Shown piece by piece: positions 1 through 39,511 of a stretch of DNA of 39,511 bases. The notes under the pieces were generated by a model that saw nothing but the letters and a program-made list of their open reading frames with translations, was not told the DNA's origin and did not search any database. Each line of letters opens with the position of its first letter. The stretch's first letter is position 1. A program made the translations under genes and the position numbers. The stretch is from Candidatus Aerophobota bacterium (GTDB lineage Bacteria > Aerophobota > Aerophobia > Aerophobales > B47-G16), in contig QMPZ01000003.1 of the NCBI GenBank assembly GCA_003648815.1, forward strand, positions 1-39,511, written 5' to 3'.

Positions 1-1531
1 CTCCCTGATCTTCCTCAACTCCTCTAATTTCATCTTGTTCCCTCAATTTTAAGGCAGGCCTAAAGTCTTGTATATTTCGAGTAACCTTACCCTGGCCTAC
101 CAGCATTTTCCATATTCTCTCTTTATCCTTGTTCTTCAAATAGTAGTCTATGTATTTTGCCGCCCTTTTGCCCGCTCCTGCTGCCGAAATTACTGTAGCT
201 GCTCCGGTAGTAACATCACCACCGGCAAACACGCCCACCTTTGTCGTGGCGCCTGTTTTTTCGTTGACCAGAATGGTCCCTCGGACCGGATCGACCTTCA
301 AACCCGATGTTGTCTTGGCTATCAGGGGAGAGGGAGCCTGTCCGATGGCTACCCCCACCGTATCTAAGGGCATCTCAAATTCGGAGCCTTCTATGGGAAT
401 GGGTCTTCTTCTTCCTGAGGAATCAGGTTCGCCTAAGCGCATCCTGATGAGCCTTGCCTTTCTCACCCAGCCGTCCTCGTCGCCGATGTATTCCACCGGG
501 GCAACAAGAAACACAAATTCTATTCCCTCCTCCTCGGCATTTTCTATCTCCTCAATCCTGGCGGGCATCTCATTCCTTGTCCTTCGGTAAAGTATACTTA
601 CCTTCTTTGCCCCCGCCCTTAGGGCAACCCTTGCCGAGTCCATGGCTACATTTCCTCCACCAATCACGCCAACTTTTTTGCCGACCTTAACGGGGGTGTC
701 ATATTCGGGAAACTTATATGCCTTCATCAAGTTCATCCTCGTCAAAAACTCGTTGGCGGAGTAAATGCCCAAAAGATTTTCTCCAGGAATATGCATAAAT
801 CTCGGAAGACCCGCACCAGTCCCTATGAACACAGCTTCGTACCCATCCTCATTCATGAGCTCATCAACTCTCCTCGTCCTGCCCACAAAGAAATTGGTAA
901 CTATCCTCACCCCCAAGGACTTAATGTAATCTATCTCCCTTTTCACAATCTCCTTGGGCAACCTGAACTCGGGAATACCGTAGACGAGAACTCCTCCTGG
1001 AACATGAAGGGACTCAAAAATGGTGACGGAATAGCCCTTTTTGCTGAGTTCGCTTGCGCACACGAGACTGGCAGGTCCTGAACCAATCACTGCCACCTTT
1101 CTTCCATGAGAGGACTTTGAGGAGGGAGGAGCTGGGTCATTCTTCCTCGCCTCATGGTCGGCGACAAACCTCTCCAGCCTTCCAATGGCTACGGGTGCTC
1201 CTTTACGGGATAAAATACAGCTCTTCTCGCACTGGTCCTCCTGGGGACAAACCCTTCCACAGACCGCCGGAAGGGGATTGTTTTCCTTTATCAGCTTAGC
1301 TGCTTCCAAGAATTTTCCTTCCTTTATCTTTTTGATAAAGCCGGGTATATCAACCTCCACAGGACATCCCTTTACACAGGAAGGATTGCGGCATTGAAGG
1401 CACCTGTTTGCCTCCTCTAACGCCTCTTCCTCCGTATAGCCCAGGGCAACTTCATCAAAACTTTTTATCCTTTCCTGGGGCTGTCTTTTCCTCATAGGAG
1501 TTCTTTTTAGGATAAGCTTTTTGCTGCCCAT
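1..1531 (-). CDS. NADPH-dependent glutamate synthase-like / NfnB-type FAD oxidoreductase subunit (C-terminus beyond window edge)
   Basis: Frame read by hand from ATG at 1531 with no in-frame stop to position 1 (so absent from the ORF track). Translation MGSKKLILKRTPMRKRQPQERIKSFDEVALGYTEEEALEEANRCLQCRNPSCVKGCPVEVDIPGFIK with CxxCxxxCxxxCP Fe-S motif, VIGSGPASL and VIGGGNVAMDSAR dinucleotide folds. Directly abuts the NfnA-like ORF. Confidence 0.9.
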   Translation of the reverse strand, partial: MGSKKLILKRTPMRKRQPQERIKSFDEVALGYTEEEALEEANRCLQCRNPSCVKGCPVEVDIPGFIKKIKEGKFLEAAKLIKENNPLPAVCGRVCPQEDQCEKSCILSRKGAPVAIGRLERFVADHEARKNDPAPPSSKSSHGRKVAVIGSGPASLVCASELSKKGYSVTIFESLHVPGGVLVYGIPEFRLPKEIVKREIDYIKSLGVRIVTNFFVGRTRRVDELMNEDGYEAVFIGTGAGLPRFMHIPGENLLGIYSANEFLTRMNLMKAYKFPEYDTPVKVGKKVGVIGGGNVAMDSARVALRAGAKKVSILYRRTRNEMPARIEEIENAEEEGIEFVFLVAPVEYIGDEDGWVRKARLIRMRLGEPDSSGRRRPIPIEGSEFEMPLDTVGVAIGQAPSPLIAKTTSGLKVDPVRGTILVNEKTGATTKVGVFAGGDVTTGAATVISAAGAGKRAAKYIDYYLKNKDKERIWKMLVGQGKVTRNIQDFRPALKLREQDEIRGVEEDQG

Positions 1532-2374
1532 TTACTTACCCCTGTTTATGTTCTTCTCGAACCTGTCGAGGGAAATTTTTTCTTCCTCTTCATACATCCT
1601 CAACCTCTTCATGAGAAGGTCGAAGTTAACCTTATGAGCATCAAACTCAGGTCCATCCACGCAGGCAAACTTCGTCTCTCCGCCTATTTCGACTCTACAG
1701 GATCCACACATTCCCGTCCCATCGACCATTATTGGATTTAGGGAGACTATCGTCTTTATCTTGTATTTTCTCGTCAAATCAGAAGCTGCCTTCATCATCG
1801 GAACAGGACCCACGGCAAAGACCCTGTCTATCCTCCTGCCTTCCTCGAGGAATTTTTTTAAAAGATCGGTGACGAATCCCTTGACCCCCTTGGAGCCGTC
1901 ATCGGTGGTGACGTAGTACTCGTCGCTTAACTTTTTAAGCTCATCTTCTAAGAGGAGAAGTTTTTCGTTTCTTGCTCCGTTGATCGTGATGACGTAATTG
2001 CCTGCCTCCTTCAAAGCTTTAAGGAGAGGATAAAGCACTGCGGTGCCGAATCCACCTCCTAATGCCGCGATGGTGCCAAAATTTTCAATCTCCGTGGGGT
2101 TTCCCAAGGGTCCCAAAAGGTCCGATATGTTATCACCCACTTTAAGGAGGGAAAGGTATTTCGTGGTCTTTCCCACTACCTGAAAGATGATGCTCACCGT
2201 GCCCTTTTCTTTGTCGGTATCTGCAAGGGTGAGGGGAATCCTTTCCCCCTCTTCATACGCTCTCAGGATAACAAATTGTCCAGGCCTGGCAGACCTGGCG
2301 ACATGGGGAGCCTCTATGACAAATAGGTTTGATCCTGGCCCCAGCGTCCTTTTTTCTAATATCCTGTAGCCCAT
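1532..2374 (-). CDS. Sulfide/dihydroorotate dehydrogenase-like FAD/NAD-binding protein; NfnA-type subunit
   Basis: 280 aa; ferredoxin-reductase fold and C-terminal MVDGTGMCGSCRVEIGGETKFACVDGPEFD [2Fe-2S] motif typical of NfnA/SudB. Confidence 0.9.
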   Translation of the reverse strand: MGYRILEKRTLGPGSNLFVIEAPHVARSARPGQFVILRAYEEGERIPLTLADTDKEKGTVSIIFQVVGKTTKYLSLLKVGDNISDLLGPLGNPTEIENFGTIAALGGGFGTAVLYPLLKALKEAGNYVITINGARNEKLLLLEDELKKLSDEYYVTTDDGSKGVKGFVTDLLKKFLEEGRRIDRVFAVGPVPMMKAASDLTRKYKIKTIVSLNPIMVDGTGMCGSCRVEIGGETKFACVDGPEFDAHKVNFDLLMKRLRMYEEEEKISLDRFEKNINRGK

Positions 2375-2419
2375 AGCCAGTGCCTCCTTGCGCTTTCAAT
2401 GTTGGACTACCTCCTATTC

Positions 2420-2446
2420 ATTATATTAACAGGAAATTGCCTTCAA
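2420..2446 (-). promoter_or_regulatory. Putative promoter for nfnA-nfnB
   Basis: Minus strand TTGAAG-(15 nt)-TATAAT about 45 nt upstream of the NfnA start; AAGGAGG before the ATG. Confidence 0.45.
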
Positions 2447-2473
2447 GTATTTGTTGAATTTTATGGTCAAGGG

Positions 2474-2620
2474 TTAGTCCAGATTCGGCAAATTCTTCTT
2501 CAAAGCAGCCAACACTTCAAATCTGGACATAGTTTTTGATGACCAGGAAAGCTCATTAAAATAAAACAAAAATTTACCAAACATCCTTACTATGGTTGCC
2601 CCAACAGCATACTTGAACGC
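2474..2620 (-). pseudogene. Possible short coding remnant in the hslU-nfnA intergenic region
   Basis: 48 sense codons (AFKYAVGATIVRMFGKFLFYFNELSWSSKTMSRFEVLAALKKNLPNLD*) with no clear start, inside an otherwise empty 250-nt gap. Confidence 0.2.
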
Positions 2621-2625
2621 TCAAA

Positions 2626-3978
2626 TTAAAGGATATATCGGGACAGGTCCTCACTTTCCACTATGTCCTTTAACCTCTCCCTGACATATTTGGCGGTGAT
2701 GGTAAAGGATTTTCCCTTCATATACGGAGCCTCAAAGGAAATTTCCTCCAATAGCTTTTCCATAACCGTATGCAGCCTCCTTGCTCCAATATCCTCCGTC
2801 CGCTCATTGACCAGAAAGGCTAAGGAGGCAATTTCCCTAATTGCCTCCTCCTCAAATACGAGATCTACCCCCTCTGTCTTCATTAAGGCCTGAGACTGTT
2901 TTATTAAGGCATTTTTCGGCTCGGTTAATATCCTCTCAAAATCCTTCTGGTTAAGCCTTTTTAGCTCTACTCGGATGGGAAATCTTCCCTGAAGTTCGGG
3001 AATTAAATCAGAAGGGGAGACATCATGGAAAGTCCCCGCAGCTATGAAGAGGATGTGGTCAGTCTTGACGGCTCCATAGCGAGTAATTACCGTTGTTCCC
3101 TCCACGATGGGCAAAAGGTCCCTTTGCACACCTTCTCGGGAGACATCGGCTTTATTTATTCCTCCTCCGGCGATCTTGTCTATCTCGTCGATGAATATTA
3201 TCCCCGAGTTTTCCACCCTCCGCAGGGCTTCCTCGACGACCTTATCTCTGTCGATAAGTTTCTGAGCCTCCTCTTCGGTGATGATCTGACGGGCTTCTTT
3301 GATGGGAACCTTTCTTTTCCTTAACCGTTTAGGAAACATATCGCCCAACATATCCTGAAAGTTCATTCCCAACTGTTCTGCACCGGCACTGCTGAATATT
3401 TCTATCATCGGGACGAACTTCTCCGCCATCTGTATCTCAACTAATCTGTCCTCCAATTCCTTGTTCCTGAGTTTCGCCCTCAGCTTCTCCCTCGCCTTTC
3501 TCGCCTTCTCCACTCTCTCGTTCTTCTCATCATCCCTCTCCGATGGACTTGTCCGGGGAAGGGGCAGAAGAATGTCCAATAGCCTCTCCTCGGCAAGTTC
3601 CTTTGCCTTCTCCCTTACCCGCTTCATCATCTCCATCCTCACCGTGTGGACCGCTACATTGGTCAGATCCCTGACCATGGATTCCACATCTCTACCCACA
3701 TAGCCCACCTCAGTGTACTTACTCGCCTCAACTTTTAAAAAAGGAGCCTGAGCCAGCTGAGCTAATCTCCGGGCAATCTCCGTCTTTCCCACCCCGGTAG
3801 GCCCTATCATGATAATGTTCTTGGGGGCAACTTCGTCACGAAGTTTGGCGGGTAGTTTCTGACGACGCCAGCGGTTTCGCAAGGCGATGGCTACAGCGCG
3901 CTTGGCTTCCTTCTGTCCAATGATGTATTTGTCGAGCTCCTTTACGATATTCTTAGGAGTGAGCCATTTTTCCCTCAT
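2626..3978 (-). CDS. hslU: ATP-dependent protease ATPase subunit HslU
   Basis: 450 aa; [17 protein letters not shown], Walker [19 protein letters not shown] Walker B; adjacent to hslV. Confidence 0.97.
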
Positions 3979-4506
3979 TTATAACTCCTCAATGGTGATC
4001 TGGTCGTTGGTATAAATGCAGAGAGAGGCAGTTATGTGCATAGCAATCTCGACAACTTTTCGAGGTGGAAAATCAGTATGTTCTGCCAGAGCTCGAGCGG
4101 CCGCCATGGCATATCCTGCACCTGAGCCAATGGCCACCACCCGCTCATCGGGTTCAATTACATCGCCACTTCCCGAAATGACCAGGGTCCTTTCCCTGTT
4201 GGCCACGATCATCAAGGCCTCCAGCCTTCTCAAGACCTTATCTTGCCTCCAATCCTTGGCCAACTCCAGGGAGGCGCGGGCAAGATTTCCTTGATACTGT
4301 TCAATTTTCTTCTCGAATTTTTCAAAAAGGGTAAGAGCATCAGCCACTGCTCCGGCAAATCCCGCCAGAACAGTTCCCCTGTAGAGCTTTCTTATCTTCT
4401 GAGCTCTTTGCTTCATAATTATGTTCTCAAAGGTGACCTGTCCATCTCCTCCGATGGCCACCTTATCCTTATCCCTGACCGCTAATATGGTGGTAGAATG
4501 AATCAT
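3979..4506 (-). CDS. hslV: ATP-dependent protease peptidase subunit HslV
   Basis: 175 aa; [23 protein letters not shown]...[19 protein letters not shown]...[12 protein letters not shown]; likely short propeptide before the catalytic Thr. Confidence 0.97.
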
Positions 4507-4507
4507 C

Positions 4508-5383
4508 TTAAGCTCTCGGATGAGACTTTTGGTAAACCTCCTTTAGCCTGCGAGGAGTTATATGGGTATAAATCTGAGTGGTGGAAAGCCTCTCATGTCC
4601 TAACAGCTCCTGAACGACCCTAAGGTCTGCCCCCCGATTCAAAAGATGGGTGGCGAAGGAATGACGCATCGTGTGAGGAGTGACCCGTTTGGAGATTTCC
4701 GCCAGAGCAAGGTAATCCTTTAGTTTTCTTCTTATCGCTGTCTCAGACAGCCTCCTTCCAAATCTGTTCAAAAAAACAGCCTCCTCCCCCGCCTTCACCT
4801 TCTCCTTCCTTTTCCTTAAATAGTCGGCTAAAGCCTCTATGGCATACCTTCCTAAGGGAATCATCCTTTCCTTGCCTCCTTTTCCCTTTACCCTTACCAC
4901 CTCTTCTGAAAGGTCCAAATCATCTAAATTTAAACCAACTATCTCGGCTATCCTCATACCAGTTGCGTACAAAAGTTCCAGAATAGCTTTATCTCTGCAA
5001 CGAAAAAAGTCCTCTCCTTCCACCTTCTCCAGGAGGGACTTTACCTCATCTTCCTCTAAGAAAGAGGGAATCCTTTTATCCAGCTTGGGACTGCGCAGGT
5101 TAGCCAGAAGAAAAGAGGCAAGGTGTCCCTTAGAATAAAGATAATGGAAAAAACAACGAAGGGCTGCTACCCGTCGAGCAAGGGTTGACTTCGTCATTCC
5201 TTTTTCCTGAAGCTTTCTTAAATACCTTCGGGCAAGGGAGTAGTCCACCTCTTCTACATCTTTGTGTATGGAGCTTAAATATTTTCCAAAATCCCTGATA
5301 TCGCTCAGATAAGCCTTAATCGTCTGAGGAGAAAGGCTTTTCTCATTTTTCAGGTACTGAGTAAACTGGCTCAGAAACTTCAT
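4508..5383 (-). CDS. xerC: Tyrosine recombinase XerC-like
   Basis: 291 aa; N-terminal SAM-like domain and catalytic motifs [37 protein letters not shown]. Confidence 0.93.
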
Positions 5384-7499
5384 TCTTCCTAACTCTCCTT
5401 CTCATGATCTTAATAAGGACGCTGTCCATTCTCTTTTCCTCTATTATATAATCATCGACTTTTTTGTCACATTTAGGACACCTTATCTGACCCTTGATCT
5501 TCACCAGATAAGGATTTTTGCAATAAGGACACTCCTCCTTTAAAGGCTCGCCTTCCAGGACGAACTCACATTGAGGAAATTTTGAACATCCATAAAAGAC
5601 TTTCCCATCCCTGGATGTCCTCTGTATTATCTCTCCGTCACAACCACGGGAAGGACATCTTATCCCCGTGCTCCTGACAAGAGGTCTGGTGTTCTTGCAA
5701 TCAGGATAGTTAGAGCAGGCCAAGAACTCCCCGTATCGACCAAACTTGAGGACCATCTTCGCCCCGCACTTCTCACATTTAAAGCTTTCCACTTCCAGAC
5801 CATCCCTTTTCACATTCTTCATCTCCTCCTCGGCCTTTTTCAGGTCCTTCTTGAAACACTCATAAAACTCCTCTACCAGCGCCGTCCATTTTTTCTCCCC
5901 CTGCTCGACTATGTCCAGTCCCTCCTCCATTTGAGCGGTAAACCCCGTATCGATGATGGTAGAAAAGCTTCTCTTCAGAAGTTCGGTCACCACCCTCGCC
6001 AAGGGCGTGGGGACGAGCTTGCCTTTTTCCTCCTTTACGTAACCTCTCTCCTTGATGGTGGAGATGATGGGTGCATAAGTACTTGGCCTGCCTATTCCCT
6101 TCTCCTCCAATGTCTTTATAAGAGTAGCCTGAGTATAACGAGAAGGGGGTTGAGTAAAGCATTGTTTTAAGACAAGTTCCTTTAATTTTAAGACAGAGCC
6201 TTTCCTGAGCGGGGGAAGATCTTCCTTCTCCTCAACCCTTTCCCTGTAAATCAGGGTAAAGCCAGGAAACTCAACTTTTCTGCTCTCAGCCCTGAAAAGA
6301 AAAGGTCCTCCTTTGATGTCCACGCTGACCACCTTAAGGATCATCTCCCTCATCTGTGAGGCAACAAATTTCCTCCAGATTAAATCGTAGAGCTTAAAAT
6401 GATCCTGGGAGAGATACGGCTTCACCTTATCCGGAGTCCTCCAGATACTGGTGGGTCTTATCGCCTCATGAGCATCCTGGCTGGATTTTCTGTTTTTATA
6501 TTGAGGTATATCCTTCGGCAAGAACTCCTCTCCCAGCTCCTTTCTCAGGTACTTTCTTGCCTCCTCCTGGGCCTCCTTAGCCACCCTCACCGAATCCGTC
6601 CTCATGTAAGTGATCAATCCCACCCTGCCCTCACCTCCGATTTCCTGTCCTTCATATAGCTCCTGGGCTATCCTCATCGTCTTGTTAGCAGAAAACCCTA
6701 ATCGAGACCATGCTGCCTGCTGCAGGGTGCTGGTGATAAAAGGAGGGGAGGGAAATCTTCTTTTTTCCTCTTCCTTCACCTTATCTACACGGCATCTTTC
6801 TTTCCTTACCCTCTCGATAACTTCTCTCACTTTACCTTCACTCTTTATAGCTACCTTTTTTCCATCAATCTGAGCTAACTTTGCCTCTAAAATAGCTTTC
6901 TTTCTCAAGGGGGCAAATTTAGCCAAAACTGTCCAGTACTCCTGGGGATTGAATTCCTCAATTTCCTTCTCTCGCTCGCAAATCAACCTCACCGCCACCG
7001 ATTGAACTCTTCCTGCTGAAAGTCCTCTTCTTACCTTTTTCCACAAAAGAGGAGAAAGCTTATAGCCCACCAACCTATCCAAAACCCTTCTTCCCTGTTG
7101 AGCCTCTACCTTATTGAGGTCGATCTGAGAAGGATTTTCTATGGCCTTCTGAATTGCTCCTTTCGTTATCTGATTGAAGATAACCCTCACCGCTTTTTTA
7201 TGATTTAGCTCCTGAGAAAGATGCCAGGAAATGGCTTCACCTTCCCTGTCCATATCGGTGGCCAGATAAATTCGTTTTGCCTTTTGGCTCAGCTTCTTAA
7301 GTTTTTCCACAATCTTTTCCTTGCCAGGAATGATCTGGTAGGTAGGCTTAAACCCATTTTTTATGTCCACCCCTAAGCGGTTCTCCGGCAAATCCTTTAT
7401 GTGTCCGTAACAGGATTCCACCTGAAAGGCTTTGCCGAGAAACCTGTTTATGGTCTTAGCTTTGGCCGGAGACTCTACAATGACTAAATTCTTAGACAT
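5343..7499 (-). CDS. topA: DNA topoisomerase I
   Basis: 718 aa; VIVESPAKAKTI, YLATDMDREGEAI, YMRTDSVRV and C-terminal zinc finger repeats. Confidence 0.97.
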   Translation of the reverse strand: MSKNLVIVESPAKAKTINRFLGKAFQVESCYGHIKDLPENRLGVDIKNGFKPTYQIIPGKEKIVEKLKKLSQKAKRIYLATDMDREGEAISWHLSQELNHKKAVRVIFNQITKGAIQKAIENPSQIDLNKVEAQQGRRVLDRLVGYKLSPLLWKKVRRGLSAGRVQSVAVRLICEREKEIEEFNPQEYWTVLAKFAPLRKKAILEAKLAQIDGKKVAIKSEGKVREVIERVRKERCRVDKVKEEEKRRFPSPPFITSTLQQAAWSRLGFSANKTMRIAQELYEGQEIGGEGRVGLITYMRTDSVRVAKEAQEEARKYLRKELGEEFLPKDIPQYKNRKSSQDAHEAIRPTSIWRTPDKVKPYLSQDHFKLYDLIWRKFVASQMREMILKVVSVDIKGGPFLFRAESRKVEFPGFTLIYRERVEEKEDLPPLRKGSVLKLKELVLKQCFTQPPSRYTQATLIKTLEEKGIGRPSTYAPIISTIKERGYVKEEKGKLVPTPLARVVTELLKRSFSTIIDTGFTAQMEEGLDIVEQGEKKWTALVEEFYECFKKDLKKAEEEMKNVKRDGLEVESFKCEKCGAKMVLKFGRYGEFLACSNYPDCKNTRPLVRSTGIRCPSRGCDGEIIQRTSRDGKVFYGCSKFPQCEFVLEGEPLKEECPYCKNPYLVKIKGQIRCPKCDKKVDDYIIEEKRMDSVLIKIMRRRVRKNEVSEPVYSVPEK

Positions 7500-7504
7500 A
7501 AGCC

Positions 7505-8647
7505 TTAACCTTTAACGAATAGTTTTCCGGGAAGCTCCCGTACCAAACCCTTTAACTGGAGGCCTACCAGGACTGCCGCTACCTTAGAGGCAGACATTCC
7601 GCTACCACTAATTATGAAATCGATATGGACGGGAACATCCTTTAATAAGGAAAAAATTTTTTTCTCCTCTAAAGAAAGAGACCTTTCCTTTTCCTCAGCT
7701 CTCTTCATCGCGGCTCGATCCTCACAAAGAGAAAAGCCCAGCTCTTCCATTACATCCTCGACACTTTCCACCAGCTTCGCCCCCTCTTTGATCAGGCGAT
7801 TTACTCCTTGACTTGTGGGACTGTTTATCTGTCCCGGAACCGCAAAGACCTCCCTTCCTTGTTCCAGGGCAAAGTCGACCGTGATCAAGGCTCCACTTCT
7901 TAAGGGAGCCTCCACCACCAGTACCCCCTTGCTTAAACCACTGATGATGCGATTACGCTGAGGAAAATTCGGTGCTTCAGGTAAGGTTCCAAGAGGAAAC
8001 TCAGAGACCACTGCTCCATTTTTGACGATTTCCTCCATCAGCTTTCTGTTCTCAGGGGGATAGACCACATCTATCCCACATCCGAGCACGGCAATGGTCC
8101 TTGCTCCTACCTCAAGGGCTCCCTGATGTGCTGCCGTATCAATGCCCCGGGCCATTCCACTGACGATGGTAACTCCCCTCCTTCCAAGGTCTCGAGCTAA
8201 CCTTCTGGCCGTAAGCCTTCCATAGGTAGTGGCTCTTCGAGTCCCCACTATGGCAACAGCATTCTCATCCTCCTTTTTCAGCTCACCTCTTACATAGAGG
8301 AGAAAGGGAGGATCGCTGATCGTTCTCAGGTTAACAGGATAAAGTGAATCCTGAAAGTTGACGAGAGTTATGCCCACTTCATCCATATACTCCAGGTCCT
8401 TTTCTACATCTACGCTTTCTCGAGCTCGAACTATGGAAAGGGCCACCTCCTTCCCTATTCCAGGAACCTCCATAAGTTTTTTTACTGAAGCAGAAAGAAC
8501 CTTTCCGGGAGATCCAAAATGCCTCACCAACTCACGACACCTCTTGGGACCAAGATGGGATACCTTGCTTAAAAGTATCCAATCCCTGTAGGAGTCTATA
8601 TGCCTCATACTTTCCTCTCGACGCTTCGCTGCTTCCCCCGAGAGCAT
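7505..8647 (-). CDS. dprA: DNA processing protein DprA
   Basis: 380 aa; VAIVGTRRAT, VSGMARGIDTAAHQGAL, VFAVPGQINSPTSQGVNRLIKEGA; C-terminal winged-helix-like region. Confidence 0.95.
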   Translation of the reverse strand: MLSGEAAKRREESMRHIDSYRDWILLSKVSHLGPKRCRELVRHFGSPGKVLSASVKKLMEVPGIGKEVALSIVRARESVDVEKDLEYMDEVGITLVNFQDSLYPVNLRTISDPPFLLYVRGELKKEDENAVAIVGTRRATTYGRLTARRLARDLGRRGVTIVSGMARGIDTAAHQGALEVGARTIAVLGCGIDVVYPPENRKLMEEIVKNGAVVSEFPLGTLPEAPNFPQRNRIISGLSKGVLVVEAPLRSGALITVDFALEQGREVFAVPGQINSPTSQGVNRLIKEGAKLVESVEDVMEELGFSLCEDRAAMKRAEEKERSLSLEEKKIFSLLKDVPVHIDFIISGSGMSASKVAAVLVGLQLKGLVRELPGKLFVKG

Positions 8648-8662
8648 CTCATCTTGAATAAT

Positions 8663-9973
8663 TTAGAAGGCTCCATTCTGTTCGTCAAGCTCTCTTATCA
8701 CCAGGCCACTTAAAAGCTTGGGATAGAAGTAGCTGGTCTTCGGAGGCATCACTTTGCCGGCAAGGGAGATCTCTCTTATCTGCCTTAAAGAAGGGGGTTT
8801 CAAGAAGAAGGCTATCTGATAGTCTCCTTTTCTGATTAAACTTACTGCCTTCTCCTCATCCTTCACAAAATCGATGTCCTCACCTTTCTTCCAATCCTTT
8901 CTCTTTAAGATCTTCTCCAATATCAGCTCGTTCAAGATAGCACTGTCCACCTTCCCCTGAAAGCTATCCTTATAGGTTTCCTTCAGACTTAAAAAATAAT
9001 ACCTCTTCTCCCCGCAATACATTCCGAAGGCACAGTCCTCTCCTGTGCCTCGCAGTCGCTCAAGCATCCTTTTCCTTTGCCTCTTCTCGTCCTTCGGGGA
9101 AAACTCGAATACCTCTATGTTGAAAAACTCGCTTAAGCTTTCCTTCAGTTGAGCAAGCTTTCTTACTCCAAGATTTCTTACAGCCCTGTGCACGGGAAGG
9201 ATGGTGGCGGAGCCGCCTTCCATATTTAAGAAATACATCATCACAAAATCCTCTCCTCTTCCCTTTCCTCCCATTTCCTCCCTGAAGCTAAGCGCTGTGA
9301 GATAGCGGTGATGTCCATCAGCAATGAACACCTTCTTGTCCTTCATCTCCTCAGCTATCTCCTCGATCACGCTCTTGTCCCTGATGGCTCCTAAACTGTG
9401 CCTTACCCCATCCTTATCCCTTATCGAAAAAAGGAAGCTCGCTCTCTCTATCCGCTCATCCACCCTATGGGAGCGGTCTGAATACAGGGAAAATATAGGG
9501 CTGAAGTTAGCTCTGCAGGCTCTGAGCAACCTTAACCGATCCAGCCTGGCATGAGGAAGGGTCCTTTCATGAGGAAAGATCACTCCGGAGCCGAATTTTT
9601 CCAGTTTCATTAAGGCGATAAATCCTCTTCGCCTTACCCTCCTCTCTTCAAAAGGATACTCCTGCTCATAGACATATATGGCTGGCACTTTTTCCTTTAC
9701 CAATATACCAGAGGAAAGCCATTTTTTAAAGTAATTTCTCGCACGCGTATACTTGTTTTCCTCCTCTGTGTCAGCAGGATATTCCTCGCCTAATATAATA
9801 CGGATGATATTGTAGGGATGAAGCTGATGGTAAAATTTTTGTTCAGAAGGAGAGATCACATCATAGGGAGGAGCCAGAACCTTTGTCAAGTCGCCTACCT
9901 TTTTCTCATCGTAGATGATGCCTTGAAAGGGACGGATCATAAGCATCGATTGGACTCCTTCATCCTGGCTCAC
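8663..9973 (-). CDS. DUF1015 family protein
   Basis: 436 aa; IRPFQGIIYDEKKVGDLTKVLAPPYDVIS and FIADGHHRYLTAL signatures. Likely true start at ATG near 9946 or 9940. Confidence 0.85.
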   Translation of the reverse strand: MSQDEGVQSMLMIRPFQGIIYDEKKVGDLTKVLAPPYDVISPSEQKFYHQLHPYNIIRIILGEEYPADTEEENKYTRARNYFKKWLSSGILVKEKVPAIYVYEQEYPFEERRVRRRGFIALMKLEKFGSGVIFPHERTLPHARLDRLRLLRACRANFSPIFSLYSDRSHRVDERIERASFLFSIRDKDGVRHSLGAIRDKSVIEEIAEEMKDKKVFIADGHHRYLTALSFREEMGGKGRGEDFVMMYFLNMEGGSATILPVHRAVRNLGVRKLAQLKESLSEFFNIEVFEFSPKDEKRQRKRMLERLRGTGEDCAFGMYCGEKRYYFLSLKETYKDSFQGKVDSAILNELILEKILKRKDWKKGEDIDFVKDEEKAVSLIRKGDYQIAFFLKPPSLRQIREISLAGKVMPPKTSYFYPKLLSGLVIRELDEQNGAF

Positions 9974-10448
9974 TTTTCAGCCAATCATCTTTTTCATAAG
10001 GGAAGATCTCCTCTGGCCCAAAAAGACAGGCAATCTCCTGCTGCGCAGATGAAGGAGAATCAGATCCATGGACTATATTTCTTCTCCCATCTGAGGCGTA
10101 TCTTCCCCTGATCGTCTCAGAACCGGCCTCCTCAGGCCTTCTTTCCCCAATAATCTCTCTTATCCTTCTGATCGCTCCCCTCCCCTCCACCACGAGGGCT
10201 ACCGAGGGAGCGGTGAGCATAAACTTGATCAAGCCGGGGAAGAAATGTTTTCCCTTATGCGGACGATAAAACTTCTCAGCTTTCTCCTCGTCAAAACGCA
10301 GCATCTTCAAACCCACTATCTTAAACCCTTCCTTTTCCACCCTTCTTATTACCTCACCGATCAACCCCTTACACACTCCATCCGGCTTAATTAAGACCAG
10401 CGTCCTTTCCATCCTTCCATCCATCCCCTTATCAGCCTTCTCCCTCAC
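9960..10448 (-). CDS. ndk: Nucleoside diphosphate kinase (divergent)
   Basis: [45 protein letters not shown] with active-site His; likely start at Met13 (10412). Confidence 0.9.
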
Positions 10449-10917
10449 GGGGAATGGCTATCTTTCCCGTACGCACTAATTTCTTGATGCCAAAAGACTT
10501 CAGAAGGGAAAGAATTCCCTTAATTTTCTCCTCGCTACCTGTCGCCTCTATGATGAAGCTGTCAGGGTGGACGTCCACTATCCTTGCCCTGAAGATATCC
10601 ACTATACGCATAATTTCGGCTCTGTCCGCTCCCTTAGCCTTTACCTTTACCAAAATCAGCTCACGTTCTATCCTCTCCTTATCCGTCAGGTCCACCACCT
10701 TAATCACATCTATTAATTTACGCAGCTGCTTTATGACCTGCTCGATAATGCGATCGTCCCCTGGAACCACCAACGTCATACGAGATACGGTGGGATCCTC
10801 TGTCTCCCCCACTGCCAGACTATCAATGTTAAATCCTCGCGCACTGAACAGAGAGGAAATACGAGCCAATATCCCAAAGCGATTCTCAACTTCTACAGAG
10901 ATGACGTGTTTCATCAA
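10432..10917 (-). CDS. ilvN: Acetolactate synthase small (regulatory) subunit
   Basis: 161 aa ACT-domain protein [54 protein letters not shown]; overlaps ilvC. Confidence 0.95.
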
Positions 10918-11915
10918 TTTTTTCCACCCTTAATCCAGTTCATCATTCCCCGCAAATTTCTACCCACCTTCTCTATCAGGTGTTCCTCATCTTTTTTGGC
11001 CAGAGCGTTGAACACAGGACGTCCAGCTTTGTTCTCCAGAATCCATTCTCGAGCAAACTCTCCAGACTGAATCTCCTGCAATATCTTTTTCATTTCCTCT
11101 TTCGTCCTGTCCGTGATGATTCTGGGCCCTCGGGTGAGATCACCGTACTCGGCGGTATTACTGATGGCCGACCTCATCCCACTTAGCCCACTTTCTTGGA
11201 TTAGATCGGTGATTAGCTTCAGCTCATGCAGACACTCAAAGTAGGCCATCTCTGGCTGATAGCCAGCTTCCACAAGGGTCTCAAAGGCAGCCTTGATCAA
11301 GGCAGTGACTCCTCCGCAGAGGACAACCTGCTCTCCAAACAGGTCCGTCTCCGTCTCCTCCTTAAAGGTAGTCTCTATAACCCCAGCTCTGGTTCCCCCA
11401 ATTGCTTTAGCGTAGGCTAAAGCCAGCTGTTTGGCTGAGCCAGTGGCATCCTGCTCAACGGCGATCAGACAGGGAACACCTTTTCCCTCAAGATACATCG
11501 TCCGCACCAAAGCTCCTGGCCCTTTGGGAGCGACCATAAAGACGTCCACATCCTCAGGAGGAACAATCTGATGAAAATGGATGTTGAATCCATGAGAAAA
11601 GCCCAAGGCATTTCCCTTTTTCAGGTAAGGGGCTATGTCATTTTTATACATCTGTGCCTGGTATTCATCAGGGATCAGGATCTGGATGACATCAGCCCTC
11701 TGAGCTGCCTCTTTTGTCTCCATAACCTCAAAACCCGCTTCTTCAGCCTTCTTCCAATTCTCACTTCCCTTAAGATCCGCCACTATCACCCTTAGGCCGC
11801 TATCCTTTAAATTTTGCGCTTGCGCATGGCCCTGATTGCCATATCCGATGATGGCGATCGTCCTCTCCTTTAGAACTTCCAGACTTGCATCTTTTTCGTA
11901 ATAAATCTTAGCCAT
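10914..11915 (-). CDS. ilvC: Ketol-acid reductoisomerase (class I)
   Basis: 333 aa; [45 protein letters not shown]. Confidence 0.97.
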
Positions 11916-11926
11916 AACTTACCTCC

Positions 11927-12808
11927 TCAGCTTTCGTAAATGGGCGTTCCCTCTGAGTGAGCTAACTGCCGAAACTTGCCCATCAGCTTTTTGGTGACCT
12001 CGCCTATTTCTCCCTTTCCGATAACCCTTCCATCTACTCGTGTTACCGGAACGATCTCTGCTGCCGTCCCGGTAAGGAAGCATTCATCGCTTGCATAAAG
12101 CTCAGCCGGGGTAAATACTTCCTCTCGAACGGGAATTTTTTCCTCTTGAGCTAAATGAATTACCACATCCCGGGTAATACCCCTCAAGATCCCTACCCAG
12201 ACAGGGGGAGTGATCAAGGTTCCATCTTTCACGATGAATATGTTATCCCCTGTACACTCAGCTACATAGCCATCATTGTTGAGCATTATCGCCTCTGGTA
12301 CGCCTTTAGAGTTAGCCTCTATCTTGGCCAGGATATTGTTGAGATAGTTCAAGGATTTAATAGAAGGATCTAAGGCGGAAGGAATATTTCTCCGGGTGGA
12401 GACGATCACCACCTCCATGCCCTTCTGGTAAAGTTCTTCTGGATATATGCTTATCCTGTGAGCGATGATGATAACCTCCGGATGAGGACACTTAAGAGGG
12501 TCCAGACCGAGATCTCCCTTTCCCCGGGAGACAACTAAGCGGATATAAGCATCCTTGAGCCTGTTCTTTCTCAAGGTCTCCAGTACTTTCTCCTTCATCT
12601 CCTCCTTGGATAAGGGAATCTTTAAGGCAATGGCCTTGGCTGAAGCATACAATCTTTGAAGATGTTCCTCCAACTTAAAGACCCTCCCCCTATAAGCCCT
12701 TATCCCCTCGAAAACCCCATCGCCATAGAGAAAACCATGGTCAAAGACCGATATCCTTGCTTCCTCCTCAGGAACATATCTTCCATTCAAATAAATCCAC
12801 AATCCCAT
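11927..12808 (-). CDS. ilvE: Branched-chain amino acid aminotransferase
   Basis: 293 aa; fold-type IV PLP enzyme: FDHGFLYGDGVFEGIRAYRGRVF, KSLNYLNNILAKIEA, ECTGDNIFIVKDG. Confidence 0.93.
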   Translation of the reverse strand: MGLWIYLNGRYVPEEEARISVFDHGFLYGDGVFEGIRAYRGRVFKLEEHLQRLYASAKAIALKIPLSKEEMKEKVLETLRKNRLKDAYIRLVVSRGKGDLGLDPLKCPHPEVIIIAHRISIYPEELYQKGMEVVIVSTRRNIPSALDPSIKSLNYLNNILAKIEANSKGVPEAIMLNNDGYVAECTGDNIFIVKDGTLITPPVWVGILRGITRDVVIHLAQEEKIPVREEVFTPAELYASDECFLTGTAAEIVPVTRVDGRVIGKGEIGEVTKKLMGKFRQLAHSEGTPIYES

Positions 12809-12850
12809 CTTAAACTCCTTATCTCTATAATGCCACCAAGGGCTAAATTT

Positions 12851-14296
12851 CTACTTCGGCCTCATCTGTGGAAAAAGGATTACATCTCGAATAGATGAAG
12901 AGTTGGTCAACAGCATCACCAACCTATCTATTCCTATTCCCAAGCCTCCTGTGGGAGGCATCCCATATTCCATCGCTTCCAAAAAATCTTCATCCAGGGA
13001 CTTATCTTCTGCCTTTGCCTTCAGGAATCTTTCTCTCTGCTCAATGGGATCGTTTAACTCGGAATAGGCATTTCCTATCTCCTCCCCCCCTATGAATATC
13101 TCAAAGCGTTCAATTAAAGAAGGCTCATCCTTCTTTCTCTTTGCCAGAGGACAGGTCTCCTCAGGATAATCAAGGATAAAGGTGGGCTGGATCAAGTTTG
13201 GAACGACCTTCTTATCTAAGAGGTGTTCAAGTATCTGGTCCTTTCTCAAACCCTCTACCTTCAATCCCGCCTTTGAGGCAGCCTCCTTGAGGGCTTCCTC
13301 ATTCTCATAGTTGACTTCCAACCCTCCTATCTCCTTGAGAGCCGCCTTAAACGTCATCCTCCTCCAGGGGGGAGAAAGATCAATTTCACTTCCTTGATAG
13401 TTGATCTTAAGGCTACCGTTAACCTTCTTTGCCACCTCACAGATGAGTTTTTCGGACAGTTCCATCATCTCCTTATAATCACTGTAGGCAGAGTAAATCT
13501 CCAGCATTGTAAACTCGGGATTGTGGAATCGATCCATCCCCTCGTTTCTGAAATTTCTATTTAGCTCGTATATCTTCTCCAATCCTCCCACCACCAACTT
13601 CTTCAGATAAAGCTCAGGGGCTATTCTGAGATAAAAATCCTTGTCTAAGGCATAATGGTGAGTCCGAAAAGGTCTTGCCGTAGCGCCCCCTGGAACAGGC
13701 TGCATCATCGGAGTTTCCACCTCAAGATACCCTCTCCTGTCCAGAAAATCTCTTATGCATTTAATTATTGCTCCACGTTTGAGAAAGGTCTTCTTAACCT
13801 CGGGGTTAAAAAGTAGATCCAGATAGCGCTTGCGATAACGTAGTTCTATGTCCTGTAGACCATGCCACTTTTCAGGAAGAGGACGAAGGGATTTGGCAAG
13901 GAGGAAAAACTCCGAGACATCAATGGTGAGCTCACCTGTCCTGGTCTTGAAAACCTTTCCCTTCACTCCAATGATATCACCCAGCTCGAGCTTTTTAAAG
14001 AGAGAATATCTTTCCTTCAGGATGTCCTTGCGAGCATAAGCCTGGATCTTACCCGAGCCATCTCTTATATCAATAAACATAGCCTTTCCATGTCCTCGCT
14101 GGGCAACAATCCTTCCCCCAAGACGAACCTCTATATCTACACCTTCTCCTGCCTTAAGGTTGCCGTATTTGTCGCGTATCTTTTGAGTAGAATGATCGGG
14201 TGAAAACTTTACCCAATAAGGATTGCCCTCCTTTTCCATCCATTCCCTTAGCTTTTTCTTCCTTACCTCGATTAGCCTATTCTTATCCGGTCCCAT
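12851..14296 (-). CDS. lysS: Lysyl-tRNA synthetase (class II)
   Basis: 481 aa; OB-fold then RYRKRYLDLL, FLRIAPELYLKKLVVGGLEKIYELNRNFRNEGMD, GGLGIGIDRLVMLLT. Confidence 0.97.
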   Translation of the reverse strand: MGPDKNRLIEVRKKKLREWMEKEGNPYWVKFSPDHSTQKIRDKYGNLKAGEGVDIEVRLGGRIVAQRGHGKAMFIDIRDGSGKIQAYARKDILKERYSLFKKLELGDIIGVKGKVFKTRTGELTIDVSEFFLLAKSLRPLPEKWHGLQDIELRYRKRYLDLLFNPEVKKTFLKRGAIIKCIRDFLDRRGYLEVETPMMQPVPGGATARPFRTHHYALDKDFYLRIAPELYLKKLVVGGLEKIYELNRNFRNEGMDRFHNPEFTMLEIYSAYSDYKEMMELSEKLICEVAKKVNGSLKINYQGSEIDLSPPWRRMTFKAALKEIGGLEVNYENEEALKEAASKAGLKVEGLRKDQILEHLLDKKVVPNLIQPTFILDYPEETCPLAKRKKDEPSLIERFEIFIGGEEIGNAYSELNDPIEQRERFLKAKAEDKSLDEDFLEAMEYGMPPTGGLGIGIDRLVMLLTNSSSIRDVILFPQMRPK

Positions 14297-14343
14297 CCTA
14301 ACTTCCTTTTTCTAAACTCATTTATAGACCATAATTTTGCCTT

Positions 14344-14371
14344 ATTTTATATAGATTTAATCTTTTGTCAA
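14344..14371 (-). promoter_or_regulatory. Putative sigma70-type promoter for the lysS gene series
   Basis: Minus strand TTGACA-(16 nt)-TAAAAT, about 50 nt upstream of the lysS ATG. Confidence 0.65.
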
Positions 14372-14413
14372 CAAACGCTTTTTAGGAGGGAGGTTCCGTA
14401 AAGGAAAGGCCAT

Positions 14414-15286
14414 TTAAACTTTTAAAATTCTTCTCATAAAAAGAGTAATAAACCGAACAGCATCCACATCAAGACACACCTTAACGTTAGAAGCTTTCTC
14501 CTTTGAGGTGAGGGTAAATCCCCGGGTAAATTCGCCTCTGGTTTCCACATTCACTTTCCTGGGCTCCATTTTCACCAAAGTTTGGTCAAAGGACACCGCT
14601 ACAGCTAAGGGATCGTGCAGGATAGGATATACTCTGCCGGTTGATCTTTGCCATGCTCTTATCATATCCATTAAAAGATGGGTGGTGGGGGAAGCTTTTT
14701 TGGCCAAGCTATTTAGTTCCTCCTGTCCGAGCTTACATTTGGTCGTCACATCTAAACCTACCATAATGACCTGTATCCCCGATTCAAGAACAATTCTCGC
14801 CGCCTCAGGATCGCATCTAACGTTATATTCAGCTTGTTGCCTGTTAACTGCTCCCCCCATCATGACCAATTTAGCTTTTCTGGCTAAATCAGGCTCTTTT
14901 ACAAGTGCCGCAGCTACATTAGTAAGGGGTCCGATGGTGACGATGATAGGATGCTCACAAGCCATAACCTGAGAGATGATGAGGTCCACTGCAGCCTGTC
15001 TTGAAGGAGCCGCCAAGATTTCCCTTTCATCAAGCACCACTGCCTGATTCACTTGGTCAGTTCTCTCCTTTCCAAGGAGTGGTCTTTTAATTCCCACACC
15101 TACCGGTATATCTTCCCTGCCAAAGGCCTTCAGTAATTTAAGCACCAGCTTAGCCCTGGTCTTTGTATCTCCATAGACTGTGGTGATCGCCTTAACGTCA
15201 AGCTCAGGGCAACTTAAGGCAAATCCAATGGCTAAGGCATCATCTACATCATCTCCTATATCTGTGTCAATGAGGATATTTATCAT
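14414..15286 (-). CDS. Inosine/uridine-preferring nucleoside hydrolase family protein
   Basis: 290 aa; N-terminal DTDIGDDVDDALAIGFAL metal site, TIGPLTNVAAAL, MMGGAV. Confidence 0.92.
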   Translation of the reverse strand: MINILIDTDIGDDVDDALAIGFALSCPELDVKAITTVYGDTKTRAKLVLKLLKAFGREDIPVGVGIKRPLLGKERTDQVNQAVVLDEREILAAPSRQAAVDLIISQVMACEHPIIVTIGPLTNVAAALVKEPDLARKAKLVMMGGAVNRQQAEYNVRCDPEAARIVLESGIQVIMVGLDVTTKCKLGQEELNSLAKKASPTTHLLMDMIRAWQRSTGRVYPILHDPLAVAVSFDQTLVKMEPRKVNVETRGEFTRGFTLTSKEKASNVKVCLDVDAVRFITLFMRRILKV

Positions 15287-15337
15287 CTCCCAAACCTCCC
15301 TATTAAGGATATATAATATAGAGCTTTAAGTTTGTCG

Positions 15338-16075
15338 TTACGGCTTAAGAAAGCTCTCAAGTCCCTGCTCGACAAAGCTAAAGTAACCATTTTTTCCTAC
15401 GATGATATGATCCACAACTTTAATATCCACCATTTCTGCAGCCTCGGCGATGGTGGAGGTAATTCTTTTATCCTCGCTTGAAGCCTGAGGATGTCCACTG
15501 GGATGGTTGTGCACGAGAAGTAGTCCTGCAGCATGGTGAGCTAAGGCAGATTCTATGATGCGTCGAGGATAGATCACCGCTCTGTCAATCGTCCCCTCAT
15601 GAACTACCTCATAGTCAATAACCTCGTTTTTAACGTTAAGGTAAATCACCATAAAGGCTTCATAAGATAGAGCGGCAAGTTTTGCCCGGGCAAAACTTGC
15701 CGCTGTCCGGGGCGAGGAAAGAAGATCTTTTCCCTCCATCTTCTCACTAAGATAAACACACAAAATTTCCTTCACCAACTTTATGAGAATAGCCGACGAT
15801 GGACCAACGTCGAGAACACCCTCAAGCTCCTCTAAGCTGGCATCAAAGACAGCACCAAGACTTCCAAACCGTCTAATGAGACGTTTTGCAACAGGTTTTA
15901 CATCTTTACGGGGAATGGCATAGGTCAGGAGGAGCTCGAGGAGCTCGTAGCTATGAAGTCCTCCTGCACCTGCCTTTTGAAAACGTCTCCTGAGGCGTTC
16001 CCTGTGACCCAAATAATGAGGCTTGCTCTTTTCCTCCATTTTTAAGCTGTGTATTTGCTTAAAAAGCTTTCCCAC
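15338..16075 (-). CDS. radC: RadC/JAB domain DNA repair-family protein
   Basis: HhH region plus MPN/JAB motif LLLVHNHPSGHPQASSEDKRIT; likely start at Met13 (16039), which removes the overlap with the upstream gene. Confidence 0.93.
   Translation of the reverse strand: MGKLFKQIHSLKMEEKSKPHYLGHRERLRRRFQKAGAGGLHSYELLELLLTYAIPRKDVKPVAKRLIRRFGSLGAVFDASLEELEGVLDVGPSSAILIKLVKEILCVYLSEKMEGKDLLSSPRTAASFARAKLAALSYEAFMVIYLNVKNEVIDYEVVHEGTIDRAVIYPRRIIESALAHHAAGLLLVHNHPSGHPQASSEDKRITSTIAEAAEMVDIKVVDHIIVGKNGYFSFVEQGLESFLKP
15671..15704. repeat. Perfect 34-bp palindrome within radC
   Basis: AGCGGCAAGTTTTGCCCGGGCAAAACTTGCCGCT equals its own reverse complement; 17-bp arms, no spacer. Confidence 0.97.
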
Positions 16076-16857
16076 AGAAGGGCAAGGTCGTCTCCCTTCA
16101 TCTCTACCTTGCTTATGTCCTTCCTTGTTACTCCCTCTATGGCCGATGCCTTACGGGCAGAGGACTCATCATAGAACTCTATCTCTATGGTATAAGGAGG
16201 ATTAACCTTATAGGGTTTAAAATCGTTTATTCTTTTTAGGGCCGCCTTAGCTTTTTCCCTGATGAGCTTACTCGTCTTCGAGGGAGGAAGACAGAGAGCA
16301 CCGTGCTCGCCTGCAGCATACTTCACACAAGCCTGCTCAAAATCCCCAACTAAATCCCCTGCCTCCTTCATCGCCGCAGAATCTCCACTTATCATCACCA
16401 AAGGAACATTTCTTGTTCCAGCGATAGATGCTTCCAGGCCAATTTCCCCCATTAATATCCCATTAAGTCGCAGGGCCTTCATATCCAGGGTATAAGTATG
16501 AGGAAGAAGGCCTTCCTTGGTCTGGGCCATAGAGTGAAAGCCTATCATAATTAAAGCGTCAAAGCTTTCATCCAAACCTGCCGGCGGAGCTATCTTCGGG
16601 GGCTTCCCCATAACCACTTCTGCCTCAGGAGGAACCTCGCTTAAAATCACATTAAGGCCGTAGTAATGCATATCGTAGACGACAACCTTCCTTGCTCCTC
16701 CCTCTATGGCTCCCTCTATGGCTGAGTTCAGATCTGACATTAAAAGCTTTCTCATCTCCTCATATCCCGGACAGCCTGGCTTAACCTGTCTTTCATGATC
16801 AACTACACCGGTTATGCCCTCGCCGTCAAGTAGAATATACACCTTCATTTCATTCAA
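16042..16857 (-). CDS. M55 family metallopeptidase (DppA-like D-aminopeptidase)
   Basis: 271 aa; LLDGEGITGV (D/E ligands), VYDMHYYGLN, GFHSMAQTKEGLLPHTY, MGEIGLEASIAG: all expected metal ligands present. Confidence 0.92.
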   Translation of the reverse strand: MNEMKVYILLDGEGITGVVDHERQVKPGCPGYEEMRKLLMSDLNSAIEGAIEGGARKVVVYDMHYYGLNVILSEVPPEAEVVMGKPPKIAPPAGLDESFDALIMIGFHSMAQTKEGLLPHTYTLDMKALRLNGILMGEIGLEASIAGTRNVPLVMISGDSAAMKEAGDLVGDFEQACVKYAAGEHGALCLPPSKTSKLIREKAKAALKRINDFKPYKVNPPYTIEIEFYDESSARKASAIEGVTRKDISKVEMKGDDLALLWESFLSKYTA

Positions 16858-16863
16858 ACTCCT

Positions 16864-17895
16864 TTAAGGGACGAGCATTATCTTGCATCCCTCACCTGAG
16901 ATGGCTACTCTGAAAGCCTCTTCAAAATCCTGTAGGGAAAATTTATGGGTGACCATAGGCTCGACATTGAGCTTTCCCGTGGAAAGCAGGTTCTCAGCTA
17001 TCTCCCAGGTCTTCCAAATTTGCCTTCCCCACAGTCCAACAATTTTTGCCTCCTTGAAGATGATCTGGGATGAGACATCTATCTTTAAGGGTCTTTGAGG
17101 ATGTCCTATGGTAAATAGCTTTCCTCCTACCCTCAGGTAACCAAACGCCCTCTCCAGAGCCTCAGCATTACCTGAGGCCTCTATTATCACTCCTGCTCCA
17201 TTTCCCTCGGTCAACGACAAAACTTTCTCTACCACCGACTCCTTTTGGGGATTGATCAGATGAGTTGCTCCCATCTTGCTGGCTATATCCAGCCTTTTCT
17301 CGTTGATGTCTATGGCAATGACCTTCTCAGCTCCCCTTATTCTGGAGATGCCTATAGCGAACTGTCCTATAGGCCCGCACCCTATGATCACAACTGAGTC
17401 ACCTTCTACCTCTCCTTCATATACCGCTCTGAGAGGAATTCCCATAGGTTCGAGAAGACAACCTTTCTCAAGGGGAAATTCCTCAGGTAGTTTCCTGGTG
17501 GATATCTCAGGTATTATACAGTACTCAGCAAAACATCCGTTTACCGTATGACCAAAAAGTTCCATATTCTGGCAGGTATGGGGACGGTTATGCCTGCACT
17601 GCCAGCATTTTCCACAGGGAATATGAGTCTCTGCTGCCACCTTATCGCCCACCTTAATGCCTTTTACACCCTTTCCCACCTTCACCACCTCTCCCGAGCA
17701 CTCATGACCGGGGATGAAGGGAAGGGATTTGACCACACTTTTGCACCAGGGAGTCCATTCATATAGCTTCAGGTCCGAACCACATATTGCCGTGGCCCTC
17801 ACCTTGACGAGGACCTGCCCCTCCTCGGGCTCAGGTATGGGAAGGTCCTCAAGCTCAAAACCTAAACTTTCCTTCTTTTTTAAAATTGCCTTCAC
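16864..17895 (-). CDS. Zinc-binding dehydrogenase, L-threonine 3-dehydrogenase-like
   Basis: 343 aa MDR family; ICGSDLKLYEWTPWCKS, GHECSGEVVKVG, structural Zn CGKCWQCRHNRPHTC, GCGPIGQFAIG. Confidence 0.9.
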   Translation of the reverse strand: MKAILKKKESLGFELEDLPIPEPEEGQVLVKVRATAICGSDLKLYEWTPWCKSVVKSLPFIPGHECSGEVVKVGKGVKGIKVGDKVAAETHIPCGKCWQCRHNRPHTCQNMELFGHTVNGCFAEYCIIPEISTRKLPEEFPLEKGCLLEPMGIPLRAVYEGEVEGDSVVIIGCGPIGQFAIGISRIRGAEKVIAIDINEKRLDIASKMGATHLINPQKESVVEKVLSLTEGNGAGVIIEASGNAEALERAFGYLRVGGKLFTIGHPQRPLKIDVSSQIIFKEAKIVGLWGRQIWKTWEIAENLLSTGKLNVEPMVTHKFSLQDFEEAFRVAISGEGCKIMLVP

Positions 17896-17919
17896 ACAAG
17901 CTCTCCTTCCCGCCTGCCT

Positions 17920-18963
17920 TTATGGCTTTATAAGGATCTTTACCCTATCCGCATCTTCTCGATAAGCCCTTATGGCCTCGCCAAATTTATCCAGTCCGAA
18001 CCTGTGCGTTATGAGCTCATGTGCCCTTATCCTGCCTTCTGCAAGAAGTCTGATCGCCCTTTCCATGGTGTAGGGATTAACGAAGGAACCCTTGATGGTG
18101 ATCTCATTTTCGTAGATATAAAAGGGATTTATTCTCACCCTTGTCTTGGGGTCGGCCACTCCAAACCAGATTACAGTTCCTCCTGGCTCCACCAGCTTCA
18201 AAGACTGTTCCTCTGTTTGAAGGGTTCCCACGCATTCCATAACCACCTCAGCTTTTCCCCTTAAGAAATTCTCAATCTCCCTCTCTACATCTGCCTGAGA
18301 GGGGTCTAATGCTAAGTTCGCCCCTAATTGAAGAGCAAGCTTCCTCCTTTTCTCGATGGTGTCGGTGATTACAACCCTGTCAGCTCCAGAGATCCTCACC
18401 AGTTGCAGGATGAGCAGTCCAATAGGACCGGCTCCCAGGATGACCACGGAATTTCCCGTCTTAATCTGTGCCAGATCTACTCCATGTATGCAGCAGGACA
18501 GGGGCTCAGCAAAGGAGGCAAGTTCTAAATCAAGTTTTTCAGGAAGGTGATACACCACAACCTCCTTAGCCTTAACATATTCAGCAAATCCCCCATCAGT
18601 GGTGACCCCCAGACGAGTGGGCAAGAGGCAAAGATGCTGCTGGCCTTTTCGACAATACCTACATTTTTCGCAGGCGAGGTTGGGATTTACGGTGACGCGA
18701 TCTCCTATCTTAAAGTCCTTTACTCCTTCTCCTACCTCCTCGACCACCCCGGCGAACTCATGCCCTGGAATTAATGGGAAATTGGCCGGAAAAACTCCTT
18801 CATATATGTGAACGTCCGTTCCACAGATGCCACAGCTGTCCACCTTTATCAGCACCTCATCAACTCCCACTTTGGGAACGGGAACATCTTTCAAACCCCA
18901 CCTGCCCTTCTCCTCAAACACAATGGCCTTCACCTTTTTCCTCTTTAAAGATACTTTTTGCAA
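17920..18963 (-). CDS. Zinc-dependent alcohol/polyol dehydrogenase
   Basis: 347 aa MDR family; GICGTDVHIYEG, GHEFAGVVEEVG, CEKCRYCRKGQQHLC, GAGPIGLLILQL. GTG at codon 11 is an alternative start. Confidence 0.9.
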   Translation of the reverse strand: MQKVSLKRKKVKAIVFEEKGRWGLKDVPVPKVGVDEVLIKVDSCGICGTDVHIYEGVFPANFPLIPGHEFAGVVEEVGEGVKDFKIGDRVTVNPNLACEKCRYCRKGQQHLCLLPTRLGVTTDGGFAEYVKAKEVVVYHLPEKLDLELASFAEPLSCCIHGVDLAQIKTGNSVVILGAGPIGLLILQLVRISGADRVVITDTIEKRRKLALQLGANLALDPSQADVEREIENFLRGKAEVVMECVGTLQTEEQSLKLVEPGGTVIWFGVADPKTRVRINPFYIYENEITIKGSFVNPYTMERAIRLLAEGRIRAHELITHRFGLDKFGEAIRAYREDADRVKILIKP

Positions 18964-19715
18964 AGCTCAATTGACCTGGTTACTCCTTCCTCCTCATCTC
19001 CCTTGCCTTCAAATTCAATGCTCAGCCATCCGTCAAATCCTGCCTTTTTCAAGATGTTTATACAGCGGGAAGCATCAATTCTGGTATCTTCTCCGTTTTC
19101 ATCAAACTCGTAGAACTTGGCGTGGACAAATTTGGCGTATTTGGCTATCTTCTCCAATGCACTGTAGCGAACCTCATCAGGGAAATTACCAAAATCAGGG
19201 CAGGTGCCTATTCCCTTTTTCACCTCCTCAACTATTCTGACGATGATGTCAGGATCGCCACTGATGCCTCCATGATTTTCGATGAGGACACTGATCCCTT
19301 CTCTTTCTGCCTCCTGACATAGCTCGGAGAAGCTCTTAATGCATGCCTTGATGACGTCTTCGTTAACTTTTCCATATCCACCGGCATTTGCTCGAAACGA
19401 TGGAGAGCCAATCTTTTTGGCGATGTATATCCACTTTTTATGGTTTTCTACCGCTTGCCGGCGAGCTTTCTCATCCAAGGAGGCAAGGTCTCCTTCACTG
19501 TCCACGGCGATGTTCCCCACCTTCATTCCGCACTCCTCCACCCTTTCCCTCAACCTTTCAAGGTAATCATCCTCTAAGGATTCAAAGAAGGGAGAGTTGA
19601 GTTCGATCCCCTTTACTCCGAATTTTTCCCTCACCTCCTTTGGAAAATCCAAAAGCTTCAACTTGCCTTCTTGAAAGCGCCTGTGCAGGCTCCATCCCGA
19701 AACAGCTATCTTCAT
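18945..19715 (-). CDS. Sugar phosphate isomerase/epimerase (xylose isomerase-like TIM barrel)
   Basis: 256 aa; VSGWSLHRRFQEGKLKLLDFPKEVREKFGVKGIELN, VLIENHGGISGDPD, DGWLSIEFEGKGDEEEGV. Confidence 0.87.
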   Translation of the reverse strand: MKIAVSGWSLHRRFQEGKLKLLDFPKEVREKFGVKGIELNSPFFESLEDDYLERLRERVEECGMKVGNIAVDSEGDLASLDEKARRQAVENHKKWIYIAKKIGSPSFRANAGGYGKVNEDVIKACIKSFSELCQEAEREGISVLIENHGGISGDPDIIVRIVEEVKKGIGTCPDFGNFPDEVRYSALEKIAKYAKFVHAKFYEFDENGEDTRIDASRCINILKKAGFDGWLSIEFEGKGDEEEGVTRSIELCKKYL

Positions 19716-19760
19716 CTAAACCTCCTTATATGAAATTGAGAAAAGGCCAAAAAATCCTCT

Positions 19761-20816
19761 TTAGTCCCGAGAGTTTTCCTTGTGAGTTTTGGAAGGAAGA
19801 GGGGAGACCATTGATCTTTGCATAAGCATTCCCATCTTAATGCGAGCCATTGCAGTGAGCTTGGGATCAGTATCCAAATTGGAGACCATCTGGTATTCGG
19901 AGATTGCTTCCTTTACCCTTCCCTGGACCTCGTAACAACTTCCCAGCAAAAAATGAGAGGCAGCGCTGTTAGGATCTATCTTCAGCGCCTCCTTAGCGTC
20001 GGAGATTGCCCTGTCTAACTTTCCCCTCTGATAATAAATCATTCCCCTTTGATTGTAAAAATCTATCTTTTTAGGAGATAGATTTTTGGCCTCCTCAAAA
20101 TAACGGCTCGCCTCCTCCAACACTCCTTTCTCCTCATAAAGAACCCCTAACATAAGATAAATGGAATACTCCTCAGGGTTGAGCTTGAGGGCTTTTTTGT
20201 AAACCGCGATGGCCTCATCTACTCTTCCCTCCTCGTAGAGCCGGCTACCCTTCTCCTGAAGGAGGATGACCGGCTCAGGCTGTGGGAGGAACCTGGTCAA
20301 GACAACGTAAGCGCAAAGAAGAGCTGCAATCCCTACCCCTCCCCTTATAAGCCATTTTTTTACCACACTTAACTTTTCCTCTTTAATTAAATCATCCAGG
20401 TACCACCACCAATGAGAGGCAGGGATCTTTCTTTCCTCTCGATAAGGGGCAAGCTCGACAGAAGCTTTGAGGTGTTTGAGTATTATCTTTGCCTTTTTTC
20501 TCGCTATGGGATCGAGGTTCTCCAGTTTTGTCCTCTCTGCGGAGACATTCGTTCCCCTCTCCTCTAAGCTATGCAAAAGCTCCTCAATTTCATCCCTTAA
20601 GGTGAGCATCTTCAGGACATCTTTGCCAAGCTGCTCTACATTGGATAAGTATTTCTTGTACTCCTCGAGCATTTCTCTTAAATCGCTTAAGGTTGCTTTC
20701 TTGGGACCCATAGAAGTTCTCCCTTCAAACACGACAAACGGAAACCATCCAACGGAGAGCAAAGTAGGCAAGAAAACGACACTTGAGGGGGGATGTTTCC
20801 CCCCTTTATTAAACAA
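19761..20816 (-). CDS. Membrane-anchored tetratricopeptide repeat protein
   Basis: N-terminal coiled region, TM segment GVGIAALLCAYVVLTRFL, then TPR units (LYEEGRVDEAIAVYKKALKLNPEEYSIYLMLGVLYEEKG...). Likely start at Met36 (20711). Confidence 0.85.
   Translation of the reverse strand: MFNKGGKHPPSSVVFLPTLLSVGWFPFVVFEGRTSMGPKKATLSDLREMLEEYKKYLSNVEQLGKDVLKMLTLRDEIEELLHSLEERGTNVSAERTKLENLDPIARKKAKIILKHLKASVELAPYREERKIPASHWWWYLDDLIKEEKLSVVKKWLIRGGVGIAALLCAYVVLTRFLPQPEPVILLQEKGSRLYEEGRVDEAIAVYKKALKLNPEEYSIYLMLGVLYEEKGVLEEASRYFEEAKNLSPKKIDFYNQRGMIYYQRGKLDRAISDAKEALKIDPNSAASHFLLGSCYEVQGRVKEAISEYQMVSNLDTDPKLTAMARIKMGMLMQRSMVSPLPSKTHKENSRD
20057..20087. repeat. Inverted repeat, 12-bp perfect arms and 7-nt loop, within the TPR gene
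   Basis: AAAAATCTATCT-TTTTAGG-AGATAGATTTTT. Confidence 0.9.
20787..20804. repeat. GC hairpin (GGGGGGA-TGTT-TCCCCCC) upstream of the TPR gene
   Basis: 7-bp perfect arms with 4-nt loop in the likely leader of the TPR gene. Confidence 0.8.
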
Positions 20817-20915
20817 ATGTTTATAAATTCCTGTACTTCAAGGTAAGCTTTGCCACTGATAGATTAATCCAGGGATTTTACTGCACAGGCTAAATTCTGA
20901 GGCTATCTTTGATCG

Positions 20916-21377
20916 TTAATTCTGGCTAAGGATTTTCCGGGATAGTCTCTGACCAAAAGCCCTGGCCTCTGACAAATTCCTGATTCTTCGAAAGTCGATG
21001 ATTATGGAACCCTGTTTTTCCAGCAAGGCCATCAGCCTCTTTATGGCCTTGCTCACCCCGAGCATCTTGGGGATGACGAAGACGGCCACCTTTTTCCCCT
21101 CCAATCCACTGCATTCCCTTATGAAGGAGGCAATTTCCTCGGAAAATTTCCCACCCCACAGTCCCATCACCGGGCTTCCCACATAGACCAGGTCATAAGA
21201 AAAAAGACTCTTTATGCCAACTCCTCTAACTGCCCTTATCTGTTGTACCTGATGCCCTGCCTCCTTACTGCTTGAGGAGATAGCTTCCACAATTGCCTCC
21301 ATCTTTCTTGATTTTGGGGGATAAACTATAGCTACCCTCAATTTACTCTCCTCTATGTTTAAATAACCTGCGTTCAC
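20916..21377 (-). CDS. Flavodoxin-like protein
   Basis: 153 aa; YDLVYVGSPVMGLWGGKFSEEIASFIRE...GKKVAVFVIPKMLG; GTGA overlap with the upstream activase-type ORF. Confidence 0.75.
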   Translation of the reverse strand: MNAGYLNIEESKLRVAIVYPPKSRKMEAIVEAISSSSKEAGHQVQQIRAVRGVGIKSLFSYDLVYVGSPVMGLWGGKFSEEIASFIRECSGLEGKKVAVFVIPKMLGVSKAIKRLMALLEKQGSIIIDFRRIRNLSEARAFGQRLSRKILSQN

Positions 21378-24300
21378 AGGATGGCTTTTCGCTTACTTTT
21401 ATGATAACTTTTCACCCGGGCGATGAAGGTTCTCACCTTGTTCAAATAGTTTGCCTGATGGGAGTCATCGTAGGAAAGGCTAAGGATAGGAAAACCTGGA
21501 TAGTCCTTCTCTATCTGTGTCATCGCGGCGACGGTTATATTACCCGGCATACAGGTAAACGGCATCACGTTAACTACCCCATCCCTTCCCCTCTTTATGG
21601 AATGCAAGGTCTTTCCCACCGTCAGGATGGCCTCTCCCCTTAGGGAACGATGTAGGTATTTTTCGCCCAGCTCAAGGACTTCCCTTATTTCAGGTTCCTC
21701 ATATCCCTTTACTATTTCCTCGAAAGGAAGGACAAGCTTTTCTTCTATCATCTTCTGGAATAGATTTCTTGCCCGATTCTTAACGAACTCCAAAAAGTTC
21801 CTTTCCTTCAAACTCACATCCCTGTGCATCTCATTCGTATACATAAACCACTCTCGCATCGAAGCCAGCTCCACTTTCAGCCCATATCTTTCCAGCTCCT
21901 CTATGATGAAGTTGTTGGCAAATGGATTGTGTCTTACGTATATTTCTCCCACTACGGTAACTACGGGCCTGTCCTCTTTCTTTCTCCTTATCTTCTTAAA
22001 GGCGCCCGCAGCCTCCTTCATAACAGTAGCCACTCCTCTTCCCTCCCTTACAGCTCTGCAGACCTCATCCCGGTATTTTAAATACACCCTATCCGTCTCT
22101 CCTTTGTTTAGCTCGTCAGGTCTTATCAATCTCTGAACCTTACGCAGTATATCTATAGCCACGATGCCCTCCCAGGCTAATTTGGTAAACCTTACCCCCA
22201 GACCTCCGTAGCTGTTTTCGGAATCTAAGGAGACGACGGGGATGTCCTCATGACCAATTCTTCTTAAAATTTGTTTCTGGAAAGCACAATACTGGCCAAA
22301 TCTGCAGGGCCCCTGTGCTGTTCCCATAAAAAAGGCGCATCTTTTAGGATCAAAGTGGTCGTTATTTATCACCTTAAGGATATCCCCTGTGGTCAGGATA
22401 CAGGGATAACATTCTCTTCCCGTGGTATATTTTCGCGCCTCTCGCACGCTTCTTTCATCACTCACCTCCATAACCTCGGCTCTTTTTCCCAAAGCTTCAA
22501 GTGCTGCCTTCAGGGCATAGGAGTGATCGTCCATATAGGGAATGTAAATTGTTCTCTCATCCTCGGGCAGGTTCGCCCTGGACAGGACAGATCGGGCCAT
22601 TGGGGGTCTTCTTGTCAGAGCCTCCCTGTTCTTAACGCTGTCCAAAAAAGCCTCTAAGCGGGTGATGACCCCTGCCTCAGCGCTATGTTCGTCAATTTGT
22701 AGTTCAAGGTAAGGCCTGTCCATCTCCTCATTGAAGTACTTGCTGATAAAAGAATCCGGCCCACAGGCGAAGTTGGTAAGGTAGATGGGATAAAGGTTTT
22801 TTGTCTGTCTTATCCTTCGGGCAGCAGCTAAGATCTTCTGTCCTTGATACCAGTACAGATTAGGATAGTCATCGGAGATCAAGGAGAAGTCCAGATCCAG
22901 AAAGTCTAAAGGTATTGGCAGCATTCCTAACTCCCTCATCTTCCTGGCCAGATCAAGGTTAAGTCCCGGATCACATCCATTATAAGGCCGGGATACTATC
23001 ACAAAACCCCTCTTTCCGTTTAACTTTTCCAAGACCTCCTTACCTTTCTGTTTTAACTTCTCATAAAACCGATATTGCGCCTTTTTCGCTTCCTCAGCAG
23101 CTTTTTTGACCTTAAGTGGGTCCTCTCCTAATTCTTTGCCTATCTGAATTAAGGCCTTCTTCAATCCTTCCCTTAAGGATAGCTTTGGCTCAAGTATCTT
23201 TGTATGGGGATATTTTTTTCTATCTATGCTTGAGTTGACAAAATAAGGTAGGGCCTGAGACCAGGCACAGTTATAGGTTCTTCTCAAGATTTCTTCCTTC
23301 TTCTCGAAGTCGATCAGGCTGGGCAGGAATATATAATCCACCTTCTTCTCAAGCAGGTTCAGGACATGACCGTGGGCAACCTTCATGGGGAAACACAGCT
23401 CAGCGGTTACGGCTTCCACCCCTTGATGAATGATGGTATCGTTGGTTCTATCTGAAAGTACCACCTCATAGCCAAGTTCGGAGAAAAAGGCATTCCATAA
23501 GGGAAAAAGCTCAAAGTTGTAAAGGGCACGAGGTATGCCAATTTTCTTTCCATTTGATTTTTCCCCTTTTCTTGTTCCGGAAAAAAGAAGCCTTTCCCTC
23601 TCCTTGAAAAAGTCGGGAAGTCCCTCTATCCTCTTCCTTCCTTCCTTGCCGCTGTACCTTTCGCATCTGTCTCCGTAGGTCAGAGGCTTTTCCTCCCCTT
23701 CGATCCATACCTGATTGACCTTGCAATGGTTTGAACAACCATTGCACACAAAGGAGGTCATTCGATAGTTTACCTCACTTAAGCCAAATCCCTTAAACTT
23801 GCTCTCGCCAACCGTCTCCTCCATAGCTACGATAGCTGCTCCAATTGCCCCCAGGACCTCGTTATGGGGAGGAACGATTACCTTCCTTCCCAAGATCTTT
23901 TCAAAGGCAGCTACCACCGCCCTATTGCAGGCTGTGCCTCCCTGGAAAAATATGTTATCGCCGATTTTCCTATTTTCCACCACCTTGTTCAGGTAGTTAT
24001 AGGCCACCGAATAAGCCAGACCGGCCACAAGATCAGGAACCGGGACTCCCCTCTGTAGATGCTCGACCAACGCCGATTCCATGAAAACAGTACATCTGTC
24101 TCCCAGGTCGGCTGGGCTGTCGCTGGAGAAGGCTATCTCCTCGAACTGCTTTTTGATGTTTATCCCCAAGCTTTCTGCCTGTTCCTCTAAGAAAGAGCCT
24201 GTGCCGGCAGCGCAGACCTTGTTCATGGTAAAGTCAACTATCGCCCCGTCCTTCAAGCTAATAAACTTGGAGTCCTGACCTCCAATCTCAAAGATGGTAT

Positions 24301-25531
24301 CCACGTTCGGGTCTATATTTAAGGCTCCCTTAGCCTGAGCGGTGATCTCGTTTTTAATCACATCCGCTCCTATGAAAGCCCCTATCATATATCTTCCCGA
24401 TCCGGTGGTTGCTGCTCCTCGGATCCTGACCTTCCCCTCTACTTTTCTCCTCACCTCTCTCAGTCCGTCCTGAACAGCCTTAATGGGTTTGCCCGCCGTG
24501 GGAAGGTAGCTTTTGGCGATGAGTCGCTTACGGCTATCTATCACTGCCACATTGGTACTCACCGAGCCTATATCTATGCCCAGGTAAGCATCTATCAACT
24601 TACCATCCGCAGGAAACTTGTATTCCTCTTCCTCACGAGGAGGCTTTTCATCCTCGTAATCTAAGGAGAGTTTCGGAAGACTTGCTCGGCTGCGTCTCAC
24701 GGAAAAACTCTTGTTTAAGTTAGTCAGATCGAACCTTTCGACCTTCTTTTCCTCCAGTAAGGATAGAGCCGCGCCCAGAGCTCCTAAGGAGTAAAAATGT
24801 TCGGGAACGATTATGTTTTCCTTTCTCAAGACCTTCTTAAAGGCCACAAGCATGGCCTTATTTGCCGCAACTCCTCCTTGAAAGGATATGGGCTCGACAA
24901 AATCCTTGCCACGGGCGATGTTGCTCTTGTAACTTCTTGCCAGCGCCTCACACAATCCCATAGTTATATCCCTCATGGGAGTGGCTTTTTGTTGCAGGTG
25001 AATCATATCGCTCTTAGCAAATACAGCACATCTTCCGGCAATACGAGCAGGATTGGTGGACTTCAAGGCCTCCTCAGCAAACTCTCCTTCTATGTCCAAC
25101 TCCAATCTCTTCGCCTGCTGATCCAGGAAGGAACCGGTGCCCGAAGCACAACTTGAGTTCATGCCAAAGTCTATTACCTCCCCCTTCTCGTTAAGAGCGA
25201 TGAACTTGGCGTCGCATCCTCCAATATCTATTACCGTCCTCACCTCAGGATGAAGATGATGAATCCCCTTAGCGTGAGCTATCACCTCTTCAAAATAAGG
25301 CACCTTCCACTCCCTGCTGAGATGCTCTCCATTGGATCCGGTAACGGCTACGTATCCGAGAGGATATTTTTCAACTATTCTCCTTAGCACTTGGCGTGCT
25401 TTTTCCAAGGGCTGGCCATTGTGTCGGGTATACTTTTCCTCGTAAACGAGCCTTCCCTCCCCATCTATAACTACAGCGTTCACGCTTATTGACCCAAGAT
25501 CCAAACCCGCTATAAAGCTACTATCTTTCAT
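21374..25531 (-). CDS. Fused acyl-CoA dehydratase activase-related protein (two BadF/BadG/HgdC-type ATPase modules plus HgdB-like/DUF2229 region)
   Basis: 1385 aa; two ASKHA modules (GLDLGSISVNAVVID...SSCASGTGSFLDQQ...GRCAVFAKSDM and GIDIGSVSTNVAVID...KVCAAGTGSFLEEQ...DRCTVFMESAL), then Cys-rich FVCNGCSNHCKVNQVWIEGEEKPLTYGDRC, FACGPDSFISKYF, GRECYPCILTTGD, GPCRFGQYC. Confidence 0.92.
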   Translation of the reverse strand: MKDSSFIAGLDLGSISVNAVVIDGEGRLVYEEKYTRHNGQPLEKARQVLRRIVEKYPLGYVAVTGSNGEHLSREWKVPYFEEVIAHAKGIHHLHPEVRTVIDIGGCDAKFIALNEKGEVIDFGMNSSCASGTGSFLDQQAKRLELDIEGEFAEEALKSTNPARIAGRCAVFAKSDMIHLQQKATPMRDITMGLCEALARSYKSNIARGKDFVEPISFQGGVAANKAMLVAFKKVLRKENIIVPEHFYSLGALGAALSLLEEKKVERFDLTNLNKSFSVRRSRASLPKLSLDYEDEKPPREEEEYKFPADGKLIDAYLGIDIGSVSTNVAVIDSRKRLIAKSYLPTAGKPIKAVQDGLREVRRKVEGKVRIRGAATTGSGRYMIGAFIGADVIKNEITAQAKGALNIDPNVDTIFEIGGQDSKFISLKDGAIVDFTMNKVCAAGTGSFLEEQAESLGINIKKQFEEIAFSSDSPADLGDRCTVFMESALVEHLQRGVPVPDLVAGLAYSVAYNYLNKVVENRKIGDNIFFQGGTACNRAVVAAFEKILGRKVIVPPHNEVLGAIGAAIVAMEETVGESKFKGFGLSEVNYRMTSFVCNGCSNHCKVNQVWIEGEEKPLTYGDRCERYSGKEGRKRIEGLPDFFKERERLLFSGTRKGEKSNGKKIGIPRALYNFELFPLWNAFFSELGYEVVLSDRTNDTIIHQGVEAVTAELCFPMKVAHGHVLNLLEKKVDYIFLPSLIDFEKKEEILRRTYNCAWSQALPYFVNSSIDRKKYPHTKILEPKLSLREGLKKALIQIGKELGEDPLKVKKAAEEAKKAQYRFYEKLKQKGKEVLEKLNGKRGFVIVSRPYNGCDPGLNLDLARKMRELGMLPIPLDFLDLDFSLISDDYPNLYWYQGQKILAAARRIRQTKNLYPIYLTNFACGPDSFISKYFNEEMDRPYLELQIDEHSAEAGVITRLEAFLDSVKNREALTRRPPMARSVLSRANLPEDERTIYIPYMDDHSYALKAALEALGKRAEVMEVSDERSVREARKYTTGRECYPCILTTGDILKVINNDHFDPKRCAFFMGTAQGPCRFGQYCAFQKQILRRIGHEDIPVVSLDSENSYGGLGVRFTKLAWEGIVAIDILRKVQRLIRPDELNKGETDRVYLKYRDEVCRAVREGRGVATVMKEAAGAFKKIRRKKEDRPVVTVVGEIYVRHNPFANNFIIEELERYGLKVELASMREWFMYTNEMHRDVSLKERNFLEFVKNRARNLFQKMIEEKLVLPFEEIVKGYEEPEIREVLELGEKYLHRSLRGEAILTVGKTLHSIKRGRDGVVNVMPFTCMPGNITVAAMTQIEKDYPGFPILSLSYDDSHQANYLNKVRTFIARVKSYHKSKRKAIL

Positions 25532-25599
25532 TTTTTCTCCTCTAAAACTTGCCGAATAAGTCTTATCTACCAGACAAGAACTCTTTCATTGTAGTCAAG

Positions 25600-25627
25600 A
25601 TTTTATCACAAGGGGATGAGGTGTCAA
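25600..25627 (-). promoter_or_regulatory. Putative promoter for the activase-flavodoxin pair
   Basis: Minus strand TTGACA-(16 nt)-TAAAAT, about 70 nt upstream of the ORF start. Confidence 0.6.
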
Positions 25628-25695
25628 GCTCAGGAAACCGAAGCACATCCTCCCTCTTGCTTTCTTGAAGCATACGAATTTTATAGTTCGTTTTC

Positions 25696-25723
25696 TTGAC
25701 AAAATTATTTTTGAGTGTATTAT
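25696..25723 (+). promoter_or_regulatory. Putative sigma70-type promoter for mraZ/dcw cluster
   Basis: TTGACA (25696-25701)-(16 nt)-TATTAT (25718-25723). Confidence 0.75.
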
Positions 25724-25757
25724 GGGGAACGGTGGCATAAAGTGGGGAAAAGTGGAG
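25723..25757 (+). promoter_or_regulatory. Probable MraZ operator: four TGG boxes with exact 10-bp period
   Basis: TGGGG (25723), TGGCA (25733), TGGGG (25743), TGGAG (25753), overlapping the -10 and running toward the mraZ ATG at 25777. Confidence 0.75.
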
Positions 25758-25776
25758 AAAAACACAAGAGGAAAAG

Positions 25777-26214
25777 ATGTTCACCGGCGAATACCATCAT
25801 TCTCTGGACGAAAAGAATAGATTAACCATTCCCTCAAGACTGCGTCAACAGGCGGATAGCGAGGATCAATTTGTCATCACCCCTGGTCTTGATAAAGCCC
25901 TGTTCCTTTATCCCCTTTCGGAATGGAAAAGATTGGGAAAGAGACTGAGAAGTCTTTCTACCCTTCACTCCGATGCTCGAGCCTTCCTCAGGCTTTTTTT
26001 CTCCGGAGCTCATCCGGTTCAACCGGATGCTCAAGGTAGGATTACCCTGCCCCAAACCTTGAAGGAGATGGCCGAGATTAAGGACAAAATAGTCATAATT
26101 GGTGCATTTAATAAAATAGAGATCTGGAGCGAAGAAAGGTGGAATGAGTATTATCAGGAAAAAAGAGCTATTTTCGAGGAGTTGGCAGAAAGGATTATGG
26201 ATGTGGAGATATGA
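25777..26214 (+). CDS. mraZ: Transcriptional regulator MraZ
   Basis: 145 aa; MFTGEYHHSLDEKNRLTIPSRLRQQ and second half DAQGRITLPQTLKE; first gene of dcw cluster. Confidence 0.96.
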   Translation: MFTGEYHHSLDEKNRLTIPSRLRQQADSEDQFVITPGLDKALFLYPLSEWKRLGKRLRSLSTLHSDARAFLRLFFSGAHPVQPDAQGRITLPQTLKEMAEIKDKIVIIGAFNKIEIWSEERWNEYYQEKRAIFEELAERIMDVEI

Positions 26215-27107
26215 AAGTTTCTCTTCATCAACCGGCAATGGTCAAGGAGGTTCTATATTACCTTGCTCCTCAAGCAGGAGGCCTTTATGTAGATTGCACG
26301 ATAGGATCTGGTGGTCACAGCAGGGCTATCCTGGAGAAGACGGATGGAAAGGCCAAAATTCTGGGAATAGACCGGGATGAGGAAGCTTTAAGGATAGCTG
26401 AGGAGCAGCTGAGGGAATACGAAAAGCAGATCATCCTGGTAAAGGGAAACTTCAAGGATCTTCATGAGATCTTAAAAGGTGAGAAGATAAAAAAGGTAAA
26501 CGGTATCTTATATGATCTGGGTGTCTCTTCCATGCAACTGGATAGCCGGCAGCGAGGATTTAGCTTCCGCTGGAACAGTCCTCTTGACATGCGCATGGAC
26601 AAACAGCAGGAACTGACTGCATCACACCTGGTAAACGAACTTTCGGAAAAAAAGTTAGAGGAGATCTTTTTCAAGTTAGGGGAGGAGAGATGGGCCAGGA
26701 GGGTGGCAAAGTTTATAGTTAAAGAAAGAAAAAAGCGTCCTCTCAGGACAACGGAGGAGTTGGTAGAGACGATAAGAAAAGCTATTCCTGCGGAGGTCCG
26801 GCGAAAAAGGAAGATCCACTTCGCCACCAAGATATTTCAGGCCCTTCGCATCAAGGTTAACGAGGAGCTGGAAAATTTAAAAATTAGTCTGAACAGCTGC
26901 TTTGACCTTCTACAGAAAGGAGGAAGGGTCTGCATAATCAGCTATCATTCCTTAGAGGACCGTATAGTAAAGAATGAGTTTAGAAAGAGAAGAGAAAAGG
27001 AGATAAAGATCCTGACAAAAAAGGTGGTCAGGCCCTCATTTGAGGAAATAAGGTCAAATCCCCGCGTTCGTTCAGCCAAGCTGAGGGCAGCGGAAAAGTG
27101 TAAATGA
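26211..27107 (+). CDS. rsmH: 16S rRNA (cytosine(1402)-N4)-methyltransferase RsmH
   Basis: 298 aa; HQPAMVKEVLYYL, YVDCTIGSGGHSRAIL, LGVSSMQLDSRQRGFSF; follows mraZ. Confidence 0.97.
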   Translation: MKVSLHQPAMVKEVLYYLAPQAGGLYVDCTIGSGGHSRAILEKTDGKAKILGIDRDEEALRIAEEQLREYEKQIILVKGNFKDLHEILKGEKIKKVNGILYDLGVSSMQLDSRQRGFSFRWNSPLDMRMDKQQELTASHLVNELSEKKLEEIFFKLGEERWARRVAKFIVKERKKRPLRTTEELVETIRKAIPAEVRRKRKIHFATKIFQALRIKVNEELENLKISLNSCFDLLQKGGRVCIISYHSLEDRIVKNEFRKRREKEIKILTKKVVRPSFEEIRSNPRVRSAKLRAAEKCK

Positions 27108-27604
27108 AGTGGTTTTTATTGATCCTCATCTTCGTCTTCGCGGTGGTGGGAACAGAGATATACCAAAATGTGGAGTTGGTAAGGGATAGTTACAACATAC
27201 AAAAGCTTAAAAGGAGAATAGAGAAGTTAAAGAAGGAAAATGAACTCCTCAGGGTGAAGATCTCAAATTCTTTATCTTTGAAAAATCTGGGTAGGTACGC
27301 TCGGGAAGAACTCAAGCTGTCCAATCCTCGCGAAGTAAGAATACTGAAGACCTTTCGGGAAGAAAAAGTCAAATCTTCTCGACAGAACCAGAGAAAATGG
27401 AGCCTTCTTGGAGGGTGGCCTGGACAAAAACTTAAATTTCTATTCGATGGCATTGAAAATTTAAAAGTTTTTATGATTGAAAGGCTTAAGAGGTTAATAA
27501 AAAGGAGGGCTTATCTTGGCCGGAAAAGAAATGAGGATTCGTGCTCGAACCCCTCTTATCCTAATTTTGCTTCTGTTTGTCCTCATAGAAGTTCGTCTTT
27601 TTGA
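27104..27604 (+). CDS. ftsL: FtsL-like septum protein
   Basis: Short bitopic protein: N-terminal TM MKWFLLILIFVFAVVGTEIYQ then coiled coil IQKLKRRIEKLKKENELLRVKI; syntenic with ftsL. Confidence 0.75.
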   Translation: MKWFLLILIFVFAVVGTEIYQNVELVRDSYNIQKLKRRIEKLKKENELLRVKISNSLSLKNLGRYAREELKLSNPREVRILKTFREEKVKSSRQNQRKWSLLGGWPGQKLKFLFDGIENLKVFMIERLKRLIKRRAYLGRKRNEDSCSNPSYPNFASVCPHRSSSF

Positions 27605-29288
27605 CCTACAGATCGTTCATCATCAGGAATTTGCTGAGCAGGCGAGAAAGGAACAGATAAAGGTAATCCAGACCTTACCGGAAAGGGGAACAATCTATGA
27701 TCGCAACTTAGAGAAGCTGGCCGTCAACATTCCCTCCTATTCTCTTTACGCTCGTCCTGAAAGAATCTCAGATCCGCAAAAAGTAGCTCAGGAGCTCTCA
27801 GCTATATTAGATATGAAGAATTCAGAGCTGCTAAGAAAACTGCAAAGAGAAAAGGTCTTTGTCTGGCTCAAGAGAAAACTCTCTCCTGCTCAAAGAAAAA
27901 AAATCGAAAGCCTTCGTATCTCAGGAATAGGATTTATAGAGGAAAGCAAAAGGTTCTATCCTCAAAGGAAGCTTGCTTCTCATATCCTGGGTTTTGTGGG
28001 AATAGACAATCAGGGATTAGCCGGGGTGGAGTTTTCCTACAACAGAGAACTTGAGGGAAAAAGAGGGCGTTTCTGGGTAAAGAAAGATGCGCTGGGTTAT
28101 GAAATTCCATTCACCAGAAGAATAATTCAGCCTTTAATACCTGGCAGCGATCTGGTTCTAACCATAGATGCCATTATCCAATCCATCGTGGAAGAGGAAA
28201 TATCCACCGCCCTTTCTCAAACAAAGGCTAAGTCCGTGGAGGCCCTCTTTATGGATCCTCGAACAGGAGAGATTTTAGCTCTTGCAAACAAACCGGATTA
28301 CGATCCAAACTATTATCTTAAGTATCCTCCCTCGGCGAGGAAAAACAGAATAATTCAATCCATCTATGAGCCTGGCTCTACCTTCAAGCCAATCACAGCC
28401 AGTGCTCTTTTGGAAAAGGGGTTAATTGACCCGAAGGACAGAATCTACTGCGATGGCTACATTCAGATAGCTGATCACATCATCCATGACTGGAAGGAGT
28501 TCAACCAGGAGATGAGCTTTGCTGAGATCATACAGAACTCCTCGGATGTGGGAATGATTAAAGCAGCCAGGAGAATGAAGGAAAGGGAATTTTATCACTA
28601 CATTCGCCTCTTTGGCTTCGGAAATAAAACGGGGATAGATCTGCCAGGAGAGGAAAGGGGAATTGTAAGGCCATCCTCTTCCTGGTTTGGCAGCGACTTT
28701 GCCTCTATCTCCATTGGTCAGGGTATAGCCGTCACTCCCCTCCAAATGGTTACCGCTCTGTGTGCCCTTATAAATGGAGGGAGTCTTCTTAGGCCCTACG
28801 TGGTTAAATATATACGTAGCCCAGAAGGACAGATAATCAAGGAGAACAAACCGCAGGTGATAAGAAAGGTGATCTCTGCCTCTACTTCCCACAAGATAAG
28901 AAAGATGCTGGAGAAAGTGGTAGAGGAGGGAACAGGAACAAAGGCAAAGGTAGAAGGATACTCCATTGGAGGAAAGACGGGCACAGCCCAGATTCCTGCG
29001 CCTGATGGAAGTGGATATCTTGAGGATGAACATATTGCCTCCTTTATGGGTTTCGCTCCCGTAGGCTCGCCGCAAATTGCTGGAATAGTAATAATCAAAG
29101 AGCCTACGGGAGTCTACTGGGGAGGAGAAATAGCTGCACCTGTTTTTGGGAGGATAATAAAGAGGGTCATGGCCTATCTGAACGTCTCGCCCGAAAAGGA
29201 GTGGAGTATAGCAAAGACAAAGATAAACTGTCCTCCATCCCCAAGTGAATCTAAACAAATAGATTTAGGAGGAAGTTCGATAAATTGA
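27516..29288 (+). CDS. ftsI: Peptidoglycan transpeptidase FtsI/PBP (class B)
   Basis: 590 aa; STFKP (SxxK), KTGTAQ, N-terminal TM segment; start TTG 27516 or ATG 27531; no evident PASTA domain. Confidence 0.94.
   Translation: MAGKEMRIRARTPLILILLLFVLIEVRLFDLQIVHHQEFAEQARKEQIKVIQTLPERGTIYDRNLEKLAVNIPSYSLYARPERISDPQKVAQELSAILDMKNSELLRKLQREKVFVWLKRKLSPAQRKKIESLRISGIGFIEESKRFYPQRKLASHILGFVGIDNQGLAGVEFSYNRELEGKRGRFWVKKDALGYEIPFTRRIIQPLIPGSDLVLTIDAIIQSIVEEEISTALSQTKAKSVEALFMDPRTGEILALANKPDYDPNYYLKYPPSARKNRIIQSIYEPGSTFKPITASALLEKGLIDPKDRIYCDGYIQIADHIIHDWKEFNQEMSFAEIIQNSSDVGMIKAARRMKEREFYHYIRLFGFGNKTGIDLPGEERGIVRPSSSWFGSDFASISIGQGIAVTPLQMVTALCALINGGSLLRPYVVKYIRSPEGQIIKENKPQVIRKVISASTSHKIRKMLEKVVEEGTGTKAKVEGYSIGGKTGTAQIPAPDGSGYLEDEHIASFMGFAPVGSPQIAGIVIIKEPTGVYWGGEIAAPVFGRIIKRVMAYLNVSPEKEWSIAKTKINCPPSPSESKQIDLGGSSIN
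29056..29112. repeat. Inverted repeat, 13-bp perfect arms and 31-nt spacer, within ftsI
   Basis: CTCCCGTAGGCTC (29056-29068) and GAGCCTACGGGAG (29100-29112). Confidence 0.92.
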
Positions 29289-30787
29289 AGCTGAGCAGAC
29301 TCCTCGCTGAGCTCAAGGTGAAGAGATTAAAAGGCAACCTCGACGTGGAGATAAAGGGAGTTGTCTGCGATTCTCGAAAGGTGAAGGAGGGCTACCTTTT
29401 TGTGGCCGTCAGGGGTTTCAGAGAAGACGGCCACCGATTTATCCCCGAGGCGATAAGGAGAGGAGCAAAGGCCATCGTCGTGGAAAGAGAAAATCTGCCA
29501 TCGATATCTGGAAAGGTGGCAGTAGTTGAAGTTCCCTCCTCACGTTCAGCCTTAGCTTGTCTTAGCAGCTGTTTTTATGGATTTCCTTCTCAAAAGCTGA
29601 GGGTGATTGGGGTGACAGGGACTAACGGGAAGACCACCACTGTCTATATGCTCGAGTCCATCCTTAAAAAAGCCGGCTTTCGAGTGGGCAAGATATCTAC
29701 CATCGATTACGACCTGGGAGAGGGAACTAATCCTTCCGCAATCACCACCCCCGAATCACAGGAGCTGCAGATGATGCTGAAGAGGATGGTGGATAAAAAC
29801 ATAGATTATGCGGTGATGGAGGTTTCCTCTCATTCCTTAGTCCTTCGGCGGGTGGAAAAGGTGGAATTTGACTGGGCTGTATTTACTAACCTTTCTCCAG
29901 AACATCTTGATTTTCATCGCAGCCTGGATGAATATCTCAAAGCTAAGTCCCTGCTTTTTGAAGGGCTGGGTAAAGGGGCTAAAAAGAAAGGTCTTAAAGC
30001 CGCCTCAATCAACATAGATGATGCAGCAGGGGATTATATAATGCGTCACACCCATGTCAAGGTCATCACTTACGGGATTAACAAAAAGGCAACGGTGGAA
30101 GGCAAGGTGCTGAAAACAGGCCCGGATGGAACCTCCTTTATCTTAAGAAGTTCAGGGAGGGAGCAAAGGATAAACCTTTTCCTTCCGGGCACTCACAACG
30201 TCTACAACGCCTTGGCCGCTGCATCGGTGATGCTCGAAGAGGGAATAGATCTTGCCTCAGTCAAGAAGGGACTTGAGGAGGTAAGAAAGGTCCCGGGTCG
30301 ACTTGAACCCGTCAAAAATGAACGTGGACTCAAAATATTTGTGGACTATGCACACACCCCGGATGGACTGAGAAACATTCTTCAAACACTCAAAAGGTTC
30401 ACCAAGGGGAACCTTTTGGTGGTATTTGGCTGTGGAGGAGACAGGGACATCACAAAACGGCCCTTGATGGGAAAGATAGCCTTAAAGCTGGCTAACTACT
30501 TTATCCTCACCTCAGACAATCCTCGCAGCGAAGACCCTGAAAAGATCATCTCTCAAATTGAAAAGGGAATAAGAGAGGAGGGAGGAAAAAGGGGGAAGAA
30601 CTACCTTGTTGTGGTAGACCGAAAGGAGGCCATAAAAAAGGCTCTCGAGATGATGGAGAAAGAGGATGTTCTCGTGGTCGCGGGCAAGGGACATGAGAGG
30701 ATGCAGATATTTAAGGACAGGGTAGAGGAGTTTAGCGACGTAGAGGTTATACGTGAGTTGCTCGGAGAAGATAATCTGATAAAATAA
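29285..30787 (+). CDS. murE: UDP-MurNAc-tripeptide synthetase (meso-DAP type)
   Basis: 500 aa; GVTGTNGKTTT, DYAHTPDGL, DNPRSEDP motif; TTG start overlapping ftsI stop. Confidence 0.95.
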   Translation: MKLSRLLAELKVKRLKGNLDVEIKGVVCDSRKVKEGYLFVAVRGFREDGHRFIPEAIRRGAKAIVVERENLPSISGKVAVVEVPSSRSALACLSSCFYGFPSQKLRVIGVTGTNGKTTTVYMLESILKKAGFRVGKISTIDYDLGEGTNPSAITTPESQELQMMLKRMVDKNIDYAVMEVSSHSLVLRRVEKVEFDWAVFTNLSPEHLDFHRSLDEYLKAKSLLFEGLGKGAKKKGLKAASINIDDAAGDYIMRHTHVKVITYGINKKATVEGKVLKTGPDGTSFILRSSGREQRINLFLPGTHNVYNALAAASVMLEEGIDLASVKKGLEEVRKVPGRLEPVKNERGLKIFVDYAHTPDGLRNILQTLKRFTKGNLLVVFGCGGDRDITKRPLMGKIALKLANYFILTSDNPRSEDPEKIISQIEKGIREEGGKRGKNYLVVVDRKEAIKKALEMMEKEDVLVVAGKGHERMQIFKDRVEEFSDVEVIRELLGEDNLIK

Positions 30788-30793
30788 AAACAA

Positions 30794-32197
30794 ATGCAGG
30801 AGAGATTCACCTTAGAGGAGATAATCAGAACTGTCCAGGGAAAGCTGATGAGCGGAGGAAAAGCTCATCTTTCCATCCCTCCTGAGAAGATTTGTACCGA
30901 CACTCGTAAGTTGAAAGAAGGTGAGCTCTTCATAGCCCTGGTGGGCGAGCACTTTGACGGGCACAGTTTCGTAAAGGAGGCATGGAAAAAGGGAGCTTGT
31001 GGAGCCATTGTAGCAAAACCAGTCACACCTCCCTCTCCTTCCTTTCCCATCATAAAGGTGGAAAACACCCTCTATGCTTTGCAGGAGCTGGCCAAATTTC
31101 ACCGCCGGCGGCTGCCCTCATCCATCATCGTGGGAATAACAGGAAGCAATGGCAAGACCACGGTGAAGGAGATGAGCTTTGAAATTCTTTCTCGAAAATA
31201 TCATGTCTTGAAATCAGAGGGAAACTTTAACAACCAGATCGGGGTCCCCCTCAGCCTGCTCAAACTCTGCCCTCATCATCAGATAGCAGTCTTAGAGATG
31301 GGGATGAACTTATCAGGAGAAATTGCACGTCTGGCGGAGATAATTCAGCCAGATGTGGGGTTGATCACCAACATCCATCGCTCACATATAGGTCCGCTGG
31401 GAAGCATAGAGGCGATTAAGGAGGCAAAGGCAGAGTTTATTCCTTATCTTAACGAACGAGAGAATAGCTGTTTAGTGCTAAATGGTGATGACCACAAAGT
31501 AAGGGATCTAAGAAAAAGAGCGAGCTGTCGAGTGATTACCTTTGGGGTTAGAAGTGATTGCGATGTTAAAGCTGAGGACGTTCAAGACCATGGAGAGCGA
31601 ATGAGTTTTACCCTGAGCTATGAAAAGGAAAAGATATCTGTTGAACTTCCCATACCTGGACGTCACAACATTTATAATGCCCTGGCATCTTCGGCAGTGG
31701 CTATCATTTTAAAAGTACCACTCGAGCTCATCGCACAAGCACTGTCGGGCTTTAGGCTTCCTCCCTCTCGCTGTCAGATAATCAAGCTGGGAAAATATAA
31801 ACTGATCAACGACTCCTATAACGCTAACCCTGAGTCGATGAAGGAGGCATTAAATCTTTTAAGTAAGCTGGGAGGAAGACGAAAGATAGCCATCCTCGGG
31901 GATATGCTGGAGTTAGGAAAGCAAGCAAGGGCAGCCCATAGGGAAGTAGGAGAAAAGGCGGGGAAGATAGGAATTGATGCCTTATATGTCCTTGGGGAAT
32001 TCTCAAGGGAGGTAGAAGAGGGAGCTAAGGAGATGGGAATGAAGGAGGTCTTTTCCTTTAACGATAAGGATGAGCTTGTAGATGAGTTGATATCTTACCT
32101 TAAGGAAGGGGATTGCCTTCTCGTCAAGGGGTCAAGGAAGATGAAGATGGAGGAAATTGTGGAAAAATTGAAGGAGAGTCTATGCTCTGTTGGATAA
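30794..32197 (+). CDS. murF: UDP-MurNAc-tripeptide--D-Ala-D-Ala ligase
   Basis: 467 aa; GITGSNGKTTVKEM, NFNNQIGVPLSLL, LINDSYNANPESMKEAL. Confidence 0.96.
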   Translation: MQERFTLEEIIRTVQGKLMSGGKAHLSIPPEKICTDTRKLKEGELFIALVGEHFDGHSFVKEAWKKGACGAIVAKPVTPPSPSFPIIKVENTLYALQELAKFHRRRLPSSIIVGITGSNGKTTVKEMSFEILSRKYHVLKSEGNFNNQIGVPLSLLKLCPHHQIAVLEMGMNLSGEIARLAEIIQPDVGLITNIHRSHIGPLGSIEAIKEAKAEFIPYLNERENSCLVLNGDDHKVRDLRKRASCRVITFGVRSDCDVKAEDVQDHGERMSFTLSYEKEKISVELPIPGRHNIYNALASSAVAIILKVPLELIAQALSGFRLPPSRCQIIKLGKYKLINDSYNANPESMKEALNLLSKLGGRRKIAILGDMLELGKQARAAHREVGEKAGKIGIDALYVLGEFSREVEEGAKEMGMKEVFSFNDKDELVDELISYLKEGDCLLVKGSRKMKMEEIVEKLKESLCSVG

Positions 32198-33213
32198 GTC
32201 CTTCTTTCATCGTCCGCAGCGGGGGAGCAATTTTACTTTCCTTTATCTTAAGTGTGTGGCTGGGAAAAATTTTCATAAAAAGGTTTAAGGAAAAGGGAGT
32301 TGTCGATTACTTTCGCACCGACAGCCCTTCCGCACATCGTTCCAAAAAGGGCATTCCCACGGGAGGAGGTATATTCATCATCCTCTCCTTAACCCTCAGT
32401 TTCATCATCTTCGCAAACCCAAAAAATGAGCTCATCATCTTAGCCCTTCTGGTAACTTTCTGCTTAGGAGCTGTCGGGTTCTGGGATGACTGGATGAAGA
32501 TATCAAGGAAGAGCTCACAGGGCCTGAAGGCCAAACACAAGTTAGCCATCCAGCTAAGCCTCGCTGCACTAATTTCCCTTTACCTTTTCCTTTGTCCCGA
32601 ATTCGATACCCGGCTTGAGATACCCTTCGCTAAGATCGATCTGGATATAGGATGGATGTATATTCCCTTGATCATGCTCGTGATCACAGGAACCTGTAAT
32701 GCGGTCAATCTCACCGATGGGCTGGATGGATTGGCAGCAGGTTGTCTTATCCTTGCCGGCTCCGTTTACGCCATCTTATCTTACCTTGCCGGAGATGCTA
32801 ACCTTTCCCGTCACTTTGGCATCGCCTACATTCCCGAAGCAAGGGAACTGGCCATCTTCTGGGCAGCGACCATTGGAGCAACTCTGGGATTTTTATGGTA
32901 CAACTGTCATCCAGCCAGAATCTTTATGGGAGATACAGGGGCCCAGGCTTTGGGGGGATTCCTGGGAATTAGTGCTGTCCTCATAAAAAAGGAGATCTTG
33001 TTAATCCTCGTCGGAGGAGTGTTCGTAGTCGAGGCACTCTCGGTGATCCTTCAGGTTGCCTCCTTTAAGCTGAGGAAAAAGAGAGTCCTGAGAATGAGCC
33101 CCCTTCATCACCATTACGAGTTAGAGGGGATGGAGGAACCAAGGATCGTAACCCGCTTCTGGATCTTAGCCGCTCTTTTGGCCCTGGCAGGCTTAAGTAG
33201 CCTGGCCTGGTGA
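32182..33213 (+). CDS. mraY: Phospho-MurNAc-pentapeptide transferase
   Basis: Multi-TM; SKKGIPTGGGI, NAVNLTDGLDGLAAG, MGDTGAQALGG, SPLHHHYELEG. Track ORF begins at 32113 but the true start is likely ATG 32182. Confidence 0.96.
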   Translation: MLCWISPSFIVRSGGAILLSFILSVWLGKIFIKRFKEKGVVDYFRTDSPSAHRSKKGIPTGGGIFIILSLTLSFIIFANPKNELIILALLVTFCLGAVGFWDDWMKISRKSSQGLKAKHKLAIQLSLAALISLYLFLCPEFDTRLEIPFAKIDLDIGWMYIPLIMLVITGTCNAVNLTDGLDGLAAGCLILAGSVYAILSYLAGDANLSRHFGIAYIPEARELAIFWAATIGATLGFLWYNCHPARIFMGDTGAQALGGFLGISAVLIKKEILLILVGGVFVVEALSVILQVASFKLRKKRVLRMSPLHHHYELEGMEEPRIVTRFWILAALLALAGLSSLAW

Positions 33214-33239
33214 TGTGAGTGAAGAGAGCAGGGGAAAGG

Positions 33240-33274
33240 GTGAAGTGTAAAGAGTGAAGGGTAAAGAGTGGGGA
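33240..33274 (+). repeat. Heptad/14-mer tandem repeat upstream of murD
   Basis: GTGAAGTGTAAAGA-GTGAAGGGTAAAGA-GTGGGGA. Confidence 0.8.
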
Positions 33275-33305
33275 CGGATACAATTTTTGGCTCTACTTGT
33301 GATAG

Positions 33306-33324
33306 TTTGGGTGCAGATCCCAAA
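33306..33324. promoter_or_regulatory. Small hairpin in the mraY-murD intergenic region
   Basis: TTTGGG-TGCAGAT-CCCAAA followed by ATAATTAT. Confidence 0.4.
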
Positions 33325-33357
33325 ATAATTATAGATTATCGAGTTCAGGTTTAAGAA

Positions 33358-34740
33358 ATGCAGCTGAAGGGGAAAAAGGTGTTGGTTCTGGGAATGGGAG
33401 CAAGTGGAATGGCCGCATCTCGTCTTTTGAAGAGAAAGGGAGCGAGGGTGACCATAGCAGAGAAGCAAGATAGCGAGAAGATGCAGCAGAGAAAAAAAGA
33501 GCTCACCAGAGAGGGAATGAAGGTCATCCTTGGACCTCATTCGATGGAACTACTTCGAGGACAAGAACTCATCATCGTCTCTCCCGGAATTCGCCTGGAT
33601 ATTCCCTTACTTTTGGAGGCACGCCAAAGGAATATCCCCATAATGGGGGAACTGGAGCTTGCCTTTCGCCTCTTAAGGGGATGTTCTCTCGTCGCCATAA
33701 CTGGGACGAACGGCAAGACCACCACCACCGTTCTCACTGGCAAGATCCTGAGAAAAGCGGGAAGGGATGTTGAGCTGGCCGGCAACATAGGTTTTCCCCT
33801 CTCAGAGGTGGTGGGGAAAGAACCCCGGATAATAGTGACCGAGGTAAGCAGTTTTCAACTGGAGACCGCTTGCAAATTCTCACCCTCCATATCCTGCATC
33901 CTGAACATCACTCCTGATCACCTGGACAGACACTCAAATTTTGAGGAATATGTTAAGATAAAGGAAAAGATCTTTCTCCATCAAAAGGAGGGAGATTTTG
34001 CTGTTCTGAACAAGGATGATCCTGTAGTTTTCCCCTTAGCCAGAAAGACAAAGGCGAAAGTAATCTTTTTCAGCCAGAAAGAAAGTTTAAAGGAAGGAAT
34101 TTTCCTCAAAGGAGAAATGATTACGAGAAGACTTGGAAGAGAAGAGGAACTCATCCCCCTGGGGAAGATAAAGCTTTCCGGCTCTCATAACTTAGAGAAC
34201 ATCCTGGCCTCCATAGCCATCTCCTCCCTCTACGGGGTGGAAAAAGAGGTTATAAGAGAGGTACTCGTGGAATTCGAAGGACTTCCTCATCGGACCGAAT
34301 ATGTAGATGAAATTGAAGGGGTCAGGTTCATAAACGACTCCAAAGCCACAAACGTGGATGCGGTTAGAAGGTGCATAGATTCCATCAAGCTCCCCATAAT
34401 CCTAATTATGGGGGGAAAAGATAAGGGAGCCGACTTTTCTTCCCTGAAGGAGAAGATAGCCAGAAGGGTAAAGCTGGCGATTCTGATGGGTGAGGCAAAA
34501 GAAAAGATCAAGACCCAGATCCAACAGGCATGTCCTGTGCTGAAGGTGGAGGGAATGAAAGAAGCGGTGAGGATAGCTTTTGAAAAAGCCCGCAGAGGAG
34601 ATTGTGTCCTGCTTTCCCCGGGCTGTGCCAGCTTTGACCAATTCAGAAATTACAAGGAAAGAGGAAATAACTTCAAGAAAGAGGTGCAAAGGATAAGGGA
34701 GGAAATTGAAAAAAAATATAATCGAGAAAGGAGTCTTTGA
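33358..34740 (+). CDS. murD: UDP-MurNAc-L-alanine--D-glutamate ligase
   Basis: 460 aa; VLGMGASGMAASRLL, AITGTNGKTTTT, FINDSKATNVDAVRR, LLSPGCASFDQF. Confidence 0.96.
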   Translation: MQLKGKKVLVLGMGASGMAASRLLKRKGARVTIAEKQDSEKMQQRKKELTREGMKVILGPHSMELLRGQELIIVSPGIRLDIPLLLEARQRNIPIMGELELAFRLLRGCSLVAITGTNGKTTTTVLTGKILRKAGRDVELAGNIGFPLSEVVGKEPRIIVTEVSSFQLETACKFSPSISCILNITPDHLDRHSNFEEYVKIKEKIFLHQKEGDFAVLNKDDPVVFPLARKTKAKVIFFSQKESLKEGIFLKGEMITRRLGREEELIPLGKIKLSGSHNLENILASIAISSLYGVEKEVIREVLVEFEGLPHRTEYVDEIEGVRFINDSKATNVDAVRRCIDSIKLPIILIMGGKDKGADFSSLKEKIARRVKLAILMGEAKEKIKTQIQQACPVLKVEGMKEAVRIAFEKARRGDCVLLSPGCASFDQFRNYKERGNNFKKEVQRIREEIEKKYNRERSL

Positions 34741-35869
34741 TTATCCTCTTCTTCTCATCGTCTTTCTGCTTGTGGGCATAGGACTGATAGCCATCCTCAG
34801 TGCCAGTGCTCCTTATGCATACCTTCGCTACGGAGACCATTATTATTTTCTCAAAAATCAACTAAAGTGGCTAATGATTGGCCTTGCCCTTATGTGGCTT
34901 GCCTCGAGGTTCAACTATCAAAAATACCAACTCCTCTCTATACCCATTCTCTTTCTCACTCTCGCCTTACTCGTTCTGGTTCTTATACCCGGCGTAGGAA
35001 AAGAGATAAGAGGAGTACATCGGTGGATTATCCTGAAAGGATTTACTCTTCAGCCAAGTGAGATAGCTAAAATAGGGATAGTCATCTATCTTTCCTCCTC
35101 CTTGGTTCGAAAAAGGGAGAAAATAAGGAGTTTTTTCAATGGATTTTTACCCTATTTCATCATCATCGGAGTTATCTTTCTCCTGATAGCAGTTGAGCCA
35201 GACCTCGGCACAGCCACAATCATAGCTTTGGTCGCCTTTATCCTCCTTTATGCGGGAGGGGTGAAGGTATCTCATCTATTCTATGCTCTGGTATTATCCT
35301 TGATTCCTCTGTATTTTTTTGTCTTCGAGGTGGGTTACCGAAAAGCTCGCATCATAGGCTTTCTTTATCCTGAGAAACATTCCCAGGGAATAGCCTTTCA
35401 ACCCCTACACTTAAAAATTTCCCTTGGCTCGGGTGGACTCTGGGGACTGGGTCCAGGCCAGGGAAAGGAAAAGCTCTTTTACCTGCCCACCCCTCACACG
35501 GATTCCATTTTCGCCGTAATAGGCGAGGAATTTGGCTTCATAGGAACCAGCGTGGTGGTAATCTTGTTTTTCCTTTTGGCTCTGTGGGGATTTAAGGTCT
35601 TCAAAAGGGCTCCTGACGAACCGGGCAAACTCTTAGCCCTGGGAATGACATGTATGATTTGTGTCCAAGCCTTCATAAATATGGGGGTGGCTACGGTGCT
35701 TCTACCCACTACTGGAACCACCCTTCCTTTTATCAGCTACGGAGGCTCATCTTTGGTGATCAACCTTATAGCCATAGGAATTCTCTTGAGTATATCGAGA
35801 AAGGGGAAGGATAAAGATGTTAGAGGTGGAGATAAAGGCAAGGGTAAGGATAGAGGAGATAGAACATAA
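34706..35869 (+). CDS. ftsW: SEDS family peptidoglycan polymerase FtsW
   Basis: 387 aa multi-TM; LQPSEIAKIGIVIYLS, VEPDLGTA, PTPHTDSIFAVIGEEFGFIG, GTTLPFISYGGSSL. Confidence 0.95.
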   Translation: MKKNIIEKGVFDYPLLLIVFLLVGIGLIAILSASAPYAYLRYGDHYYFLKNQLKWLMIGLALMWLASRFNYQKYQLLSIPILFLTLALLVLVLIPGVGKEIRGVHRWIILKGFTLQPSEIAKIGIVIYLSSSLVRKREKIRSFFNGFLPYFIIIGVIFLLIAVEPDLGTATIIALVAFILLYAGGVKVSHLFYALVLSLIPLYFFVFEVGYRKARIIGFLYPEKHSQGIAFQPLHLKISLGSGGLWGLGPGQGKEKLFYLPTPHTDSIFAVIGEEFGFIGTSVVVILFFLLALWGFKVFKRAPDEPGKLLALGMTCMICVQAFINMGVATVLLPTTGTTLPFISYGGSSLVINLIAIGILLSISRKGKDKDVRGGDKGKGKDRGDRT

Positions 35870-36359
35870 ATTAATCCGGTTGGGAGCAAAACTATTGGAT
35901 GAGGAAGAGCAGAAGGATATCTATTTTTCTCATCCCTGCCGCGATTTCAAAAAGAAAGATGAGGCCTTAAGGGTGCGAAGGGTAAAGGAAGGATATTTTT
36001 TAACTTACAAGGGACCAAAGCTGGACCAGGAGACTAAGACTCGAGAAGAAATACAGATAAAGGTAACTGAGAAGATATTTGACCTCTTGGAAAGGTTGAG
36101 TTTTTCCAAGGTAGAGGAGGTTGACAAGACGAGAAGAGTTTATCGATGGGAGGATTTGGAGATCTGCCTGGACAGGGTAAAGGATCTGGGGGAATTTCTG
36201 GAAATAGAGGGAAAAATGTGGCAGGACAGGGGAAAGATATTCGAGCTTTTGAAAAAGTTGGGTATACCCAAAAAAGAGCTCATCAGAAAGTCCTATCTGG
36301 AGATGCTGGAGGATAAAATAAAATCCATCCCTAAGGATCCTACTAAACCACCAACTTAG
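35817..36359 (+). CDS. CYTH domain / class IV adenylate cyclase-like protein
   Basis: 180 aa; MLEVEIKARV, EALRVRRVKEGYFLTYKGPK, CLDRVKDLGEFLEIEG. Confidence 0.88.
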   Translation: MLEVEIKARVRIEEIEHKLIRLGAKLLDEEEQKDIYFSHPCRDFKKKDEALRVRRVKEGYFLTYKGPKLDQETKTREEIQIKVTEKIFDLLERLSFSKVEEVDKTRRVYRWEDLEICLDRVKDLGEFLEIEGKMWQDRGKIFELLKKLGIPKKELIRKSYLEMLEDKIKSIPKDPTKPPT

Positions 36360-37578
36360 AGATAATTAGATATATGAATATCGTAAATCCTGCCGCTACG
36401 GGAAGGGTCAACAACCAGGAGACGATGATGTTCCTGATGACCTTAAAGTTGATAGCGCTTATTCCCTTTGCCATTCCTATTCCTATCACCGTTCCCACCG
36501 AGACGTGTGTGGTGGAGACGGGTATACCAATTCGGGAACAGAGAAGCACTACTGTAGCTGCGGAAAATTCCGCCGCAAACCCTCGCGTTGGAGTAACTTG
36601 AGTGATCTTCCTTCCAATGGTCTCTATAACCCGCCAGCCCCAGGTGGAGATACCCACCGCCAGGCCAATTCCACCCATCGCAAGAACCCACATGGGAACG
36701 GGAACCTGCATAGTTACCTTCTGTGTCTCCATTATAGCTATTATGGCTGCAACCGGCCCTACAGCATTAGCCACATCATTAGAGCCCAAAGCAAAGGCCT
36801 CATAGGAAGCACTTAAAACCTGCAGGGGTTTGGAGAGGTTTTCAACCTCTTCATATTCATTATCTTCATCCACAGAATATTTTTTCAGGAAAATGTGGCT
36901 TATCAACGCACCCACCAGGGCTACGCCCACCGACATTCCCAGAACCGAAGGAAAGGGAAGAGAGCCTGAGAAATGCTTCAGTCCTCCGTAAATAAAGGCA
37001 AGACTGAGCACAAATAGAACCATAGCCACGAAGAATGGGCCAATTTTCTTTGCCGAATTGAAGGGTCTGGGAGAATTTAAGATCTTATCCCTGATCAACC
37101 TAAACAAAAGGTAAGCTACGGGAATGCCAGCTACGGGGGAAATGATCCAGCTGGAGATGATGATCGATACTGCCTTCCAGTTTACACCCTTTATACCTGC
37201 TCCTATCAAACCGAAGCCGATTAACGCTCCGACGACGGAATGAGTAGTAGAAACAGGTAGGCCCAGGTAAGTAGCTATGGTGATCCAGATTCCTGCCCCC
37301 AGGAGGACAGCGATCATACCGCTTAGCAGAAGATGGGGATTATGAGCAAAGTTAGCAGGGTTGATTATTCCCTTGCGAATCGTCTCCGTTACATAACCTC
37401 CCGCCAAAACCGCTCCCAGGAAGCTAAATAACGCAGCCACTATGACCGCCCTTCTTAAGGTAAGGGAGCCAGCACCTACCGAGGTTCCCATGGCGTTGGC
37501 TACATCGTTAGCTCCAATGTTAAAGGCCATATAGAGTCCAGCACCTATCGCCGCCAACAGCAGATAAGGCACAATCAT
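36343..37578 (-). CDS. Inorganic phosphate transporter, PiT family
   Basis: 411 aa; duplicated NIGANDVANAMGTSVG and ALGSNDVANAVGPVAAI, GLPVSTTHSVVGAL and GIPVSTTHVSVGTVIG. Confidence 0.95.
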   Translation of the reverse strand: MIVPYLLLAAIGAGLYMAFNIGANDVANAMGTSVGAGSLTLRRAVIVAALFSFLGAVLAGGYVTETIRKGIINPANFAHNPHLLLSGMIAVLLGAGIWITIATYLGLPVSTTHSVVGALIGFGLIGAGIKGVNWKAVSIIISSWIISPVAGIPVAYLLFRLIRDKILNSPRPFNSAKKIGPFFVAMVLFVLSLAFIYGGLKHFSGSLPFPSVLGMSVGVALVGALISHIFLKKYSVDEDNEYEEVENLSKPLQVLSASYEAFALGSNDVANAVGPVAAIIAIMETQKVTMQVPVPMWVLAMGGIGLAVGISTWGWRVIETIGRKITQVTPTRGFAAEFSAATVVLLCSRIGIPVSTTHVSVGTVIGIGMAKGISAINFKVIRNIIVSWLLTLPVAAGFTIFIYLIISKLVV

Positions 37579-37611
37579 TGACTTTCCTTCATCTTCTCAA
37601 GATCCAGCATC

Positions 37612-38286
37612 TCAGCGGGCAATTATACACCTTAGCCGATCTCCCGTATTCTGAGCATGGTCAGCTACAGATCCCACTTCTCCCATTATTCGCATCAATA
37701 AAAGTACCGAAGTGGGATCCATTTTATCTTCCAGAGAAAATAATTTCTTGGCAGCTTTTTGTTGAAGCAGGTCCGCCTCAAACTCCTTTTTATCCACATC
37801 TTTAATTAAACTGGAAATTTTCTCCTCCTCACTTCTCGAAAAAGAACTCTGGGACAAAACCTTTATCTCGGAAGTCACATTTTCCAGCGCTTTTACGGTC
37901 TCCCCTACCTTGTTGACCAGTTCCATAAGCTCCTCCTTCAAATCCTGAGGCACGGAAGTTTTTCTCATCTCGATTAGCCTCGCCACATCCTCTACAGAGT
38001 CAGCTATGGCATCTTCTTCTCTGAGAAATCGCAGAATATCTGAGCGGTCCACCGGCATAAAGACATGATGAGGCAGGTGTTCCCGAATCTCGTTCTTTAT
38101 TATATCCGCCTCATGCTCTAATTTGGATATCCTCTCCACCCTTTCCTCGATCAAAGTCCTATCTCCCAAGATAAAGGCCTCTATTAAAGGCTTTAACATG
38201 TCTGTGCATTCCTTAACCTTCAACATATGCCTGTGTAAGGCCTCAAAGGGAGACTGCCAGAATAATCTGGCGATGATATTCTTCAA
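37612..38286 (-). CDS. DUF47 / TIGR00153 PhoU-like phosphate transport regulator
   Basis: 224 aa helical protein (RISKLEHEADIIKNEIREHLPHHVFMPVDRSDILRFLREEDAIADSVEDVA), upstream of PiT. Confidence 0.9.
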   Translation of the reverse strand: MKNIIARLFWQSPFEALHRHMLKVKECTDMLKPLIEAFILGDRTLIEERVERISKLEHEADIIKNEIREHLPHHVFMPVDRSDILRFLREEDAIADSVEDVARLIEMRKTSVPQDLKEELMELVNKVGETVKALENVTSEIKVLSQSSFSRSEEEKISSLIKDVDKKEFEADLLQQKAAKKLFSLEDKMDPTSVLLLMRIMGEVGSVADHAQNTGDRLRCIIAR

Positions 38287-38306
38287 TCTTCCTCACCTCC
38301 CTCAAT

Positions 38307-39026
38307 TTATTCAGCATCCTCTATTTCTTCGAGGATTTTCTCGAGGACCTTTCCGGGATCTTCCGCCTCCAGCACAGGACGCCCTAAGACCAAAAAGTCA
38401 GCTCCTCTTTTTACTGCCTCGGCGGGAGTCATCACCCTGCGTTGATCGCCTTTTTTCATCCCTTTCGGCCTTATCCCGGGAACCACCAGGAGGATATTCC
38501 TTCCAAAGGCTCTTCGCAAGCTCTCAAGCTCCTGTGGAGAGCTAACTACTCCATCCAGACCTGCTCCTCTGGCCAATCTGGCAAGATGGAGGACCTCCTC
38601 CCTTAAACTCTTCTCAATCCCCAACTCCCTCCTTACCGCAGAAGAGTCTAAGGATGTGAGTATGGTCACTCCAATAGCTTTAATCTTCGAATTTTTCTCC
38701 TTAGCGGCCGAAGCTGCCCTTCTCATCATCTCTGAGCCTCCCAGGGTGTGCACCGTGAACATATCCACTCCCATCTCCCCCACGACCTGGGCTGCCTTCT
38801 CCACCACAGAGGGAATATCGTAAAACTTTGCATCGTAAAAGACCCTTGCTCCTTCCCTTTGAATGATCTCTATGATCTTCGGCCCGTATCTGGTAAAAAC
38901 TCGAGGTCCTACCTTAAAAATTCCCACGAGCTCACTGAGCTGACGCACTAAGACCCTTATCTTTTCCACGGTATCCACGTCCAAAGCCAAGATTAACCTT
39001 TCCTTCGCTGGAATAATTTTCATCAC
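38307..39026 (-). CDS. pyrF: Orotidine 5'-phosphate decarboxylase
   Basis: 239 aa; LILALDVDTVEK, VFYDAKFYDIPSVV (DxKxxD), VVPGIRPKGMKKGDQRRVMTPAEAVKRGADFLVLGRPV. Confidence 0.95.
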   Translation of the reverse strand: MMKIIPAKERLILALDVDTVEKIRVLVRQLSELVGIFKVGPRVFTRYGPKIIEIIQREGARVFYDAKFYDIPSVVEKAAQVVGEMGVDMFTVHTLGGSEMMRRAASAAKEKNSKIKAIGVTILTSLDSSAVRRELGIEKSLREEVLHLARLARGAGLDGVVSSPQELESLRRAFGRNILLVVPGIRPKGMKKGDQRRVMTPAEAVKRGADFLVLGRPVLEAEDPGKVLEKILEEIEDAE

Positions 39027-39039
39027 CCTCCTGTTTCAG

Positions 39040-39511
39040 TTAAATTTCCTCCCAGAAAAATAGCTGTTCATAAGGCTTGCCTTTCTCCTCCTCTTCCAGG
39101 GCCGGATAAAATCTTCCATCTAAGGTGATGAAATTGCGAGCTCGGGAGATCACCACTCCGGTTGCCCTCAGCTCCTCCAACTTTTTAAACTTACCTTTCC
39201 TCCTACCTTCCACTATTCTGCGAGCAGAAAGTCTTCCGATACCCGGAACTCTTATGAGCTCCTCAAAGTCAGCCTTGTTTATCTCTATAGGAAACCTATC
39301 CGGATTTCTTAAGGCCCAGCCAAGCTTGGGGTCGTATTCCTGGGGAAGATTACCATCCTCATCAAAGGGAAGCTCCTGAGGAGTAAATCCGTATTTCCTC
39401 AACAGAAAAGCGGCCTGATAAAGTCTGAACGCACGAAGAGGCGGACAAGGGGGCACTCCTTCAAGAGGAGTTCCAATGATGGGCATGAAAGCACTATAAT
39501 ACACCCGATGC
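39040..39511 (-). CDS. Putative DNA modification/repair radical SAM protein (rSAM_link_UDG, TIGR03916-like), C-terminal part only
   Basis: Frame stays open to the window edge (HRVYYSAFMPIIGTPLEGVPPCPPLRAFRLYQAAFLLRKYGF...NPDRFPIEINKADFEELIRVPGIGRLSARRI); the track's start at 39504 is an internal GTG. Confidence 0.85.
   Translation of the reverse strand, partial: HRVYYSAFMPIIGTPLEGVPPCPPLRAFRLYQAAFLLRKYGFTPQELPFDEDGNLPQEYDPKLGWALRNPDRFPIEINKADFEELIRVPGIGRLSARRIVEGRRKGKFKKLEELRATGVVISRARNFITLDGRFYPALEEEEKGKPYEQLFFWEEI

Follow-up and report, generated by a model that had tools for sequence, protein, structure and literature searches.

The window, by which we mean the whole stretch of DNA analysed (39,511 nucleotides; contig C3 of a 1.8 Mb Candidatus Aerophobetes genome), contains an open reading frame for a 1385-aa protein at 21374-25531 on the minus strand, followed by a flavodoxin-like frame and a TPR gene. 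The gene mraZ and a cell-wall/division cluster lie upstream of the 1385-aa gene in divergent orientation. Of the outside matches of the 1385-aa protein, the ten closest all came from Candidatus Aerophobetes MAGs. For residue-level comparisons, we used 70 full-length homologues with 26-78% identity to the 1385-aa protein, from Aerophobota and from elsewhere in bacteria. The locus comprises the following features.

21374..25531, minus strand: 1385-aa fusion of activase A, activase B, a four-Cys site and two HGD-D-like modules (ORF; PF01869 twice, PF09989; 70 full-length homologues aligned)
24737..25516, minus strand: activase module A, residues 6-265, Cys128/Cys168 invariant; ATP motifs intact in 52/70 homologues
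25499-25501 and 25211-25213, minus strand: ATP-site Asp residues 11 and 107 of module A (homologue alignment)
23816..24595, minus strand: activase module B, residues 313-572, Cys440/Cys480 invariant; ATP motifs intact in 70/70 homologues
23657..23752, minus strand: CX2CX3CX19C site, Cys596/599/603/623, 97-99% conserved; likely a [4Fe-4S] or metal site
22577..23611, minus strand: first HGD-D-like module, DUF2229 and the following part, residues 641-985, triad Cys713/755/923 (hhalign, Foldseek)
21377..22576, minus strand: second HGD-D-like module, residues 986-1385, triad Cys1041/1076/1327 (hhalign, Foldseek, split forms)
21348..21353, minus strand: GAGGAG, resembling a ribosome-binding site, 6 nt before the TTG start (sequence; start position common to orthologues)
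20916..21341, minus strand: flavodoxin-fold protein of 141 aa when read from the TTG, its likely start (AlphaFold2, Foldseek, profile match, orthologues)
19761..20816, minus strand: TPR protein (Pfam TPR) whose likely start is an ATG near 20711; one membrane helix is likely, judged by eye

An earlier note on this DNA had described two HgdC-type ATPase modules in one chain, and both are present as ASKHA ATPase domains: PF01869 matched two stretches of the protein (265.5 bits against a cut-off of 31.5, E 7.7e-79), and TIGR00241 scored 327.5 bits against a cut-off of 125.4 (E 5.1e-98). By sequence, the PDB relatives of this half are HadI (4eht), MbdQ/MbdP of 3-methylbenzoyl-CoA reductase (9gai), HgdC (1hux) and DCCP-R (7yyl), and the cluster Cys residues are in register when the modules are aligned to HadI and MbdQ. 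C128, C168, C440 and C480 were invariant in all 70 homologues, at spacings of 37-56 for the first pair and 38-41 for the second, which bears out the claim that each module keeps both expected cluster ligands. Given these four residues, it is well supported by sequence that modules A and B form an intramolecular pseudo-dimer around one predicted cluster, as had been proposed. The ATP motifs are incomplete in module A of 18 of the 70 homologues, whereas those of module B are intact throughout. Based on this difference in ATP-site conservation, a pseudo-heterodimer like BcrA/BcrD is a better comparison than the HgdC homodimer. We also observed that at least one of the two ATP-site Asp residues (11 and 107) was lost from module A in 17/70 homologues, in which the cluster Cys were kept; one ATP site, that of module A, may therefore be dead in some lineages.

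In the C-terminal half, Pfam recognises DUF2229 only (PF09989, residues 663-877), and the Pfam HGD-D family, PF06050, had no match in the 1385-aa protein, which by its sequence belongs to a sister group (DUF2229, PF09989) of PF06050 HGD-D. Comparison of residues 641-985 with residues 986-1385 by hhalign (98.1%, E 1.4e-13) paired the Cys triads of the two modules as C713-C1041, C755-C1076 and C923-C1327. Similarly, hhalign matched each module to the C-terminal domain of an HGD-D alignment, the first at 90.8% (E 1.2e-6) and the second at 85.7% (E 5.5e-6), with the third Cys aligned in both. Under relaxed confidence limits, the first Cys of the first module also aligns with an invariant HGD-D Cys, a match that is no more than suggestive. 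An AlphaFold2 model of residues 573-1385, built on the 70 homologues, reached a pLDDT of 89.1 and a pTM of 0.88. Its Foldseek matches 1-15 in the PDB were all DCCP, BzdNO, MbdON and HadBC (probability 1.00, E 3.6e-6 to 4.1e-3), with the next match at a probability of 0.23. With an rmsd of 8-15 A and a TM by target of 0.39-0.50, the superpositions are too loose to establish how the two modules are arranged, although the family to which the fold belongs is clear. A profile search of PDB sequences with the C-terminal half gave only a sub-threshold match to BzdN (E 1.6), which the profile-profile and fold comparisons resolve. In some other genomes, the second module is a stand-alone gene of 405-422 aa, either adjacent or on another contig, and this supports a boundary near residue 986. 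DUF2229 and the C-terminal domain are therefore tandem copies of the HGD-D fold, that is, of the fold of BCR, 2-hydroxyacyl-CoA dehydratase and DCCP subunits. The stand-alone activase of the earlier note is accordingly not supported, as the C-terminal half of the protein consists of two HGD-D-like reductase modules, each with an invariant Cys triad.

All six triad residues (C713, C755, C923 and C1041, C1076, C1327) were invariant in 70/70 homologues. The spacing in the second module, 35 + 251, resembles that of the BzdO site, in which Cys95/128/380 (33 + 252) hold the [4Fe-4S]-OH2 active-site cluster (PMC11971306). Between the two halves, C596-C599-C603-C623 is 97-99% conserved; a CX2CX3CX19C site occurs on a stand-alone activase too (locus L030). 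By contrast, C1044 (41%), C1082 (7%), C853 (40%), C106, C535, C1065 and C1158 are not conserved. The C-terminal Cys motifs listed before as possible cluster sites thus hold in part. CNGCSNHC is kept at 97-99%, and C923 of FACGPDS and C1327 of FTCMPG are invariant; GRECYPC retains C1041 but not C1044, and GPCRFGQYC retains C1076 but not C1082. To that list we add the invariant C713 (AELCFP) and C755 (YNCAWSQ), and C623 as a candidate fourth ligand for CNGCSNHC. Since three Cys are invariant in each module, we expect two single clusters on three Cys each rather than a double cubane, and Cys conservation predicts one [4Fe-4S]-type site in each HGD-D-like module.

As listed, the flavodoxin-like frame spans 20916-21377 and encodes 153 aa from a GTG at 21377, which overlaps the stop of the large gene (GTGA). 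This overlap, on which translational coupling had been proposed, is probably wrong, as it hinges on choosing that GTG. A TTG at 21341 is preceded by GAGGAG at 21353-21348 and corresponds to the position at which the orthologues start; where measured, these begin 2-36 nt downstream of the large gene with no overlap. Based on the sequence, the overlap probably reflects a mis-called start, and the TTG is likelier. We reject a dedicated flavodoxin by translational coupling as stated, since the overlapping GTG is probably unused and the orthologues have no overlap.

The encoded protein adopts a flavodoxin fold in its AlphaFold2 model (pLDDT 88.9), with Foldseek matches to flavodoxins at E 5.5e-8 and TM 0.72-0.81 and a profile match to 6fsg (7.5e-6), but it scored below every NCBIfam flavodoxin cut-off. 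The FMN phosphate loop, (T/S)x(T/S)Gx(T/S), was kept in 0/12 orthologues, in which the aligned stretch reads, for example, PKSRKM, SQSKKF or GEGGRI. Of the 14 Aerophobota loci whose 3' flank could be assessed, 12 have the gene directly after the large gene, on the same strand. Genes upstream of the large gene vary between Aerophobota genera while this linkage is kept, and general synteny alone thus does not explain it. In the two exceptions, the flavodoxin-like gene is missing next to the large gene, with only a weak homologue elsewhere in the genome (L007/G014), or the genome has no homologue of the protein at all (L013/G015). Outside Aerophobota, we found no recurring neighbours of the large gene in 60 loci with flanks of up to 6 kb. 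The flavodoxin-like protein has few relatives in a searched set of 389 genomes, and the four that score best among those outside the phylum adjoin other genes.

That this neighbour is a dedicated electron donor of the 1385-aa protein is therefore a tentative reading, to which we give somewhat less than even odds. Its fold and its close same-strand position in 12/14 loci with differing upstream genes argue for it; the absence of the FMN loop from all 12 orthologues, its absence or near absence from two Aerophobota genomes and the unrelated genes beside its relatives outside the phylum argue against it. The partnership put forward in the earlier note, for which conservation of the neighbourhood was the suggested check, thus stands as a linkage within Aerophobota and has no counterpart among the sampled homologues outside the phylum. 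The flavodoxin-fold protein may instead be a structural or regulatory partner. Two of its relatives, in two other bacteria (L162, 4968-5405, and L163, 4983-5471), directly follow an apparent ribosomal protein L11 methyltransferase gene, and their phosphate loops are likewise non-canonical. The genome of the window contains a second, weak relative (G000:C147:1186-1407, E 7.7e-6), as does genome G016.

The TPR gene, whose product carries a WWWYLD motif, follows the flavodoxin-like gene in the window and at six other loci (L005, L006, L008, L014, L024 and L026), and the same pair of genes occurs at L160. At L007, where the flavodoxin-like gene is missing, the TPR gene comes directly after the large gene; at L013 it is missing too. 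The large gene, the flavodoxin-like gene and the TPR gene are thus a trio conserved in most Aerophobota.

The 1385-aa protein was found in 16 of the 17 Aerophobota genomes searched, one of the 16 (G006) having only an activase-type match of 45% identity. Among 389 bacterial genomes of at least 90% completeness, 123 had a match at E <= 1e-60 and 104 (about 27%) at E < 1e-100, the threshold by which we counted the fused family. Fifty-eight of these 104 genomes have no PF06050 protein, which argues that no separate partner is needed. The best-scoring PF06050 proteins (L120-L149) have up to eight conserved Cys, in the first of them at positions 76, 95, 114, 129, 144, 309, 343 and 376, whereas a double cubane has six. 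DUF2229 also matched in the control genomes of Thermus composti, Deinobacterium chartae, Thermotoga maritima and Lactococcus lactis. The first two of these species are aerobes, and the family may therefore extend beyond anaerobic low-potential metabolism. Thermus composti had a DUF2229 match but none to PF01869, which suggests DUF2229 without an ATPase partner there.

Several known systems resemble the protein in part. Class I BCRs (BcrCBAD; BzdNOPQ; MbdONPQ) likewise combine two non-identical ATPase parts with two HGD-D-fold parts, but as four separate subunits rather than one chain. Further, the six-Cys [8Fe-9S] cluster of BzdN (Cys36/73/100/263/293/327; PMC11971306) is unmatched in the 1385-aa protein, its CX2CX3CX19C site lies outside the described BCR component set, and its locus has no aromatic pathway genes. 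HadBC/HgdAB with HadI/HgdC share an HgdC-type activase with a [4Fe-4S] between two modules and two single-cluster HGD-D-fold partners, as predicted for the 1385-aa protein. There, however, the activator is a separate homodimer and the dehydratase a heterodimer with a known substrate, and the likeness to HadBC/HgdAB does not imply dehydratase chemistry. DCCP with DCCP-R, an ATP-driven reductase pair, provides the closest Foldseek matches; DCCP is a separate homodimer with a six-Cys double cubane, a site that the 1385-aa protein does not have.

By its name, rather than by sequence comparison, we take SMU_0438c to belong to the same family as the 1385-aa protein. It is called '(R)-2-hydroxyglutaryl-CoA dehydratase activator-related protein' (PMC6952196). 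The literature searched yielded no functional information on COG3580/COG3581, Rex or SMU_438c and no biochemistry of the DUF2229 fusion family, and DUF2229 was named in a single study, on Ruminococcus MAGs (PMC11362221). That study describes a fusion of two YjiL-type ATPase domains with DUF2229, an HGD-D superfamily domain (PMC11362221). By description rather than by sequence comparison, Ruminococcus encodes the second HGD-D-like module in a gene of its own next to the fusion, whereas the 1385-aa protein has it in the same chain (PMC11362221). Since the split form has been described, the architecture is not new, and the view that the wider family is a recognised one still applies; what we add is a residue-level map, a conservation test and the Aerophobota trio.

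It is quite improbable that the protein is a true stand-alone activase, in which the ATPase half reduces a separately encoded enzyme and the C-terminal half serves for docking only. Known activators are the closest relatives of the ATPase half, and 46 of the 104 fusion genomes have PF06050 proteins; the association is weak, with an odds ratio of 1.87 (p 0.011) in statistics that ignore kinship. However, the C-terminal half itself consists of two HGD-D-fold modules, each with an invariant Cys triad; PF06050 proteins are missing from the host genome and from 57 other carriers; and no adjoining partner gene is conserved outside Aerophobota. A role as activator of a separate PF06050 enzyme was rejected, as the host genome has none and the association across the 389 genomes is weak. 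The earlier remark that no dehydratase genes are nearby is thus correct for the flanks, and even for the whole genome as far as PF06050 is concerned, but it overlooks the dehydratase/reductase-type subunits fused into the chain. A role as reductant for glycyl-radical enzymes, with anaerobic ribonucleotide reductase (PF13597) as proxy, was likewise rejected because the association is too weak: PF13597 was found in 55/104 carriers against 107/285 non-carriers (odds ratio 1.87, p 0.0076, again ignoring kinship).

Two other readings concern the chemistry of the C-terminal half. DCCP heads its Foldseek list (7yyl, 6eno), which would fit an enzyme with a double cubane ([8Fe-9S]), as in DCCP or BzdN, but such a cluster requires six Cys per subunit and each module has three invariant ones, with C853 at 40% and C1044 at 41%; on these counts we reject a double cubane as highly unlikely. 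An acyl-CoA (benzoyl-CoA-type) reductase or dehydratase, as put forward for the Ruminococcus split form (PMC11362221), is also unlikely. Its appeal is that the component set is that of BcrCBAD and the fold that of BzdNO and HadBC; yet the gene stands alone in diverse bacteria, with no conserved acyl-CoA pathway neighbours. In addition, the DUF2229 carriers include Lactococcus lactis and Thermotoga maritima, in which aromatic degradation is unexpected.

We conclude, with a probability of roughly three in four, that one polypeptide, the 1385-aa protein, forms a complete two-component ATP-dependent Fe-S reductase of the BCR/HAD/DCCP type. Both the ATPase pair and the HGD-D-like pair are in the chain, which makes it look like a whole BCR/HAD-type system rather than a lone activase, and ATP-driven low-potential electron transfer is the best hypothesis for its activity. 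The module identities, the tandem duplication, the Cys conservation, the fold family and the gene linkage are results of the computation, whereas the cluster types, the electron path, the ATP coupling, the donor and the reductase activity are what we infer, as follows. A low-potential donor, either a ferredoxin or a flavodoxin and in Aerophobota possibly the adjoining flavodoxin-fold protein, would feed electrons in, perhaps via the CX2CX3CX19C site. They would then pass to one [4Fe-4S] cluster between modules A and B, with Cys128, 168, 440 and 480 as ligands, from which ATP binding and hydrolysis would push single electrons onto the paired C-terminal HGD-D-like modules. Each of these would hold one site-differentiated [4Fe-4S] cluster on three Cys (713/755/923 and 1041/1076/1327), where substrate would be reduced at a potential beyond that of ordinary donors. 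More speculatively, and with considerable doubt, this widespread ATP-driven reductase, a single chain in which four cluster sites are predicted, might act on a non-CoA substrate, such as a small molecule or the metal centre of another protein. It might then be a housekeeping super-reductase of many bacteria, with the flavin-free flavodoxin-fold protein and the membrane TPR protein as accessory subunits in Aerophobota.

About one-quarter of the sampled bacterial genomes carry the fused protein, and more than half of the carriers lack separate HGD-D partners, which known activases require. As the predicted electron pump and acceptor pair are in one chain, the system can be tested as a single purified protein, for which the invariant Cys residues provide a concrete list for mutagenesis. 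The fused protein would thus offer a simple model of ATP-driven electron transfer outside nitrogenase.
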